Source of the DNA: Candidatus Nanopelagicus abundans
GTDB lineage: Bacteria; Actinomycetota; Actinomycetes; Nanopelagicales; Nanopelagicaceae
DNA length: 64,000 bases
Assembly (NCBI RefSeq): GCF_002288305.1
Contig: NZ_CP016779.1
Location: 1-64,000, forward strand
Direction: 5' to 3'
The position numbers and the translations under genes were made by a program. Numbering within the stretch: the first letter of the stretch is position 1; each line of letters starts with the position of its first letter. Under the pieces are notes generated by a model that saw only the letters and a program-made list of their open reading frames with translations, was not told the origin of the DNA and ran no database searches. Of the stretch, positions 1 to 64,000 are shown piece after piece.

Positions 1-54
1 TTTTCCCTCTATGGCTAGAAATTGAAGTTTAAAGGACAGGTTTAGACCACAGCC

Positions 55-75
55 TGTGGATAACTTTGTGGGTAA
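55..75 (-). promoter_or_regulatory. DnaA boxes upstream of dnaA
   Basis: TGTGGATAA at 55-63 is the exact complement of the consensus DnaA box TTATCCACA. TGTGGGTAA at 67-75 differs by one base. The two lie about 40 bases before the dnaA start, which fits autoregulation of dnaA by its own product and an extension of the origin upstream of dnaA. Confidence 0.75.
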
Positions 76-112
76 CTTTTTAAGGGTTTTTACCAGAATG
101 AGGGTGATGTAA

Positions 113-1534
113 ATGGCCACTTTGGCGCAGGTTGATTTACAAAAATTGTGGGAGCAGGTCATCTCTGCTGTTTCAACCCCGCAGTACGCAGCATTTTTAA
201 CCCGGACTAAACCACTTGGCTTACTACCAGGTGAAGGTGAAGAGGGTTCAAACCTACTTTTATCAGCTCCTGATCTTTTCACAAAAGATGTTTTAGAAAC
301 TCGCCTTCGTGGAATTTTAACTGAAGAGCTAAGTAATCAATTAGGTGAGCAGATAAATATTGCTGTGACAGTTACTAGTGAGTCTAAGTTTTCCTCCGAG
401 TCTGAGGCCTCTGTTGTGGTGGAGGAAGATTTCATTGAAAGCTCAAATGAGGTTAAAGGTGGTACTGGTAGGAACTCAACCTCGTTAGTTAATAATGAAA
501 GTGCGCAATTAAACCCTAGGTATATCTTTGAAACTTTTGTAATTGGAGCATCAAATAGATTTGCTCACGCAGCAGCTGTTGCAGTGGCTGAGGCCCCAGC
601 AAAGGCTTATAACCCGCTGTTTATCTATGGTGATTCCGGGCTTGGAAAAACCCACTTATTGCACGCGATTGGCTCATACGCTAAAGAGTTATATGGCTCA
701 GTCCGGGTTAGGTATGTATCTAGTGAGGAATTTACTAACGATTTTATTAACTCTATTCGAGATGATAAAGCATCGGTTTTCCAGAAGCGCTACCGTGACC
801 TAGATGTTTTGTTAATCGATGATATTCAGTTTTTAGAAAATAAAGAGCGAACTCAGGAAGAGTTCTTCCACACTTTTAACACTTTATATAACGCTAATAA
901 ACAGATAGTAATCTCAAGTGATAGAGCGCCAAAACAATTAACAACTCTGGAGGATCGCCTTCGTTCCCGTTTTGAGTGGGGATTAATTACTGATATTCAA
1001 CCACCAGAGCTTGAAACAAGAATTGCAATTCTGCGCAAGAAAGCTGCGCAAGATAAATTAAACGCACCGGACGATGTGCTTGAATATATTGCAAGTAAAA
1101 TTTCAACAAATATTCGTGAGCTAGAAGGTGCGTTAATTCGTGTTACCGCTTTTGCATCTTTAAATAGACAAGGTGTTGATTTATCACTTGCTGAAATAGT
1201 TCTTAAGGATTTAATCCCAGAGGAGGGTGGACCTGAAATAACCGGGCCAACCATCATGGCTCAAACTGCCTCTTATTTTTCGCTCTCAGTCGATGATCTT
1301 TGTGGCACATCAAGGTCTAGGGTTTTAGTAAACGCCCGCCAGATAGCTATGTATTTGTGCCGGGAGATGACTGAATTATCTCTGCCTAAGATCGGTCAGG
1401 CTTTTGGGGGAAGAGATCACACCACGGTTATGCATGCGGATAGAAAAATCCGCCATTTAATGGCTGAGAGGCGCTCGATCTATAACCAGGTAACCGAGCT
1501 AACCAACCGGATTAAACAACAGTCAAAGAAGTAA
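113..1534 (+). CDS. dnaA: Chromosomal replication initiator protein DnaA
   Basis: DnaA binds 9-bp boxes at oriC, melts the origin and loads the replicative helicase. The 473-residue protein has an N-terminal DciA/helicase-interacting domain I (about 1-80), a low-complexity acidic linker (about 95-130), and an AAA+ core starting near [10 protein letters not shown]. Walker A is [11 protein letters not shown] near residue 172 and Walker B is LLIDDIQFL. The C-terminal DNA-binding domain carries the family signature [11 protein letters not shown]. Length is normal, although the linker is short compared with high-GC actinobacteria. The ATG start follows a purine-rich AGGGTGATG stretch. DnaA boxes lie upstream (55-75) and in the following spacer. 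The dnaA-dnaN-recF-gyrB-gyrA order is classical. Identification is certain. Confidence 0.99.
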
Positions 1535-1860
1535 TTGTTTTAAACAACTAAATATAGAAAAAGTTACCCCCAACCAACAACCCCCAGTCTGGGGATAAGG
1601 TGTGGATAAGTGTGTATAAAGCTGTTTATAAAGGTTATTTGGGTGGTTTTAAACAAGTAACCCACAACTTAATAACAGTTTCTGGGGGTAGTTTTATGCG
1701 GGGTGACCTGCGGTTTAACTCCCTTTCCACATTTTCTCTTTTGGTTACTACTAACCACTATATAAAGAGATAAAGGGTTGGGATAGTGAACTGTTGGATA
1801 AAACCTTAAGTAGTTAAGATTTTCAGATTAAGAAATGATTTAAAAAGAAAAGGTGGATAA
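1535..1860. other. Probable replication origin (oriC), dnaA-dnaN spacer
   Basis: This 326-base spacer contains no gene. It holds a run of DnaA-box sequences read on the minus strand: TGGGGATAA (1590-1598, one mismatch), TGTGGATAA (1601-1609, perfect) and TGTGTATAA (1611-1619, one mismatch). Another near-match, GGTGGATAA, lies at 1852-1860 against the dnaN start. Weaker two-mismatch boxes lie near 1658-1666 and 1723-1731. AT-rich stretches around 1612-1640 and 1755-1775 could serve as unwinding elements. In actinobacteria oriC is typically in this spacer. Origin function is inferred from box content and position. The dnaN promoter must also lie here. Confidence 0.85.
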
Positions 1861-2988
1861 ATGAAGTTTGTAGTTGAAAGAGATTCCTTAGTTGACGCCG
1901 TTAACTGGGTTTCAAAGTCGATCTCAAACAGACCAATCACCACCGCGCTCCTTGGAATTGTTATCGACGCTAGTGAAGAAATAACTTTATCCGGCTCTGA
2001 CCTTGAAACATCAACTAAAGCAAAATTTAAAGCTGAAGTTTCCCAAAAAGGAAAAGTTTTAGTACCAGGAAGATTACTTGCAGAAATCTCAAGGTCGCTA
2101 CCCGCTAAACCAATTAGTTTTGTATTAGAAGGCACCCGGGTTTTAGTTAGCGCCGGTAGTGCCAAATTTACACTACCGACCTTGCCGCTTAGTGAGTACC
2201 CAACACTTCCAGAATTACCAGCGGCATCAGGAAGCATAAACTCAGATTTATTTGCAACAGCGGTTAACCAAGTAGCTATTGCCGCGGGTAAAGATGATTC
2301 CTTGCCAACTCTTACTGGGGTTTTTGTTGAAATAAATAAAAACCAAATAACACTGGCTGCAACAGATAGATATCGGCTTGCGGTTAGAGAGTTAACCTGG
2401 AGTGCACAGGATGCAAACATCGAAACAACATCATTATTGCGCGCTCGCACATTAGCGGACGCTGCTAAATCTTTAATAGGTTCAACTCAAGTAATAATCG
2501 CGCTCGCTCCTACAACAACCAATGAAAAATTAGTTGGTTTTATATCAGATGGTAAAACAATGACCTCTAGAGTTTTAGATGGATCATTCCCCCCGTTTAG
2601 GCACTTACTACCAAATGAATCAACGGCGGATGCAATTATTGAGGTAGCACCGTTTCTTGATTCAGTTAGAAGAGTTGCGCTAGTTACAGATAAAACAGTG
2701 CCACTACGGCTTAATTTTTCAAATAACACACTACAACTAGAGGCTGGCACAGGGGATGAAGCCCAAGCTAGCGAAAAACTTGATATTAACTACAAAGGTG
2801 AGGATATTAATATTGCATTTAATCCAACCTATTTAACCGACGGCCTAACTGCAATTAATACCGCTTTTGTTCACATTTCATTTACTGGTGCTAATAAACC
2901 AGCGGTACTAACTGGGCAAACCGAGGCAGGTAGTGCCCCAATTACAAACTATAAATACTTGTTAATGCCAATGCGTTACTCCTCATAA
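1861..2988 (+). CDS. dnaN: DNA polymerase III beta subunit (sliding clamp)
   Basis: The beta clamp forms a ring dimer that tethers polymerase III and other enzymes to DNA. The 375-residue protein has the family's normal length and three repeated clamp domains, starting MKFVVERDSLVDAV and ending in the conserved YLLMPMR motif that forms part of the partner-binding pocket. The ATG at 1861 is preceded by AAAAGGTGG, a good ribosome binding site that overlaps a DnaA-box-like sequence. recF follows after 18 bases. Identification is certain. Confidence 0.98.
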   Translation: MKFVVERDSLVDAVNWVSKSISNRPITTALLGIVIDASEEITLSGSDLETSTKAKFKAEVSQKGKVLVPGRLLAEISRSLPAKPISFVLEGTRVLVSAGSAKFTLPTLPLSEYPTLPELPAASGSINSDLFATAVNQVAIAAGKDDSLPTLTGVFVEINKNQITLAATDRYRLAVRELTWSAQDANIETTSLLRARTLADAAKSLIGSTQVIIALAPTTTNEKLVGFISDGKTMTSRVLDGSFPPFRHLLPNESTADAIIEVAPFLDSVRRVALVTDKTVPLRLNFSNNTLQLEAGTGDEAQASEKLDINYKGEDINIAFNPTYLTDGLTAINTAFVHISFTGANKPAVLTGQTEAGSAPITNYKYLLMPMRYSS

Positions 2989-3006
2989 TTATTAAGTTTT
3001 AATTTA

Positions 3007-4095
3007 GTGTTAATTACCAATTTAAATTTAACAAACTACCGTTCTTACTCAACTTTAGATCTGGAGTTATCTAAAGGAGTTTCAATATTTATTGGCAAAA
3101 ACGGTGAAGGTAAAACAAATATTGCAGAAAGTATTCTTTATTTAACCTTTTTAAACTCTCATAGAGCTAGTGGTAACACCCCACTTATAAAACTTGGTAA
3201 TCAATCAGCATATATTCGGGCAAAGGTTAAATATCCAGAACGAGAGATACTAGTTGAGTTAGAAATTAATGCAGAGAAAGCTAACCGAGCAAAAATAAAT
3301 CAAAATCCTGTACGAAGCCAAAAAGAGATATTTGGGATTGTGCAAAGCATTTATTTCTCACCGGAGGATCTAGATATCGTAAGAGGAGATCCAAGTGAAC
3401 GGCGCAGATTTATAGATCAGTTATTAACTCTTAGATCACCACGAATAGCAGCACTTGTTAGTGATTATGAAAGAGCGGTGAAACAAAGAAACTCACTACT
3501 TAAAACTAGAGCACCAAATGACGGCCTAGCGCCCTGGGATAAACAAGTAGCAGATTTTGGTGGACAGTTAATAGCCCAACGCATGGAAGTGTTAGCCCAA
3601 CTAACGCCTATATTTAATGAAGTTTATAAAGATATTTCCAACACAAAAGCGTCGCAGATAATATATAAATCAAGTATTGAAAATCCTTCATTAAATAGCA
3701 AAGAAAATACCGACAAAATAATGGAAAAACTTTTAAATAATCGAGGCGCAGAGTTAGAGCGAGGGTTAACTTTAACTGGGCCACACCGAGATGATTTAAC
3801 TTTAATGTTAGGTGAGCACCTAGTTAAAGGATATGCCAGCCACGGTGAATCCTGGTCAATTGCGCTATCTTTAAAACTAGCCACCTATCAACTATTAAAA
3901 TCTGATGGCCTATCACCAATTTTAATACTAGATGATGTGTTTTCAGAGTTGGATGAAGAGCGGCGCGAAAAACTTGCCCAACTAGCGCAGAGTGTTGAGC
4001 AAACAATAATTACTGTGGCGGTTGAAAATGATTTACCAAAATCTTTAACCGGAGCTAAATACTTAGTAAAATCAGCGATGGTAAGCAAAATATGA
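3007..4095 (+). CDS. recF: DNA replication and repair protein RecF
   Basis: RecF is an SMC-like ATPase that helps load RecA at single-strand gaps in the RecFOR pathway. The 362-residue protein shows Walker A GKNGEGKTNI near residue 36, the family motif EDLDIVRGDPSERRRF, an ABC-type signature region and Walker B ILILDDVFSELD near the C-terminus. The start is GTG at 3007 (reading MLITNLNLTNYRSY), the usual RecF N-terminus. No strong ribosome site is visible, so coupling to dnaN is likely. The stop overlaps the next start by four bases. Confidence 0.97.
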   Translation: MLITNLNLTNYRSYSTLDLELSKGVSIFIGKNGEGKTNIAESILYLTFLNSHRASGNTPLIKLGNQSAYIRAKVKYPEREILVELEINAEKANRAKINQNPVRSQKEIFGIVQSIYFSPEDLDIVRGDPSERRRFIDQLLTLRSPRIAALVSDYERAVKQRNSLLKTRAPNDGLAPWDKQVADFGGQLIAQRMEVLAQLTPIFNEVYKDISNTKASQIIYKSSIENPSLNSKENTDKIMEKLLNNRGAELERGLTLTGPHRDDLTLMLGEHLVKGYASHGESWSIALSLKLATYQLLKSDGLSPILILDDVFSELDEERREKLAQLAQSVEQTIITVAVENDLPKSLTGAKYLVKSAMVSKI

Positions 4096-4544
4096 AGCGC
4101 GATATAGCAAAAGAGATTTATAAGTTTTATCGCTCTGGTTCAAGAAAATTAAGAGGCGGGCAAGATGAAGAGGCGCGCGAAAAAATTACCGACCCGACAA
4201 CATTAGAATCTGTTTTATCAGAGGTTATCGCTGGAAGAAATTGGGGCAAAGGAGTAGCTGAAGGAAATTTATTTAGTACCTGGTCACAAATAGTTGGACA
4301 AGAGATAGCAAGTCACACAAATCCAATTTCATTAGTAGATGGAAAATTAACAATCCAATCTTCTTCAACGGCCTGGGCAACACAAATGCGACTTATGCAA
4401 GAGGATTTACTTAAAACAATTTCTAACTCGGCGCCAGGTGCGCTAGTTGAAGAACTAAATGTGCTTGGGCCAAATGCTCCAAGTTGGAAGCGCGGGCTGC
4501 GGTCAATAAAGGGTGCTAGAGGCCCAAGAGATACTTACGGTTAA
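4092..4544 (+). CDS. DUF721 / DciA-like helicase-loader family protein
   Basis: The 150-residue protein belongs to the DUF721 family, recognisable from position and from the segment VAEGNLFSTWSQIVGQEIAS followed by LTIQSSSTAWATQMRLM. DciA proteins of this family are the ancestral loaders of the DnaB helicase in bacteria without DnaC or DnaI. Its place between recF and gyrB, with an ATGA overlap with recF, is the standard actinobacterial arrangement. The first 45 residues are basic and probably disordered. The helicase-loading role is known for the family and inferred here. Confidence 0.88.
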   Translation: MKRDIAKEIYKFYRSGSRKLRGGQDEEAREKITDPTTLESVLSEVIAGRNWGKGVAEGNLFSTWSQIVGQEIASHTNPISLVDGKLTIQSSSTAWATQMRLMQEDLLKTISNSAPGALVEELNVLGPNAPSWKRGLRSIKGARGPRDTYG

Positions 4545-4627
4545 TACTGACCCACGAAAGTTGTCTAAAACCCCCCCATTTACACCACAAAAGCCTTTTT
4601 TGAGTATTTCTAAAACTCATTACCCGA

Positions 4628-4633
4628 TAGGAT
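4628..4633 (+). promoter_or_regulatory. Candidate gyrB promoter -10 element
   Basis: TAGGAT at 4628-4633 resembles the TAGGNT hexamers seen before dnaK, clpC, pyrE, proC and lysS in this window. A TGAGT-N9-ACTCA inverted repeat (4601-4619) lies just upstream. No good -35 is visible at the usual distance. Confidence 0.4.
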
Positions 4634-4652
4634 AAGAGGGTGCGCCGGTTAA

Positions 4653-6689
<2,037 letters not shown>

Positions 6690-6700
6690 AGAGATTAATT

Positions 6701-9184
6701 ATGGATAAAACATTTACCGATAATCAGAGTGAACATGGGCGTGATCGACAAGAATCTGTTGACCTACAAGTTGAAATGGCTAGGTCTTATTTAGATTATG
6801 CAATGAGCGTAATTGTTGGACGAGCCCTTCCTGATATTAGAGATGGTTTAAAACCAGTACACCGCAGAGTTTTATATGCAATGTATGACGCTGGTTATAG
6901 ACCAGATAAGGGTTATTACAAATCATCTCGAATTGTTGGAGATGTAATGGGTAATTACCATCCACACGGTGATACTGCTATTTATGATGCGGTAGTACGT
7001 CTTGCTCAGTTTTGGTCACTTCGCTACCCATTAATAGATGGAAACGGAAACTTTGGCTCACCTGGAAATGATCCAGCTGCTGCAATGCGTTATACCGAAG
7101 CACGTCTTGCACCTCTTGCTATGGAGATGATGCGAGATATCGATGAAGAAACTGTTGATTTTATTTCAAACTATGACGGCCGCTCACAAGAGCCAACAGT
7201 TCTACCATCAAGATTTCCAAACTTATTAGTAAACGGCTCTGCTGGAATTGCAGTTGGAATGGCAACAAATATTCCACCTCATAATTTAAATGAAGTAATA
7301 GATGCAACCTGTTATGCATTAGAAAATCCAGATATGAAATCTGAGGAACTACTACCTAAGTTAATGGCATTTGTTAAAGGTCCAGATTTTCCAACAAAAG
7401 CATTAATTGTTGGCAGAGGCGGAATTGAAGACGCTTATAAAACTGGCCGCGGATCAGTAATTATGAGAGCAGTTGTTGAGGTTGAAGAGATTAACAAGCG
7501 TACATGTCTAGTAGTTACTGAACTTCCTTACCAAGTAAACCCAGATAATCTTGCTTTAAAGATTGCTGAACTTGTTAAAGACGGGCGAATAAAAGGTATT
7601 TCAGATGTAAGGGATGAAGGAAATGAACGCCTTGGTCAACGTTTAGTAATTGTTTTAAGAAATGATGCGGTAGCAAAAGTTGTATTAAATAATCTTTATA
7701 AGCACACACAATTACAAGATTCATTTGGTGCCAACATGTTGGCATTAGTTGATGGTGTTCCTAGAACTCTTCGCCTAGATGAGTTCATTCGTTACTACAT
7801 CACCCACCAAGTTGAAGTAATTGTTAGAAGAAGTAAATACAGATTATTAGAGCGTGAGCGACGAGCCCATATATTAAAAGGATATTTAAAAGCATTAGAC
7901 GCACTAGATGCTGTTATTGCTTTAATTAGAGCAAGTAAAACACCGGAAGAAGCGCGTACTGGTTTAATGAAATTACTTGAAGTTGATGAATTACAAGCAA
8001 ATGCCATTTTAGATATGCAACTTCGAAGAATTGCAGCCCTTGAGCGACAAAAGATTATCGACGAGCATGATGAATTAATGGCTGATATCAAAGAGTTAAA
8101 CATCATTTTAGCTAGCCCAGAAAAACAGCGATTGATAATTAAAGAAGAGTTAACTGAGGTTGGTAGTAAATATGGCAATGAAAGACGCACACAAATTGTT
8201 GCTGGCGACACTGATTTATCTGTTGAAGATTTAATTCCAGATCAAGATGTAGTTGTAACAATTACTAAGGGTGGTTATTCAAAACGCACTAAAGCAGAGG
8301 CGTATCGGGCTCAAAAACGTGGTGGCAAAGGAGTAAAGGGAGCAGCTCTTAAAACCGATGATGTAGTTGAACATTTCTTTACCGCTAGCACTCATAACTG
8401 GTTACTTTTCTTTACAAATAAAGGGCGGATATACCGCGCAAAAGTTCACGAACTACCTGATGCAGGCCGAGATGCTAGAGGACAACATGTTGCAAACCTA
8501 CTTGCATTTAAACCGGATGAAAGTATTGCTCAAGTAATTGCAATTACAGATTATCAAACACAACCATATTTAGTAATTGCAACTAAGGCTGGAATCGTTA
8601 AGAAGACGCCACTAGTTGAATATGACTCACCAAGAAGTGGTGGCTTAATTGCTGTCTCACTTAAAGCAAATGATGAAGTTGTATCTGCAACATTAGTAAG
8701 TGAGAAAGAAGAGTTACTTCTTGTTTCAAAAATGGGAATGTCACTTAGATTTTCAGCTAATGATGAAAGCTTGCGGCCAATGGGGAGAGGAGCAACCGGT
8801 GTTATCGGTATGAAGTTTAGGAAAGGCGATAATTTATTAGCAATGGCAGCGATTAGTAGTGATAATAAAAATTATGTATTCACCGCTACTGATGGTGGTT
8901 ATGCGAAGCGAACAAAACTTGAGGAGTATCGAACTCAGGGCAGGGGCGGCATTGGTGTTAAAGCTGCAAAAATTGACGAGGATTCCAGAGGTGTATTAGT
9001 TGGCGCGATGATCGTGCAAGAAAGTGATGAAATCCTTGCGATCTCATCAGTTGGCACTGTTATGCGAACTCCACTAAAACAAATAAGAGAGACTGGCCGA
9101 GACACCTTGGGCGTAAGGCTGGTTAACCTTGATGCAGGAATTTCAGTAGTATCTGTTACTCGCTTAGTTGATGATCTTGATTAG
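6701..9184 (+). CDS. gyrA: DNA gyrase subunit A
   Basis: GyrA carries the DNA-breaking tyrosine and the DNA-wrapping C-terminal pinwheel of gyrase. In the 827 residues the catalytic tyrosine is Tyr131 in [10 protein letters not shown]. The GyrA-box equivalent [10 protein letters not shown] opens the C-terminal beta-pinwheel at about residue 535, which separates gyrase from topoisomerase IV. The quinolone-determining loop reads [10 protein letters not shown], with Thr92 at the site equivalent to E. coli Ser83. The DUF3566 membrane-protein gene often found after gyrA in actinobacteria is absent, and tRNA genes follow directly. Confidence 0.99.
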
Positions 9185-9268
9185 GCGTATAAACAGAAGA
9201 TTGAAGAGGTAATAAAGAACCGCTTTTGGTTGCGCAGTACTTCCTCAGGTAGCCTTCACCAGCAATAT

Positions 9269-9343
9269 GGGCCTATAGCTCAGCCTGGTTAGAGCGCTTC
9301 CCTGATAAGGAAGAGGTCTGTGGTTCAAGTCCACATAGGCCCA
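9269..9343 (+). tRNA. tRNA-Ile (anticodon GAT)
   Basis: A full cloverleaf can be folded by hand. The acceptor stem is GGGCCTA/TAGGCCC with discriminator A9343. The D arm is GCTC/GAGC, the anticodon stem CTTCC/GGAAG with loop CTGATAA, and the T arm TGTGG/CCACA. The anticodon GAT is at 9304-9306. No 3' CCA is encoded. A tRNA-Ile/tRNA-Ala pair after gyrA is typical of actinobacteria. Confidence 0.97.
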
Positions 9344-9358
9344 CCCTGCACACAACGC

Positions 9359-9431
9359 GGGGACCTAGCTCAATTGGTAGAGCACCGCCTTTGCAAGGCG
9401 GGGGTTAGGGGTTCGATTCCCCTGGTCTCCA
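9359..9431 (+). tRNA. tRNA-Ala (anticodon TGC)
   Basis: The acceptor stem GGGGACC/GGTCTCC (one G-T wobble) ends in discriminator A9431. The anticodon stem CCGCC/GGCGG encloses the loop TTTGCAA with anticodon TGC at 9392-9394. The T loop reads TTCGATT. CCA is not encoded. The gene lies 15 bases after tRNA-Ile and is probably transcribed with it. Confidence 0.97.
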
Positions 9432-9436
9432 CAATT

Positions 9437-9464
9437 ATTTATATTTAGAAGTTTAAATATAAAT
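9437..9464 (+). terminator. AT-only perfect hairpin after tRNA-Ala (possible terminator)
   Basis: An 11-bp perfect inverted repeat (9437-9447 and 9454-9464) with the six-base loop GAAGTT begins five bases after tRNA-Ala and is followed by TAATTTT. The stem has no G-C pair, so it is weak for an intrinsic terminator. Its position suggests transcript end formation or a regulatory palindrome before the cyclophilin gene. Confidence 0.45.
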
Positions 9465-9503
9465 TAATTTTGGTAATTTAATAAACGAGAGAAGAGAAAA
9501 TAA

Positions 9504-10013
9504 ATGAATCAGGCCACTTTAAATACCAGCATGGGCGATATCGTTATTGAGTTATTTCCAAACCATGCACCTAAAACAGTTGCAAACTTTGTTGAGCTAG
9601 CAACGGGTGCTAAAGAGTGGGTTGATCCAAATATTAGTGAAAAAGTTAAAACAAATCTTTATGACGGAACTATTTTTCACAGAGTCATTCCAGGTTTTAT
9701 GATTCAAGGTGGTGACCCACTAGGAAGTGGAATGGGTGGACCTGGTTATAACTTTGCTGATGAGTTTCACGGTGAGTTAAATTTTGATAAGCCATACCTA
9801 CTTGCAATGGCAAATGCTGGTCCAAACACCAATGGATCACAGTTTTTTATCACAGTAGCAGCGACCGCTTGGCTAAACCGTAAACACTCTATTTTTGGTG
9901 AGGTAAAGGACGCTGCTAGCCAGAAAGTAGTAGATGCGATTGCAGCTGTTAAAACTGGCGCGAATGATAAACCAGTACAAGCAGTAAAGATTAACTCAGT
10001 CTCATTTAAGTAA
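9504..10013 (+). CDS. Cyclophilin-type peptidyl-prolyl cis-trans isomerase
   Basis: Cyclophilins speed proline isomerisation during protein folding. The 169-residue protein is a single cyclophilin domain with the catalytic-core motifs FHRVIPGFMIQGGDP (containing the active arginine), NTNGSQFFITVA and the tryptophan in TAWLNRKHSIFGEV. It has no signal peptide, so it is cytoplasmic. It starts at ATG after a GAGAGAAGAG purine run. A cyclophilin followed by a rhomboid gene downstream of gyrA is the usual actinobacterial arrangement (PpiA in mycobacteria). Confidence 0.96.
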   Translation: MNQATLNTSMGDIVIELFPNHAPKTVANFVELATGAKEWVDPNISEKVKTNLYDGTIFHRVIPGFMIQGGDPLGSGMGGPGYNFADEFHGELNFDKPYLLAMANAGPNTNGSQFFITVAATAWLNRKHSIFGEVKDAASQKVVDAIAAVKTGANDKPVQAVKINSVSFK

Positions 10014-10017
10014 ATTA

Positions 10018-10554
10018 ATGCAGCAAAGCCTTACTAGAAGCTTAGTATTTTTTATTTCTGGTTGCTTTCTGCTCACCCTATTTCAACCTAGCCTTGAATT
10101 TGATTTAGCTCTATATGGAGCAGCAGTTGATAGCGGTCAGTACTGGCGGCTTTTAACAGTTGCCCTCGTTCATGGCGGCTGGGTGCATTTAATTTGTAAT
10201 ATGTTGGCGCTATTTTCAATTGGCACACCAATAGAAAACTTCTATGGGCGAAATAAATATATTTTTATTCTGCTCTCTTCCCTTATTGCCGGCTCACTAG
10301 CCTCATATTTATTTAACCCACCACAAACATTCGCAGTTGGCGCATCTGGCATGATCTTTGGGCTATTTGGAGCTCTTGCGATTACAGGCAAGCGAATGGG
10401 TGCAAACTTTAAAGAAGCAGCCACACTAATTGCGATAAATCTTGCTATTCCTTTTCTTATTCCAGGTATTGACTGGAAAGCCCACCTAGGTGGGCTAGTT
10501 GGTGGATCTCTGGCGGCGCTATTAATTAAGCCTAAAAAATCAGCCTGGGAATAA
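10018..10554 (+). CDS. Rhomboid family intramembrane serine protease
   Basis: Rhomboids cleave transmembrane substrates within the lipid bilayer. The 178-residue protein has six hydrophobic segments, the conserved HGGWVHLICNMLALF block, catalytic Ser110 in GASGMIFG and catalytic His156 in KAHLGGLVGG. The complete Ser-His dyad indicates an active protease rather than a pseudo-protease. It starts four bases after the cyclophilin stop, so the pair is co-transcribed. The substrate is unknown. Confidence 0.92.
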   Translation: MQQSLTRSLVFFISGCFLLTLFQPSLEFDLALYGAAVDSGQYWRLLTVALVHGGWVHLICNMLALFSIGTPIENFYGRNKYIFILLSSLIAGSLASYLFNPPQTFAVGASGMIFGLFGALAITGKRMGANFKEAATLIAINLAIPFLIPGIDWKAHLGGLVGGSLAALLIKPKKSAWE

Positions 10555-10588
10555 AAACTACGCTTAATTAGTTCCTGTAGATAGCAAC

Positions 10589-10639
10589 CTTGAGCCTGAT
10601 CGGCTCAACCTTTTGACCAAAAGGGCACTCAAGGTTGAG
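10589..10639 (+). promoter_or_regulatory. HAIR-type HspR operators before dnaK
   Basis: Two inverted repeats built from the HspR half-site lie here. TTGAGC-N7-GCTCAA (10590-10608) matches the CTTGAGT-N7-ACTCAAG HAIR architecture. CTCAAGGTTGAG (10628-10639) is a second compact palindrome. A -10-like TAGGCT (10642-10647) follows directly. hspR is the last gene of this operon, so autorepression of the chaperone operon is the natural reading. Confidence 0.82.
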
Positions 10640-10703
10640 AATAGGCTCATAAAGCGGTGGCACACCTCTTTAAGAGCAAACCCCAACACAGGAGGAAAGT
10701 TAG

Positions 10704-12533
10704 ATGGCCAGAGCAGTAGGAATTGATTTAGGAACAACTAATAGTTGCGTATCAGTATTAGAGGCTGGTGAGCCAACTGTTATTGCAAACGCAGAGGGCG
10801 CTAGAACAACACCATCAATAGTTGCCTTTGCAAAAAATGGTGAGGTATTAGTTGGTGAAGTAGCTAAGAGACAATCTGTCACAAACGTTGAGCGAACAAT
10901 TCGCTCCGTTAAAAGACACATGGGTACTAACTGGACTCAAGATGTTGATGGCAAGAAGTACACACCACAAGAAATTAGCGCACGTATTTTAATGAAATTA
11001 AAGCGCGATGCTGAAAGTTATTTAGGTGAGGCTGTATCAGATGCTGTAATTACTGTGCCGGCATACTTTAATGATGCACAAAGACAAGCAACTAAAGAAG
11101 CTGGTGAGATTGCCGGGCTTAATGTGCTTCGAATTGTTAACGAGCCAACAGCTGCTGCGCTCGCCTATGGTTTAGATAAAGGTGATAAAGAACAAACCAT
11201 ATTAGTTTTCGACTTAGGTGGTGGAACCTTTGACGTTTCTTTACTAGAAATTGGTGAGGGCGTAGTAGAGGTTAAAGCAACTAATGGAGATAACAATCTC
11301 GGTGGCGATGATTGGGATCAAGCACTAGTTGATCACCTAGTTAAAACTTTTGCTGCTAAAAATGGTATCGATTTAACAAAAGATAAAATGGCAATGCAAA
11401 GAGTTCGCGAAGCTGCAGAGAAAGCAAAGATTGAACTTTCATCCTCTGCTCAAACTTCTGTTAACTTGCCATACATAACAGTTGATACTGAAAAGAATCC
11501 TCTTTTCTTAGATGAGACTGTTACTCGCGCTCAATTTCAAGGATTAACTGCAGATCTATTAGAGCGATGCAAGAAGCCATTTCAGTCAGTATTAAAAGAT
11601 GCGGGTATTCCAATCGCTGATATTGACCATGTGGTTCTAGTTGGTGGATCAACTCGTATGCCAGCAGTTGTTGATTTAGTTAAATCATTAACCGGTGGAC
11701 AAGAGCCAAACAAGGGTGTTAACCCAGATGAGGTTGTGGCAGTTGGCGCAGCTCTACAAGCTGGTGTGCTTAAAGGTGAAGTAAAAGACGTGTTATTACT
11801 TGATGTAACACCGCTATCACTTGGTATTGAAACCAAAGGTGGTGTATTTACCAAGCTAATAGAGCGAAATACCACTATCCCAACTAAGCGCAGTGAGATC
11901 TTCTCAACAGCTGATGACAATCAACCTGCGGTGCAAATTCAAGTATTCCAAGGTGAGCGCGAGATGGCTGCTTACAACAAAAAACTTGGCATGTTTGAAT
12001 TAACTGGATTACCACCAGCACCAAGAGGTATTCCTCAAATCGAAGTTACATTTGATATTGATGCAAATGGAATTGTTCATGTGTCAGCAAAAGATCTAGG
12101 AACTGGCAAAGAACAAAAGATGACTATTACCGGTGGCTCTGCATTATCTAAAGATGATATCGAGCGAATGATGAAGGATGCAGAATCACACGCTGATGAA
12201 GATAAGCAGCGCCGTGAGGAAGCAGATGTCAGAAACTCTGGTGACTCACTTGTTTATCAAACAGAGAAGTTCTTAAAAGATAACGCCGATAAATTCAATG
12301 AAGGTGATAATGCTACTAAAAAGAGTGAACTAGATACTGCAATCACAGAGCTTAAGAAAACTCTCGAAGGTAGTGATATCTCAGCAATTAAGAGCGCTAC
12401 TGAAAAAGTTTCTGAAATCAGTCAGCAATTAGGTGCTGCGCTATACGCTGCAAATGCTGCGCAGGCTCCAGCAGGAGACACACCAGTAGATGACGCTGTG
12501 CAGGATGCTGAAGTTGTAGATGAGCAAAAATAA
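10704..12533 (+). CDS. dnaK: Molecular chaperone DnaK (Hsp70)
   Basis: DnaK is the ATP-dependent Hsp70 chaperone. The 609-residue protein begins [17 protein letters not shown]. It shows the Hsp70 signatures [14 protein letters not shown] and [13 protein letters not shown], the linker [15 protein letters not shown], a substrate-binding domain and an alpha-helical lid ending in an Ala/Asp-rich acidic tail. It lacks the roughly 24-residue insertion in the first subdomain typical of Gram-negative DnaK. A strong CAGGAGGAAAG ribosome site precedes the ATG. It is the first gene of the HspR-regulated operon and overlaps grpE by one base. Confidence 0.99.
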
Positions 12534-13036
12534 TGAGTGATGAAAACATTGCTGCATCAGATAAGGAGTTATCTGATGCAGTTAATGAAGCATTAAGTGA
12601 AGCAACTGTTGAAGTTGATGAGGTAACAACACTTACTGCGGACCTGCAACGAGTGCAGGCCGAGTATGCAAATTATCGAAAGCGAGTAGATCGCGATCGT
12701 GCATCTACTACTGAATTTGCTTTTGCTTCTGTATTAATTGAGTTACTGCCAGTATTAGATGATTTAGATAGAGCTGGCGAACATGGTGAATTAACTGGTG
12801 GTTTTAAAGCGGTCGCTGATCGCATAAATACAACTGTTGAAAAACTTGGGCTAACTAAGTTTGCAGATGCACCAGTCGCTTTTAATCCAGAGATTCATGA
12901 AGCACTTATGCATGAGACCTCAACGGATGTAAGTGAGCCAACTGCATCAAAAATATTACAACCCGGATATAAATTTAAAGAGCGGGTAATCAGGCCAGCT
13001 CGGGTAGTAGTAACCGACCCAGAAGCAACTGCTTAA
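12533..13036 (+). CDS. grpE: Nucleotide exchange factor GrpE
   Basis: GrpE releases ADP from DnaK. The 167-residue protein has an acidic N-terminus, a coiled-coil region (about 30-60, containing LQRVQAEYANYRKRVDRDR) and the C-terminal beta domain with FNPEIHEALMHE and PGYKFKERVIRPARV. Its ATG overlaps the dnaK stop codon by one base, so translation is coupled. It is slightly shorter than mycobacterial GrpE. Confidence 0.97.
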   Translation: MSDENIAASDKELSDAVNEALSEATVEVDEVTTLTADLQRVQAEYANYRKRVDRDRASTTEFAFASVLIELLPVLDDLDRAGEHGELTGGFKAVADRINTTVEKLGLTKFADAPVAFNPEIHEALMHETSTDVSEPTASKILQPGYKFKERVIRPARVVVTDPEATA

Positions 13037-13050
13037 GGGCGGTAATTACT

Positions 13051-13965
13051 ATGGCGGCTAAGGATTTATATGAGAAGGATTATTATCAAATTCTTGGTGT
13101 TGCAGGTAACGCTGACTCTGCTGCAATAAAAAAACAGTATCGAAAACTAGCTAGAGAGTTACACCCTGATAAAACTAAGGGTGATAAAAAACTTGAAGAT
13201 AGATTTAAAGCTGTCTCTGAGGCTTACGACATTTTAAGTGATAGCAAAAAGCGTCGCGAGTATGACGATGCGCGGCAAGCGTTTAAGTCAGGCAGAGTTC
13301 CACCAGGATTTAATGGCGGCAGTCAAGGTTTTAATGGTGGGGATTTCAGTGATTTATTTGGGCCAAGTGGAGATATCTTTTCAACATTATTTGGTGGCGC
13401 CAGACAAAGACATGGCGCTGATCTACAAACTGAAGCATCAATTTCATTTAAAGATTCAATATATGGAACTGAATTAAACCTACGTTTATCACCTACTGGA
13501 TCTGCGCCAACAAGTATCACAACTAGAGTGCCAGCTGGAATTAAAGATGGCGCAAAGATAAAAATTAAAGGACGTGGTGCGCCAGGAGCTGCTGGTCCTG
13601 GTGATTTATATGTATTAGTGCATGTAACACCTCATCCAATATTTTCTCGCAAAGATGAAAATATTCATTTAACTCTTCCAATTACATTTGCTGAAGCAAC
13701 ACTAGGTGCTGATATTTCTGTTCCAACACTAGATGGCGATGAAGTAACAGTACGTATAGCACCCGGTACACCAAGTGGGCGAACACTTAGAGTTAAAGGA
13801 CGTGGTGTTAAAAAAGGTTCTACTACAGGTGATTTAATGATTATTTTAGATGTAAGAATTCCGCAGCGAGTAGACGGTGAAGCTAAGCGAGCAATTGAAG
13901 AGTTTGCTAAAGCTACAAAAGATTTTAATCCAAGAGCTGAGTTATTTGATAAGGCAAAATTATGA
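13051..13965 (+). CDS. DnaJ-family co-chaperone without zinc finger (CbpA-like)
   Basis: J-domain proteins stimulate the DnaK ATPase and deliver clients. The 304 residues carry an N-terminal J-domain with HPD in ARELHPDKT, a Gly/Phe-rich linker (about 85-125) and two C-terminal beta-sandwich domains. There is no cysteine in the whole protein, so the four CxxCxGxG zinc-finger repeats of canonical DnaJ are missing. That makes it a type II (CbpA-like) protein, though it sits in the dnaJ slot between grpE and hspR. It may take the main DnaJ role, or a zinc-finger DnaJ may be encoded elsewhere. Confidence 0.94.
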   Translation: MAAKDLYEKDYYQILGVAGNADSAAIKKQYRKLARELHPDKTKGDKKLEDRFKAVSEAYDILSDSKKRREYDDARQAFKSGRVPPGFNGGSQGFNGGDFSDLFGPSGDIFSTLFGGARQRHGADLQTEASISFKDSIYGTELNLRLSPTGSAPTSITTRVPAGIKDGAKIKIKGRGAPGAAGPGDLYVLVHVTPHPIFSRKDENIHLTLPITFAEATLGADISVPTLDGDEVTVRIAPGTPSGRTLRVKGRGVKKGSTTGDLMIILDVRIPQRVDGEAKRAIEEFAKATKDFNPRAELFDKAKL

Positions 13966-14339
13966 GTGAGACAAATCAAATCCCAGAGGATGAAGCGGTT
14001 TATGTAATATCTGTTGCATCCCAATTATCTGGTCTTCATCCACAAACTCTGCGGCAGTACGACAGATTAGGTTTAGTTTCACCAAATAGAACTATTGGTA
14101 AAAATCGCAGGTATTCACTATTAGATATTGTGAAGTTACGTAATGTGCAGCGATTAGTTGGTGAAGGAATTAACCTAGCAGGTATTGCCAGAATCATGCA
14201 ATTAGAGGAAGCGGTTGCCAATATGGCACTTGAGGTTGCAAAACTTAGAACTGAGGTAGATGCACTGATTGAAGCAAATCCACCTAAAGCACTGGTAAGA
14301 CGTAGTGAACAAACCGTTGTTGTTTATCCCAAGAATTAA
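13962..14339 (+). CDS. hspR: Heat-shock repressor HspR (MerR family)
   Basis: HspR binds HAIR operators and represses chaperone genes, with DnaK as co-repressor. The 125-residue protein has a MerR-type winged-helix domain (YVISVASQLSGLHPQTLRQY, then LGLVSPNRTIGKNRRYSLLD) and a short coiled coil. The ATGA overlap with dnaJ couples them. HAIR-like palindromes at 10589-10639 are its likely targets. The C-terminal tail is basic. Confidence 0.95.
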   Translation: MSETNQIPEDEAVYVISVASQLSGLHPQTLRQYDRLGLVSPNRTIGKNRRYSLLDIVKLRNVQRLVGEGINLAGIARIMQLEEAVANMALEVAKLRTEVDALIEANPPKALVRRSEQTVVVYPKN

Positions 14340-14352
14340 TTACAAGTAAGGA

Positions 14353-14358
14353 TAGGCT
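14353..14358 (+). promoter_or_regulatory. Leaderless-type -10 element for pyrE
   Basis: TAGGCT ends exactly six bases before the pyrE ATG at 14365. With normal -10 to +1 spacing, transcription would begin at or beside the A of the start codon, giving a leaderless mRNA. No Shine-Dalgarno sequence lies at the right distance. Confidence 0.6.
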
Positions 14359-14364
14359 CACGAT

Positions 14365-14898
14365 ATGTCTGCAAAAGATCAACTAAAGAGTGAAATATTA
14401 AGTAAGGCTGTTGTGCACGGCAAAGTTATTTTATCCTCTGGCAAAGAAGCTGATTATTATGTTGATTTACGCAGAGTTACATTAGATGCAATAGCTGCGC
14501 CACTAGTCGGGCAAGTAATGCTTGAATTAACTAAAGATCTTGATTATGAAGCTGTTGGCGGGTTAACACTTGGCGCTGATCCAGTTGCAACTGCAATGAT
14601 GCATGTGGCAGCAAGAGATGGGCGAAAACTAGATTCATTTGTTGTTCGCAAAGCAGAAAAAGCTCACGGACTACAAAGAAGAATTGAAGGACCAGATGTT
14701 AAGGGACGAAAAGTTTTAGCAGTTGAAGACACCTCTACAACAGGTGGTTCAGTATTAACTGCAGTTGAAGCGTTAAAGGAGGCTGGCGCCATAGTTGTAG
14801 GTGTTGCAGTAATTGTTGAAAGAGGGGCTGCGCCAAAGGTTTTAGAGGCAGGATTTGAATACCGCGCTGCTTATCAATTAAGTGAGTTAGGTTTATAA
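14365..14898 (+). CDS. pyrE: Orotate phosphoribosyltransferase
   Basis: PyrE joins orotate and PRPP to give OMP in pyrimidine synthesis. The 177-residue protein contains the PRPP-binding loop VLAVEDTSTTGGS and the LTLGADPVATA substrate block, and it has the short length usual for actinobacterial PyrE. It appears to have its own leaderless promoter. Its stop overlaps the convergent DedA gene by six bases (TTATAA, 14893-14898). Confidence 0.96.
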   Translation: MSAKDQLKSEILSKAVVHGKVILSSGKEADYYVDLRRVTLDAIAAPLVGQVMLELTKDLDYEAVGGLTLGADPVATAMMHVAARDGRKLDSFVVRKAEKAHGLQRRIEGPDVKGRKVLAVEDTSTTGGSVLTAVEALKEAGAIVVGVAVIVERGAAPKVLEAGFEYRAAYQLSELGL

Positions 14899-15579
14899 CT
14901 TTTTTCTTTTTCGCTCTCGTAAAATTTCTAAGAATATTGGCAGTAAACTTAATAAAATAATTAAACCAATGATTGGTAGTAGATACTTATCTATCGAACC
15001 CTCAATCTTTTCTCCTAAAATATAGCCAAGAAGTAAAATCCCATCTGTCCAAATTATTGCCCCAATGACATTCCAAAACATAAATGTTTTTAGAGGTACA
15101 TTAATAATTCCAATCATTGGATTTATTAGTGTTCTAACAAAAGGTATAAATCTTGCAAGTACTAAAGCTTTACCAATTCCGTATTTTTCCAACCATTTCT
15201 CTGTTTGAATAACTCTAGCTTGTGTAAAAAATCTACCATCTGGGCGGTCAAATAATTTACGACCATATTTAATTCCAAACCAACGACCAACAAATGAACC
15301 AGCGATAGCAGCGATTGGTGCGCAAATAAAAAGCGTAATGGTTGGCAGTTGATTTCCATTTAGTAGAGCTGCCCCAGTTGCCGATGATGCAATACCTGCA
15401 ATAAACAAAAGTGAATCTCCAGGAAATGCCAAGCCAACTAATAATCCGGTTTCTGCAAATAAAATTGCCAAAATTCCAATTAGGCCAAGGTCGGTGACTA
15501 TTGAGTTCGCGTCAAAGAGATTCATCTTGGGGGTCAGGGTATCTGTCTTAGATGGGTAAATTAAGCGTGATTTATCCAC
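14893..15579 (-). CDS. DedA family membrane protein
   Basis: DedA proteins are integral membrane proteins of the DedA/VTT superfamily implicated in undecaprenyl-phosphate or phospholipid flipping. The 228-residue protein has the family block ETGLLVGLAFPGDSLLFIAG, then GRKLFDRPDGRFFTQ, the arginine-containing ARFIPFVRTLINPMIGI and a glycine-rich membrane segment. The start is GTG at 15579, supported by AAGAGGT six bases upstream; an internal ATG at 15525 is an alternative. The C-terminus is very basic. The flippase role is family knowledge, and its substrate is not visible from sequence. Confidence 0.9.
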   Translation of the reverse strand: MDKSRLIYPSKTDTLTPKMNLFDANSIVTDLGLIGILAILFAETGLLVGLAFPGDSLLFIAGIASSATGAALLNGNQLPTITLFICAPIAAIAGSFVGRWFGIKYGRKLFDRPDGRFFTQARVIQTEKWLEKYGIGKALVLARFIPFVRTLINPMIGIINVPLKTFMFWNVIGAIIWTDGILLLGYILGEKIEGSIDKYLLPIIGLIILLSLLPIFLEILRERKRKKL

Positions 15580-15677
15580 GGCATACCTCTTTATTTGTAA
15601 AAAAGTATAGGTATATGCGTAAACTCACCCGACATTAGTTATGCGCTCACAGTTGAGCCCTAATCAAGGAGTGTTAA

Positions 15678-17933
15678 TTGAATTCTGTCCAAGTAAGCGG
15701 AAGTAACCTCACCTACGTATATGTAATTTTAGGAATCTCACTTTTAGCTTTAGCTATTGCCTATGCCCTTAGGGCGCAGGTTCTCGCCCAAGGTGAAGGA
15801 ACAGTAAAGATGCAAGAGATTGCAACTGCTATTCAAGAGGGCGCTGCTGCATATCTTGCTAGACAATTTAAAACACTCTCTGTATTTGTTGCGATTGTAT
15901 TTGTTCTTTTATTTGCACTACCAGGAGATATGGAAATTCGAATTGGTAGATCAATATTCTTTTTAGTGGGCGCAGGCTTTTCAGCATTAGTTGGATATAA
16001 CGGAATGTGGTTAGCGGTTCGGGCGAATGTTCGAGTCGCTGAAGCTGCTCGTAAGAAGTCAGCGCAGAAAGCGGTACAGATTGCATTTCGTACCGGCGGT
16101 GTAGTGGGTATGACAACTGTGGGCCTTGGCCTACTTGGTGCTTCACTAGTTGTAATTATTTATAAAGAGGACGCCCCTGCCGTACTTGAAGGATTTGGAT
16201 TTGGCGCAGCGATGTTGGCAATGTTTATGCGCGTTGGCGGCGGTATCTTTACTAAAGCTGCTGATGTTGGCGCAGATCTAGTTGGTAAGGTTGAAAAAGG
16301 AATTCCAGAAGATGACCCACGAAATGCTGCAACTATTGCAGATAATGTTGGCGATAACGTAGGTGACTGTGCTGGTATGGCAGCTGATCTATTTGAATCA
16401 TATGCCGTAACACTTGTAGCAGCATTAATTCTAGGTAAAGCAGGCTTTGGTGATGCTGGCCTTATCTATCCATTAATAGTTCCTGCAATTGGAATTATTA
16501 CAGCAATATTAGGAATCTTCTTAACTAAATTACGATCAACGGATAAGACTGCAATGGATGCAATTAATAGATCATTCTTCACCAGCGCAATAATTAGCGC
16601 AGTACTTGTTGGTTTTGCTACTTTTACATATCTACCAAACTCACTAAGAAATATGCCTGGCTTATCTATGGAAGCGCAATCAGTGGATATTGATCCAAGA
16701 TTTTTCTCACTTGGCGCCGTATTAATTGGTATTGCATTAGCCGCTGCTATTCAGGTTTTAACAGGATTCTTTACTGAAGTTGGTAAGAGACCTGTAAATG
16801 ATGTGGCAGCATCTTCAAAAACTGGCGCTGCCACTGTAATTCTTGCTGGTGTATCAGTTGGATTTGAATCAGCTGTTTATTCAGCGCTGCTAATTGCAAC
16901 AGCTGTATTTGGTGCTTTCTTACTTGGCGGTGGATCAATTGTGTTATCACTATTCGCGGTCTCATTAGCAGGTACTGGATTATTAACAACTGTTGGCGTA
17001 ATCGTTGCGATGGATACCTTTGGCCCAATTTCAGATAACGCTCAAGGAATTGCTGAAATGAGTGGTGATGTTAAAGGAGAAGGTGCAAAGATTCTTACCT
17101 CACTAGATGCAGTTGGTAATACCACTAAAGCAATTACAAAAGGTATTGCAATTGCAACTGCAGTACTTGCAGCAACAGCTTTATTTGGTGCATTTACTGA
17201 TGCTATTAAAAACTCAGTACTTGAAAAAGGTTTAGTAGTAAAAGATCAAGTTCTTGAGTTCCAAGGCATATTAGATGTGGCAGATCCAAGAAATCTTGTT
17301 GGCTTAATTATCGGCGCAGCTGTTGTCTTTATGTTCTCCGGTCTTGCAATTAATGCAGTATCAAGGGCGGCTGGAGCTGTTGTAGTTGAAGTACGCGCAC
17401 AATTTAAAAAGTATCCAGGAATTATGACTGGCAAAGTTAAGCCAGAGTACGGCCGAGTAGTTGATATCTGCACACGTGATTCTCTGCGTGAACTTGCTAC
17501 GCCAGGATTACTCGCAGTAATGGCGCCAATTGCAGTTGGTTTTGGTTTAGGTGTTGGAGCCCTTGGCGCTTACCTTGCTGGAGCTATTGGCACAGGAACT
17601 TTGATGGCAGTTTTCTTATCTAACTCAGGTGGTGCGTGGGATAACGCTAAGAAGATGATTGAAGATGGAAAGTTTGGTGGAAAAGGCAGTGAGGCTCATA
17701 AAGCAACTGTGGTTGGTGACACTGTTGGTGATCCATTTAAAGATACTGCTGGTCCTGCAATAAATCCATTAATTAAGGTTATGAACTTAGTTGGCCTGTT
17801 AATAACGCCAGCAATTGTTGGCTTTACCTTAGATAATAATGAGCAGATAAATATGGCAATTGCTTTGTTTGCAACTGCGGTAATTATTTATGCACTTGTG
17901 CAAAATCGAAAACGCGCAACTGCAATCGGCTAG
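15678..17933 (+). CDS. hppA: Membrane-bound proton-pumping pyrophosphatase
   Basis: This enzyme couples PPi hydrolysis to H+ (or Na+) pumping across the membrane. The 751-residue protein has about 16 membrane segments. It shows the PPi/Mg binding motifs GADLVGKVEKGIPEDDPRN and DNVGDNVGDCAGMAADL, and the C-terminal GDTVGDPFKDTAGPAINPL. Lys484 in GNTTKA is the hallmark of the K+-independent subfamily; K+-dependent enzymes have Ala there. The start is TTG at 15678 behind CAAGGAG. A proton pump driven by waste PPi suits an energy-limited organism. Confidence 0.97.
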   Translation: MNSVQVSGSNLTYVYVILGISLLALAIAYALRAQVLAQGEGTVKMQEIATAIQEGAAAYLARQFKTLSVFVAIVFVLLFALPGDMEIRIGRSIFFLVGAGFSALVGYNGMWLAVRANVRVAEAARKKSAQKAVQIAFRTGGVVGMTTVGLGLLGASLVVIIYKEDAPAVLEGFGFGAAMLAMFMRVGGGIFTKAADVGADLVGKVEKGIPEDDPRNAATIADNVGDNVGDCAGMAADLFESYAVTLVAALILGKAGFGDAGLIYPLIVPAIGIITAILGIFLTKLRSTDKTAMDAINRSFFTSAIISAVLVGFATFTYLPNSLRNMPGLSMEAQSVDIDPRFFSLGAVLIGIALAAAIQVLTGFFTEVGKRPVNDVAASSKTGAATVILAGVSVGFESAVYSALLIATAVFGAFLLGGGSIVLSLFAVSLAGTGLLTTVGVIVAMDTFGPISDNAQGIAEMSGDVKGEGAKILTSLDAVGNTTKAITKGIAIATAVLAATALFGAFTDAIKNSVLEKGLVVKDQVLEFQGILDVADPRNLVGLIIGAAVVFMFSGLAINAVSRAAGAVVVEVRAQFKKYPGIMTGKVKPEYGRVVDICTRDSLRELATPGLLAVMAPIAVGFGLGVGALGAYLAGAIGTGTLMAVFLSNSGGAWDNAKKMIEDGKFGGKGSEAHKATVVGDTVGDPFKDTAGPAINPLIKVMNLVGLLITPAIVGFTLDNNEQINMAIALFATAVIIYALVQNRKRATAIG

Positions 17934-17972
17934 TTACTTTATCTTCCCCATCTAAATTAAGAAGGAAATACT

Positions 17973-20693
17973 TTGGGCACAAAGTTAGTAATAGTTGAGT
18001 CCCCCGCTAAAGCGCGCAAAATTGGTTCTTTTTTGGGCGATGAGTATGTAGTTGAAGCTTCAGTTGGTCATATTAGAGATCTACCTCAACGAGCCGCTGA
18101 TATTCCAAAAGAGTTTAAACAATTTGCTTGGGCAAAAGAGGGTGTAAATATTGAAGAAGATTTCGCACCCCTTTATGTAATTAACCCAGATAAAAAAAGT
18201 AAGGTCGCAGAGCTAAAAGAGTTAATGAAGGACGCAGATGAATTAATTCTGGCAACGGATGAAGACCGCGAAGGTGAAGCAATCGCTTGGCACTTAATTG
18301 AAGTATTGCGTCCAAAGATTCCAGTTAGGCGAATGGTTTTTCATGAAATAACTAAAGATGCTATTCAAAAAGCGGCGAAGGAAACTCGAGATTTAGATTA
18401 TCGATTAGTAGATGCTCAGGAAACACGAAGAGTATTAGACCGTCTTTATGGTTACAGGTTATCTCCAGTTTTATGGAAAAAAGTTATGCCAAGAATTTCA
18501 GCAGGGCGCGTGCAATCAGTTGCAACTAGATTAATTGTTGAGCGTGAGCGCGAGCGAATGGCTTTTATTTCATCGGCATGGTGGGATTTAGCAGCAGCTT
18601 GTGTTCCAGGTTTTAGCGCAAGGCTTTTATCTTTAGATGGCAAAAGAGTTGCTACAACCAATGACTTTGATTCAAATGGCGGTATTAAGGAAAAGTCTGC
18701 GTCAAATATTTTGTTATTAGATGAGGCTGCAGCTCGTGAATTAGTTCAATCATTAAGTAAACAATCTTTAGTTGTTAAATCACTTGAGGAATCTCCTAGA
18801 ACAGAGCGACCAAAGCCGCCCTTTACAACATCTACTATGCAACAAGATGCTGGATCTCGTCTTGGTTGGGGTGCGCAACTAACTATGCGAATTGCTCAAC
18901 GCTTATATGAAAATGGCTATATCACTTATATGCGAACTGACTCAGTAACACTTTCTTCATCATCTATTACTGCTGCTAGATCATCTGCGCAATCTTTATA
19001 TGGCAAAGATTTTGTGCCAAGTAGTCCGCGAGTTTATGAAGGAAAAACAAAAAATGCGCAAGAAGCGCATGAAGCAATTAGGCCAGCGGGTGAATCATTT
19101 AGAACACCTGGAGAATTAGCACCTGAACTATCACGAGATGAGTTTGCACTCTATGACTTAATTTGGAAGCGAACCATTGCCTCCCAAATGGCAGATGCTA
19201 AGAAGCAACAAATGAGAGTTGACTTTGATGTTAAAACTAAAACTGGCGCGGATGCAATATTTCGCGCTAACGGATCTGTAATTAGTTTTGCTGGTTTTCT
19301 TGCAGCGTATGAAGATATTGTTGAAGAAAAAGCAGACAGTGAAGAAGTAGATCGCAGACTACCTGCGATGAGTGTTGGTGAAAAAATTGAGGTAAGTGAG
19401 TACAGCTGTGAGGGGCATGAAACGAAGCCACCAGCAAGATATACCGAGCCAACTCTTGTTAAAAAATTAGAAGAACTTGGAATTGGGCGGCCTTCAACAT
19501 TTGCTTCAATTATGCAAACAATTCAAGATCGCGGATATGTAGCAAAGCGCGGACGGGCGTTAGTTCCAACATTTTTAGCATTTTCAGTTACAGGCTTACT
19601 TGAGCAACACTTTACAAAGTTAATTGATTATGAATTCACTGCGTCAATGGAAGAAGATTTAGACAAAATAGCAAATGGTGAAGAGGAGCGCGTTACTTGG
19701 CTTACTAAGTTTTTCTACGGTAGTGAAGACAGCCCAGGTCTTGCTGATTTATCAGCTGATTTAGGAGCAATTGATGCTCAAGCAATTAACACCATGAAGA
19801 TGGGTGAGGACATTGAAATTAGAGTGGGAAGATTTGGCGCATATCTGCAACAAGGATTAGGAGACGCTAGAAAGTTTGCCAACATTCCAGAACAGATGGC
19901 GCCAGATGAATTAACACTTCCTATTGCAATTGAATTACTCGCTAAACCATCAGGTGAGCGAAAATTAGGAGTAGATCCACAAACAGGTCTTGAAGTAATC
20001 GCTAAGTCTGGCAGATTCGGTGCTTACATTACTGAAGTATTTCCTGAAGAAATTGTTGAAGAGGGTGCTAAGAAAAAGAGAAAAAAGAAAGATGCACCAA
20101 AACCTAAAACTGCATCATTATTATCAACAATGTCATTAGATACTGTTGATTTATCAGATGCACTCAGATTGTTATCACTTCCTAGATCACTTGGAAGTTA
20201 TGAAGATGAAATTATTACAGTTCAAAATGGTCGCTACGGTCCATATATGAAACACGGCGCAGACTCTCGCACATTAACAAGTGAAGACCAATTATTTTCA
20301 ATTATGTTAGATGAAGCAATTGAAATATATAAACAACCAAAGGTCAGGCGCCGCGGTGTTGCAAAGCCACCACTTAAAGAGTTGGGTAAAGATCCACAAA
20401 CAAGTAAAGAAGTAATTGTTAAGGATGGCAGATTTGGTGTTTACGTAACTGATGGTGAAACAAATGCAACTTTGCGCCGTGGTGATGCGGTTGAATTATT
20501 AACTCTTGAGCGAGCACTTGAATTACTTGCCGGCCGGCGCGCATGGGAGATTGAAAATCCTGGCGGTTCAAAAAAGAAAGGTAAGCGAGCTAAGAAGAGT
20601 GCGCCAACCCTTACTGAAAAAACTATTAAAGGCGCAGGTGCTAAAAAGAAGTCTAAAAAAGCGGCCACTGGTGTTGGAAATGCACCAAAATAA
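17973..20693 (+). CDS. topA: DNA topoisomerase I
   Basis: TopA relaxes negative supercoils by single-strand passage. The 906-residue protein starts with the TOPRIM block KLVIVESPAKARKI and EDREGEAIAWHL. The active tyrosine is Tyr319 in YITYMRTDS. The C-terminal third has no zinc fingers but carries repeated GRFGAY/GRYGPY modules (about 610, 680, 750 and 820) and a long Lys-rich tail, the actinobacterial pattern. The start is TTG at 17973 after AAGAAGGAA. topA, tmk and holB follow one another, a common actinobacterial order. Confidence 0.98.
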   Translation: MGTKLVIVESPAKARKIGSFLGDEYVVEASVGHIRDLPQRAADIPKEFKQFAWAKEGVNIEEDFAPLYVINPDKKSKVAELKELMKDADELILATDEDREGEAIAWHLIEVLRPKIPVRRMVFHEITKDAIQKAAKETRDLDYRLVDAQETRRVLDRLYGYRLSPVLWKKVMPRISAGRVQSVATRLIVERERERMAFISSAWWDLAAACVPGFSARLLSLDGKRVATTNDFDSNGGIKEKSASNILLLDEAAARELVQSLSKQSLVVKSLEESPRTERPKPPFTTSTMQQDAGSRLGWGAQLTMRIAQRLYENGYITYMRTDSVTLSSSSITAARSSAQSLYGKDFVPSSPRVYEGKTKNAQEAHEAIRPAGESFRTPGELAPELSRDEFALYDLIWKRTIASQMADAKKQQMRVDFDVKTKTGADAIFRANGSVISFAGFLAAYEDIVEEKADSEEVDRRLPAMSVGEKIEVSEYSCEGHETKPPARYTEPTLVKKLEELGIGRPSTFASIMQTIQDRGYVAKRGRALVPTFLAFSVTGLLEQHFTKLIDYEFTASMEEDLDKIANGEEERVTWLTKFFYGSEDSPGLADLSADLGAIDAQAINTMKMGEDIEIRVGRFGAYLQQGLGDARKFANIPEQMAPDELTLPIAIELLAKPSGERKLGVDPQTGLEVIAKSGRFGAYITEVFPEEIVEEGAKKKRKKKDAPKPKTASLLSTMSLDTVDLSDALRLLSLPRSLGSYEDEIITVQNGRYGPYMKHGADSRTLTSEDQLFSIMLDEAIEIYKQPKVRRRGVAKPPLKELGKDPQTSKEVIVKDGRFGVYVTDGETNATLRRGDAVELLTLERALELLAGRRAWEIENPGGSKKKGKRAKKSAPTLTEKTIKGAGAKKKSKKAATGVGNAPK

Positions 20694-20710
20694 TGGTCAC
20701 TAGGCGCAAG

Positions 20711-20716
20711 TAGACT
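20711..20716 (+). promoter_or_regulatory. Leaderless-type -10 element for MFS-tmk
   Basis: TAGACT is followed by six bases and then the ATG at 20723. There is no ribosome binding site in the gap after topA, so a leaderless transcript is predicted. Confidence 0.6.
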
Positions 20717-20722
20717 TACAAC

Positions 20723-22741
20723 ATGTCACTGCCATATCCAGCAGCTCCAGCCCAATCAGTATCTAGAAATGTGCTGGCAATACCTGCGTTTAGAAAACTT
20801 TGGCAAGCAATGGCATTCTCATCTTTTGGTGATTGGCTAGGTCTTCTTGCTTGCACAGCTTTAGCTCAGCAACTAGCTGGTGGAGATTATGCAAAGGCAA
20901 ACTTTGCAATTGCAGGAGTTTTTATTGTCAGACTACTTCCAGCAGCTTTGCTTGGCCCATTCGCTGGAGTAATTGCTGATCGCTTTGATCGAAGAAGATT
21001 AATGATTATCTGCGATATTTTAAGATTCTCACTTTATTTATCAATACCAATTGTTGGTAATTACTTTTGGCTTTATACCGCAACTATATTAGTTGAAATT
21101 GTTACATTATTTTGGTCACCAGCTAAGGAAGCATCTGTACCCAATCTTGTTCCAAAATTAAAACTAGAAAGTGCTAATCAAGTCTCACTTCTTGCTGCTT
21201 ATGGGACCGCACCTATTGCTGCAATAGTTTTTTCGACTCTGGCAATTTTTACAGGCGCAATTAACTCAGCCCTTGGTAATAAAACACAAGCCTCTGCTGC
21301 TGATTTAGCTTTGTATATAAATGCAATTAGTTTTGCTTTTTGTGCTTACACAATTTGGCGTTTAAAGGAGATACCAGAGGGTCCTGGCAAAAATCTAAAG
21401 CAGATCTCACTAGGTAAATCACTTTGGGATGGATTCTCATTTATCAAAGATTCTAAAATTATCAAAGGTCTTATATTTGGAATGCTCGGTGCTTTCTTTG
21501 CAGCAGGTGCGGTAATTGGTTTAGCCAGAACATTTGTTGATGACCTACAAGCAGGTGAAGCTGCCTACGGTATTTTATTTGGCTCAGTGTTTCTTGGCCT
21601 AGCACTTGGAATATCCTTTGGCCCTAAAGTTTTTTCACAGTTTTCTAGAAGGCGCTTATTTGGAATATCTTTAACAATTTCAGGGATTTTATTAGTAACT
21701 CTTTCATTAATGTTAAACCTAGTACTTGCAATCTTTATAACAATCATTCTTGGTCTCTTTGCTGGTATTTCTTGGGTAACCGGATTTACCATGCTAGGAC
21801 TTGAGGTTGAAGATGAGGTGCGCGGGCGCACATTTGCATTTGTGCAGTCTTTAATTCGCGTTGCATTAGTACTAGTACTGGCGGTGTCACCATTAATTGC
21901 TGCAGCTATTGGTCAACATACTTACACTTTTAGAACAACAACTCTTACCTATAACGGTGCAGCATTTACTATGTTTTTTGCAGGCCTCATTGCAGTACTA
22001 GTAGGAGTGATTTCATATATACAAATGCGAGATCGGCCAAATGTTTCACTATTAAGTGATATCAAATCAGCATTTCGTGGCGAGTTAGGCACAATTACCG
22101 GACAAGCAACCGCTGGTGTGTTTATTACTTTTGAAGGTGGGGAAGGTTCTGGTAAATCAACTCAGACTAAGTTATTAAAAGATTGGCTAGAAAAGAATAA
22201 TGAAACAGTATTACTAACTAGAGAGCCAGGGGGTACACCACTTGGTAATCAGCTCCGCGATATTTTATTAGATAATAAAACTGGAAATATTTCACCACGT
22301 GCTGAAGCTTTAATGTATGCAGCTGATCGAGCAAATCATGTTTACACAATGATTAGGCCCGCGCTAGAAAAAGGTGAAGTAGTAATTAGTGATCGCTTTT
22401 TCGATTCATCTGTTGCATATCAAGGAGCTGGTAGAGTCTTATCACCTGCTGAAGTAGCAAGAATTTCAAGATGGGCCACTGAATCATTAACTCCAACCCT
22501 GACAATTATTATGGATCTTCCAGCTGAGATTGGTTTAGCAAGATTGCAATCAACTGATCGCTTGGAGAGTGAGCCATTGGCATTTCATGAAAGAGTGCGC
22601 CATGAGTATTTAAACCTTGCCTATCAAGACCCTGAAAGATTTTTATTAGTTGATGCCACATTAAGTATTGAACAAATACACCAAGTGATTATTGAAAGAG
22701 TTGGTTTAATTAAAGCTCTTAAAAGAAATCAAAAAAACTAA
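20723..22741 (+). CDS. tmk: MFS transporter-thymidylate kinase fusion protein
   Basis: The 672-residue protein joins two functions. Residues 1 to about 440 form a 12-helix major-facilitator transporter (motif A-like GVIADRFDRRRLM). After a short linker, residues from about 465 form a complete thymidylate kinase with P-loop FEGGEGSGKST (near 471-480), TREPGGTPLG, the DR motif VISDRFFDSSVAYQG and a lid region. Thymidylate kinase phosphorylates dTMP to dTDP. Similar membrane-anchored Tmk proteins next to topA and holB are known in actinobacteria. Nothing in the DNA suggests an assembly error: the frame runs open through the junction. The transporter's substrate is unknown. Confidence 0.95.
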   Translation: MSLPYPAAPAQSVSRNVLAIPAFRKLWQAMAFSSFGDWLGLLACTALAQQLAGGDYAKANFAIAGVFIVRLLPAALLGPFAGVIADRFDRRRLMIICDILRFSLYLSIPIVGNYFWLYTATILVEIVTLFWSPAKEASVPNLVPKLKLESANQVSLLAAYGTAPIAAIVFSTLAIFTGAINSALGNKTQASAADLALYINAISFAFCAYTIWRLKEIPEGPGKNLKQISLGKSLWDGFSFIKDSKIIKGLIFGMLGAFFAAGAVIGLARTFVDDLQAGEAAYGILFGSVFLGLALGISFGPKVFSQFSRRRLFGISLTISGILLVTLSLMLNLVLAIFITIILGLFAGISWVTGFTMLGLEVEDEVRGRTFAFVQSLIRVALVLVLAVSPLIAAAIGQHTYTFRTTTLTYNGAAFTMFFAGLIAVLVGVISYIQMRDRPNVSLLSDIKSAFRGELGTITGQATAGVFITFEGGEGSGKSTQTKLLKDWLEKNNETVLLTREPGGTPLGNQLRDILLDNKTGNISPRAEALMYAADRANHVYTMIRPALEKGEVVISDRFFDSSVAYQGAGRVLSPAEVARISRWATESLTPTLTIIMDLPAEIGLARLQSTDRLESEPLAFHERVRHEYLNLAYQDPERFLLVDATLSIEQIHQVIIERVGLIKALKRNQKN

Positions 22742-23889
22742 TGAGTGTTTTTGACCAATTAGTTGATCAGCAGCAGGTAACTAAGGTTCTTAAAGATGCA
22801 GTATTAGCAGCGAGTGATACTGGCAATTTTGGCCAACAAATGACCCATGCTTGGCTTTTTACCGGCCCAGCTGGCTCAGGTAGATCAAACGCAGCAATAG
22901 CTTTCGCTGCCGCATTAGTTTGCCCAAAAGGTGGTTGTAATAAGTGCGCTGAATGTTTATCAGCTATTTCAGGCTCACATGCTGATGTTGAATTAATAAA
23001 AACTGAAGGCTTATCAATAAAAATAGATGAGGTCAGGGATTTAATAAGTAGAGCATCTTGGGCACCTTCAGTAGCAAATTATCGAGTTGTAGTTATTGAA
23101 GACGCTGATCGCTTAACTGAGGCGGCTGCAAATGCTTTACTTAAAGTAATAGAAGAGCCAGGTGCTAGGACTGTATGGCTACTTTGCGCGCCAACTCTAA
23201 GTGATGTATTAGCAACAATTAGATCACGTTGTCGCCATCTTGGCCTGCGCACACCATCCATAAAGGCTGTCGCTAAATTACTTATTGAGCGAGATTTAAT
23301 TAGTGAAGATTTAGCAATCTTTGCAGCTAAGGCTTCCCAAGGTCATATTGGGGTAGCTAGATATCTTGCAACTGATAAACAAGTAAGAGATGACAGATTA
23401 ACGACTTTAAAGATTCCCTTAATGATTACAGATATTTCCTCCGCATATAAAGCAGCCCAGTTACTAGTTGATACAGCCAAAGCGCGAGCTGAAGCAGATG
23501 CTGAGGTGCGCGATAACGCTGAGATTGAAAAGTTAAAACAAGCTTGGGGATCAACTGGTTCAAAACTTGCAGCCGGAGGAGCGAAAGCGGTTAAAGAGTT
23601 AGAGAAGGAACAAAAAACTAGAAGCACTAGATTAGTTAGAGATTATTTAGATAGAGCGCTTTTAGATCTAGCAACACTTTATCGAGATGTAATGCTTGTT
23701 CAGTCTGGAGTAAGTGAGAGCCTAATTAACTCTGATCTAAAAACTGAGATTACAAAAATGGCTGGCTCAATTACTGAGAGTAAAACTTTGTTAAAGATTC
23801 AAATGATTTTAAAGGCAAGAACAAATTTGGCCCATAATGCCGCCCCATTACTGACAATTGAAGCACTTATGTGTGAGTTACGGCGCTAA
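22741..23889 (+). CDS. holB: DNA polymerase III delta-prime subunit
   Basis: Delta-prime is a stator subunit of the clamp loader. The 382-residue protein has the AAA+ fold with GPAGSGRSNAA (a modified, probably non-hydrolysing Walker A), a zinc module CPKGGCNKCAEC (about 61-72), EDADRLTEAAANALLKVIEEP and SRC in TIRSRCRHL. Its ATG overlaps the tmk stop by one base. A charged insertion near residues 250-300 contains a short coiled coil. Confidence 0.95.
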   Translation: MSVFDQLVDQQQVTKVLKDAVLAASDTGNFGQQMTHAWLFTGPAGSGRSNAAIAFAAALVCPKGGCNKCAECLSAISGSHADVELIKTEGLSIKIDEVRDLISRASWAPSVANYRVVVIEDADRLTEAAANALLKVIEEPGARTVWLLCAPTLSDVLATIRSRCRHLGLRTPSIKAVAKLLIERDLISEDLAIFAAKASQGHIGVARYLATDKQVRDDRLTTLKIPLMITDISSAYKAAQLLVDTAKARAEADAEVRDNAEIEKLKQAWGSTGSKLAAGGAKAVKELEKEQKTRSTRLVRDYLDRALLDLATLYRDVMLVQSGVSESLINSDLKTEITKMAGSITESKTLLKIQMILKARTNLAHNAAPLLTIEALMCELRR

Positions 23890-23931
23890 ATATGGTAACT
23901 AGCACACTCATTGATAGGGCAAAATACTCTC

Positions 23932-24576
23932 ATGCGTCTTGACCATATTTCCTACGTTGCCTCTCATGATCAAATCTCTGATGTTGTGAACCGGATAGGT
24001 TCTCAAATTAGTACTGCATTTATCGATGGTGGTATTCACCCAAAGTTTGGAACTAGAAATTTCACTGCTCCATTATTAAATGGTCAATACCTTGAGATTG
24101 TTTGTCCACTAGATCACCCAGCAACTGATGCCACACCATTTGGCCAAGCCGTTAAGAAAAAAGCAGAGGCTGGCGGCGGATGGCTTACCTGGGTATTTAG
24201 TTCAAGTGATTTAGCAGGTATCGAGGAAAAATTTGGTAGAAAAGCAGCTGATGGTTATAGGACTCGGCCAGATGGCAGTGAATTAAAGTGGAAGCAAATT
24301 GGTGTTAAAGAAATTATTGGATCTGGTGAGTTACCATTTTTTATTCAATGGCTAACTGATAATCATCCATCAAAGGATGGAAATAGCGTTGCAAAAATTA
24401 GCAAGCTTGTTATTGCAGATGATGAAAAATTAGCTGATTCTTGGTTTCAAGATGAGATTAAATCTGCGCTAACTGGTGTTGAAATTGAATGGGTTAAGCC
24501 TGAATCAAATGAGGGCGATAAAGGAATTGTTGCAGTTGAATTAACTGTGAATAATTCAAAAATAAGGCTTGATTAA
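23932..24576 (+). CDS. VOC/glyoxalase-like fold protein, function unknown
   Basis: About 214 residues beginning MRLDHISYVASHDQI. The N-terminal half resembles the glyoxalase-like (VOC superfamily) domain found in many actinobacterial hypotheticals, with LDHISYV and a metal-site-type glutamate in NGQYLEIVCPLDHP. I chose ATG 23932 over an upstream in-frame TTG at 23911 because LDHISYV normally lies at the N-terminus of such proteins. No active-site assignment can be made. It follows holB by 42 bases and may be co-transcribed. Confidence 0.7.
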   Translation: MRLDHISYVASHDQISDVVNRIGSQISTAFIDGGIHPKFGTRNFTAPLLNGQYLEIVCPLDHPATDATPFGQAVKKKAEAGGGWLTWVFSSSDLAGIEEKFGRKAADGYRTRPDGSELKWKQIGVKEIIGSGELPFFIQWLTDNHPSKDGNSVAKISKLVIADDEKLADSWFQDEIKSALTGVEIEWVKPESNEGDKGIVAVELTVNNSKIRLD

Positions 24577-24633
24577 TAGTTGGTAAGTAAGAAAAATAAA
24601 GTAAGGTAAACTTAAGCTAGTAATTTCCCATGT

Positions 24634-24700
24634 GCTTACACTTTGTAAGCGCCTTGCGGGTCTTAATCTCTAATCACCACCAAGACGCGCATCATGTCTT
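24634..24700 (+). promoter_or_regulatory. Structured 5' leader of the DEAD-box helicase with competing stems
   Basis: Three elements lie in the 136-base gap before the helicase gene. Hairpin 1 is GCTTAC-ACTTT-GTAAGC (24634-24650). Stem 2 pairs GCGGGTCTT (24656-24664) with AAGACGCGC (24682-24690), with one mismatch in nine. The same AAGAC (24682-24686) can instead pair with GTCTT (24696-24700), which abuts the ribosome-site region. The two pairings exclude each other. A riboregulatory role is inferred. Confidence 0.45.
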
Positions 24701-24712
24701 GTTAGGTTGATT

Positions 24713-26011
24713 ATGTCATTTAAAGATTTAGGCGTTAACGCTGCGCTAATTAAAGCCTTAGTTGCAACAGGTATTGAAAAGCCATTTCCTATTCAAAAAG
24801 CCACATTGCCGGATGCAATTGCTGGCAAAGATATTTTAGGTAGAGGCCAAACCGGCTCTGGCAAAACCCTAGCTTTTGGACTTGCCTTAATGACTCGCCT
24901 AGCTGGTAAAACAGCTAAACCGATGCAACCACTAGCACTCATTCTCTCACCAACTAGAGAACTAGCAATGCAGATCAGTGATGTAATCGCGCCACTTTCT
25001 AGAACAGTAAATTTAAATTCACAAGTTGTTGCAGGTGGACTTTCATACTCTAAACAAATTCAAGCATTAAAACGCGGAGTTCCAATTGTGGTTGCTACCC
25101 CTGGACGTTTAATAGATCTTATTCAAAAAAAGCATATTAAGTTAGATGATATTTCAATTACAGTATTAGATGAAGCAGATCAGATGGCAGATATGGGTTT
25201 CTTGCCAGATGTTAAAAGAATTCTTGATCTAACTAAACCAGGTGGACAAAGAATGTTATTTAGTGCCACATTAGATAAAGATGTCGATTCATTAGTTAAA
25301 AAATACTTAAAAAATCCGATGACTCATTCACTTGCTAATGAGAAATCAACTGCCGGAAATATGAGCCACCACGTGTTAATACTTGAACAAGCACATAAAG
25401 ATTTAATTACTGCTCAGATCGCAGCTAGAAAAGGCAAAAGTATTTTCTTTGTAAGAACTAAACATGGCGCAGATAAGCTAACAAAAAAGATGAACGAAGT
25501 TGGAGTTGCAGTAGGCGCCCTTCATGGTGGTAAAACTCAAGCTCAAAGATCTAGAGTGTTAGAGGCTTTTAAATCAGGAAAAACAAATGCACTAGTAGCA
25601 ACTGATGTAGCAGCTCGCGGAATTCATGTTGATGATGTTTCGTTAGTGGTCCATGTTGATGCTCCTGAAAATCACAAAGATTATTTACATAGAGCAGGTA
25701 GAACTGCTAGAGCAGGCGCAGTTGGAACTGTGGTAACTCTTGCAACACATAAGCAACGCAAAGGTGTACATGGATTAACTGCTAGAGCTGGTGTTAAATT
25801 AAGTGAGTCAACAGTCAGGCCACTTGATGCTAATTTGATAAGAATTACTGGCGCAGCTGAACCATCTGGAATCCCAATTGTCTTAGCCGGTGCTACAAAA
25901 GGTGAAGAGAGTGGAAGATCTGATCGCTACCGCGGTTCAAGATCAAGAGGTGGCGGTAAAAAGAAGAAATCACGCCCTCGCCCACACGAGCGTCGCAAAC
26001 GTCCAAGGTAA
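24713..26011 (+). CDS. DEAD-box ATP-dependent RNA helicase
   Basis: DEAD-box helicases unwind short RNA duplexes in ribosome assembly and RNA decay. The protein of about 432 residues has the Q motif (KPFPIQKATLP), Walker A GRGQTGSGKT, PTRELA, DEAD in VLDEADQMADMGF, SAT, and motifs V and VI (ATDVAARGIH and HRAGRTARAG). A roughly 40-residue Arg/Lys/Gly tail ending in KRPR probably binds RNA. It is closest in layout to RhlE-type proteins. ATG 24713 is preferred over an in-frame TTG at 24707. The structured leader may regulate it. Confidence 0.95.
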   Translation: MSFKDLGVNAALIKALVATGIEKPFPIQKATLPDAIAGKDILGRGQTGSGKTLAFGLALMTRLAGKTAKPMQPLALILSPTRELAMQISDVIAPLSRTVNLNSQVVAGGLSYSKQIQALKRGVPIVVATPGRLIDLIQKKHIKLDDISITVLDEADQMADMGFLPDVKRILDLTKPGGQRMLFSATLDKDVDSLVKKYLKNPMTHSLANEKSTAGNMSHHVLILEQAHKDLITAQIAARKGKSIFFVRTKHGADKLTKKMNEVGVAVGALHGGKTQAQRSRVLEAFKSGKTNALVATDVAARGIHVDDVSLVVHVDAPENHKDYLHRAGRTARAGAVGTVVTLATHKQRKGVHGLTARAGVKLSESTVRPLDANLIRITGAAEPSGIPIVLAGATKGEESGRSDRYRGSRSRGGGKKKKSRPRPHERRKRPR

Positions 26012-26034
26012 AAATTTAGTTAAATACACTTCCT

Positions 26035-28903
<2,869 letters not shown>

Positions 28904-29039
28904 CTCAGGTTTATCTAAGCCACCCACGCTCAGTTTCCCTAGCCACCAGCGCTAATTAAGTTAATTACACCCTCACCTATCAGCCTTAATTGCTAGGGTT
29001 GTCTTACTTCCAAAGCAGTTTAAGCCTACAGGAGAGAAT

Positions 29040-29975
29040 TTGGCCGACGACGACGATATCAATTCAGAAGAAATAATTACTGAAGAGATGCTTTGGGAAA
29101 GAATTCCTGAAGTGCAAGGTCTTGATCGAGCAAATACATATTACGAATTATCTGCGCGAATTTATGCACGCGGTCAATACGATGAAGCATTAGCGTTAGC
29201 TGAAACAGCGCGAGATATTTATTCAGATCTTGGCGCAATCGCACCAGCTGATGGCTTAGCCCAGGCTTACTCAGCAATTGGTTATAACTTAAATCAATTA
29301 AAGCGAATGAATGAAGCAGCTAATGCAATGAGTAAAGCAGTTGACCTACTTCGTGAAACAAAATCACCAATGGCAATCGAACTTGCCTGCACCTTAGGTG
29401 AGTGGTGGTTTAACTCTAAAGAGTATGAAAAAACTATTGAGTGTATGAATTTATGTGTGCAGGAGCATTTAGTAGACGGAAATGATTCAGGAGCTGCTAA
29501 TGACATGCACCTAATTGGTTGTGCATATCGGGAATTAAAAAATTATGAGAAAGCACTGGAAGCATTTAAAGAATCTAGAGCGTTGTTTAAAAAACTTAAA
29601 GAGGTTATAAATGTGGCAAGGTGTGATCAAAAAATTGCTCACTGCCTAACTGAGTTAGGAGATGCCGAAGGTGCATTAATTTCTGCGCAAAAATCACTAG
29701 ATGTTTTTGTTACCGCCCATGATCACAGACGTGAGACCTACTCCTCATTTGAATTAGGTAAAGCACAGATTGCCTCAGAGCAGTATGAAGAGGCACTTAT
29801 GACCCTTGAAAATGTGCTTGAGAATGTAACTGAATCAGAGTTTAAAGATTTTGAATTTATTATTGATATTGAGAGAAAAATCTCTGTAACACTTACTAAA
29901 TTAGGCCGCCTTGATGAAGCAGATGAAATTGCTCGTCGCCTTGACGCAGTAGTTGAGGTAATTGACGAAAACTAG
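29040..29975 (+). CDS. TPR-repeat protein, function unknown
   Basis: The 311-residue cytoplasmic protein is almost entirely tetratricopeptide-like helical repeats. About seven are visible, for example YYELSARIYARGQYDEALAL, AYRELKNYEKALEAFKESRA and GKAQIASEQYEEALMTLENV. The N-terminus is strongly acidic (MADDDDINSEE). TPR arrays are protein-binding scaffolds; no enzymatic domain is attached and the partner is unknown. The start is TTG at 29040 after GGAGAG. A TAGGGT hexamer at 28994-28999 is a candidate promoter. Its stop shares CTAG with the convergent methyltransferase. Confidence 0.85.
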   Translation: MADDDDINSEEIITEEMLWERIPEVQGLDRANTYYELSARIYARGQYDEALALAETARDIYSDLGAIAPADGLAQAYSAIGYNLNQLKRMNEAANAMSKAVDLLRETKSPMAIELACTLGEWWFNSKEYEKTIECMNLCVQEHLVDGNDSGAANDMHLIGCAYRELKNYEKALEAFKESRALFKKLKEVINVARCDQKIAHCLTELGDAEGALISAQKSLDVFVTAHDHRRETYSSFELGKAQIASEQYEEALMTLENVLENVTESEFKDFEFIIDIERKISVTLTKLGRLDEADEIARRLDAVVEVIDEN

Positions 29976-30625
29976 TTTTTCGGATGATTACTTGGATTTA
30001 AATGTTGCATCGCCCAGGCATACATTGCAATAGCGCCAGCTGCTGAGGCATTCATAGATCTAGTTGAGCCATATTGAGAAATAGCAAGAACAACTGAACA
30101 AACGGCCACACCCTCATCACTCATACCGGCGCCCTCTTGGCCAAATAACATCACACATCTTTTAGGAAGTGCGGCACTTTCTAATTGTTTTGAAATTGGC
30201 AGATTATCTATACCAATAATTGGCAAGTTTTCCTTATCACACCACTCTTTAAACTCTTCAACGGTTGCGTGGTGATGCACAGTTAGGTATCTATCAGTAA
30301 CCATTGCGCCACGCTTATTCCAATCACGCTTACCCACAATATGAACTGCGCTCACATTAAAAGCATTTGCAGTTCTAACAATCGATCCAATATTTAAATC
30401 GTGTTGCCAATTTTCAATTGCAATTTGTAGATCATGTCGTTTGGTATCAAGTTCAGCGACAATTGCTTCAACCGTCCAATATCTGTATTTATCTAAGACA
30501 TTTCTTCGATCACCATGCTCAAGAAGTGCTTGATCAAAGTGATTATCAGTTGGCCATGGTTTAGAGTGTGGTCCTACGCCAACAACCTGGTAGAACTCAC
30601 CAGGGCCAACAATTGATTCAGACAT
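29972..30625 (-). CDS. SPOUT (TrmH/SpoU) family RNA 2'-O-methyltransferase
   Basis: The 217-residue protein has all three SPOUT knot motifs: NIGSIVRTANAFNV, MLFGQEGAGMSDE and ISQYGSTRSMNASAAGAIA. Family members use S-adenosylmethionine to methylate a ribose 2'-OH in tRNA or rRNA. About 65 N-terminal residues precede the catalytic domain. Substrate RNA cannot be assigned. It is read from a leaderless-type promoter on the minus strand. Confidence 0.92.
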   Translation of the reverse strand: MSESIVGPGEFYQVVGVGPHSKPWPTDNHFDQALLEHGDRRNVLDKYRYWTVEAIVAELDTKRHDLQIAIENWQHDLNIGSIVRTANAFNVSAVHIVGKRDWNKRGAMVTDRYLTVHHHATVEEFKEWCDKENLPIIGIDNLPISKQLESAALPKRCVMLFGQEGAGMSDEGVAVCSVVLAISQYGSTRSMNASAAGAIAMYAWAMQHLNPSNHPKN

Positions 30626-30631
30626 GAGTGA

Positions 30632-30637
30632 ACCTTA
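30632..30637 (-). promoter_or_regulatory. Leaderless-type -10 element for the SPOUT methyltransferase
   Basis: On the minus strand TAAGGT is followed by six bases and then the ATG at 30625. It is preceded by CTTAACCCT, so that CTTAACCCTTAA is formed. The same 12-mer lies at the equivalent place at 53381-53392. Confidence 0.55.
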
Positions 30638-30654
30638 AGGGTTAAGGAGTGATG

Positions 30655-31545
30655 ATGAGAAAATCTTGGCTCCCTGCTTATCTTGCTCTTGGAACAGTCT
30701 GGGGTTGTTCCTTTATCTTCATCGAATTAGGCCTTGAATTCCTAACCCCATTTGGTGTGACTTTCATTAGGTGCGCTTTAGGTGCAATTACGCTAATCAT
30801 AATCTCAAGAATTCGAAAGATTAATCTGCCAACAGATAGAAAAGTTTGGCAAAAGCTGTGGGTAGTTGCCCTGTTGTTAAATGTTATTCCAGGTGTTTTA
30901 TTTGCTTTTGCTCAACAGTATGTAACATCTGTTTTCGCCTCAATTATTAATGCAGCAACTCCACTAATGACGCTAGTGTTTATACTTGTTATTTTTAGAG
31001 AAGAAAAGTTAAAACGAGAACAAATTTTTGGATTACTAATTGGCGCGCTAGGTGTAATGACTGTTGTTGGTGTTTGGAAAGAGCTTGGTGATAATCAACT
31101 AGTTGGCGTGATTGCACTTCTTATTGCAGTATCTTGTTATGGCGCCTCATACCCATACTCAACACGAAATGTTATTCCACTAAAACTAAAGCCGGAGGCG
31201 CTAGCTGCTGGGCAATTGATTATGGCAGCAATAACTCTGCTGCCACTCTTCTTAATTAATGGTATTTCAAATAATTCTTACCCCCGTCAATCAGTAATTG
31301 CAATGCTTTGCTTAGGAATTTTTGGTAGTGGATTTGCGTATATTTGGAACTTTTCTATTACAGCAGCAGCTGGAAGTGCAATTGCAAGCTCGGTGACATA
31401 TTTAACTCCGGTAGTTGCAGTAATTGTGGGGCGCTTGTATTTAGGAGAAGTAATAGTGTGGCATGAAATATTTGGGGCTATAATCGTAATATTGGGTGCT
31501 CTGCTTTCACAAGGAAGATTAAATAGATTGGTAAAGACTAAATGA
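30655..31545 (+). CDS. EamA/DMT-family transporter
   Basis: The protein of about 296 residues has ten predicted membrane helices in two EamA repeats, with GTVWGCSFIFIELGL in the first and SSVTYLTPVVAVIVGRLYLGE in the second. Family members export amino acids, metabolites or nucleobases; the substrate is unknown. ATG 30655 is preferred because AAGGAG (30644-30649) lies five bases upstream; in-frame GTG 30649 and ATG 30652 are too close. Its stop overlaps the dacB start by four bases, which suggests a linked envelope role. Confidence 0.88.
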   Translation: MRKSWLPAYLALGTVWGCSFIFIELGLEFLTPFGVTFIRCALGAITLIIISRIRKINLPTDRKVWQKLWVVALLLNVIPGVLFAFAQQYVTSVFASIINAATPLMTLVFILVIFREEKLKREQIFGLLIGALGVMTVVGVWKELGDNQLVGVIALLIAVSCYGASYPYSTRNVIPLKLKPEALAAGQLIMAAITLLPLFLINGISNNSYPRQSVIAMLCLGIFGSGFAYIWNFSITAAAGSAIASSVTYLTPVVAVIVGRLYLGEVIVWHEIFGAIIVILGALLSQGRLNRLVKTK

Positions 31546-32705
31546 AAAAATTATCAATCTTTATAGTCTCACTTCTGTTTTTAAATATACAGCCAACTCA
31601 CGCGGTTGAAACCTTGCCTCAACCATTTTTTAATTATTTAAATTCAAAATATCTTGGAGATCCTGGTGTTATTTTAATTGATAAAGCAAGTGGTGAAGTT
31701 ATCTATGAAAGTGGTTCAACTAAAGCTAGAACTCCTGCCTCAGTCCTGAAACTCACATCAACTGCTGCAATCGCTCTAACTTTAGATGCTAATACGGTTT
31801 TTAAAACAGCGATTTACAAAACTGAAAAAAGAGGAGTTTTTGTAATTTGGGGAGAAAATGATCCTTGGATAACATCAAATGCAAAATATCGAGATGCTAA
31901 CAAACGTGCTTATATGCCAAAGTTAATTAAGGCAGCATTTGCTTCCGATAAAAAACTTAAAAAAATAACACTTATCTACAAAGGTGTAAATAATTCTGAT
32001 ATCTATTATGCAAAAAAAGCATTAAAAAGAAGAGCATCAGTTGCCTATAAACCACTTAGTAAAAATATTGAAGTTGAATCATTAATTACTGAAAAACTTA
32101 GCCAAGTAGAATCTCCACCACTTTCTAAGATGATTAGATTTGCTTTGCTCTATAGCGATAATGTGCTCTCGCAACGACTTGCAATGCTGGCAACAGGTAA
32201 GAATGGTTATCCATTAAATAAAGAGGGATTAAATGATATGGCTCATGAAAAACTTACCACTCTCGGTATTGATACTAAGGGAATGAAATTAGTAGATGGA
32301 TCTGGTCTTGGTGGTTCTAATCGAATTTCAGCTGTAACTGTCTCAAAACTTCTTCTTAAAATCAGAAGTGAGCCACAACTTAAGGTTGTATATGACTCTT
32401 TGCCAGTTGGAGGTGAATCTGGCACATTAATTGGCCGATATCACACAACTGCTCCACAAGCAGTTGGCATAGTTAAAGCAAAAACTGGTTCAACTCGTCA
32501 TACAGTTTCATTAGCCGGATACACAAGCGCAGGTGAAAAAGAGTATGTATTTGTTGTAATTGCAGATGGTGTTGGTAGAACTAAGCGAAGCCAAAATGCT
32601 GCGCGAAGTGCAATTGATCGAATGCTTGGAACAATTACTAAGCCTGTTGTGATTGGGCTAACACCACCAACGGTTGAAAATAATCCAGTAGTAATCGCTC
32701 AGTAA
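31542..32705 (+). CDS. dacB: D-alanyl-D-alanine carboxypeptidase/endopeptidase (PBP4, peptidase S13)
   Basis: PBP4-type enzymes trim the terminal D-Ala or cross-links of peptidoglycan outside the membrane. The 387-residue protein has a signal peptide (about 1-21, ending in THA). It shows the penicillin-binding triad Ser67-x-x-Lys70 in PASVLKL, SDN in LLYSDNVLSQ, and KTG in VKAKTGSTRHTVSLAGY. The insertion between SxxK and SxN is short compared with E. coli DacB. Start overlaps the DMT gene (ATGA). Confidence 0.93.
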   Translation: MKKLSIFIVSLLFLNIQPTHAVETLPQPFFNYLNSKYLGDPGVILIDKASGEVIYESGSTKARTPASVLKLTSTAAIALTLDANTVFKTAIYKTEKRGVFVIWGENDPWITSNAKYRDANKRAYMPKLIKAAFASDKKLKKITLIYKGVNNSDIYYAKKALKRRASVAYKPLSKNIEVESLITEKLSQVESPPLSKMIRFALLYSDNVLSQRLAMLATGKNGYPLNKEGLNDMAHEKLTTLGIDTKGMKLVDGSGLGGSNRISAVTVSKLLLKIRSEPQLKVVYDSLPVGGESGTLIGRYHTTAPQAVGIVKAKTGSTRHTVSLAGYTSAGEKEYVFVVIADGVGRTKRSQNAARSAIDRMLGTITKPVVIGLTPPTVENNPVVIAQ

Positions 32706-32741
32706 CCAACTTATATAAAGCAGCGGTAGGGTTAGCGGTAA

Positions 32742-33593
32742 ATGAAACAATATATATCGCTAATGAAGTTGCGAGTTGTTGAACTTTTATTAGTAACAAC
32801 TGTGCCAGCACTTTTTCTAGCAACTAATGGCATACCGGACTTATCTTTAACTTTTTGGAGTTTATTAGGTGGCACATTAGCCGCCGGGGGCGCTAATGCT
32901 TTTAATATGGTAATCGAATCCGATACTGATAAATTAATGAAGCGCACTGCAAATCGTCCAATTTCAACGGGACAAATTTCAAAAAGAAATGCACTTTTAT
33001 TCTCTTCAATTATTTCACTGCTTTCATTAGCAATTTTTTATATTTTTACTACTGAATTAGCTACTGTACTAACTGCACTAGCAATCATCTTTTATGTTTT
33101 TGGGTACACAATTGCGCTTAAGCGCCATACCTCACAAAATATAGTTTGGGGTGGGATTGCTGGGTGCATGCCGGTATTAATCGGGCAAGCTGCAGTTACA
33201 AACTCATTAACTGCTACATCTTGGCTATTTTTTCTTTTAATATTTTTTTGGACCCCCCCACATTTTTGGGCCCTAGCCGTTAGATACAAGGATGATTATG
33301 CAGCCGCTGGCATACCTATGTTGCCGGTAGTTGCTCCAATTAGATCTGTGATAAATCAGATGTGGTTTCACTCACTAGCGATGGTAATTGTTTCACTACT
33401 TGTGATTAGAAGTGCTGGGCTAAGTAATTGGCTATTTGTAATTACTTTATTACTTATTGTTGGCTGGAAGCGGCAGTTAATTAAATTAACTAAGCAGCCA
33501 AGTGAGGTAAATGCTGGCAAATTATTCCAAGCATCAATCATATTTCTCAGTATTTACTCATTTTTGCTAGTACTCGGTGTATTGCTTAAGTAG
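32742..33593 (+). CDS. ctaB: Protoheme IX farnesyltransferase (heme O synthase)
   Basis: CtaB attaches a farnesyl group to heme b, giving heme O for terminal oxidases. The 283-residue membrane protein has about eight helices and the prenyltransferase Asp-rich motif ESDTDKLMKRTANRP. YTIALKRHTSQNIVWGG and FFWTPPHFWALAVRYKDDY match the family. It sits 36 bases after dacB, with TAGGGT (32727-32732) as a possible promoter. It implies an aerobic respiratory chain with a heme-copper oxidase. Confidence 0.96.
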   Translation: MKQYISLMKLRVVELLLVTTVPALFLATNGIPDLSLTFWSLLGGTLAAGGANAFNMVIESDTDKLMKRTANRPISTGQISKRNALLFSSIISLLSLAIFYIFTTELATVLTALAIIFYVFGYTIALKRHTSQNIVWGGIAGCMPVLIGQAAVTNSLTATSWLFFLLIFFWTPPHFWALAVRYKDDYAAAGIPMLPVVAPIRSVINQMWFHSLAMVIVSLLVIRSAGLSNWLFVITLLLIVGWKRQLIKLTKQPSEVNAGKLFQASIIFLSIYSFLLVLGVLLK

Positions 33594-33612
33594 TTTTCAC
33601 ACTATTTAATGG

Positions 33613-33618
33613 GATAAT
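33613..33618 (+). promoter_or_regulatory. Leaderless-type -10 element for the ABC operon
   Basis: GATAAT is followed by six bases and the ATG at 33625. No ribosome binding sequence is present, so a leaderless mRNA is predicted for the ABC/NlpC operon. Confidence 0.55.
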
Positions 33619-33624
33619 TTTCCC

Positions 33625-34530
33625 ATGTCCTCCCCTCTAGCAATTGATGTTGCCGATTTATCTAAAAAATATGGCGAGCGAATGGCGCTTTCACACGCAA
33701 ATTTTGAAGTGCCGATGGGAAGTATTTGCGGCTTTGTCGGCCCCAATGGTTCTGGTAAAACTACAACAATAAGAATGCTACTTGGATTAATCTCACCTAC
33801 AACTGGTAGCGGACATGTGTTAGGTGAATCAATAACACATCCAGAGAAATATTTGCCAAGAGTTGGCGCAATGATTGAAGGCCCAGCTTTTTATCCAGCG
33901 CTGACTGGTAATCAGAATTTAACGGTACTAGCAAAACTAGGTGGCTTTGATACTAAATCTATCCAAGGCTTACTTGATTTAGTTGAGCTAGGAGATCGTG
34001 GAGATTCAAAGTATAAAACTTATTCATTGGGTATGAAACAAAGATTAGGAATTGCAGCGGCATTACTACCAAATCCAAAGCTATTGGTATTAGATGAACC
34101 AACAAATGGTTTAGATCCAGCCGGAATTCAGGAGATTAGAAATCTACTCCGTAAGTTAGCTAACTCAGGTACTACAGTTTTTATCTCATCTCATCTTTTA
34201 TCTGAAATTGAAGTAATTAGTGATTATTTAGTGATGCTTAGATTAGGAAAGGTAATTTTTTCTGGTAAAACAAGTCAGTTACTAGCTAAACAACAACCAG
34301 TTATTGTGGCAAAGCCTGAAAAATCTAGTGATTTAAATAAGTTATTAACGATTGCAAAAGAAGCAGGCCATGAGTGCACAATAGTTGGCGAAAGCGTTCA
34401 TGTAACCGGCGCCAGTGAATATGCTGCAAAGTTTAATAAGGCAGCCTTTGATGCTGGTGTTGTATTAGAAACTCTTACTCCGGTTCGACCATCACTTGAA
34501 GATACGTTTTTTGAAATGACAGGTGAGTAA
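33625..34530 (+). CDS. ABC transporter ATP-binding protein (ABC-2/drug-efflux type)
   Basis: The 301-residue protein is a single ABC ATPase. It has Walker A GPNGSGKTTT, signature SLGMKQRLGIAAALL, Walker B LLVLDEPTNGLDP, the switch histidine in FISSHLL and a roughly 80-residue C-terminal regulatory extension. It resembles BcrA/CcmA-type ATPases that pair with ABC-2 permeases. It overlaps the permease gene by one base and heads a three-gene coupled run ending in an NlpC/P60 hydrolase. Confidence 0.95.
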   Translation: MSSPLAIDVADLSKKYGERMALSHANFEVPMGSICGFVGPNGSGKTTTIRMLLGLISPTTGSGHVLGESITHPEKYLPRVGAMIEGPAFYPALTGNQNLTVLAKLGGFDTKSIQGLLDLVELGDRGDSKYKTYSLGMKQRLGIAAALLPNPKLLVLDEPTNGLDPAGIQEIRNLLRKLANSGTTVFISSHLLSEIEVISDYLVMLRLGKVIFSGKTSQLLAKQQPVIVAKPEKSSDLNKLLTIAKEAGHECTIVGESVHVTGASEYAAKFNKAAFDAGVVLETLTPVRPSLEDTFFEMTGE

Positions 34531-35321
34531 TGATTAATGTAGTCAGAGCAGAGTTAACTAAGCTACGCCGGCCATCCCTATCTCTTTCCACAATTGCAGC
34601 AGTTACTTTTGTAATTGGGTTAGTAACTTCTTTACTATTTTTATTAGTTGATTCACCAGAAGGTAATGGCGAGCGAGGAATAAGAATTGGTAGAGATGTT
34701 TTATCACTTGCCACCGGTGTTTCAATTGGATTTAGCAACTCAGCTGGCTTACTCGGAATAGTTGCTCTTTGTATCTTTGCTGCTCAAACAGCTCAGGAGT
34801 ACACCTACGGCACATTACGTAATTTATTAGTACGCCAGCCATCTAGAATGAAAATTTTAATTGGAAAATTAATATCAATGAAGTTATTTGCAATCGTCAT
34901 GGTTGCCCTAGCTGCAATTTTATCGGTAGCACTTTCTTACTTATTTGCTGGAGTTAAAGACATATCAACAGCTGCATGGGCAAGCTCTGAAGCGAATGCA
35001 GCACTTGCTCGCACATTTATAAATGTGTTAATTGCCACGATCGGGTATGGAATATTTGGAATGATTTTAGGTTTACTTTTCAGATCACCAATTTCTGCTA
35101 TCTCTATCGGTGTTATTTGGAACCTAATTATTGAGGGCTTATTATCTGCATTCGTTACAAATATTGATCGATACTTTCCAGGTCAATTACTTTCAATAGT
35201 TGCCCAGGGTGGCAGCGCGAAAGTTTCCTATCAGTATGCGTTAATTACCTCCTATGGATTTTTACTTGCGGGGCTCCTTATTGTGGCTGTTTTATTTAAA
35301 CGACGAGATGTGGCAAATTAA
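34530..35321 (+). CDS. ABC-2 type permease
   Basis: The 263-residue protein has six hydrophobic segments. The pattern AAQTAQEYTYGTLRNLLVRQPSRMKILIGK is typical of ABC-2 permeases; it is described here as AQEYTYGTLRNLL followed by a basic loop. It partners the upstream ATPase. Its stop overlaps the NlpC/P60 start by one base. Substrate unknown; export or mechanical signalling to the cell wall are both possible. Confidence 0.88.
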   Translation: MINVVRAELTKLRRPSLSLSTIAAVTFVIGLVTSLLFLLVDSPEGNGERGIRIGRDVLSLATGVSIGFSNSAGLLGIVALCIFAAQTAQEYTYGTLRNLLVRQPSRMKILIGKLISMKLFAIVMVALAAILSVALSYLFAGVKDISTAAWASSEANAALARTFINVLIATIGYGIFGMILGLLFRSPISAISIGVIWNLIIEGLLSAFVTNIDRYFPGQLLSIVAQGGSAKVSYQYALITSYGFLLAGLLIVAVLFKRRDVAN

Positions 35322-36514
35322 TGAATAAAAAAATTCTTATTATAATTTTAGTATTTGCACTTATGCCAACTACGGCGTTAGCTGCTCCACCAAAGCCAAC
35401 TCAGGCTCAAATTGATGCGGCAAAAAAGATTGAGGCTGAGAAAAAAGCTGCTGCAGATGCTGCTGCTAAAAAACTTAATTCAGCAAAGAAAACTCTAAAT
35501 CAATTAACTTCAATCGCATTAGCAAAACGTAAGATTTATGTTGCTGCTCAAAATGATCTAAAACGCAAAACCAACCAGGCAGAAATTGCAATGAAGCATC
35601 TACAAATAGCTCAAGCTTCAGTTAGCACTGGTAAGAGAAACATTGGGAAACTTGCTGCCAATGCTTATGTAATGGGCGGCGGCTTTACCGATCTTGATTC
35701 TTTACTTAACGCTGACGGTCCCCAGGATTTGGCAGATCGCCTAAGTGCGCTAGACACATTAGGGGAAAATAATTCAAATGCATTAGATAGATTTAAATCA
35801 GCTGAGGTAGTTGCATCTAATGCTCAAGAAGCGGCTGATATAGCAAAGAAGGCACAAGAGGTTGCCACAGTAAAAGTTGCTGCCGCTAAGAAAGAAGCTG
35901 ATCAAGCAGCAGCAATGCAGCAAGATGAGGTTGATAAATTACAATCAGTTCAAGATAAATTAGCAAAAGAGTTAGCAGTTGCCCAAAAAACTCGACTAAC
36001 ACTTGAACAACAACGACAACTTGCATTACTTGAAGAGGCAAATGCTGGCCGAGCAATTCTTACTCCAAATCAATCAAAGATTTGGCCAGATATCGGATTC
36101 ACTGGAAGAAGTACTACTAGAGCAACAGAGGCAATGCGAATAGCTGCAGTTGCATATTCAGCAAAGCAGGTTAACGCAGGAAAGAAATATGTTTGGGGAG
36201 ATGAGGGACCAAATACTTTTGATTGTTCAGGGTTAATTTATGCCGCTTATAGATCAGCCGGTCTTGGTTGGCCTAATTGGGATCGACTTAACTCATCCCT
36301 ATATTGGGTTGCGACAAAACGTGTGCCAATTTCTGAACTAGTTCCAGGAGATCTACTCTTTTATTCTTACAAAGGAACAGTTAGCACAATTCACCATATG
36401 TCTATTTATGCTGGTGATGGCATGATGTGGGAAGCGCACAATAAAGATAAAGATCTTATGTTTTCAAGCATATATAGTGTTAAGGGTTTAATGCCATACG
36501 GGGGTCGGGTCTAA
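35321..36514 (+). CDS. Secreted NlpC/P60 peptidoglycan hydrolase with coiled coil
   Basis: The 397-residue protein has a signal peptide (about 1-21, ending in ALA) and a long Ala/Lys-rich coiled coil (about 30-240). Its C-terminal NlpC/P60 cysteine peptidase has Cys302 in NTFDCSGLIYAAY and the histidine His359 in IHHMSIYAG; the third residue is probably His near 378 in WEAHNK. Such proteins cleave peptidoglycan stem peptides during division, like RipA and RipC of mycobacteria. The coiled coil usually keeps the enzyme inactive until it is remodelled. Translational coupling to an ABC permease recalls FtsEX-hydrolase control. Confidence 0.93.
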   Translation: MNKKILIIILVFALMPTTALAAPPKPTQAQIDAAKKIEAEKKAAADAAAKKLNSAKKTLNQLTSIALAKRKIYVAAQNDLKRKTNQAEIAMKHLQIAQASVSTGKRNIGKLAANAYVMGGGFTDLDSLLNADGPQDLADRLSALDTLGENNSNALDRFKSAEVVASNAQEAADIAKKAQEVATVKVAAAKKEADQAAAMQQDEVDKLQSVQDKLAKELAVAQKTRLTLEQQRQLALLEEANAGRAILTPNQSKIWPDIGFTGRSTTRATEAMRIAAVAYSAKQVNAGKKYVWGDEGPNTFDCSGLIYAAYRSAGLGWPNWDRLNSSLYWVATKRVPISELVPGDLLFYSYKGTVSTIHHMSIYAGDGMMWEAHNKDKDLMFSSIYSVKGLMPYGGRV

Positions 36515-36517
36515 ACT
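36512..36517 (+). promoter_or_regulatory. Possible internal -10 element for tilS
   Basis: TAAACT overlaps the stop codon of the NlpC/P60 gene and ends seven bases before the tilS ATG at 36525. This is one base more than the leaderless pattern seen elsewhere. No ribosome site is evident. Confidence 0.35.
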
Positions 36518-36524
36518 TCTCGGT

Positions 36525-37484
36525 ATGAACACCGTGGCTAGCACATCACTGTGGGAGATCCGTAAAGCGGTAAAGCCTTGGCTAGAAAATATATCTGAAA
36601 CAATTTTATTTGGTTGTTCAGGTGGTGCTGATTCTATGGCAATGGCACTAGCACTTTTTATTGAAGCAAATGGTGTAAAAATTATTCCAGTAGTTGTTGA
36701 TCATGGTTTACAAGATGGTTCAGCTGAAATTGCTGCGCAAACTATTACTAAATTAAAAAAGATTGGTTATACCCAAATCGAATCAGCAGTTGCTCAAGTA
36801 ACTCTAACTGATGGATTAGAAGCATCTGCCAGAAGAGCGCGGTATCAAATCTTTAATCAATTCATTGATACTTATCGACCAAAGTATTTCTTTTTAGCTC
36901 ATACACTAAATGATCAAGCCGAGAATGTTTTATTAGGTCTTGCCAGGGGATCTGGCGCAAGATCTTTATCGGGTATGGCTATTGAAAATAATATTTATGT
37001 AAGGCCGATGTTAAAAATCGATAGACAAACCACTATCACTGCCTGCCAAGAAGGCGGTGTTGAAATTTGGTCTGATCCGCATAATGAAGATTTAAGATTT
37101 ACAAGAGTTCGTGTCCGTAAAAATGTTTTGCCAACATTAGAAGAAAATCTTGGCCCTGGTATTACACAAGCATTAGTAAGAAGTGCTGATTTACTCCGCG
37201 ATGATGCTGATGCATTAGATGGTTTTGCAAATGAATTTTTTACACAAATTGATTGGATGAATATAAAGGTTAATGATTTAGAGCGCTTGCCAAAAGCAAT
37301 TCGAAGTAGAGTATTAAGACTTGCTATTTATAAAGCGGGTTCACCTGCTGGCTCCCTATCAGCTGAACATATTGCATCTGCTGAGGCGTTAATTTCTGAT
37401 TGGCATGGTCAAAAAGAGGTGGCCTTACCCGGGAATGTGAAGCTTTGGCGAAATTCGGGCACAATATCCCTTTCAAGCCAATAA
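36525..37484 (+). CDS. tilS: tRNA(Ile)-lysidine synthase
   Basis: TilS converts C34 of the CAT-anticodon tRNA-Ile to lysidine, allowing it to read AUA. The 319-residue protein has the N-type PP-loop SGGADSM near residue 30, the ASARRARY block and LAHTLNDQAENVLLGLARGSG, all diagnostic. The C-terminal part is short, as in other actinobacteria. It heads the usual tilS-hpt-ftsH-folE order and starts 10 bases after the NlpC/P60 stop. Confidence 0.96.
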   Translation: MNTVASTSLWEIRKAVKPWLENISETILFGCSGGADSMAMALALFIEANGVKIIPVVVDHGLQDGSAEIAAQTITKLKKIGYTQIESAVAQVTLTDGLEASARRARYQIFNQFIDTYRPKYFFLAHTLNDQAENVLLGLARGSGARSLSGMAIENNIYVRPMLKIDRQTTITACQEGGVEIWSDPHNEDLRFTRVRVRKNVLPTLEENLGPGITQALVRSADLLRDDADALDGFANEFFTQIDWMNIKVNDLERLPKAIRSRVLRLAIYKAGSPAGSLSAEHIASAEALISDWHGQKEVALPGNVKLWRNSGTISLSSQ

Positions 37485-37496
37485 ATAAGGAGTGAT

Positions 37497-38048
37497 GTGG
37501 ATCTATTAAAGCTCGGCAATGACATTGAAAGAGTTGTTGTAAGCGAGGAACAGATTCAGACTCGTTTAAAAGAATTGGCTAAACAAGTTGAAAAAGATTA
37601 TGAAGGTAAGGATTTAGTTTTAGTTGGTGTATTAAAAGGTGCGGTAATGGCAATGGCAGATTTTTCTCGCCATCTACAGCGCCATGTTGATATGGACTGG
37701 ATGGCAGTTTCATCTTATGGAGCCGGTACAAAATCAAGTGGTGTAGTTAGAATTTTAAAAGATTTAGATAATGATATTTTAGGTAGAAATGTTTTAATCA
37801 TTGAAGATATTTTAGATACCGGTTTAACACTTTCCTGGCTAACTGAAAACCTACTTTCTAGAGGAGCCAAATCTGTTGCCGTTTTAACTGTACTTCGTAA
37901 GCCAGATGCAGCCACTGTGAAGGTAGAAGCTAAATATGTAGGCTTTGATATACCAAGTGAGTTTGTGGTTGGTTATGGCCTAGATTTTGATCAGAAGTAT
38001 CGAAATCTGCCGTTTATTGGCGTTCTTGCCAAACACCTTTATTCTTAA
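37497..38048 (+). CDS. hpt: Hypoxanthine phosphoribosyltransferase
   Basis: Hpt salvages hypoxanthine and guanine to IMP and GMP using PRPP. The 183-residue protein has LVGVLKGAVMAMADF, the acidic VLIIEDILDTGLTL PRPP loop and the C-terminal FVVGYGLDFDQKYRNLPFIG, all normal for the family. The start is GTG at 37497 behind AAGGAG. It sits between tilS and ftsH as is usual. Together with the NCS1 permease and GuaB1 it makes up a purine-salvage capacity in this window. Confidence 0.96.
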   Translation: MDLLKLGNDIERVVVSEEQIQTRLKELAKQVEKDYEGKDLVLVGVLKGAVMAMADFSRHLQRHVDMDWMAVSSYGAGTKSSGVVRILKDLDNDILGRNVLIIEDILDTGLTLSWLTENLLSRGAKSVAVLTVLRKPDAATVKVEAKYVGFDIPSEFVVGYGLDFDQKYRNLPFIGVLAKHLYS

Positions 38049-38083
38049 GCCCCCAAGCGGCTTTAAGAAAGTGATGAAACTAA

Positions 38084-40153
38084 GTGGCGCAAAAGAAAAA
38101 GCTAAAAGTTCCTAAAATTAAGGGAATAAAAAGTGGCAAGAAGCCGACTAAGCCATCACCTGCATTAATTAGAAAAATTTTGCGTGGGCCACTATTTTGG
38201 ATAGTTGCAGCATTAATTACCGTAAGTATTTTTGGTCAGATTTCAACAACCGGTAAAGAATTTATAAAAGTTGAAACTTCAACTATTTTAAATGAGATTT
38301 CAAAAGATAATGTTAAGTCGGCAATTGTTATTGATCGTGATCAAAAAGTTAGAGTTGTATTAAAAGATGGCGAATTTGTCGAAGGAGCCTCTAAATTAGA
38401 AGCTTCTTACATTAAAGGCCAGGAAGCATTAATTGTCGAATTATTAACAAGTAATCCTCCAACCACAACATGGGATATTGAAGTCCCTAAGCAATCATTT
38501 TTTGTTTCACTTATCTTAAGTATTCTTCCAATACTTTTAATTATTTTCTTACTGCTGTTATTTATGGGTGGCGGTCAAGGTGGAAGAGTGTTCTCATTTG
38601 GAAAGTCTCGAGCTAAGTTACAAAACAAAGAGATGCCTACAAACACATTTGAGGATGTGGCTGGCGCCAATGAAGCAGTTGCTGAACTTCGCGAGATAAA
38701 AGATTTCCTTGCTAGCCCAGATAAATACAAAGCCATTGGTGCAAAGATTCCAAAGGGCGTACTACTTTATGGCCCTCCAGGAACTGGTAAGACATTACTT
38801 GCTAGAGCGGTAGCCGGTGAGGCAAAGGTTCCATTTTATTCAATATCTGGTTCAGAATTTGTAGAAATGTTTGTTGGTGTTGGAGCTTCAAGAGTTAGAG
38901 ATTTATTTGCCCAAGCAAAACAAAATGCACCAGCAATTGTTTTTATCGATGAGATTGATGCGGTTGGTCGCCAGCGCGGTGCCGGTCTTGGTGGTGGAAA
39001 TGATGAGCGCGAGCAAACTTTAAATCAGTTACTTGTTGAGATGGATGGCTTTGAAGCTAACGGGCAAGTGATTTTAATTGCTGCGACTAATCGACCAGAT
39101 GTTTTAGATCCTGCTTTACTACGTCCAGGTAGATTTGATCGACAAATAACCGTCGATAGACCAGACTTAAAGGGACGTGCTGCAATTCTTACCGTGCATG
39201 CAAAAGATAAACCAATTGCTAAAGATGTTGATCTAACATCATATGCAAAACGCACTCCTGGATTTACCGGTGCTGATTTAGCAAATGTATTAAATGAAGC
39301 AGCATTGTTGGCAGCACGAGAAGATCGCCGAACAATTAGAAATTCAGACTTAGATGAAGCAATTGATCGAGTCATGGCAGGCCCACAAAAAGTTTCACGT
39401 TTAATGACAGAAGAAGAGCGAAGAATTACTGCTTATCATGAAGGAGGCCACGCATTAGTTGCGCACGCACTTCCTCATACAGATCCTGTTCATAAAGTAA
39501 CAATCATGCCAAGAGGTCGTGCACTTGGTTATACAATGGTGCTACCTGATGAAGATCGTTATGCAGTAACTAGAAATCAAATGCTTGATCAACTTGCATA
39601 CACAATGGGTGGTAGAGCTGCGGAAGAATTAATATTTCATGATCCAACAACTGGTGCTTCTAATGACATTGAGAAGGCAACTAATTTAGCTAGGGCGATG
39701 GTTACACAATATGGAATGACACAACGATTGGGCGCTATAAAACTTGGCATCTCAGATTCTCAACCATTTTTAGGTCGGGATTATGGACACCAACGAGATT
39801 ATTCAGAAAATGTTGCAGCAATTGTAGATAGTGAAATTAGAGAGATGATTGAAAATGCCCATCAAGAAGCATTTGATGTCTTAGTTGCTAATCGTGAAAC
39901 TTTAGACAGATTAGTCGAAGAGTTACTTGAGAATGAAACCCTAAATAAAGAAGAGATAGCAACTATTTTTAAGCGAGTAAAAAAAGTTAAGCCAAGAGCA
40001 GCTTGGACTGGCTCACAAAATAGAACACCATCTAATCAACCGCCAGTTGCATTAAAACCTGCAAAAGTTAAAGTAGTTGAAGAGGACAAAGCAGTTAAGA
40101 AATCAGCTACTAAAAAAAGTGATAAAGACATAAGCAAAGATGTAAATGAGTGA
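38084..40153 (+). CDS. ftsH: ATP-dependent zinc metalloprotease FtsH
   Basis: FtsH is a membrane-anchored hexameric AAA+ protease that degrades misfolded membrane and regulatory proteins. The 689 residues show two membrane segments (about 37-57 and 140-165), Walker A GPPGTGKT, Walker [10 protein letters not shown], the second region of homology with two arginines ([13 protein letters not shown]), and the zinc site HEGGH. The start is GTG at 38084 and the N-terminal extension is basic. The C-terminus is Lys-rich. It overlaps folE by eight bases. Confidence 0.98.
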
Positions 40154-40766
40154 GGTTAACTCCGTATCGATGGGGCCAAATGATGGTGGTGCCAAACAGG
40201 AGTTTGATCAAGTGCGTGCAGAAAAAGCTGTAACTGAATTACTACATGCTTTAGGCGAGGATCCAAACCGAGATGGTTTAAAAGATACCCCAAAGAGAGT
40301 TGCTAAGGCACTTGCTGAAAACTTTGCTGGTCTTTGGCAAAAACCTAAAGATGTTTTATCTACTACTTTTGATATTGGTCATAAAGAGTTGGTAATTGTA
40401 AGAGAGATTGAGGTTTTTTCTCATTGCGAGCATCACCTAACACCTTTTCATGGCGTAGCCCATATTGGTTATATTCCTGGAGAAAGTGGAAAAATTACTG
40501 GAATATCAAAATTAGCACGCCTTGTTGATATGTATTCACGGCGCCCACAAGTACAAGAAAGATTAACGTCACAAATTGCTGATGCACTAGTTGAAATTCT
40601 GCAACCAGGTGGCGTAATTGTAATTATTGATTGTGAACATCTATGTATGTCTATGCGAGGAGTTAGAAAGTCACAAGCACGCACCACAACAAGTGCAGTT
40701 CGTGGTCAACTTTTAAATCCAGCAACGAGAGCTGAAGCAATCTCTTTAATTAACCAAAGCAGGTAA
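40146..40766 (+). CDS. folE: GTP cyclohydrolase I
   Basis: FolE makes dihydroneopterin triphosphate from GTP, the first step of folate synthesis. The 206-residue protein shows the zinc/catalytic motif [13 protein letters not shown], then GLSKL-like [20 protein letters not shown] and the second cysteine in [13 protein letters not shown]. It begins within the end of ftsH and leads the fol operon. Confidence 0.97.
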
Positions 40767-40768
40767 TT

Positions 40769-41566
40769 ATGAGTCGCACGGTTGTAATGGGGATATTAAA
40801 TATCACACCAGATTCATTCGCTGATGGTGGTAAGTATTTATCTAAAGACGATGCAGTTACTGGTGGCCGTCGCTTAGTGGTTGAGGGCGCTGACATTATT
40901 GATGTTGGTGGTGAATCTACTAGACCAGGTGCTGAGCGAGTTAGTGAAACAGAAGAATTAAAAAGAGTAATCCCAGTAATTAAAGAGTTAGTAAAAGATG
41001 GGGCTGTAGTAAGTGTTGACACTATGCGCGCGGAAGTGGCTAAAGAAGCAATTGCGGTAGGTGCTACATATATTAATGATGTGAGCGGTGGTCTTGCTGA
41101 TGAAAAAATGGCAAAAGTAATTGCGTCAAATCCGAAAGTGCAATACATAGTTATGCATTGGCGTGGGCATTCAAAGAATATGCAAGACCAAGCTATTTAT
41201 AAAGATGCTGTTAAAGAGGTTAAAGAGGAGTTAGATGAGCGGGTCTCATCTCTTTTAAAAGCTGGAGTTTCTAACGAGCAAATAATTTTAGATCCTGGAA
41301 TTGGTTTTGCAAAAGAGAGTGAACATAACTGGCAGATCCTGCAAAATATTGATCGAATCCAATTACTTGGCTACCCACTTCTTGTTGGTGTATCTAGAAA
41401 AAGATTTTTAGGTGAACTAATTAATGCTAAAGACCCAAATGACAGAGAAGCAGCCACAATCGCATTAACAACTGAGTTGGCTCGTCTTAAAGTTTGGGGC
41501 GTGCGAACACATGCAGTCAAGGCTCACCAGGATGCAATTTCTGTTATTGAGCGGATGCGTAAATGA
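40769..41566 (+). CDS. folP: Dihydropteroate synthase
   Basis: FolP condenses hydroxymethyl-dihydropterin pyrophosphate with p-aminobenzoate; sulfonamides inhibit it. The 265-residue TIM barrel starts MSRTVVMGILNITPDSFADG. It shows the signature DVGGESTRPGAERV and the sulfa-loop region, plus LDPGIGFAKESEHNW. It starts two bases after folE and overlaps folB by four. Confidence 0.97.
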   Translation: MSRTVVMGILNITPDSFADGGKYLSKDDAVTGGRRLVVEGADIIDVGGESTRPGAERVSETEELKRVIPVIKELVKDGAVVSVDTMRAEVAKEAIAVGATYINDVSGGLADEKMAKVIASNPKVQYIVMHWRGHSKNMQDQAIYKDAVKEVKEELDERVSSLLKAGVSNEQIILDPGIGFAKESEHNWQILQNIDRIQLLGYPLLVGVSRKRFLGELINAKDPNDREAATIALTTELARLKVWGVRTHAVKAHQDAISVIERMRK

Positions 41567-41919
41567 GTGATCTAATTAAAATTACTGGATTAAGCGCAAA
41601 AGGTTTTCACGGAGTATTAGATAGTGAAAAACGTAGAGGACAAAAGTTTATTGTTGATATTGAAATGAGTGTGAGCATTGGTAATTTAAAGGACGATTTA
41701 AATAAAACAGTAAATTATGCTCAGGCAGCGCAACTAATCCAAGACCAAATAACTGGAAAGCCAGTTGAATTAATTGAAACTTTGGCAGAAAATATTGCAA
41801 AAACTCTATTAAAAGAGTTCAAAAAAGTTAAAGAAGTAAAAGTAATTGTTCATAAACCTAAGGCGCCAATATCTTTAAAGTTTACAGACATTTCTGTTGA
41901 GATAACTCGCAAAAGATGA
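41563..41919 (+). CDS. folB: Dihydroneopterin aldolase
   Basis: FolB cleaves dihydroneopterin to hydroxymethyl-dihydropterin and glycolaldehyde. The 118-residue protein has the conserved GFHGVLDSEKRRGQKFIVD, the pterin-binding glutamate in VELIETLAENIA and KPKAPI near the end. It overlaps folP and folK by ATGA junctions, so translation of the run is coupled. Confidence 0.96.
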   Translation: MSDLIKITGLSAKGFHGVLDSEKRRGQKFIVDIEMSVSIGNLKDDLNKTVNYAQAAQLIQDQITGKPVELIETLAENIAKTLLKEFKKVKEVKVIVHKPKAPISLKFTDISVEITRKR

Positions 41920-42371
41920 AAGCTGTAGTTGCGCTAGGTTCAAATCTCGGTAACTGTAAGGAAAACTTAAATATTGCAATTAATCATCTTCATTTAATAT
42001 TAGATAATTTAATAGTTTCACCCTATACCCAGACAAAACCAGTGGGAGGACCCAAGCAAGATGATTTTATTAATGCAGTTGCAGTAGGGCAATGCCAACT
42101 ATCTGCAGTTGATTTACTTACAAAATTACTTTCAACAGAAGAACAAATGGGTAGAGTCAGAGATATTAAGTGGGGCCCTAGAGTGATTGACCTTGATTTA
42201 ATTGTCTATGGTGAGCAAATCATTAATTCAGATTTCCTAAAACTGCCCCACCCACTAGCTAAATCTAGAGAATTTGTCTTAACTCCTTGGTTTGCAATTG
42301 ATCCAGAAGGGGAAATACCAGGCGCCGGCAAGATTAAATCTCTTTTGGCATCTTTGAATAGTCAGCGTTAA
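41916..42371 (+). CDS. folK: HPPK: hydroxymethyldihydropterin pyrophosphokinase
   Basis: FolK transfers pyrophosphate from ATP to hydroxymethyl-dihydropterin. The 151-residue protein has VALGSNLGN, the QDDFINAVA pterin-contact block and the magnesium-binding signature GPRVIDLDLIVYG. It ends 39 bases before panC. In many actinobacteria DUF3180 and a Rossmann-fold protein gene follow; both are missing here. Confidence 0.96.
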   Translation: MKAVVALGSNLGNCKENLNIAINHLHLILDNLIVSPYTQTKPVGGPKQDDFINAVAVGQCQLSAVDLLTKLLSTEEQMGRVRDIKWGPRVIDLDLIVYGEQIINSDFLKLPHPLAKSREFVLTPWFAIDPEGEIPGAGKIKSLLASLNSQR

Positions 42372-42410
42372 ACTTATCTTCTAGCCCGGTACCCGGAAAG
42401 GACTGGAGCC

Positions 42411-43196
42411 ATGATTGAAGTAATTAAATCTGTTGACGATTTAGCGCGCCAAAAATGGGATGTATTAGTTCCAACTATGGGCGCACTTCATATCGGGCAC
42501 AAAACATTAATTGAATTAGCAAAAAAAGAAGGCGAGCGAGTAATCGTTAGTATTTTTGTAAACCCACTTCAATTTGAAAATAAAGAGGATTTAATAAATT
42601 ATCCAAAAAGTTTAGATTCTGATATTAATCTGGCTGAAGCTGCAGGTGCTAGTGCTTTATTTATACCAAGTGAAGATGTTATTTATCCTGGTGATATCGA
42701 AAAAATTCCAGCAGGAGTTTTTGGTGATATTTATGAAGGCTCTTCTAGAACTGAACATTTTTCTGGGGTATTAACTGTGGTGAAGCGACTATTTGATCTA
42801 GTTAAACCAAAAGTAGCGGTATTTGGTGAGAAAGATTTTCAGCAACTATTTTTAATTAAACAAATGGTTACACAACTTAAGATTCCCGTTCAGATTATTT
42901 CAGCACCAACTATTCGTGATAATGCTGGATTGGCAGTTTCATCTCGCAATATTAAGTTAGGAAGCGATGGTGAAAAAAAGGCACAGGTAATACATAGAGC
43001 TTTAACAAAACAAACTTTTGAACAGATGCAAAAAGAGATTTCAAGTGAGCCAGGTTTTAAACTAGATTATCTTGAAGTAATAGATGAAAACAGCTTTGAA
43101 AAAGCAAAGACTGATACCCAAAACAAGCGGGTAATTATTGCCGGTTGGGTGAATCAGATCAGATTGATTGACAATATGCCAATGGGGAATAAGTAA
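42411..43196 (+). CDS. panC: Pantothenate synthetase
   Basis: PanC ligates pantoate and beta-alanine. The 261-residue protein shows the nucleotidyl-transferase motifs PTMGALHIGHKTLIELA and GEKDFQQL, and the SSRN motif in AVSSRNIKL. A good GGACTGGAG sequence precedes the ATG. panB and panD, its usual pathway partners, are not in the window. It overlaps nadB by one base. Confidence 0.96.
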   Translation: MIEVIKSVDDLARQKWDVLVPTMGALHIGHKTLIELAKKEGERVIVSIFVNPLQFENKEDLINYPKSLDSDINLAEAAGASALFIPSEDVIYPGDIEKIPAGVFGDIYEGSSRTEHFSGVLTVVKRLFDLVKPKVAVFGEKDFQQLFLIKQMVTQLKIPVQIISAPTIRDNAGLAVSSRNIKLGSDGEKKAQVIHRALTKQTFEQMQKEISSEPGFKLDYLEVIDENSFEKAKTDTQNKRVIIAGWVNQIRLIDNMPMGNK

Positions 43197-44797
43197 TGAA
43201 GTTACTAACTGGCGCACCTGGTTGGAGTACATCAGCTGATGTAATTGTGATCGGTTCTGGTGTTGCAGGTCTTACTACTGCATTAAATTTAAGATCATAT
43301 GGTTTATCTGTTTTATTAGTAACTAAAGCTCGTATTGATGCTGGCTCTACTAAATGGGCACAAGGTGGTATTGCTGCAGCACTTGGGCCTGGTGATACAC
43401 CAGAACAACATAAAAAAGATACATTGGCAGCAGGTGCTGGATTATGTGAAATTAAAGCTGTTGATGTTTTAGTTTCTGAAGGACCAGAAGCTGTTAGAAA
43501 ATTAATTGCACAAGGTGCTGTTTTTGATAAATCTGAAACAGGAGAGATTGCTTTAACTAGAGAAGGTGGACACCTTAGAAATCGAATTCTGCATGCTGGC
43601 GGTGATGCAACTGGTGCTGAGGTTTCAAGAGCGTTATTAGCTGCAGTCAGAGATGACACAGGAATTGAAATTATTGAACATGCACTTGTAATTGATGCTT
43701 TAAAAAGTGGGGCAGGAAAAGTTTGCGGTGTGACAGTGCATGTGATCGGTGCTGGAAGTAGAGATGGTGTTGGCAGAGCCCTTGCTCGCGCAGTTGTAGT
43801 TGCAACTGGCGGCCTTGGGCAGGTTTATTCTCAAACTACCAATCCATCTGTTTCAACTGGTGATGGTGTAGCACTTGCACTTAGAGCCGGAGCAAAAGTA
43901 GGAGATGCTGAGTTTGTGCAATTTCACCCAACAGTTTTATGGCGAGATTTAGCAAATAGAGGCCAGCAACCGTTAATAAGTGAAGCAGTAAGAGGAGAGG
44001 GTGCAATATTACTTAATCATAAAAATGAACAATTTATGGTTGGTAAACATCCTCAAGCAGATCTAGCCCCAAGAGATGTTGTTGCTAAAGAAATCTTTAA
44101 TCAAATGCAACTAAGTGGGCAACCACATGTTTGGCTAGATGCCACAAAGCTTAAAGATTTTGAAGATAGATTTCCAACAATTTACGCCTCTTGTATTGCT
44201 AATGGAATTGATCCAACTAAAGAAAAAATTCCAGTATCACCTGCTTCGCATTACGCCTCTGGTGGTGTTTTAGTTGATTTAAATGGTCAATCATCAGTAC
44301 CTGGGCTTTATATTTGTGGTGAATCAGCATGCACTGGAGCTCATGGTGCTAACCGTCTTGCCTCAAACTCATTGTTAGAAGGATTAGTTTTTGGTGCTCG
44401 AATTGCAGCAATCTTGGCGAAAGATCTACCACCACAAGAAGATCCAATTGAAGATAAAAAAACTATGTTACTTGATCCAAAAATATTACTACCGCTTCAA
44501 ATTGCGATGAGTGAAGGTGCTGGAGTTATGCGATCTGAAACTTCACTTCGTAAAACTATGCAGACATTAGAAGAGTTATCAAAGTTAACAAGTAACGAAC
44601 CAAGAATTGAGGCTTGGGAGGCATCTAATCTTTATCTATTAGCAACTGCCATAGTTAAGTCGGCTTTAATTAGAACTGAATCCCGCGGATCTCACTGGCG
44701 CAGTGATTACCCACAGTCATCTAATAAGTGGTTAAGTAGAGTTATTGAATATCTTGATAAAGATGGTAATTGGTATAGCGAAGTGGAGGAGATCTAA
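43196..44797 (+). CDS. nadB: L-aspartate oxidase
   Basis: NadB oxidises L-aspartate to iminoaspartate with FAD for NAD synthesis. The 533-residue flavoprotein has the dinucleotide motif VIGSGVAGLTTAL, then STKWAQGGIAAA, FVQFHPT, the active-site region HYASGGVLVDLNG and the C-terminal helical domain ending in RGSHWRSDYP. It lies directly before nadC. nadA, which uses its product, is absent from the window. Confidence 0.97.
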   Translation: MKLLTGAPGWSTSADVIVIGSGVAGLTTALNLRSYGLSVLLVTKARIDAGSTKWAQGGIAAALGPGDTPEQHKKDTLAAGAGLCEIKAVDVLVSEGPEAVRKLIAQGAVFDKSETGEIALTREGGHLRNRILHAGGDATGAEVSRALLAAVRDDTGIEIIEHALVIDALKSGAGKVCGVTVHVIGAGSRDGVGRALARAVVVATGGLGQVYSQTTNPSVSTGDGVALALRAGAKVGDAEFVQFHPTVLWRDLANRGQQPLISEAVRGEGAILLNHKNEQFMVGKHPQADLAPRDVVAKEIFNQMQLSGQPHVWLDATKLKDFEDRFPTIYASCIANGIDPTKEKIPVSPASHYASGGVLVDLNGQSSVPGLYICGESACTGAHGANRLASNSLLEGLVFGARIAAILAKDLPPQEDPIEDKKTMLLDPKILLPLQIAMSEGAGVMRSETSLRKTMQTLEELSKLTSNEPRIEAWEASNLYLLATAIVKSALIRTESRGSHWRSDYPQSSNKWLSRVIEYLDKDGNWYSEVEEI

Positions 44798-45670
44798 GTG
44801 AATCAACTACGCGATAATTTAAAAAATCTAGGCTTATCTCCTAATCACATATTTCAACAGGTGAAAGATGCAATTAGTGAAGATTTAGCGGGCGGGCAAG
44901 ATTTAACCTCTGTTGCAACAATTACTCAGTCACAAGTTTCAACTGCTGACTTTACAACTAGAGCAAGTGGTGTAGTGAGCGGACTACATGTTGTAGCAGC
45001 TGTTCTTGAATACTGCGGAGTAAATCATTATGAGGTATTAGTAGATGAAGGAGCAAAAGTTTCGGCGGGTAAAGTATTAATTACCGCGCAAGGAAATACT
45101 CAAAAAATATTATTAGCTGAGCGCACTGCGCTTAACTTTCTATCCCATTTAAGTGGTATTTCAACCTTAACAAATCAATGGGTTAGTGAAATTTCTGGGA
45201 CAAAATGTCAGATTAGAGATACTCGTAAAACTACACCAGGCCTTCGAATGTTAGAAAAATTTGCAGTTCGTATGGGTGGGGGCGTTAATCATCGATTATC
45301 ACTTTCACAAGCTGCGCTAATTAAGGATAACCATATTATGGCTGCGGGAAGTATTTCTGATGCTTTTAATGCAATTAAAAAAATGTATCCAGATAAGTCA
45401 ATTGAGATTGAAGTTGATTCTATCGATCAACTAAAAGAGGCGATCACATTAAAGCCTGATCTAATTTTGTTAGACAACATGAGTACTAATCAATGTAGCG
45501 AAGCAGTCTCAATAACTAATGGCTTAGTAAAACTTGAAGCATCTGGTGGAATAGCAATAACTAATGCGAAAGCTTATGCAGTAACAGGTGTTGATTATTT
45601 AGCTATTGGATCACTTACTCACTCTGCCCCAGCTTTAGATATTGGCCTCGATTTTAGAAAGGGAAAATAA
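44798..45670 (+). CDS. nadC: Nicotinate-nucleotide pyrophosphorylase (quinolinate PRTase)
   Basis: NadC turns quinolinate and PRPP into nicotinate mononucleotide. The 290-residue protein contains RTALNFLSHLSGIST, RDTRKTTPGLRMLEK, the HRLSLSQAALIKDNH block and a C-terminal TIM-like GVDYLAIGSLTHSAP. The start is GTG immediately after the nadB stop with GGAGGAG upstream. It overlaps coaX by one base. Confidence 0.97.
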   Translation: MNQLRDNLKNLGLSPNHIFQQVKDAISEDLAGGQDLTSVATITQSQVSTADFTTRASGVVSGLHVVAAVLEYCGVNHYEVLVDEGAKVSAGKVLITAQGNTQKILLAERTALNFLSHLSGISTLTNQWVSEISGTKCQIRDTRKTTPGLRMLEKFAVRMGGGVNHRLSLSQAALIKDNHIMAAGSISDAFNAIKKMYPDKSIEIEVDSIDQLKEAITLKPDLILLDNMSTNQCSEAVSITNGLVKLEASGGIAITNAKAYAVTGVDYLAIGSLTHSAPALDIGLDFRKGK

Positions 45671-46443
45671 TGCTACTTGCAATAGATGTTGGTAATACCA
45701 ATACCGTTCTTGGAGTTTTTAATAAGGATAAATTAGAACAATCATGGCGGGTAAAGACTGATCCAAGAGACACCGCTGATGAGTTGTGGTTGCAGTACTC
45801 AGCTCTAGTAGATGGCTTTGATATTACTGGTGTTGCTATCTGCTCTACTGTGCCGGCAGTACTTAGAGAGATTAGAAAATTAATTAATGAGCATTACAGT
45901 GATATTAATACAACAATTATTGAGCCAGGAGTAAAAACTGGTGTACCACTATTAGTAGATAACCCTAAAGAAATTGGTGCTGACCGAATTGTTAACTCTT
46001 TAGCTGCTTTTACTTTATATGGTTCAGATGGCCCAGCAATTGTTGTTGATTTTGGAACTTCAACAAATTTAGATGTCGTATCGCCAAAGGGTGAATTTTT
46101 AGGAGGAGCACTTGCACCTGGTATTGAAATATCAGTTGAAGCACTTGCTGCCAGGGCTGCGCAACTTCGTAAAGTTGAGTTAGTTAGACCAAAATCTGTA
46201 ATTGGTAAAAATACAGTTGAAGCGTTGCAATCTGGAACTATCTACGGATTTGCAGGTCAAGTAGATGGCTTGGTTAACCGAATAATTGATGAGCTCACAG
46301 ATTTATATCCACAAGCAGGTGAGGTTGTTGTAATAGCAACTGGTGGTCTTGCACCACTAGTGCTTGGAATTAGTGAAACGATAGAGTTTCACGAACCAGA
46401 TCTGACATTAATCGGATTACGGTTAGTACATGAGCGTAATTAA
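45670..46443 (+). CDS. coaX: Type III pantothenate kinase
   Basis: CoaX phosphorylates pantothenate at the start of CoA synthesis; type III enzymes are insensitive to CoA feedback. The 257-residue protein belongs to the ASKHA fold with LAIDVGNTNTVLGVF, IGADRIVNSLAA and VDFGTSTNLDVV. It is the last gene of the folate-pantothenate-NAD-CoA run, placing panC and coaX in one operon. Confidence 0.96.
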   Translation: MLLAIDVGNTNTVLGVFNKDKLEQSWRVKTDPRDTADELWLQYSALVDGFDITGVAICSTVPAVLREIRKLINEHYSDINTTIIEPGVKTGVPLLVDNPKEIGADRIVNSLAAFTLYGSDGPAIVVDFGTSTNLDVVSPKGEFLGGALAPGIEISVEALAARAAQLRKVELVRPKSVIGKNTVEALQSGTIYGFAGQVDGLVNRIIDELTDLYPQAGEVVVIATGGLAPLVLGISETIEFHEPDLTLIGLRLVHERN

Positions 46444-46466
46444 TTCATAACCATCACACTGCGCGC

Positions 46467-46472
46467 TAGGAT
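46467..46472 (+). promoter_or_regulatory. Candidate lysS promoter -10 element
   Basis: TAGGAT lies ten bases before the lysS ATG at 46483, in a 39-base gap. The transcript would carry only a few leader bases. Confidence 0.45.
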
Positions 46473-46482
46473 TTAACTCATT

Positions 46483-47979
46483 ATGGCTGATGAAGATGAT
46501 CTACCCGAACAACTGCGAATCCGGCGAGAAAAAAGAGCTGGGATATTAAAGCGGGGTGCTCAGGCCTACCCAGTCTCAGTACCAAGAACTACTTCATTAC
46601 TTGCAATTCGGCAAAAGCATAAAGATTTACCAATTGATGTTTCAACTGGGATTATCGAATCTGTAACTGGGCGAGTCATTTTTAAACGTGATACTGGAAA
46701 ACTATGTTTTGCAAACTTGCGTGAAGGTGATGGCACTGAACTACAAGCTATGTTTTCATTAGATAAAATCGGTGAAGAACAACTTGAAATATGGAAATCA
46801 GAGATTGATTTAGGCGATATCGTTTCAGTAACTGGTGAGGTAATTACTTCTAAACGTGGTGAGTTATCAATACTTGCTAATTCATTTACTCTAGCTGCTA
46901 AAGCACTTCGCCCACTACCAGTTGAGCACAAACCACTCTCTGAAGAGAGTCGAGTAAGAATGCGTTATGTTGATTTAATTGTCAGACCAGAGGCAAGAGA
47001 AAACGCCAGATTGCGGCCAGCAGTTATGAGATCACTTCGAAATACATTTAATGCCCGCAACTTTTTAGAGGTTGAAACACCAATGCTTCAGGTTATGCAT
47101 GGTGGCGCAGCTGCTAGACCGTTTAAAACTTTTAGCAATGCCTATGAAATGGATCTATTTTTAAGAATTGCCCCTGAGTTATATCTAAAAAGATGTGTTG
47201 TTGGTGGGCTTGAGAGAGTATTTGAAATAAATCGAAACTTTCGAAACGAGGGAGCTGATTCATCTCATTCACCAGAGTTTGCAATGATTGAAACTTATGA
47301 GGCATATGGTGACTGGAACAGTATGGCTGAGTTAACTAGAACCTTAATCCAAGACGCAGCTAAAGAAGTTTTTGGATCTCATGTGGTTAAACATCATGAC
47401 GGGCGAGAGTTAGACCTTAGTGGTAAGTGGAGTGAAGTTTCACTCTTTGATGCTATTTCAGATGCAGTTGGTGAAAAGGTGAGTGCTCAAACATCTAATG
47501 ATGATTTAAAGAAGATTGCTACTAAGTTAGGAATCAAGTGTGATCCAAAATGGGTAACAGGTAAGTTAGCTGAAGTCATATTTGAGCATGCTGGAGTTAA
47601 TAAGTTAACTGGGCCAACATTTGTTAAAGGATTTCCAATCGACACATCTCCATTAGTACGAGCGCACCGAGAAACTTCAGGAATTGCTGAAAAATGGGAT
47701 CTATACATCGAAGGTTTTGAATTAGCCACTGGCTATTCAGAGCTAATTGATCCAGTCATTCAACGTGAACGATTAGTTGAGCAGACAAAACTTGCGGCAA
47801 CTGGTGATTTAGAAGCGATGGGGTTAGATGAAGACTTCTTAAGAGCAATGGAATATGGCATGCCACCAATGGGTGGAATGGGTATGGGTGTTGATCGATT
47901 ATTGATGGCACTTACTGGTTTAGGAATTAGGGAAACAATTTTATTTCCATTAGTAAAGCCAACTTCTGGAGATGAGTAA
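46483..47979 (+). CDS. lysS: Lysyl-tRNA synthetase, class II
   Basis: LysS charges tRNA-Lys. The 498-residue protein has an N-terminal OB-fold anticodon domain (about 55-150) and class II motifs: motif 2 in FEINRNFRNEGADSSHSPEF and motif 3 in GMGVDRLLMAL. The region is intact and of normal length. It overlaps the following acetyltransferase gene by one base. Confidence 0.98.
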   Translation: MADEDDLPEQLRIRREKRAGILKRGAQAYPVSVPRTTSLLAIRQKHKDLPIDVSTGIIESVTGRVIFKRDTGKLCFANLREGDGTELQAMFSLDKIGEEQLEIWKSEIDLGDIVSVTGEVITSKRGELSILANSFTLAAKALRPLPVEHKPLSEESRVRMRYVDLIVRPEARENARLRPAVMRSLRNTFNARNFLEVETPMLQVMHGGAAARPFKTFSNAYEMDLFLRIAPELYLKRCVVGGLERVFEINRNFRNEGADSSHSPEFAMIETYEAYGDWNSMAELTRTLIQDAAKEVFGSHVVKHHDGRELDLSGKWSEVSLFDAISDAVGEKVSAQTSNDDLKKIATKLGIKCDPKWVTGKLAEVIFEHAGVNKLTGPTFVKGFPIDTSPLVRAHRETSGIAEKWDLYIEGFELATGYSELIDPVIQRERLVEQTKLAATGDLEAMGLDEDFLRAMEYGMPPMGGMGMGVDRLLMALTGLGIRETILFPLVKPTSGDE

Positions 47980-48476
47980 TGTCAGCACTAATAAGGCCGG
48001 CAAAAACTTCAGATATTAAAAAAATCAGAACAATTATCGATGCATATGTTTCTGGGCGCAGGTTACTCGCTAAAGAAACAGTCACACTTTTTGAAAGTGT
48101 TCAGGAATTTACAGTTGCGGAAGTTGATTCAGAAGTAGTCGGTTGTGGCGCGCTACATGTTCTTTGGGAAGATTTGGCTGAAGTTAGAACAGTTGCAGTA
48201 ATTGAAAGTATGCAGGGTAAGGGAATAGGGCATACGATCTTGGAAAATATATTAGCTAGAGCAAAAGAAATTGGTGTTAAAAAAGTATTTTGCTTAACTT
48301 TTGAAACCAAATTCTTTGGTTCACATGGGTTTACAGAAATACAGGGCTCACCAGTTGAACCAGATGTTTATGCCCAATTACTTCGCTCATACGATGCAGG
48401 TATTGCTGAATTCTTAGACTTAGAAAGTGTTAAACCTAACACTCTGGGAAATACCAGAATGTTGAAAATTCTTTAA
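47979..48476 (+). CDS. argA: GNAT-type amino-acid N-acetyltransferase (ArgA-like)
   Basis: The 165-residue GNAT protein resembles the stand-alone N-acetylglutamate synthase of mycobacteria (Rv2747). Points of likeness are TVTLFESVQEFTVAEV, CGALHVLWEDLAEVRTVAV, the acetyl-CoA loop SMQGKGIGHTIL, FLSHGF-like FFGSHGFTEI and VKPNTLGNTRML. That enzyme makes N-acetylglutamate for arginine synthesis. The match is from memory of the family, so the substrate is probable, not proven. It is coupled to lysS. Confidence 0.78.
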   Translation: MSALIRPAKTSDIKKIRTIIDAYVSGRRLLAKETVTLFESVQEFTVAEVDSEVVGCGALHVLWEDLAEVRTVAVIESMQGKGIGHTILENILARAKEIGVKKVFCLTFETKFFGSHGFTEIQGSPVEPDVYAQLLRSYDAGIAEFLDLESVKPNTLGNTRMLKIL

Positions 48477-48482
48477 AGTTTT

Positions 48483-48550
48483 GGGCATAAATGCCCCAGT
48501 TATAGGGTTATAAGGGTGTAACACACCCAATATATGGGTGAGTTATTCAC
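48483..48550 (+). promoter_or_regulatory. Three inverted repeats upstream of clpC
   Basis: GGGCAT-AA-ATGCCC (48483-48496), GGGTGT-AAC-ACACCC (48514-48528) and GTGA-N5-TCAC (48538-48550) lie in tandem between the acetyltransferase and the clpC promoter. The middle one is a perfect 15-base palindrome around AAC. They may be operators for a clpC regulator; the first could also be a weak transcript-end hairpin. They do not match the ClgR or HAIR consensus. Confidence 0.45.
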
Positions 48551-48586
48551 AGCCAAATTAAAGTGCGCAAGGTCCCCCCTTGGCAT

Positions 48587-48592
48587 TAGGCT
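48587..48592 (+). promoter_or_regulatory. Candidate clpC promoter -10 element
   Basis: TAGGCT at 48587-48592 predicts a start near 48599 and a leader of about 22 bases carrying the GAGGGAAGGGTGAG ribosome site before ATG 48621. Confidence 0.5.
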
Positions 48593-48620
48593 ATTTACAT
48601 CAGAGGGAAGGGTGAGCCAG

Positions 48621-51119
48621 ATGTTTGAGCGGTTTACAGATCGTGCAAGACGCGTTGTAGTACTAGCGCAAGAAGAAGCACGCATGCTCAACCATAATTA
48701 CATTGGCACCGAACATATTCTTTTAGGTTTAATTCACGAAGGTGAAGGCGTTGCTGCTAAAGGCCTTGAATCATTGGGTATTTCTTTAGAAGCAGTTCGC
48801 TCCCAAGTTGAAGAAATAATTGGCCAAGGACAACAAGCACCATCTGGTCATATTCCATTTACACCAAGAGCTAAAAAAGTTTTAGAGCTTTCTCTTCGTG
48901 AGGCGCTGCAACTAGGACATAACTACATTGGTACTGAACATATTCTTTTAGGTTTAATTCGTGAAGGTGAAGGAGTAGCTGCGCAAGTATTGGTAAAACT
49001 AGGAGCTGATCTATCACGTGTTCGCCAGCAAGTTATTCAATTGCTTTCAGGTTACCAAGGCAAAGAGGCGGTTACATCAGGTGGACCAGCTGAAGGTCAA
49101 GCATCAACATCATTAGTATTAGATCAGTTTGGCCGCAACTTAACTCAAGCTGCACGTGAAGGAAAATTAGATCCAGTAATTGGTCGTGAAAAAGAGATCG
49201 AACGAGTTATGCAGATTTTATCTCGCCGGACTAAAAACAACCCAGTTTTAATTGGTGAACCAGGTGTTGGAAAGACTGCTGTTGTTGAAGGTTTAGCACA
49301 AGCAATTGTTAAAGGTGATATTCCAGAAACTCTTAAAGATAAACAACTTTACTCATTAGATCTTGGCGCCCTAGTTGCAGGATCTCGCTACCGTGGTGAT
49401 TTTGAAGAGCGACTAAAGAAAGTACTAAAAGAAATTAGAACTCGTGGCGACATTATTTTGTTTATTGATGAAATTCATACTTTAGTTGGAGCAGGTGCAG
49501 CTGAAGGCGCAATTGATGCAGCTTCAATTCTTAAGCCAATGCTTGCACGAGGTGAATTACAGACAATTGGTGCAACTACACTTGATGAATATCGCAAACA
49601 CCTTGAAAAAGATGCAGCACTTGAGCGACGCTTTCAACCAATTCAAGTAGCAGAACCAACTGTTGCGCACACAATTGAAATTCTTAAAGGACTTCGAGAT
49701 CGTTATGAAAGCCACCATAAGGTATCTATTTCAGATGGTGCATTAGTTTCAGCCGCTACGTTGGCTGATCGCTATGTTTCAGATCGCCATTTACCTGATA
49801 AAGCAATTGATTTAATTGATGAGGCTGGTTCACGTCTTCGTATCCGACGAATGACCGTGCCACCTGAAATTCGTGAGTTTGATGACAAGATTGCAGCAGC
49901 GCGAAAAGAGAAAGAATCTGCAATTGATGGTCAAGATTTTGAAAAGGCAGCATCTCTTCGTGATAAAGAAAAGAACTTAATTACTGAGAAAGCTGAGCGA
50001 GAGAAGAATTGGAAAGCTGGCGATCTTGATGTGGTTGCTGAAGTTGATGAAGAGTTAATTGCTGAAGTTTTATCAACTGCAACAGGTATTCCAGTATTTA
50101 AGTTAACTGAGGCAGAGACTGCCAGATTACTTAAAATGGAGGATGAATTACACCGAAGAGTTATTGGACAAGATCAAGCAATTAAGGCGCTTTCACAAGC
50201 AATTCGTCGAACACGTGCTGGTCTTAAAGATCCAAAACGTCCTGGTGGATCATTTATTTTCGCTGGTCCTTCTGGTGTTGGTAAGACTGAACTTTCTAGA
50301 ACACTTGCCCAATTCTTATTTGGGGATGCCGATGCATTAATTCAATTAGATATGTCTGAGTACTCTGAAAAACATACTGCCTCTCGTTTATTTGGTGCAC
50401 CTCCTGGTTATGTTGGTTATGACGAGGGTGGTCAATTAACTGAAAAAGTTCGCCGCCGTCCATTCTCAGTTGTGTTATTTGATGAGATCGAAAAAGCACA
50501 TCCAGATATCTTTAACTCACTACTACAGGTATTAGAAGATGGTCGCTTAACTGATGCTCAAGGACGAGTAGTTGACTTTAAGAACACAATTATCATCATG
50601 ACTACCAACCTTGGTACTCGTGATATCTCTAAATCATTATCACTTGGCTTTGCTAATGTGGCAGATGCTCAGGGAAGTTATGAACGTATGAAAGCAAAGG
50701 TTGGTGATGAACTTAAGACTCACTTCCGTCCTGAGTTTTTAAACCGTATTGATGACATAGTTGTATTCCATCAATTAACTGAAGCTGAGATAGTAAAGAT
50801 TGTTGATCTAATGGTTGCGCATTTAGATGAACGCTTGAAGGCAAAAGATATGGGAATTGAGTTAACAACTGGGGCAAAGTCATTGCTTGCTAAGCGTGGT
50901 TATGACCCAGTGCTTGGCGCTCGACCACTTCGTAGAACAATTCAACGTGAATTAGAGGATGTTCTATCTGAGAAGATGTTATTTGGAGATTTAAAAGCTG
51001 GTGAAATTATTTTAGTTGATGTTTCAGATGAAACAGATACTGCAACCTTCACCTTCAAAGGAACTCCTAAATCTGCTTTGCCAGATACTCCTGGTGATTT
51101 AGCAGAAGCAACTAATTAA
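48621..51119 (+). CDS. clpC: ATP-dependent Clp protease ATPase subunit ClpC
   Basis: ClpC unfolds substrates and feeds them to ClpP. The 832-residue protein has two ClpN repeats (each with [13 protein letters not shown]), two AAA+ modules with Walker A GEPGVGKT and GPSGVGKT, and a UVR-type coiled middle domain (about 415-450) containing [13 protein letters not shown] chose ATG 48621 ([13 protein letters not shown]), the conserved ClpC N-terminus, rather than an in-frame ATG at 48534 whose extra 29 residues look like translated promoter. The stop overlaps convergent radA by eight bases. Confidence 0.97.
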
Positions 51120-52482
51120 TCTTCACCTTACTAATCGCCTGTTCTAATCTAGCTGCTTCAAGTATTTCAATTCCAGAAATTTTTAAATCACTTCCGATTG
51201 GCACAATTGCGCGTTTAAAGCCAAGCCGAGCAGCTTCACTAACTCTTTGATTAACTCCATTTACTTTTCTTATTTCACCAGCTAATCCAACTTCACCAAT
51301 TGCAACTAAATCAGCAGGTAGTGCTAATCCTTTTGCAGCTGAGGCTACAGAAAGTGCTACCGCAAGATCAGCTGATGGTTCACTTATTTTCATACCACCA
51401 ACAGTTGCAACATAAACATCACGCCCAGATATTTTAATTCCAGCTCTTAGTTCTAATACAGCAAGTGTCATAGCAGTTCTTGAGTTATCTAATCCGCTTG
51501 TGACTCGCCTTGAATTACCCCAATCTCTACCATCTGGATTGCCAGTACTAACTAGTGATTGGATCTCAGCAAGGAGTGCCCGCCTGCCCTCTAGTGCAAC
51601 TGTCACACATGTTCCAGGAACTGGATCAGTATGACGAGAGGTAAATAAACCAGTTGGATCAGGTAAACCAATAATTCCAGAATCATTTAAATCAAAACAG
51701 CCAACCTCATCAGAGGCACCAAATCTATTTTTAATTGTTCTAATCAACCTAAGCCTTGAATGCCTTTCACCTTCAAAATTAAGGACAACATCTACTAGGT
51801 GTTCAAGTAATCGTGGGCCAGCAATTGAACCATCTTTAGTCACATGGCCAACTAACACCAAAGTTATTGCGCGCTCTTTTGCAATTCTAATTAATGCTGC
51901 TGCAATTTCTCGAACCTGTGTGACACCACCAGGTGCACCATCAACAGTTGTACTTGAAATAGTTTGAATTGAATCAATTACTAATAACTCTGGTTTAACC
52001 GAATCAATATGTGCAATTACTGCGCCAAGATCAGATTCAGCGGCCAGCCATAAATTCTTATCAATTGCATTTAACCGCTCTGCTCTAAGCCTTACCTGTG
52101 AAGCTGACTCTTCACCACTTATGTATAAAGAAAGAATTCCTTGTTTAGCAGTTTCAGCAGCAACTGTTAGTAGAAGCGTTGATTTACCCACACCTGGTTC
52201 ACCCGCTAATAAAATTGCAGCTCCAGGTACTAATCCACCACCTAAAACTCTATCTAATTCACCAACTCCACTAGTTCTAGCTTTTGCACTTGCTAAATCA
52301 ACATCACCAATTGGTTTTGCAGCCGAAGTAATTGATCCAGCAACTAATGAGAGTTTTTTTGGAGCAGCTATTTCTTCAACGCTTCCCCATGCCTGACACT
52401 CACCACAACGTCCAACCCATTTGGTTGCACTCCAACCACATTCAACGCAACGAAAAGGATCTTTTGCAGGTGCTTTAGCCAT
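51112..52482 (-). CDS. radA: DNA repair protein RadA
   Basis: RadA is a RecA-like, DnaB-related helicase that promotes branch migration in recombination. The 456-residue protein has an N-terminal C4 zinc finger (CVECG and CGECQ near residues 12-30), Walker A GEPGVGKSTLL, the RadA-specific KNRFGASDEVG motif and a C-terminal Lon-like domain. It has a leaderless-type promoter. The convergent clpC-radA arrangement leaves no intergenic DNA. Confidence 0.97.
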   Translation of the reverse strand: MAKAPAKDPFRCVECGWSATKWVGRCGECQAWGSVEEIAAPKKLSLVAGSITSAAKPIGDVDLASAKARTSGVGELDRVLGGGLVPGAAILLAGEPGVGKSTLLLTVAAETAKQGILSLYISGEESASQVRLRAERLNAIDKNLWLAAESDLGAVIAHIDSVKPELLVIDSIQTISSTTVDGAPGGVTQVREIAAALIRIAKERAITLVLVGHVTKDGSIAGPRLLEHLVDVVLNFEGERHSRLRLIRTIKNRFGASDEVGCFDLNDSGIIGLPDPTGLFTSRHTDPVPGTCVTVALEGRRALLAEIQSLVSTGNPDGRDWGNSRRVTSGLDNSRTAMTLAVLELRAGIKISGRDVYVATVGGMKISEPSADLAVALSVASAAKGLALPADLVAIGEVGLAGEIRKVNGVNQRVSEAARLGFKRAIVPIGSDLKISGIEILEAARLEQAISKVKIN

Positions 52483-52488
52483 AGCGGT

Positions 52489-52494
52489 AATCTA
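52489..52494 (-). promoter_or_regulatory. Leaderless-type -10 element for radA
   Basis: On the minus strand TAGATT is followed by six bases and the ATG at 52482. It lies in the 26-base gap after the Cys-rich gene, so radA can be expressed independently of it. Confidence 0.6.
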
Positions 52495-52508
52495 ATACTA
52501 ACCACTGA

Positions 52509-53369
52509 CTAGAGTTGGTCTTGCGCCGCCTTTGTTGCTGGGTGGATTATAAATAGTGGCAACTCACGCCGCTTTTGCTCTTTTCGAGTTGCTGCAATTG
52601 CAGCCATCCGGCTATCACAGAGTTTTTCTAGTTCGCTATAACCTGACTTACCCATCATGGCTACTAATTCAGCCTTACTTGATTGATAAACCGGAATCTT
52701 TCCAGTGTGTGCCTCTGAGTTACTTGTGCAATACCAATCAAAGTCTTCACCACCTTCACCCCAAGCTAATCTTTCATACTCACCGATAACTACAACAGTT
52801 ATATCTTTACCACCTAGTTCACGAGTTTCCCAAGACCTTCGAAGAGGCAACTGCCAACAAATATCAGGTTTTGTTTCTACTACATGTACTCCTTCACTCT
52901 CTGCAAGATGGTGAAGTGCGCAGCCAAATGACCCAGAGTAACCAGGGGCTTCATGTCCAACTCGATTTAGAAAAATACATGAGTCTTTAATTTTCTTTGT
53001 TTTAAGTTCTTTATCTAAACCAATTTCACTAATTTGTAACTTTCCACCAGATTTTTTTGGACGTGCTTGATCATAAAATTGCCATTGCGCCTTTGTTAAC
53101 TTCTTAGCAGCTTTTAATACCCTAGCTTCATCTTCCTTACTAGCGTAGTAAGCACCATCTGAGCAACAACCAGCATCTGGCTTATCAGCATCAATACCGC
53201 AACAGCCATTTCCATAAATACATTGCCAGTATGAGGTTAACCAAGTCAGATCACACTTAAAGATTTCCTCAGGACTTTCTGGGTTAGTAAATTCAACCCA
53301 ATCCCGCGCAAAATTAGCAGCTACCTCATTCTTAGATAACTTAGATTTTGGTCTTTTTTTCGTTGACAT
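52509..53369 (-). CDS. Cys-rich conserved protein, function unknown
   Basis: The 286-residue soluble protein is not one I can name with a function. Its N-terminal third has a dense cysteine set: Cys39, Cys50, Cys56-Cys57 and Cys68-Cys69. Further cysteines lie in DSCIFLNR, SFGCALHHL, DICWQLPL and WYCTSN. The CC pairs and the CALHH motif recall the YkgJ/UPF0153 and DUF3109 putative zinc/iron-binding groups, so metal or cluster binding is inferred. TAAACT lies eight bases before its ATG on this strand. It sits upstream of radA in the same direction. Confidence 0.75.
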   Translation of the reverse strand: MSTKKRPKSKLSKNEVAANFARDWVEFTNPESPEEIFKCDLTWLTSYWQCIYGNGCCGIDADKPDAGCCSDGAYYASKEDEARVLKAAKKLTKAQWQFYDQARPKKSGGKLQISEIGLDKELKTKKIKDSCIFLNRVGHEAPGYSGSFGCALHHLAESEGVHVVETKPDICWQLPLRRSWETRELGGKDITVVVIGEYERLAWGEGGEDFDWYCTSNSEAHTGKIPVYQSSKAELVAMMGKSGYSELEKLCDSRMAAIAATRKEQKRRELPLFIIHPATKAAQDQL

Positions 53370-53413
53370 AGAGCGGCAGTTTAAGGGTTAAGTGAGGTTA
53401 ATGACTAATTGGG

Positions 53414-53419
53414 TAGGCT
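53414..53419 (+). promoter_or_regulatory. Leaderless-type -10 element for proC
   Basis: TAGGCT is followed by six bases and the proC ATG at 53426. No ribosome binding site is present. Confidence 0.6.
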
Positions 53420-53425
53420 TGATGT

Positions 53426-54238
53426 ATGAAAACACAAGCCGACAATAAATCCATTGGCTTTATTGGGGCTGGCGTTATGGGTGCAGCGCTAATTAAAAGT
53501 TTAATCTCTAACTCTATTAATGCCGCTCAAATTTATGTAAATGAGAAGAGTGATGACAGAGCTAAACAGGTAAAAGATCAGTACAAGATTAACTTAGTAA
53601 GTATTCAGGAAATAGGACAAAGTTGCGATGTAATTTTCTTAGCAGTTAAACCACAAGATTTAAGTTCAGCTTTATCAGAATTAAGCAAAACTTTAAGCGA
53701 TAGCGCCATATTAATCTCAATTGCTGCAGGTAAAACTACTCAATTTATCGAAAGTCAATTAAAAACTAAGAATCCAGTTATTCGCGTTATGCCAAATACT
53801 CCTGCTCAAATAGGTAAGGGAGTATCCGCCATTTCACCAGGAGCAAATGCTTCGGGAGCTGATTTATCTTTAGCTAAAAATTTACTATCAAATAGTGGAT
53901 TAGTTGTTGAAGTTAGTGAGTCTAATCAAGATGCAGTTACCGCACTTAGTGGTTCAGGTCCTGCCTACTTTTTTAGTTTTGTTGAGGCAATGATTAATGC
54001 TGGTGTAAAACTAGGATTAACAAATGAAATTGCCACACAACTTGCGATAGGAACTATCTCTGGCTCAGCTGCCATGCTTAAAGAGAGCGGACTTGATGCA
54101 ACTACGCTTAGAAAAAATGTTACTAGTCCAAACGGCACAACCGCAGCAGCTCTTTCAGTTTTTACAGATAAGGATCTAGAAAAAATAGTTTTAGATGCAA
54201 TGACTGCAGCAAAAAAACGTGCACAGGAGCTTGCTTGA
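53426..54238 (+). CDS. proC: Pyrroline-5-carboxylate reductase
   Basis: ProC reduces pyrroline-5-carboxylate to proline with NAD(P)H. The 270-residue protein has the Rossmann motif GFIGAGVMGAALI, FLAVKPQDL, RVMPNTPAQIGKGVSA and the C-terminal signature SGSGPAYFFSFVEAM followed by RKNVTSPNGTT. Normal length. Its stop overlaps the TTG start of the next gene by three bases. Confidence 0.97.
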   Translation: MKTQADNKSIGFIGAGVMGAALIKSLISNSINAAQIYVNEKSDDRAKQVKDQYKINLVSIQEIGQSCDVIFLAVKPQDLSSALSELSKTLSDSAILISIAAGKTTQFIESQLKTKNPVIRVMPNTPAQIGKGVSAISPGANASGADLSLAKNLLSNSGLVVEVSESNQDAVTALSGSGPAYFFSFVEAMINAGVKLGLTNEIATQLAIGTISGSAAMLKESGLDATTLRKNVTSPNGTTAAALSVFTDKDLEKIVLDAMTAAKKRAQELA

Positions 54239-55458
54239 AAAGAGTTTTTCTAACTTTTTTGCTGATTTTTTCGTTACAACCATCTACGGCTAATGCAGTA
54301 GCAATAAAAAGCACGAAGGCATTAATAGTACTACCATATTTAAAATCTGATCAGGTAAGTGATGTTGTGCTAACTCCAGTGAGTGCTATTTTAATTGGCA
54401 CAACTGAATCTCCTAACTCACCTTGGATAAGTGGAAATCTTGGCGGCCTAAGTGATGGCTTTATCGCTAGTTACTCCTCACTTGGTGCTCCGCTTTGGAA
54501 TTTACGATTAGGTGGTGTTGAAAACGAAATTGCTACATCAGCTGCACTTGATACTGATGGCAGTATTTGGGTTTTAGGAGCATCTTCATCACTAATTACA
54601 CCCACGCCAAAACCAGCTACTGGTCAGGTATTAAATCCAGATAACGTTATTCCTGAACCAGTTCAAGTGAAGAACTCTCCACTTAATCGAATTAAATTAT
54701 GGCAGGTTAGTAGTAATGGAGGCTTGCTGAATTCATTTGAATTCATTTCAGAAAATATAATTGATCCAAGAAAAATATTAATTTCAGGTACAAATGTAAA
54801 TATATTTGGTAATTCTTATAATAAGAATGATGTTTCAGGGTTTTACATAAGCGCAAATAAATTCGGTATTTTTTCTCCTAAAGTTAAGTATGGCGTAAAA
54901 ACCACTCAGTTAAGTTCAGCAATAATTAACTCAGATGCCAGCTTTACTGTGGTGGGAATGAGCGGAGATCCCCTTCTTAAAACAAAGGCTTTAAGTAAGT
55001 TAGATGCCATAACAATAAAAGTTTCTTCATCTGGGGTATTACAAGTAGTCGGTAGAGCCACTTTAAAAAGTACAACAAGAAACTGGAGTTCAATTAGCAC
55101 TGGATTATTACAGGGTGGAAAAGTTACATATTCAAATAGAACTGAAGCTGCGATAACAAAGTTTTCTGCAATAAATAAACCAATTTGGAATGTTAGATAC
55201 CCAGCGAAATCAAGTGCGTTAGTTGCGTCAGGTAAAAATTCTTGGGCTAGCTTTATTTCAAGTGGACCGATTAAGTCAGTTCCGGCTTGGAAGCCAAAAA
55301 TTCCAACCCCAGTTGTTTTAGAGCTTGGCAAAAAAGGGGAGGCACTAAACTCCTATAAACTTTCTGCTCCAGCGGTTGCAATCGCAGTAAATAATGAAAT
55401 AGGAACGGTATTAATCACGGACTCGGGTGTAAGTTTTGGTTTCATAGTCATTAACTAG
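54235..55458 (+). CDS. Secreted beta-rich protein, function unknown
   Basis: The 407-residue protein has a clear signal peptide (about 1-21, ending in ANA). The rest is predicted beta-rich with short repeats such as DGFIASYSSLGAPLWNLRLGG, seen as a D-G-F...A-x-W-N-x-R pattern, then IWNVRYPAKSS later. This recalls bacterial beta-propeller surface proteins (SBBP-like repeats). No catalytic motif is visible. The start is TTG at 54235 with AGGAG upstream and it is coupled to proC. The cellular role is not known. Confidence 0.75.
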   Translation: MKRVFLTFLLIFSLQPSTANAVAIKSTKALIVLPYLKSDQVSDVVLTPVSAILIGTTESPNSPWISGNLGGLSDGFIASYSSLGAPLWNLRLGGVENEIATSAALDTDGSIWVLGASSSLITPTPKPATGQVLNPDNVIPEPVQVKNSPLNRIKLWQVSSNGGLLNSFEFISENIIDPRKILISGTNVNIFGNSYNKNDVSGFYISANKFGIFSPKVKYGVKTTQLSSAIINSDASFTVVGMSGDPLLKTKALSKLDAITIKVSSSGVLQVVGRATLKSTTRNWSSISTGLLQGGKVTYSNRTEAAITKFSAINKPIWNVRYPAKSSALVASGKNSWASFISSGPIKSVPAWKPKIPTPVVLELGKKGEALNSYKLSAPAVAIAVNNEIGTVLITDSGVSFGFIVIN

Positions 55459-55497
55459 TAAACTCACATAATTAGTAAATAAATCTAAAGGAGCAAA

Positions 55498-55596
55498 ATG
55501 GGTTCAGTAATTAAAAAGCGTCGCAAACGAATGGCAAAAAAGAAACACAAAAAACTATTAAAGCGAACTAGAATTCAACGCCGCAACGCAAAATAG
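55498..55596 (+). CDS. Small ribosomal protein bS22 (AURKAIP1/COX24 domain)
   Basis: This 32-residue gene is easily missed. It starts [19 protein letters not shown] and ends in RIQRRNAK, the nearly invariant actinobacterial protein found in mycobacterial 30S structures and named bS22. A strong AAAGGAG sequence lies four bases before the ATG. It is almost all basic residues, so it binds rRNA. The stop lies two bases from that of the convergent metalloprotease gene. Confidence 0.93.
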
Positions 55597-55598
55597 TT

Positions 55599-57947
55599 TT
55601 AAGGCTTAAATAAAGTTAATTTTCCAGAGACGCCAGCCATGGCGTATTTGGTTTTATCAATTGTAATCCAATTAACTTGAGCACCTTTTTGAATACTATT
55701 TTTTGAAACTAAATTAACTACTTTATTTGATTTACTTACTGCACATAATCTTAGTTCGCAGCTAAATAAAACCATTTTTTCATCAGCAGAAATTGATGAG
55801 TGAAGCGTGCCAAACTCATCAGCCTTCACACTTACCACTGAGGCAGCATTTATATCTTGATATTTAACTTGATCAGGGTTTGGGTAGGTAAAACCGCTAG
55901 AGGTAAACCAACCAGTTATTAAACCTTTAACTGTGTTTAAAATTGTGACGTCATAGCCAACTGCGTAAGTACGCTCACTGGGTGCATCTAAGGTTTTATA
56001 CTCCCAATCTGAACTCGCGCTAGTACTTCTAGTCGCGTATCTAACCTCACCTTTTGTAATATTTTTTTCTGCATCAAATCCTTTTACTGAATCGTAAATT
56101 AAATTAATTTTTTTACCAACAGTCACAGATTTCAAATGAAATGCAACGTCACCAGTAGTTCTATCTTCAGTATCTTTATCACCATCTACTATTTCATATC
56201 TCCACTTTCCATTTTCTTTTACAGCACCTAGTAAAATTCCCTGAGATTCATCACGGTAAAAAACCTGAATTACATTGTTATTTACAGAGCACGCATTTGA
56301 AACTGAGACATCAGAGGCTCCTCTTACCCTATTAACTTCTTTGTAATCTTGGGCAACTAAACCGTCACCATCTACTGTCTCATACTTGAAACTTTTACCA
56401 TTATAAAGTGCATACTTTAAATCCTTATTAGTAAGGTCGGAATAAAAGATATGTAAGTAGCTTATTTTTCCTACAGTTGATGTACAAAGTGAAATATGTC
56501 CAGCCACATTATTTAGAGTCTTGCCAGCATTTTCATCATTTCCATCAATAGTTTTAATAACCCATTTACTATTTGCATAAGTTGCAAGCTTTAGATCACC
56601 ACCTTTACTTTCACTATAGGTAACTACAGGCTTACCAAGGTAGGTAGTTGTGGCTATGTATTTAGCATCTGCATTTGGATCTATAACTGTGCTTTTCCAA
56701 GCAGTTTGTGGAGTAATCTGATTAGATTTTGTCGCCTCTGATGAACCAGCACTATTGACTGCCCTAACTGAAAATGTGTATTTAGTTCCATTTTTAAGGC
56801 CATTAATTACAACCGGACTTTCTGGCACCTTAATGCTCTCTCCTGTTTGTAAATTTTCAATAAGGTAACTATCTATTTGAGCAAACCTAAAATCAGCTGG
56901 TGGATCAAATTTGATAATTGCATTTTTATCACCAACTATGGCTCTCACGTTTTGAACAGAGTTAGGCAACCCAGTTGCTATGCCAGCAGGTGGTTTCATT
57001 CTTAAATCTTCAAAAATTGCTAGTAATAAAGCACCTGGTAAGTGGAAAACTTCACCTGCACCTAAATTTGGAGTCATAACAGAATTTTCAAATGAATTAG
57101 AAAAAGTTTTTTCATCTAAATGACTTACTGATGATCCTTGTTCATAGATAGATGGTGTGAAAAGCAATGGCTTAACACCATTATTTGCTTTCACTGCATT
57201 AGCCCCAGACCAAAGTAAAGTTGAAGTGAGCGCAGAACCTATTTCCAATGATGGAGAGGGTAAATCAACTAAGCGCCTGCCATCTACAACTTGAACATAG
57301 GCATCAAAAGCTGTTGGCTGTAGAAACCTTCCTACTTTAGTAGTTGGGTCATAATATGTTCCTGACATAAAACCCAAGCCGTGTGCCATTTCATGCAAAA
57401 TCACAGAGACTAAATCATATTTACTTGATGGGCATTTACCATCTAATCCGTAGTACCAAAAATCACCGGTTGTTACATTTATTTCCAGTTCAGGTTCAGC
57501 AATATCTAAATCCACTCCAGCTAATGCATTTGCAAGAGCTGATGGATAGTAAAGAGTCTTATCGGGTGCACCATTAAAATTTGAAAATATATTTTTAGCA
57601 CTAGCAGAAGCTAATATTGTTGAATTAGGTGCTTTAGTCCAAGTTACATTCACATTAATTGGAACTTTTGATACAAAATTCTCAGACCAAATATCGATAG
57701 CTCTTTGGATAGAAGCTTTAGCAACATCTGGGACATTATTGTAGATAGGAACAAAAGTACTTTTCTTTTCTAAACTTGCCGAAAAAACTCTAGGGGTACT
57801 GAATTTTTTAGCAGGGGTATCGCTAGCAAAAAGATATATCCATCCAGCCGGAGCAACTTTTACCGCTAAAGCATTGGCACTTGGAATTGGAGTAACTATT
57901 ACAGATATCAATAACCCAATTGATAACAAAAATCGCTTTATACGCAC
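55599..57947 (-). CDS. Secreted metalloprotease-like protein with FnIII and beta-propeller-like repeats
   Basis: The 782-residue protein has a signal peptide (about 1-26, ending in NALA) and a metzincin-like domain with HEMAHGLGF at 185-193. A fibronectin type III domain follows (about 323-410), then a C-terminal half of roughly 65-residue repeats that end in W-x-x-x-T-x-D-G (KWVIKTIDG, KFEYETVDG-like, KWRYEIVDG, DWEYKTLDA). HExxH plus Gly192 fits zinc peptidases, but position 195 is Ser, where HExxHxxGxxH enzymes have the third ligand. It could use another ligand or be inactive. The start is GTG with a leaderless-type promoter. Confidence 0.78.
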   Translation of the reverse strand: MRIKRFLLSIGLLISVIVTPIPSANALAVKVAPAGWIYLFASDTPAKKFSTPRVFSASLEKKSTFVPIYNNVPDVAKASIQRAIDIWSENFVSKVPINVNVTWTKAPNSTILASASAKNIFSNFNGAPDKTLYYPSALANALAGVDLDIAEPELEINVTTGDFWYYGLDGKCPSSKYDLVSVILHEMAHGLGFMSGTYYDPTTKVGRFLQPTAFDAYVQVVDGRRLVDLPSPSLEIGSALTSTLLWSGANAVKANNGVKPLLFTPSIYEQGSSVSHLDEKTFSNSFENSVMTPNLGAGEVFHLPGALLLAIFEDLRMKPPAGIATGLPNSVQNVRAIVGDKNAIIKFDPPADFRFAQIDSYLIENLQTGESIKVPESPVVINGLKNGTKYTFSVRAVNSAGSSEATKSNQITPQTAWKSTVIDPNADAKYIATTTYLGKPVVTYSESKGGDLKLATYANSKWVIKTIDGNDENAGKTLNNVAGHISLCTSTVGKISYLHIFYSDLTNKDLKYALYNGKSFKYETVDGDGLVAQDYKEVNRVRGASDVSVSNACSVNNNVIQVFYRDESQGILLGAVKENGKWRYEIVDGDKDTEDRTTGDVAFHLKSVTVGKKINLIYDSVKGFDAEKNITKGEVRYATRSTSASSDWEYKTLDAPSERTYAVGYDVTILNTVKGLITGWFTSSGFTYPNPDQVKYQDINAASVVSVKADEFGTLHSSISADEKMVLFSCELRLCAVSKSNKVVNLVSKNSIQKGAQVNWITIDKTKYAMAGVSGKLTLFKP

Positions 57948-57953
57948 TGCGCT

Positions 57954-57959
57954 AGGCTA
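57954..57959 (-). promoter_or_regulatory. Leaderless-type -10 element for the metalloprotease-like gene
   Basis: On the minus strand TAGCCT is followed by six bases and the GTG at 57947. No ribosome site is present. Confidence 0.55.
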
Positions 57960-58030
57960 ACATTCTGAGTAGGTTCATTAGTGCCACTTTTAAGTATCCG
58001 TGGCGTGATAAAGGTTATTCTGGGAGTTAA

Positions 58031-58267
58031 ATGAGGAAGGTAACAGTTATATCGCGTACTGGATGCCACCTATGTGAAATTGCTATAGATAAAATTAAAT
58101 TAGTAAAAGATCAACTTCAATTTGAGCTAGAGATAAAACTTATTAATGACCTACCAGAATTAGAGCAAGAATATGGTGAACAAGTTCCAGTAATTATGAT
58201 TGATAACAAAATACATGATTATTGGCGAGTCGATATTGAAAGATTTACTAAAGCAATTAAATCTTAA
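58031..58267 (+). CDS. Glutaredoxin-like thiol-disulfide protein (DUF836 type)
   Basis: The 78-residue thioredoxin-fold protein has a CHLC motif at residues 12-15 and the cis-proline in QVPVIMIDN, fitting glutaredoxin-like DUF836 proteins. It is likely a small cytoplasmic redox partner. GGAG precedes the ATG. Its stop shares TTAA with the convergent XPB gene. The partner protein is unknown. Confidence 0.88.
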   Translation: MRKVTVISRTGCHLCEIAIDKIKLVKDQLQFELEIKLINDLPELEQEYGEQVPVIMIDNKIHDYWRVDIERFTKAIKS

Positions 58268-59910
58268 TTTTTATTTATAACTTCATCTGCATCAATAATA
58301 CGATATGCATATCCTTGCTCTGCAAGAAACCTTTGCCGGTTTTGAGCAAAATCTTGATCAATAGTGTCACGCGCTACAAGTGAATAAAAACGCGCTCCTC
58401 TGCCATCTGCTTTAGGACGCAGAATTCGGCCAAGCCGTTGAGCTTCTTCTTGTCTTGAACCAAAAGTCCCAGAGACTTGGATAGCAATAGTTGCTTCAGG
58501 CAAGTCGATTGAAAAGTTAGCAACCTTTGAAACTACCAAACATTTAACTTCACCACTTCGAAATAAAGCATAAAGCCGCTCACGCTCTTTAATTGGAGTG
58601 TCACCTTTAATTACTGGCACCCCTAAGGCTTCTGAAAGTTGGTCTAACTGATCAATATATTGCCCAATTACAAGGACCTGATCATTTATATGCTGTTTAG
58701 CTAATGCAATGGCCACTGCTTTTTTAGTTTGAGATGTTGAACAGAATCGGTAGCGATCTTCCTGTTCAGCGGTAGCATAATTTAATCGCTCCTCATCAGT
58801 TAATGTAATTCTCACCTCAACACAGTCAGCAGGTGCGATATAACCTTGTGCTTCAATTTCTTTCCACGGAACATCAAATCTTTTTGGTCCAATGAGTGAA
58901 AATACTTCACCTTCCATACCATCTTCACGAACTAAGGTTGCTGTTAGCCCTAATCGGCGACGGGACTGGATATCTGCAGTAAATCTAAAGATTGGCGCTG
59001 GCAATAAATGCACTTCATCATAAATTATTAATCCCCAATCAATTGCATCAAATAAATCAAGGTGGGCATAAACTCCACCTTTTTTAGTAGTCATAACTTG
59101 ATATGTAGCAATTGTTACTGGCCTAATTTCTTTTTTAGCACCGCTATATTCACCAATATCATCCTCATTTAAATCAGTTCTTCTAAGTAATTCTTCTCGC
59201 CACTGGCGAGCTGCCACAGTATTTGTCACCAAAATTAAAGTAGTTGCTTTAGCGTGTGCCATTGCCGCTGCACCAACAATTGTTTTCCCAGCTCCACAAG
59301 GTAGAACTACGACACCAGAACCACCATGCCAGAAACCTTCTGCAGCTAACTCTTGGTATTTACGGATCTTCCAACCATCTTGTCTTAAAGAAATTTCATG
59401 GTGCTCACCATCAACATAACCTGCAAAATCTTCAGCCGGCCAACCTAATTTAAGTAAAGCTTGCTTTAAGAAACCACGCTGACCTGGGTGAACAACAATA
59501 GTTTCTTCATCTAATTGCAAACCAAGCATTGGTGCAACCTTTTTACCACGCGTTACTTCTTTCAAAACTGCTGGATCATTTGATACCAAAATCAAACCAT
59601 GGACCGGGTGTGCTTCAAGGCGTAGGCGCCCATAGCGAGACATAGTCTCTGCGATATCAACTAATAGTGAATGTGAAACTGCATATCTTGAATATTTAAT
59701 TAATATATCAATGACTTGTTCAGCATCATGTCCTGAAGCCCTGGCATTCCATAGTCCTAGTGGAGTAAGTCGGTAAGTGTGAATATGTTCAGGTGATTTT
59801 TCAAGCTCAGCAAATGCTGCAATTGCTCTACGACATTCATCGGAGAGGATATGGTCGATATCAAGTAAAAGTGTCTTATCACTTTGAACTATTAACGGCC
59901 CATCACTCAT
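58264..59910 (-). CDS. XPB/ERCC3-type DNA helicase
   Basis: Bacterial XPB is a 3'-5' superfamily 2 DNA helicase related to the eukaryotic repair/transcription factor TFIIH subunit; in mycobacteria it is Rv0861c. The 548-residue protein has an N-terminal damage-recognition-like domain, Walker A PCGAGKTIVG, DEVH in IYDEVHLLPA, TATLVREDG (motif III) and motif VI in QEEAQRLGRILRP. Its ATG overlaps the M20 peptidase gene by four bases. Its exact repair role in bacteria is not settled. Confidence 0.95.
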   Translation of the reverse strand: MSDGPLIVQSDKTLLLDIDHILSDECRRAIAAFAELEKSPEHIHTYRLTPLGLWNARASGHDAEQVIDILIKYSRYAVSHSLLVDIAETMSRYGRLRLEAHPVHGLILVSNDPAVLKEVTRGKKVAPMLGLQLDEETIVVHPGQRGFLKQALLKLGWPAEDFAGYVDGEHHEISLRQDGWKIRKYQELAAEGFWHGGSGVVVLPCGAGKTIVGAAAMAHAKATTLILVTNTVAARQWREELLRRTDLNEDDIGEYSGAKKEIRPVTIATYQVMTTKKGGVYAHLDLFDAIDWGLIIYDEVHLLPAPIFRFTADIQSRRRLGLTATLVREDGMEGEVFSLIGPKRFDVPWKEIEAQGYIAPADCVEVRITLTDEERLNYATAEQEDRYRFCSTSQTKKAVAIALAKQHINDQVLVIGQYIDQLDQLSEALGVPVIKGDTPIKERERLYALFRSGEVKCLVVSKVANFSIDLPEATIAIQVSGTFGSRQEEAQRLGRILRPKADGRGARFYSLVARDTIDQDFAQNRQRFLAEQGYAYRIIDADEVINKN

Positions 59911-60974
59911 TTAAGCAACTCATTGATAAACGCAGTAGTTAATTTAATCCTTTGCTCTACCGATGAAATCACTATTGATTCAGTTAATGCATGAGCACCA
60001 TTACCGATAGCACCTAATCCATCTAAAACTTTAGCCCCAGCTGCAGCTGCAAAGTTTCCATCACTTGCACCACCGACGCTGGCACTTCCTACTTCCGGTA
60101 AACCCAAATCCTTTGCGACCTTTTCTATTTTTACGTAAAGATCTTTAGTACTTTCAGTTTCAAGCGGTGGTCGATTTATTCCACCAGTAACTTCAACACC
60201 GGCCACATCACTTGTTAATGACTTAACAGCCTTATCAATTCTATTTAGTTCAAGTATTGAAAAAGATCTAACATCAATATCTAATTTTGCAAGAGCTGGA
60301 ACAGTATTAGTAGTAGTTCCAGATTGCATAACAGTTGGCACCACAGTAGTTCCAAATTCTTTATTCTCAAGTGCAGTAATTTGCACTACTAATTTTGCTA
60401 ATTCGGTTGTTGCATTTATTCCCTTTTCTGGTTCTAACCCAGCATGTGATGCACGACCAGTAACATTTATTTGATACATCGAAGTACCTTTGCGGCCAGT
60501 TTTAACCTTTCCATCAAGTGAAGCTTCAAAAACTAATACTGCATCTGCATCTTTTGATACTCTATTAATTAAATCTTTGGAAGTAATGCTGCCAGTTTCT
60601 TCATCGGTAGTTGCAATTAATGCAATTTTATCTTTAGCATTATCAATATTTGCTAATGAGTAAAGTGCTTGGATAAAGCCAGCCTTCATATCAAAAACAC
60701 CTGGGCCAGTTGCAATATCTCCATTTACTTTCCAAGTTGGCGTAAAGGAACCCTTTGGCCACACCGTATCTAAATGGCAAAGTAAAACAATTTTTGGTTG
60801 CTTAGATCCCCACCAAAATACCGGCCTACCATTTTCAGAGATAGTTTCTGCCTTCGTTTTTAAAACCTGATCGGCAATTTCAACAGCAAGATTTACTATC
60901 TGATTACATGCAGCTAAATCTTCAGTGGGTGACTCGCACTCAACTAAACGCTGGATATCGGCAATAGCGGTCAT
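59907..60974 (-). CDS. M20 family metallopeptidase (carboxypeptidase G2/ArgE-like)
   Basis: The 355-residue protein has the M20 zinc-site motifs LLCHLDTVWP, GPGVFDMKAG and ATTDEETGS, and a dimerisation domain in the middle. M20 enzymes hydrolyse small peptides or acylated amino acids; the N-terminal EATED-like stretch and length resemble glutamate carboxypeptidase. It overlaps the upstream XPB-partner gene and the downstream XPB gene by four bases each, so it is translationally embedded in the XPB operon. Substrate unknown. Confidence 0.9.
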   Translation of the reverse strand: MTAIADIQRLVECESPTEDLAACNQIVNLAVEIADQVLKTKAETISENGRPVFWWGSKQPKIVLLCHLDTVWPKGSFTPTWKVNGDIATGPGVFDMKAGFIQALYSLANIDNAKDKIALIATTDEETGSITSKDLINRVSKDADAVLVFEASLDGKVKTGRKGTSMYQINVTGRASHAGLEPEKGINATTELAKLVVQITALENKEFGTTVVPTVMQSGTTTNTVPALAKLDIDVRSFSILELNRIDKAVKSLTSDVAGVEVTGGINRPPLETESTKDLYVKIEKVAKDLGLPEVGSASVGGASDGNFAAAAGAKVLDGLGAIGNGAHALTESIVISSVEQRIKLTTAFINELLK

Positions 60975-63163
60975 AGGTCTAAGTCTGCCTTATTTTCCAA
61001 AATGGTGAGTGACGGTGCTACGCCATTGATTCTAGGTATTCGAAATTGAGCAATTTCTCCAGTTGTCTCATCCCGAGCGGTTAGGGTGCCAAGTGAAATT
61101 GATATTGGCTCAATAATTCGGTTTGAAACTCCACCATTATTATCAGCATAGCTAATCACTAAAGTGCGCTGCTCATCAATATATTGATTAATGAGCGCCA
61201 GAGTTTCATTAGATGAAGTCCCAGCAACAATTGGTTCAACTTTTCTACTTCTTTCGCCTGCTCTTATTGTTTTAACCGCTGCTAAAACAACACTTGCCTT
61301 AGGCGCAGTAAACTCTGAAATTATTCGAGGTGGCTTAGGTCGTGATTTCGCTCGTCTTAAATTTGGTTGTGAAAGCAATACGCCGCTGGCATTTTCAGCA
61401 GCAGGTAAGTAACCATATTCTCTTAATTCGTTAATAACTTCAGGTAGTTCAAGTTCAGTTACTAGAACCTGTGAAGCAATTTTTCTAAGCCGTAAGTGTT
61501 CGCATTTCTTATCGTGCAATATTTGCTGAACTAATCCTTCATCTTCACATCTAATATATGTGTGAGCACTTCCAACTCTTAACCTGCCATGACGTTTAGC
61601 AACATCTGCAATTAAATAATCTAATGGCTGCGGCATAGGAGTTTTAGAAGTTTTTGATAAAAACGTCTTTATTTGTTCACCTGTTTTGCCATGGTCTAGG
61701 CCCCGCCTAATTGATGCTTCACTAAATCGGTAAACAGTTGCACCACCCCTACTTTCAATATCAGCGATCGTTCCCATTTCAGCTGATAGTTCAGCGGTTA
61801 GTGGCCCTGGAGCAACTGCGCTGTTATCTGCTTGAATTAAAATATGATCAACTGGTTTAGGAAGTGCGGCTTCAACTCCAAGTAACTCACTTGCGTTAAG
61901 CAGGTTACTACCAAAGGTTGATATTCCACCTTGTCCAGTTATCCCTATCCACTCTGCCTCTCGTAGGTTCCACTCAATAAAATCACTATTTACTCGCTGT
62001 GGATTCCACCATTTAACTACCTCTTGTATTGATTTCATCTCTGGTGAAATTTTTGGATTTTCTAGTAGTACTTTTAATGTTGTTCTTTTAATTAATGAGA
62101 CTCCAGCACGGTCTAGCTCTGGCCCAAGGGGTGCAATATTTTTATCAATTACTTTACCAATTAAGCCACTAACTCTTGATGTATCAAGCCATAGAACTGC
62201 AAGTGAGTACCAGCGTTCTTCCGCTGGTTTTGTTAACCAAATATCAAAAGCAGATGTTGGTAATATTTGATCATCTGAGTCAACAACAACTAATCCACCT
62301 AGATAACAAAGTTCTGCAACGAATCCGGCGCATGCTTCATCAACACCTAAATGCTCGGCAATTTTTTTAAGATCTCTAACTCCTATTCCACCGGTACGAA
62401 GTGCGGTTGGTGGCTCATCGGATAGATTATGTAATAACTCTTCACACCATCTTAAAATAGTTGAAATGTTGGCAATTGCCGCTAAATCAATCTGCTTTTG
62501 GGCTACTTCTTTTCCAGTTAAAGCTGGCGCAGTAGTAATTAATTCTTTATGAACTTTTCCTTGTCGAAGCTTTATGCCAAACTCTCGAGGCAGGGCAACA
62601 GTGTGTGAGTCAAGTGCAACTAATATATTGTTATCAAGTAGCCAACCAATAGCAGTACCAGGCTTTTTAATATTTGTAATTGAACCTCTAGGTGGACCCC
62701 AAGTTAATTTGGCTAGTACATCAGCTGATGATTTAGGAACATCTTTCAGTTTTGTAAAATCAACTTTGCCGCTTGATTGTGGGCCTAAACCAGCTGGTTC
62801 ATCACCAATTAAAAGCTTTAAATTTGTAGGTGTTCGAAAGTTGTTACCTTCTTTGTATAACAGGCCCATTTGCCATAGGTAATCCAGCGCAAATGTACTT
62901 TCTTCACTAGTTACTGAAACTAACTCTGATTTTTTAAATGGTTCAGGCAGCACACATGCTGCTTCAATTATTTGATAGTGCCACATGTTTAATGAATCCA
63001 GTGCTCTAACTAGTGAAGGAGTAGAAGTGGCACGTGCAGCAAGGGAGGAGAAATCATTTGGGACTGGTGAAACTAAATCTGGTCGGTATTGAAAAATTAA
63101 CTCAAGGTCATCATCTGATCGCGCGCGTAGCTCATCTGCAAAAGTGATCGCGACAGTAGACAT
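60971..63163 (-). CDS. XPB-associated helicase-C/WYL-like domain protein (Rv0862c-like)
   Basis: The 730-residue protein matches the large conserved actinobacterial protein encoded next to XPB. Its N-terminal half is a series of winged-helix-like segments. The middle carries the XPB/Ssl2-type helicase C-terminal-like domain (LIQADNSAVAPGPLTAEL and GATVYRFSEASIRRGLDHG). The last 110 residues look like a WYL-type ligand/nucleic acid sensor (RTLVISYADNNGGVSNRIIEP). No Walker motifs are present. It probably partners XPB. TAAAGT nine bases before the ATG is a possible promoter. Confidence 0.82.
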   Translation of the reverse strand: MSTVAITFADELRARSDDDLELIFQYRPDLVSPVPNDFSSLAARATSTPSLVRALDSLNMWHYQIIEAACVLPEPFKKSELVSVTSEESTFALDYLWQMGLLYKEGNNFRTPTNLKLLIGDEPAGLGPQSSGKVDFTKLKDVPKSSADVLAKLTWGPPRGSITNIKKPGTAIGWLLDNNILVALDSHTVALPREFGIKLRQGKVHKELITTAPALTGKEVAQKQIDLAAIANISTILRWCEELLHNLSDEPPTALRTGGIGVRDLKKIAEHLGVDEACAGFVAELCYLGGLVVVDSDDQILPTSAFDIWLTKPAEERWYSLAVLWLDTSRVSGLIGKVIDKNIAPLGPELDRAGVSLIKRTTLKVLLENPKISPEMKSIQEVVKWWNPQRVNSDFIEWNLREAEWIGITGQGGISTFGSNLLNASELLGVEAALPKPVDHILIQADNSAVAPGPLTAELSAEMGTIADIESRGGATVYRFSEASIRRGLDHGKTGEQIKTFLSKTSKTPMPQPLDYLIADVAKRHGRLRVGSAHTYIRCEDEGLVQQILHDKKCEHLRLRKIASQVLVTELELPEVINELREYGYLPAAENASGVLLSQPNLRRAKSRPKPPRIISEFTAPKASVVLAAVKTIRAGERSRKVEPIVAGTSSNETLALINQYIDEQRTLVISYADNNGGVSNRIIEPISISLGTLTARDETTGEIAQFRIPRINGVAPSLTILENKADLDL

Positions 63164-63195
63164 AACTGGCCTACTTTACTCGGGTTTTAAGTGCT

Positions 63196-63966
63196 CTATT
63201 TACCTTTACGATTTCTTGGTGAGAGTAGTGAGGCGAACGCAGCGAGACGACCAGCAATTGGCCCAAAAAACTTTTTAATTCTACGAGCTCGCCTGAAGTC
63301 ATAGACCGGCCAGTTATCCCGGTATGCCCTAATTTCAAGCAAGGTATCTGGATTAATTGCACGTGGGTAACCAACTGCTTCAAGGAGTGGAATATCGTGG
63401 TGAGAATCTGAATATCCGTAACAATTCTTTAAATTAAAACCATTTTTATTTGCTAACTCACTTATTGCCTTTGCTTTTTCCTTTCCATGTAATAAATTTC
63501 CAATCATTTTTCCAGTGTAGATACCATTTTCAGTTTCAGCTTTTGTGCCAAGTGCGCCAGTAAAACCTAATCTTTTTGCCATTAAGTTAGCCATATCAAG
63601 TGGTGTAGCAGTTACTAACCAGACTTCTTCACCTTTTGATAGATGCTCCTGTGCAATTTCAACTGTGCCCTGCCAAATTGCAGGGGAGACATACTCTTCA
63701 TAAATTTCTTGTCCAATTTTTTCAATCTCAACCACGTTATGTCCTTTAATAAAATCAGTGGCAGCATTTTGAAATCTAGCTATTTCGTCTTTATTTTCTT
63801 TACCGGTGAGGCGATATCGAAGGTTTGCTAATACAAAAGCAGAAATGTCTTTTTTTGTGAAAAACCCCCTTTGGTACATCCCACGTCCAAGAAAAAAGAG
63901 TGAAGATCCCTTAAGTAGGGTGTTATCAACATCAAAAAATGCAACTCTTTTTTCTGTGAGCGCCAT
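63196..63966 (-). CDS. HAD-superfamily phosphatase (HAD-IB, SerB-like)
   Basis: The 256-residue protein has the HAD nucleophile motif FFDVDNTLL (Asp12 and Asp14), motif II WLVTATPLD, and GYSDSHHDIPLLE with the metal-binding acids. HAD-IB proteins include phosphoserine phosphatase and CicA-like enzymes; this actinobacterial group has no agreed substrate. The C-terminal 40 residues are basic, perhaps membrane-associated. It has a leaderless-type promoter and ends 32 bases before the XPB-partner gene. Confidence 0.88.
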   Translation of the reverse strand: MALTEKRVAFFDVDNTLLKGSSLFFLGRGMYQRGFFTKKDISAFVLANLRYRLTGKENKDEIARFQNAATDFIKGHNVVEIEKIGQEIYEEYVSPAIWQGTVEIAQEHLSKGEEVWLVTATPLDMANLMAKRLGFTGALGTKAETENGIYTGKMIGNLLHGKEKAKAISELANKNGFNLKNCYGYSDSHHDIPLLEAVGYPRAINPDTLLEIRAYRDNWPVYDFRRARRIKKFFGPIAGRLAAFASLLSPRNRKGK

Positions 63967-63972
63967 ATCACT

Positions 63973-63978
63973 ACCTTA
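63973..63978 (-). promoter_or_regulatory. Leaderless-type -10 element for the HAD gene
   Basis: On the minus strand TAAGGT is followed by six bases and the ATG at 63966. No ribosome site is visible. Confidence 0.55.
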
Positions 63979-64000
63979 GCGAACAAGGCTGAATTCCTCT

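Follow-up and report, generated by a model that had tools for sequence, protein, structure and literature searches.

In translational riboswitches that sequester the Shine-Dalgarno sequence, an anti-sequester strand competes with a sequestering hairpin. Alternative structures that report on the RNA remodelling capacity of the cell are found in the autoregulatory leader of Escherichia coli deaD and in leaders of the cspA cold-shock type. DEAD-box enzymes, as a class, unwind short duplexes locally. The DEAD-box RNA helicase CrhR of Synechocystis controls its own expression in response to temperature (PMC3485376). In Caulobacter crescentus, the rhlE gene has a 5' UTR of 186 nt which is predicted to be structured; the gene is under post-transcriptional control and is induced at low temperature, transcriptional fusions of rhlE show higher activity when rhlE is mutated, and full expression requires the 5' UTR, according to the authors probably by way of mRNA stability (PMC5472812).

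The locus described here lies in a stretch of 64,000 nucleotides at the beginning of contig NZ_CP016779.1 of Candidatus Nanopelagicus abundans (the window), where the leader of a DEAD-box helicase gene can form two mutually exclusive helices, A:B and the hairpin P2. Strand A stands against P2 as the anti-sequester strand stands against the sequestering hairpin of the riboswitches. The helicase leader differs from them in having no visible conserved ligand-binding domain, while the sequence of its 5' hairpin (P0) and the length of its spacer are variable. The leaders of deaD and cspA resemble it in general description; they are long, of other sequence and from another phylum, and the product of cspA is a chaperone. 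The Caulobacter rhlE leader is a partial precedent, as it likewise belongs to an RhlE-type helicase with a structured UTR; it comes from another phylum, its mechanism is unresolved, and no alternating helices are described in the accessible part of the report (PMC5472812). Synechocystis crhR is also a partial precedent, for the self-control of a helicase, but in an unrelated lineage and through transcript and protein half-life, with no leader switch named in the accessible part of that report (PMC3485376).

The helicase gene and its leader

The gene at 24713-26011 (forward strand) encodes a DEAD-box RNA helicase of 432 amino acids, RhlE/CshA-like, in which Pfam PF00270 and PF00271 were found, in agreement with the original prediction of a DEAD-box helicase leader. 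Among the NCBIfam models CshA and RhlE are the nearest, both with scores under the curated cut-offs. The single-contig genome of 1.16 Mb contains no second close relative of the helicase; eight further Pfam DEAD matches all score below that of the helicase itself. Further upstream in the window, a frame of 672 amino acids (20723-22741, forward strand) presumably joins a membrane-transporter-like N-terminal part to a thymidylate-kinase-like C-terminal part, judging from its translation.

The leader, also on the forward strand, is arranged in the order hairpin P0, A box, variable spacer, B, C and ribosome-binding site. P0 is formed by 24632-24640 with 24644-24652 around the loop CTT, according to the predicted fold and to the relatives, and is slightly longer than the hairpin first placed at 24634-24650. 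The A box GCGGGTCTT (24656-24664) is followed by the spacer to B (24665-24680), which contains D (24671-24678), the predicted outer strand of P2. The B strand CAAGACGCGC (24681-24690) is common to both alternative helices. Its portion AAGACGCGC (24682-24690) pairs with A at eight of nine positions, laid out as 3 bp, one mismatch and 5 bp; the single mismatch that had been predicted is G24659/G24687. The competing pairing, originally given as AAGAC (24682-24686) with GTCTT (24696-24700), is present as well and extends to CAAGAC/GTCTTG (24681-24686 with the C strand GTCTTG, 24696-24701). It closes P2 immediately 5' of the ribosome-binding site (24702-24715), which is composed of a weak Shine-Dalgarno sequence AGG (24704-24706) and the start codon (24713-24715), P2 ending two bases ahead of AGG. 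In the folded window leader the predicted outer stem of P2 joins 24671-24678 to 24705-24706 and 24708-24713; it includes the GG of the weak Shine-Dalgarno sequence and the A of ATG, so that the site is partly within this stem.

Within one sequence, competing stems of this kind are not remarkable. By the same criteria, dinucleotide shuffling of the leader produced such a triple in 46 of 2000 cases, and the 64-kb window has one in 161 of its 2556 100-nt tiles; the bare observation is therefore only mildly unusual, at about 2-6%. The piece 24625-24740 folds better than 200/200 shuffles (z -3.2); the fold of the longer piece 24577-24760 is not special (z -0.6, 48/200 shuffles equally good). The single-sequence observation is weak alone, and it is the conservation across genomes that shows the switch element to be real. 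The proposed two-state leader ahead of an RNA helicase proved genuine, with both alternative helices kept across relatives.

Pairing and distribution among relatives

The relatives share the plan P0, A (GCGAGTCTT), variable spacer, B (CGAGAC-G/A-CGC), loop, C (GTCTCG), ATTGGT or similar, and start codon. Elements of this first form were collected with a finder that demanded full A:B pairing, and its 109 elements inform on the kind of mismatch and not on the frequency of A:B pairing; those with fewer than 5/6 B:C pairs were left out, giving 106. Among the 106, the distance from the start of A to the start of B ranges from 24 to 113 nt, and the loop between the B and C arms is 9 nt long in 76. 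The A box is nearly invariant within the first form.

Alignment A1 consists of 35 rows chosen by the A box and not by B (45 loci minus 7 near-duplicates, removed by hand, and 3 exact duplicates). Standard pairs make up 98.6% of its A:B cells, as compared with at most 74.5% when the partner is slid, and 90.0% of its B:C cells; the fold returned by RNAalifold is A:B. The covariation score and the counts of standard-pair cells on A1 were reached by 0/500 shuffles, a statistic that ignores the relatedness of the rows. Double-change pairs number two in A:B and three in B:C, equalled in 46/500 and 38/500 shuffles, respectively. The paired change in A:B is GCG/CGC to GUA/UAC, and B:C occurs as CGAGAC/GUCUCG, CAAGAC/GUCUUG and CGGGAC/GUCCCG (G-C to A-U and others). 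Compensatory changes across relatives are present in both helices, as independent events that are few and clade-bound. Alignment A3 has 82 rows (the 106 elements reduced to 79 by removal of near-identical ones, plus L014, L023 and L065) and is fitted to A:B, for which it gives 99.7% standard pairs. It is not fitted to B:C; the inner five pairs of that helix reach 92.2%, and one slid control outscores the real pairing in covariation (0.119 vs 0.105). The two helices exclude each other and both are conserved, a feature of two-state translational switches of the type that sequesters the Shine-Dalgarno sequence.

The plan recurs in high-GC actinobacteria (Amycolatopsis, Prauserella, Actinokineospora, Actinophytocola, Rhodococcus rhodnii and others) in a second form, with A = GG[CT]-Y-CGTC(C), B = GACG-T-[GA]CC and a clear Shine-Dalgarno sequence. 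Between the forms the letters of A are mostly changed and the A:B register is shifted by one base; the layout (3 bp, mismatch, 4-5 bp) is the same and the B core is similar, GAGACGCGC being present also at the second-form loci L026 and L107. An A-like motif lies upstream in 18/18 matches to a pattern of B plus Shine-Dalgarno sequence. These 18 rows, taken by that pattern together with the A-like motif, form alignment A2; parts of both strands are fixed by the choice of rows, and pairing percentages on A2 and for the high-GC covariance model are partly a product of it. RNAalifold on A2 again returned A:B, in which GGC/GCC to GGU/ACC is a paired change. The B:C core on A2 is not above shuffles (140/500 as good), and one column of the stem fails in 14/18 rows. 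In alignment A5 (46 distinct rows, fitted to A:B) A:B pairing is 89.1%; a single column, paired in 7/46 rows, is responsible for 39/40 of the failures, and the A:B covariation score of one slid control exceeds that of the real pairing.

The base between the two segments of A:B is unpaired in 109/109 non-redundant elements of the first form, always as purine-purine (A/G 63, A/A 39, G/A 5, G/G 2), and at the same position in 47/48 rows of the second form, there as pyrimidine-pyrimidine (T/T 31, C/T 11, C/C 4, T/C 1), with one C/G as the sole standard pair. The search patterns left the B side of this mismatch free and, in the first form, biased the A side to A or G. Such persistence would speak for selection for an imperfect duplex.

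The helix covering the ribosome-binding site is above control in the high-GC form, where in 44 of 47 rows the individual fold pairs the Shine-Dalgarno sequence with D, compared with 453/940 (48%) when D is shuffled; one of the 48 rows has no Shine-Dalgarno sequence by the pattern used. In the window's form this helix is a prediction barely above control. A D stem of at least 4 pairs was predicted in 104/106 elements and in 1866/2120 with D shuffled, and the real energy was better than at least 19/20 D-shuffles in only 10/106. A Watson-Crick match of 4 nt links D to the 8 nt following C in 41 of 79 elements (near-identical ones removed from the 106), as compared with 28% for D shuffled and 40% for D swapped between elements. 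The outer D stem of the window's form hardly exceeds these controls and is weak evidence, and the idea that P2 blocks initiation there consequently leans above all on the two-base distance between the end of P2 and AGG.

P0 was predicted to end at most 4 nt before A in 91/103 relatives, when the 34 nt upstream of A were folded. The mean folding z of the P0 region is -3.5, with z < -1 in 93/103 relatives, and a strict test (gapless 6 bp, spacing of 3-4 nt) was passed by 28/76 relatives vs 16/1520 mononucleotide shuffles. The sequences of the P0 stem are variable. Upstream of P0 the window has a -10-like promoter motif, GGTAAACTT (24605-24613, forward strand). Of the 61 relatives with enough upstream DNA, 24 have GGTAnAMT at a distance of 20-130 nt before A vs 0.5 expected in shuffles. 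From this motif, the transcription start is likely to lie upstream of P0, and the distances at which it occurs argue against a transcript starting downstream of 24656. A C-rich run (CCCC or similar) was seen 5' of P0 in most of 16 hand-picked rows (alignment A4), among them second-form leaders of Rhodococcus and Actinocrispum.

Two covariance models were used for searches, R1 for the first form and R2 for the high-GC form; searches over more than 40 genomes used strict filters, and absence there is not proof. R1 matches 24650-24715 of the window (forward strand, 64.3 bits, E 1.9e-17), a sequence that is itself a seed of the model, and nothing else in this genome. It matched 100/151 genomes of the family (71/83 among those of good quality), 195/296 genomes of the order (92/108 among those of good quality) and 1/198 genomes of a phylum sample, the window's own alone; 23 non-seed loci were also matched. 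At 98 of 101 R1 loci the helicase follows on the same strand; two more loci are cut off by the end of a contig, and the last is a weak second match elsewhere, which gives a linkage of 98/99 testable loci, with L219 (E 3.6e-4, second match in its genome) as the exception. The element is positioned directly before a DEAD-box RNA helicase, as is characteristic of an autoregulated helicase leader.

In the window's genus, 13 of 25 genomes have helicase and element, 11 have neither, and in one the helicase is cut by the contig start. The 11 (G006, G007, G010, G017, G020, G023 and others), some of them 80-87% complete, gave no full-strength helicase match and no element, while close relatives have kept both; repeated loss or assembly gaps are possible causes. 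At L020, L048-L064 and similar loci, and at many of the non-seed R1 loci, the N terminus of the helicase is longer by about 250-330 residues. The frame is open for up to about 990 nt ahead of the aligned start, and the switch has shifted with it, being found at or near the start of the longer frame. Two full-strength R1 matches, some of them equal-scoring, were present in each of the draft genomes G616, G717 and some others, probably due to duplicated contigs or mixed bins.

R2 matched 6/296 genomes of the class, where one match (L148) appears by eye to lie inside a coding frame, and 3/40 genomes of a sample overlapping the class set. In the family of its best match, 33/40 genomes, each of another genus, gave 34 matches; among the newly fetched loci the helicase is downstream in 29/29. 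Of 65 relatives' loci, 12 non-seed loci were matched by R2 (E < 1e-6) and 10 are below the thresholds for both models, the best being L029 (R2, 24.7 bits, E 0.001). Among 19 more helicase upstream regions from 16 genomes (L221, of 62 nt, left out; L229 at least partly masked) R2 gave one match with E < 0.01, the unconvincing L232 (21.8 bits).

Comparison between genomes supports both helices as well as the mismatch retained in A:B, the association with the helicase and, in the high-GC form, the pairing of the Shine-Dalgarno sequence. Rfam 15 recognized only two tRNAs in the whole window, both elsewhere; for the leader, with E allowed to reach 10, one opposite-strand match far under the gathering score; and for 20 relatives' loci one tRNA and no other family. 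No description of such a helicase leader was found in the literature searched, to which most subscription journals did not belong. The leader may be regarded as a new RNA family, a variant of the two-state translational leaders.

Predicted folding and a candidate mechanism

Folding order, stabilities and barriers were computed for the 106 elements, which had been chosen for pairing. In RNA ending two bases past B, A:B lies within 1 kcal/mol of the ensemble in 101/106. In full-length RNA, P2 is predicted to lie below A:B in 93, 97 and 99 of the 106 at 5, 20 and 37°C. For transcripts of the window, the best fold is A:B at ends 24690-24700 and P2 from 24706 on, alternating between these. The predicted gap, with P2 lower, is on average 5.0, 5.0 and 4.8 kcal/mol at 5, 20 and 37°C, and its near constancy in the modelling speaks against an equilibrium thermosensor, one of the roles suggested initially. 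The barrier of the direct path from A:B to P2, estimated with one heuristic method, has medians of 13.3, 17.2 and 20.7 kcal/mol at 37, 20 and 5°C.

Opening C and the next 30 nt would cost 14.9 kcal/mol in the free ensemble vs 9.5 with A:B forced (15.9 vs 10.1 in the window), a saving that is due in part to forcing A:B, which frees C. With A blocked, the free opening cost rises by more than 0.5 in only 69/106 elements, with a mean rise of 1.9; for the stretch after C by itself, the mean opening cost stays the same (10.5 and 10.4). In 76/106 elements this stretch opens at lower cost under A:B than under P2; the 8 nt following C have an unpaired probability of 0.39 whichever state is forced.

A mechanism can be proposed in which A pairs with B first in the nascent RNA (8 bp plus one mismatch). 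With A:B formed, B would be unavailable to C, P2 would not form, and the ribosome-binding region would be more open (ON). P2, with an outer stem reaching the Shine-Dalgarno sequence, would be the stabler end state, on or against the ribosome-binding site (OFF). Since A competes with C for B and the hairpin of C stands on or against that site, A:B is most simply taken as ON and P2 as OFF. By the model barriers, passage from A:B to P2 would be slow, and slower in the cold. The helicase would open A:B and P2 would take over, so that helicase output would drop when unwinding activity is ample and remain high when it is in short supply, e.g. after cooling. We infer both the assignment of ON and OFF and the role of the helicase in flipping the switch; a short imperfect duplex, predicted to be made first and to resolve slowly, in the mRNA of a DEAD-box enzyme suggests negative feedback on unwinding capacity.

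Autoregulation by the helicase, already among the roles suggested for this leader, is the reading that fits best, and the switch probably lets the helicase turn down its own production once enough enzyme is present. The full scheme, a cis-acting translational switch that is translated as A:B, shut as P2 and reset by the helicase unwinding A:B, is put forward tentatively, its chances being judged slightly short of even. Somewhat doubtful, if well worth considering, is a ligand-free sensor in which each new transcript would fold into the kinetically trapped, translation-competent A:B with its obligatory mismatch, a test substrate that only sufficient DEAD-box unwinding would reset to the shut hairpin.

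Alternative readings and biological meaning

A different account would have one of the states (e.g. A:B with its mismatch, or P0) bound by a protein, be it the helicase or another, or by a small molecule, with regulation by this binding and not by unwinding. It would also explain the nearly invariant A box of the first form, the B core alike in both forms and the kept mismatch; it is unlikely nevertheless, as the letters of A mostly change and the register shifts between the forms, spacer and P0 sequences vary, and the element has no sign of rRNA mimicry. When the leader was compared with the 23S rRNA locus of the same genome, nothing beyond 9 exact bases or 12/13 was found. A metabolite riboswitch was also rejected: apart from the switching strands there is no conserved aptamer, P0 sequence and spacer length vary, and no Rfam riboswitch was matched. 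Sequence and length are constant only in the switching strands and a few bases after C, which makes a ligand pocket unlikely. Temperature alone might instead drive the switch, through melting or because A:B is trapped at low temperature, with no action of the helicase on the leader. Several bacterial DEAD-box helicases are cold-induced (PMC5472812), and with barriers rising from 13.3 kcal/mol at 37°C to 20.7 kcal/mol at 5°C fresh RNA would stay longer in A:B when cold. This reading is improbable, given that the constant modelled gap from 5 to 37°C leaves no equilibrium shift and that the barrier at 20°C looks high for the lifetime of an mRNA, which would seem to call for a resolving agent. A cold-shock role is conceivable only via slow refolding in the cold, as far as the models go.

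P2 could also be a plain inhibitory hairpin, or an RNase or stability element, with A kept for another reason. P2 is the stable fold in nearly all sequences and the high-GC Shine-Dalgarno sequence pairs with D, and the D-shuffle controls add to the confidence in this reading while lowering that in the helicase switch and in the activity sensor. It is still judged quite improbable, as A:B is more fully paired than B:C (98.6% vs 90.0% of cells) and RNAalifold returns A:B in both sets. Control by a translated leader peptide or upstream frame is very improbable indeed: the frame from the ATG at 24630 in the window does end at TGA 24708-24710, just ahead of the helicase start, but the distance from A to B modulo 3 takes all remainders (25, 39 and 42 of 106), and the P0 sequence is unconserved, with no common frame.

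If the reading as an activity sensor is true, the helicase uses its own mRNA to gauge how much free catalytic capacity it has, with a design that has been kept in two actinobacterial lineages although the letters of A are mostly changed and the register is shifted. For the dosage of general RNA helicases, a conserved and compact leader that presents the enzyme with a short duplex as substrate and ties the opening of this duplex to translation would provide a direct example of feedback on catalytic activity. The family made up of R1 and R2 is a new RNA family that marks the helicase in uncultured actinobacteria, to which many relatives of the window belong, and it is found also in the cultivable genera Amycolatopsis, Lentzea and Rhodococcus.
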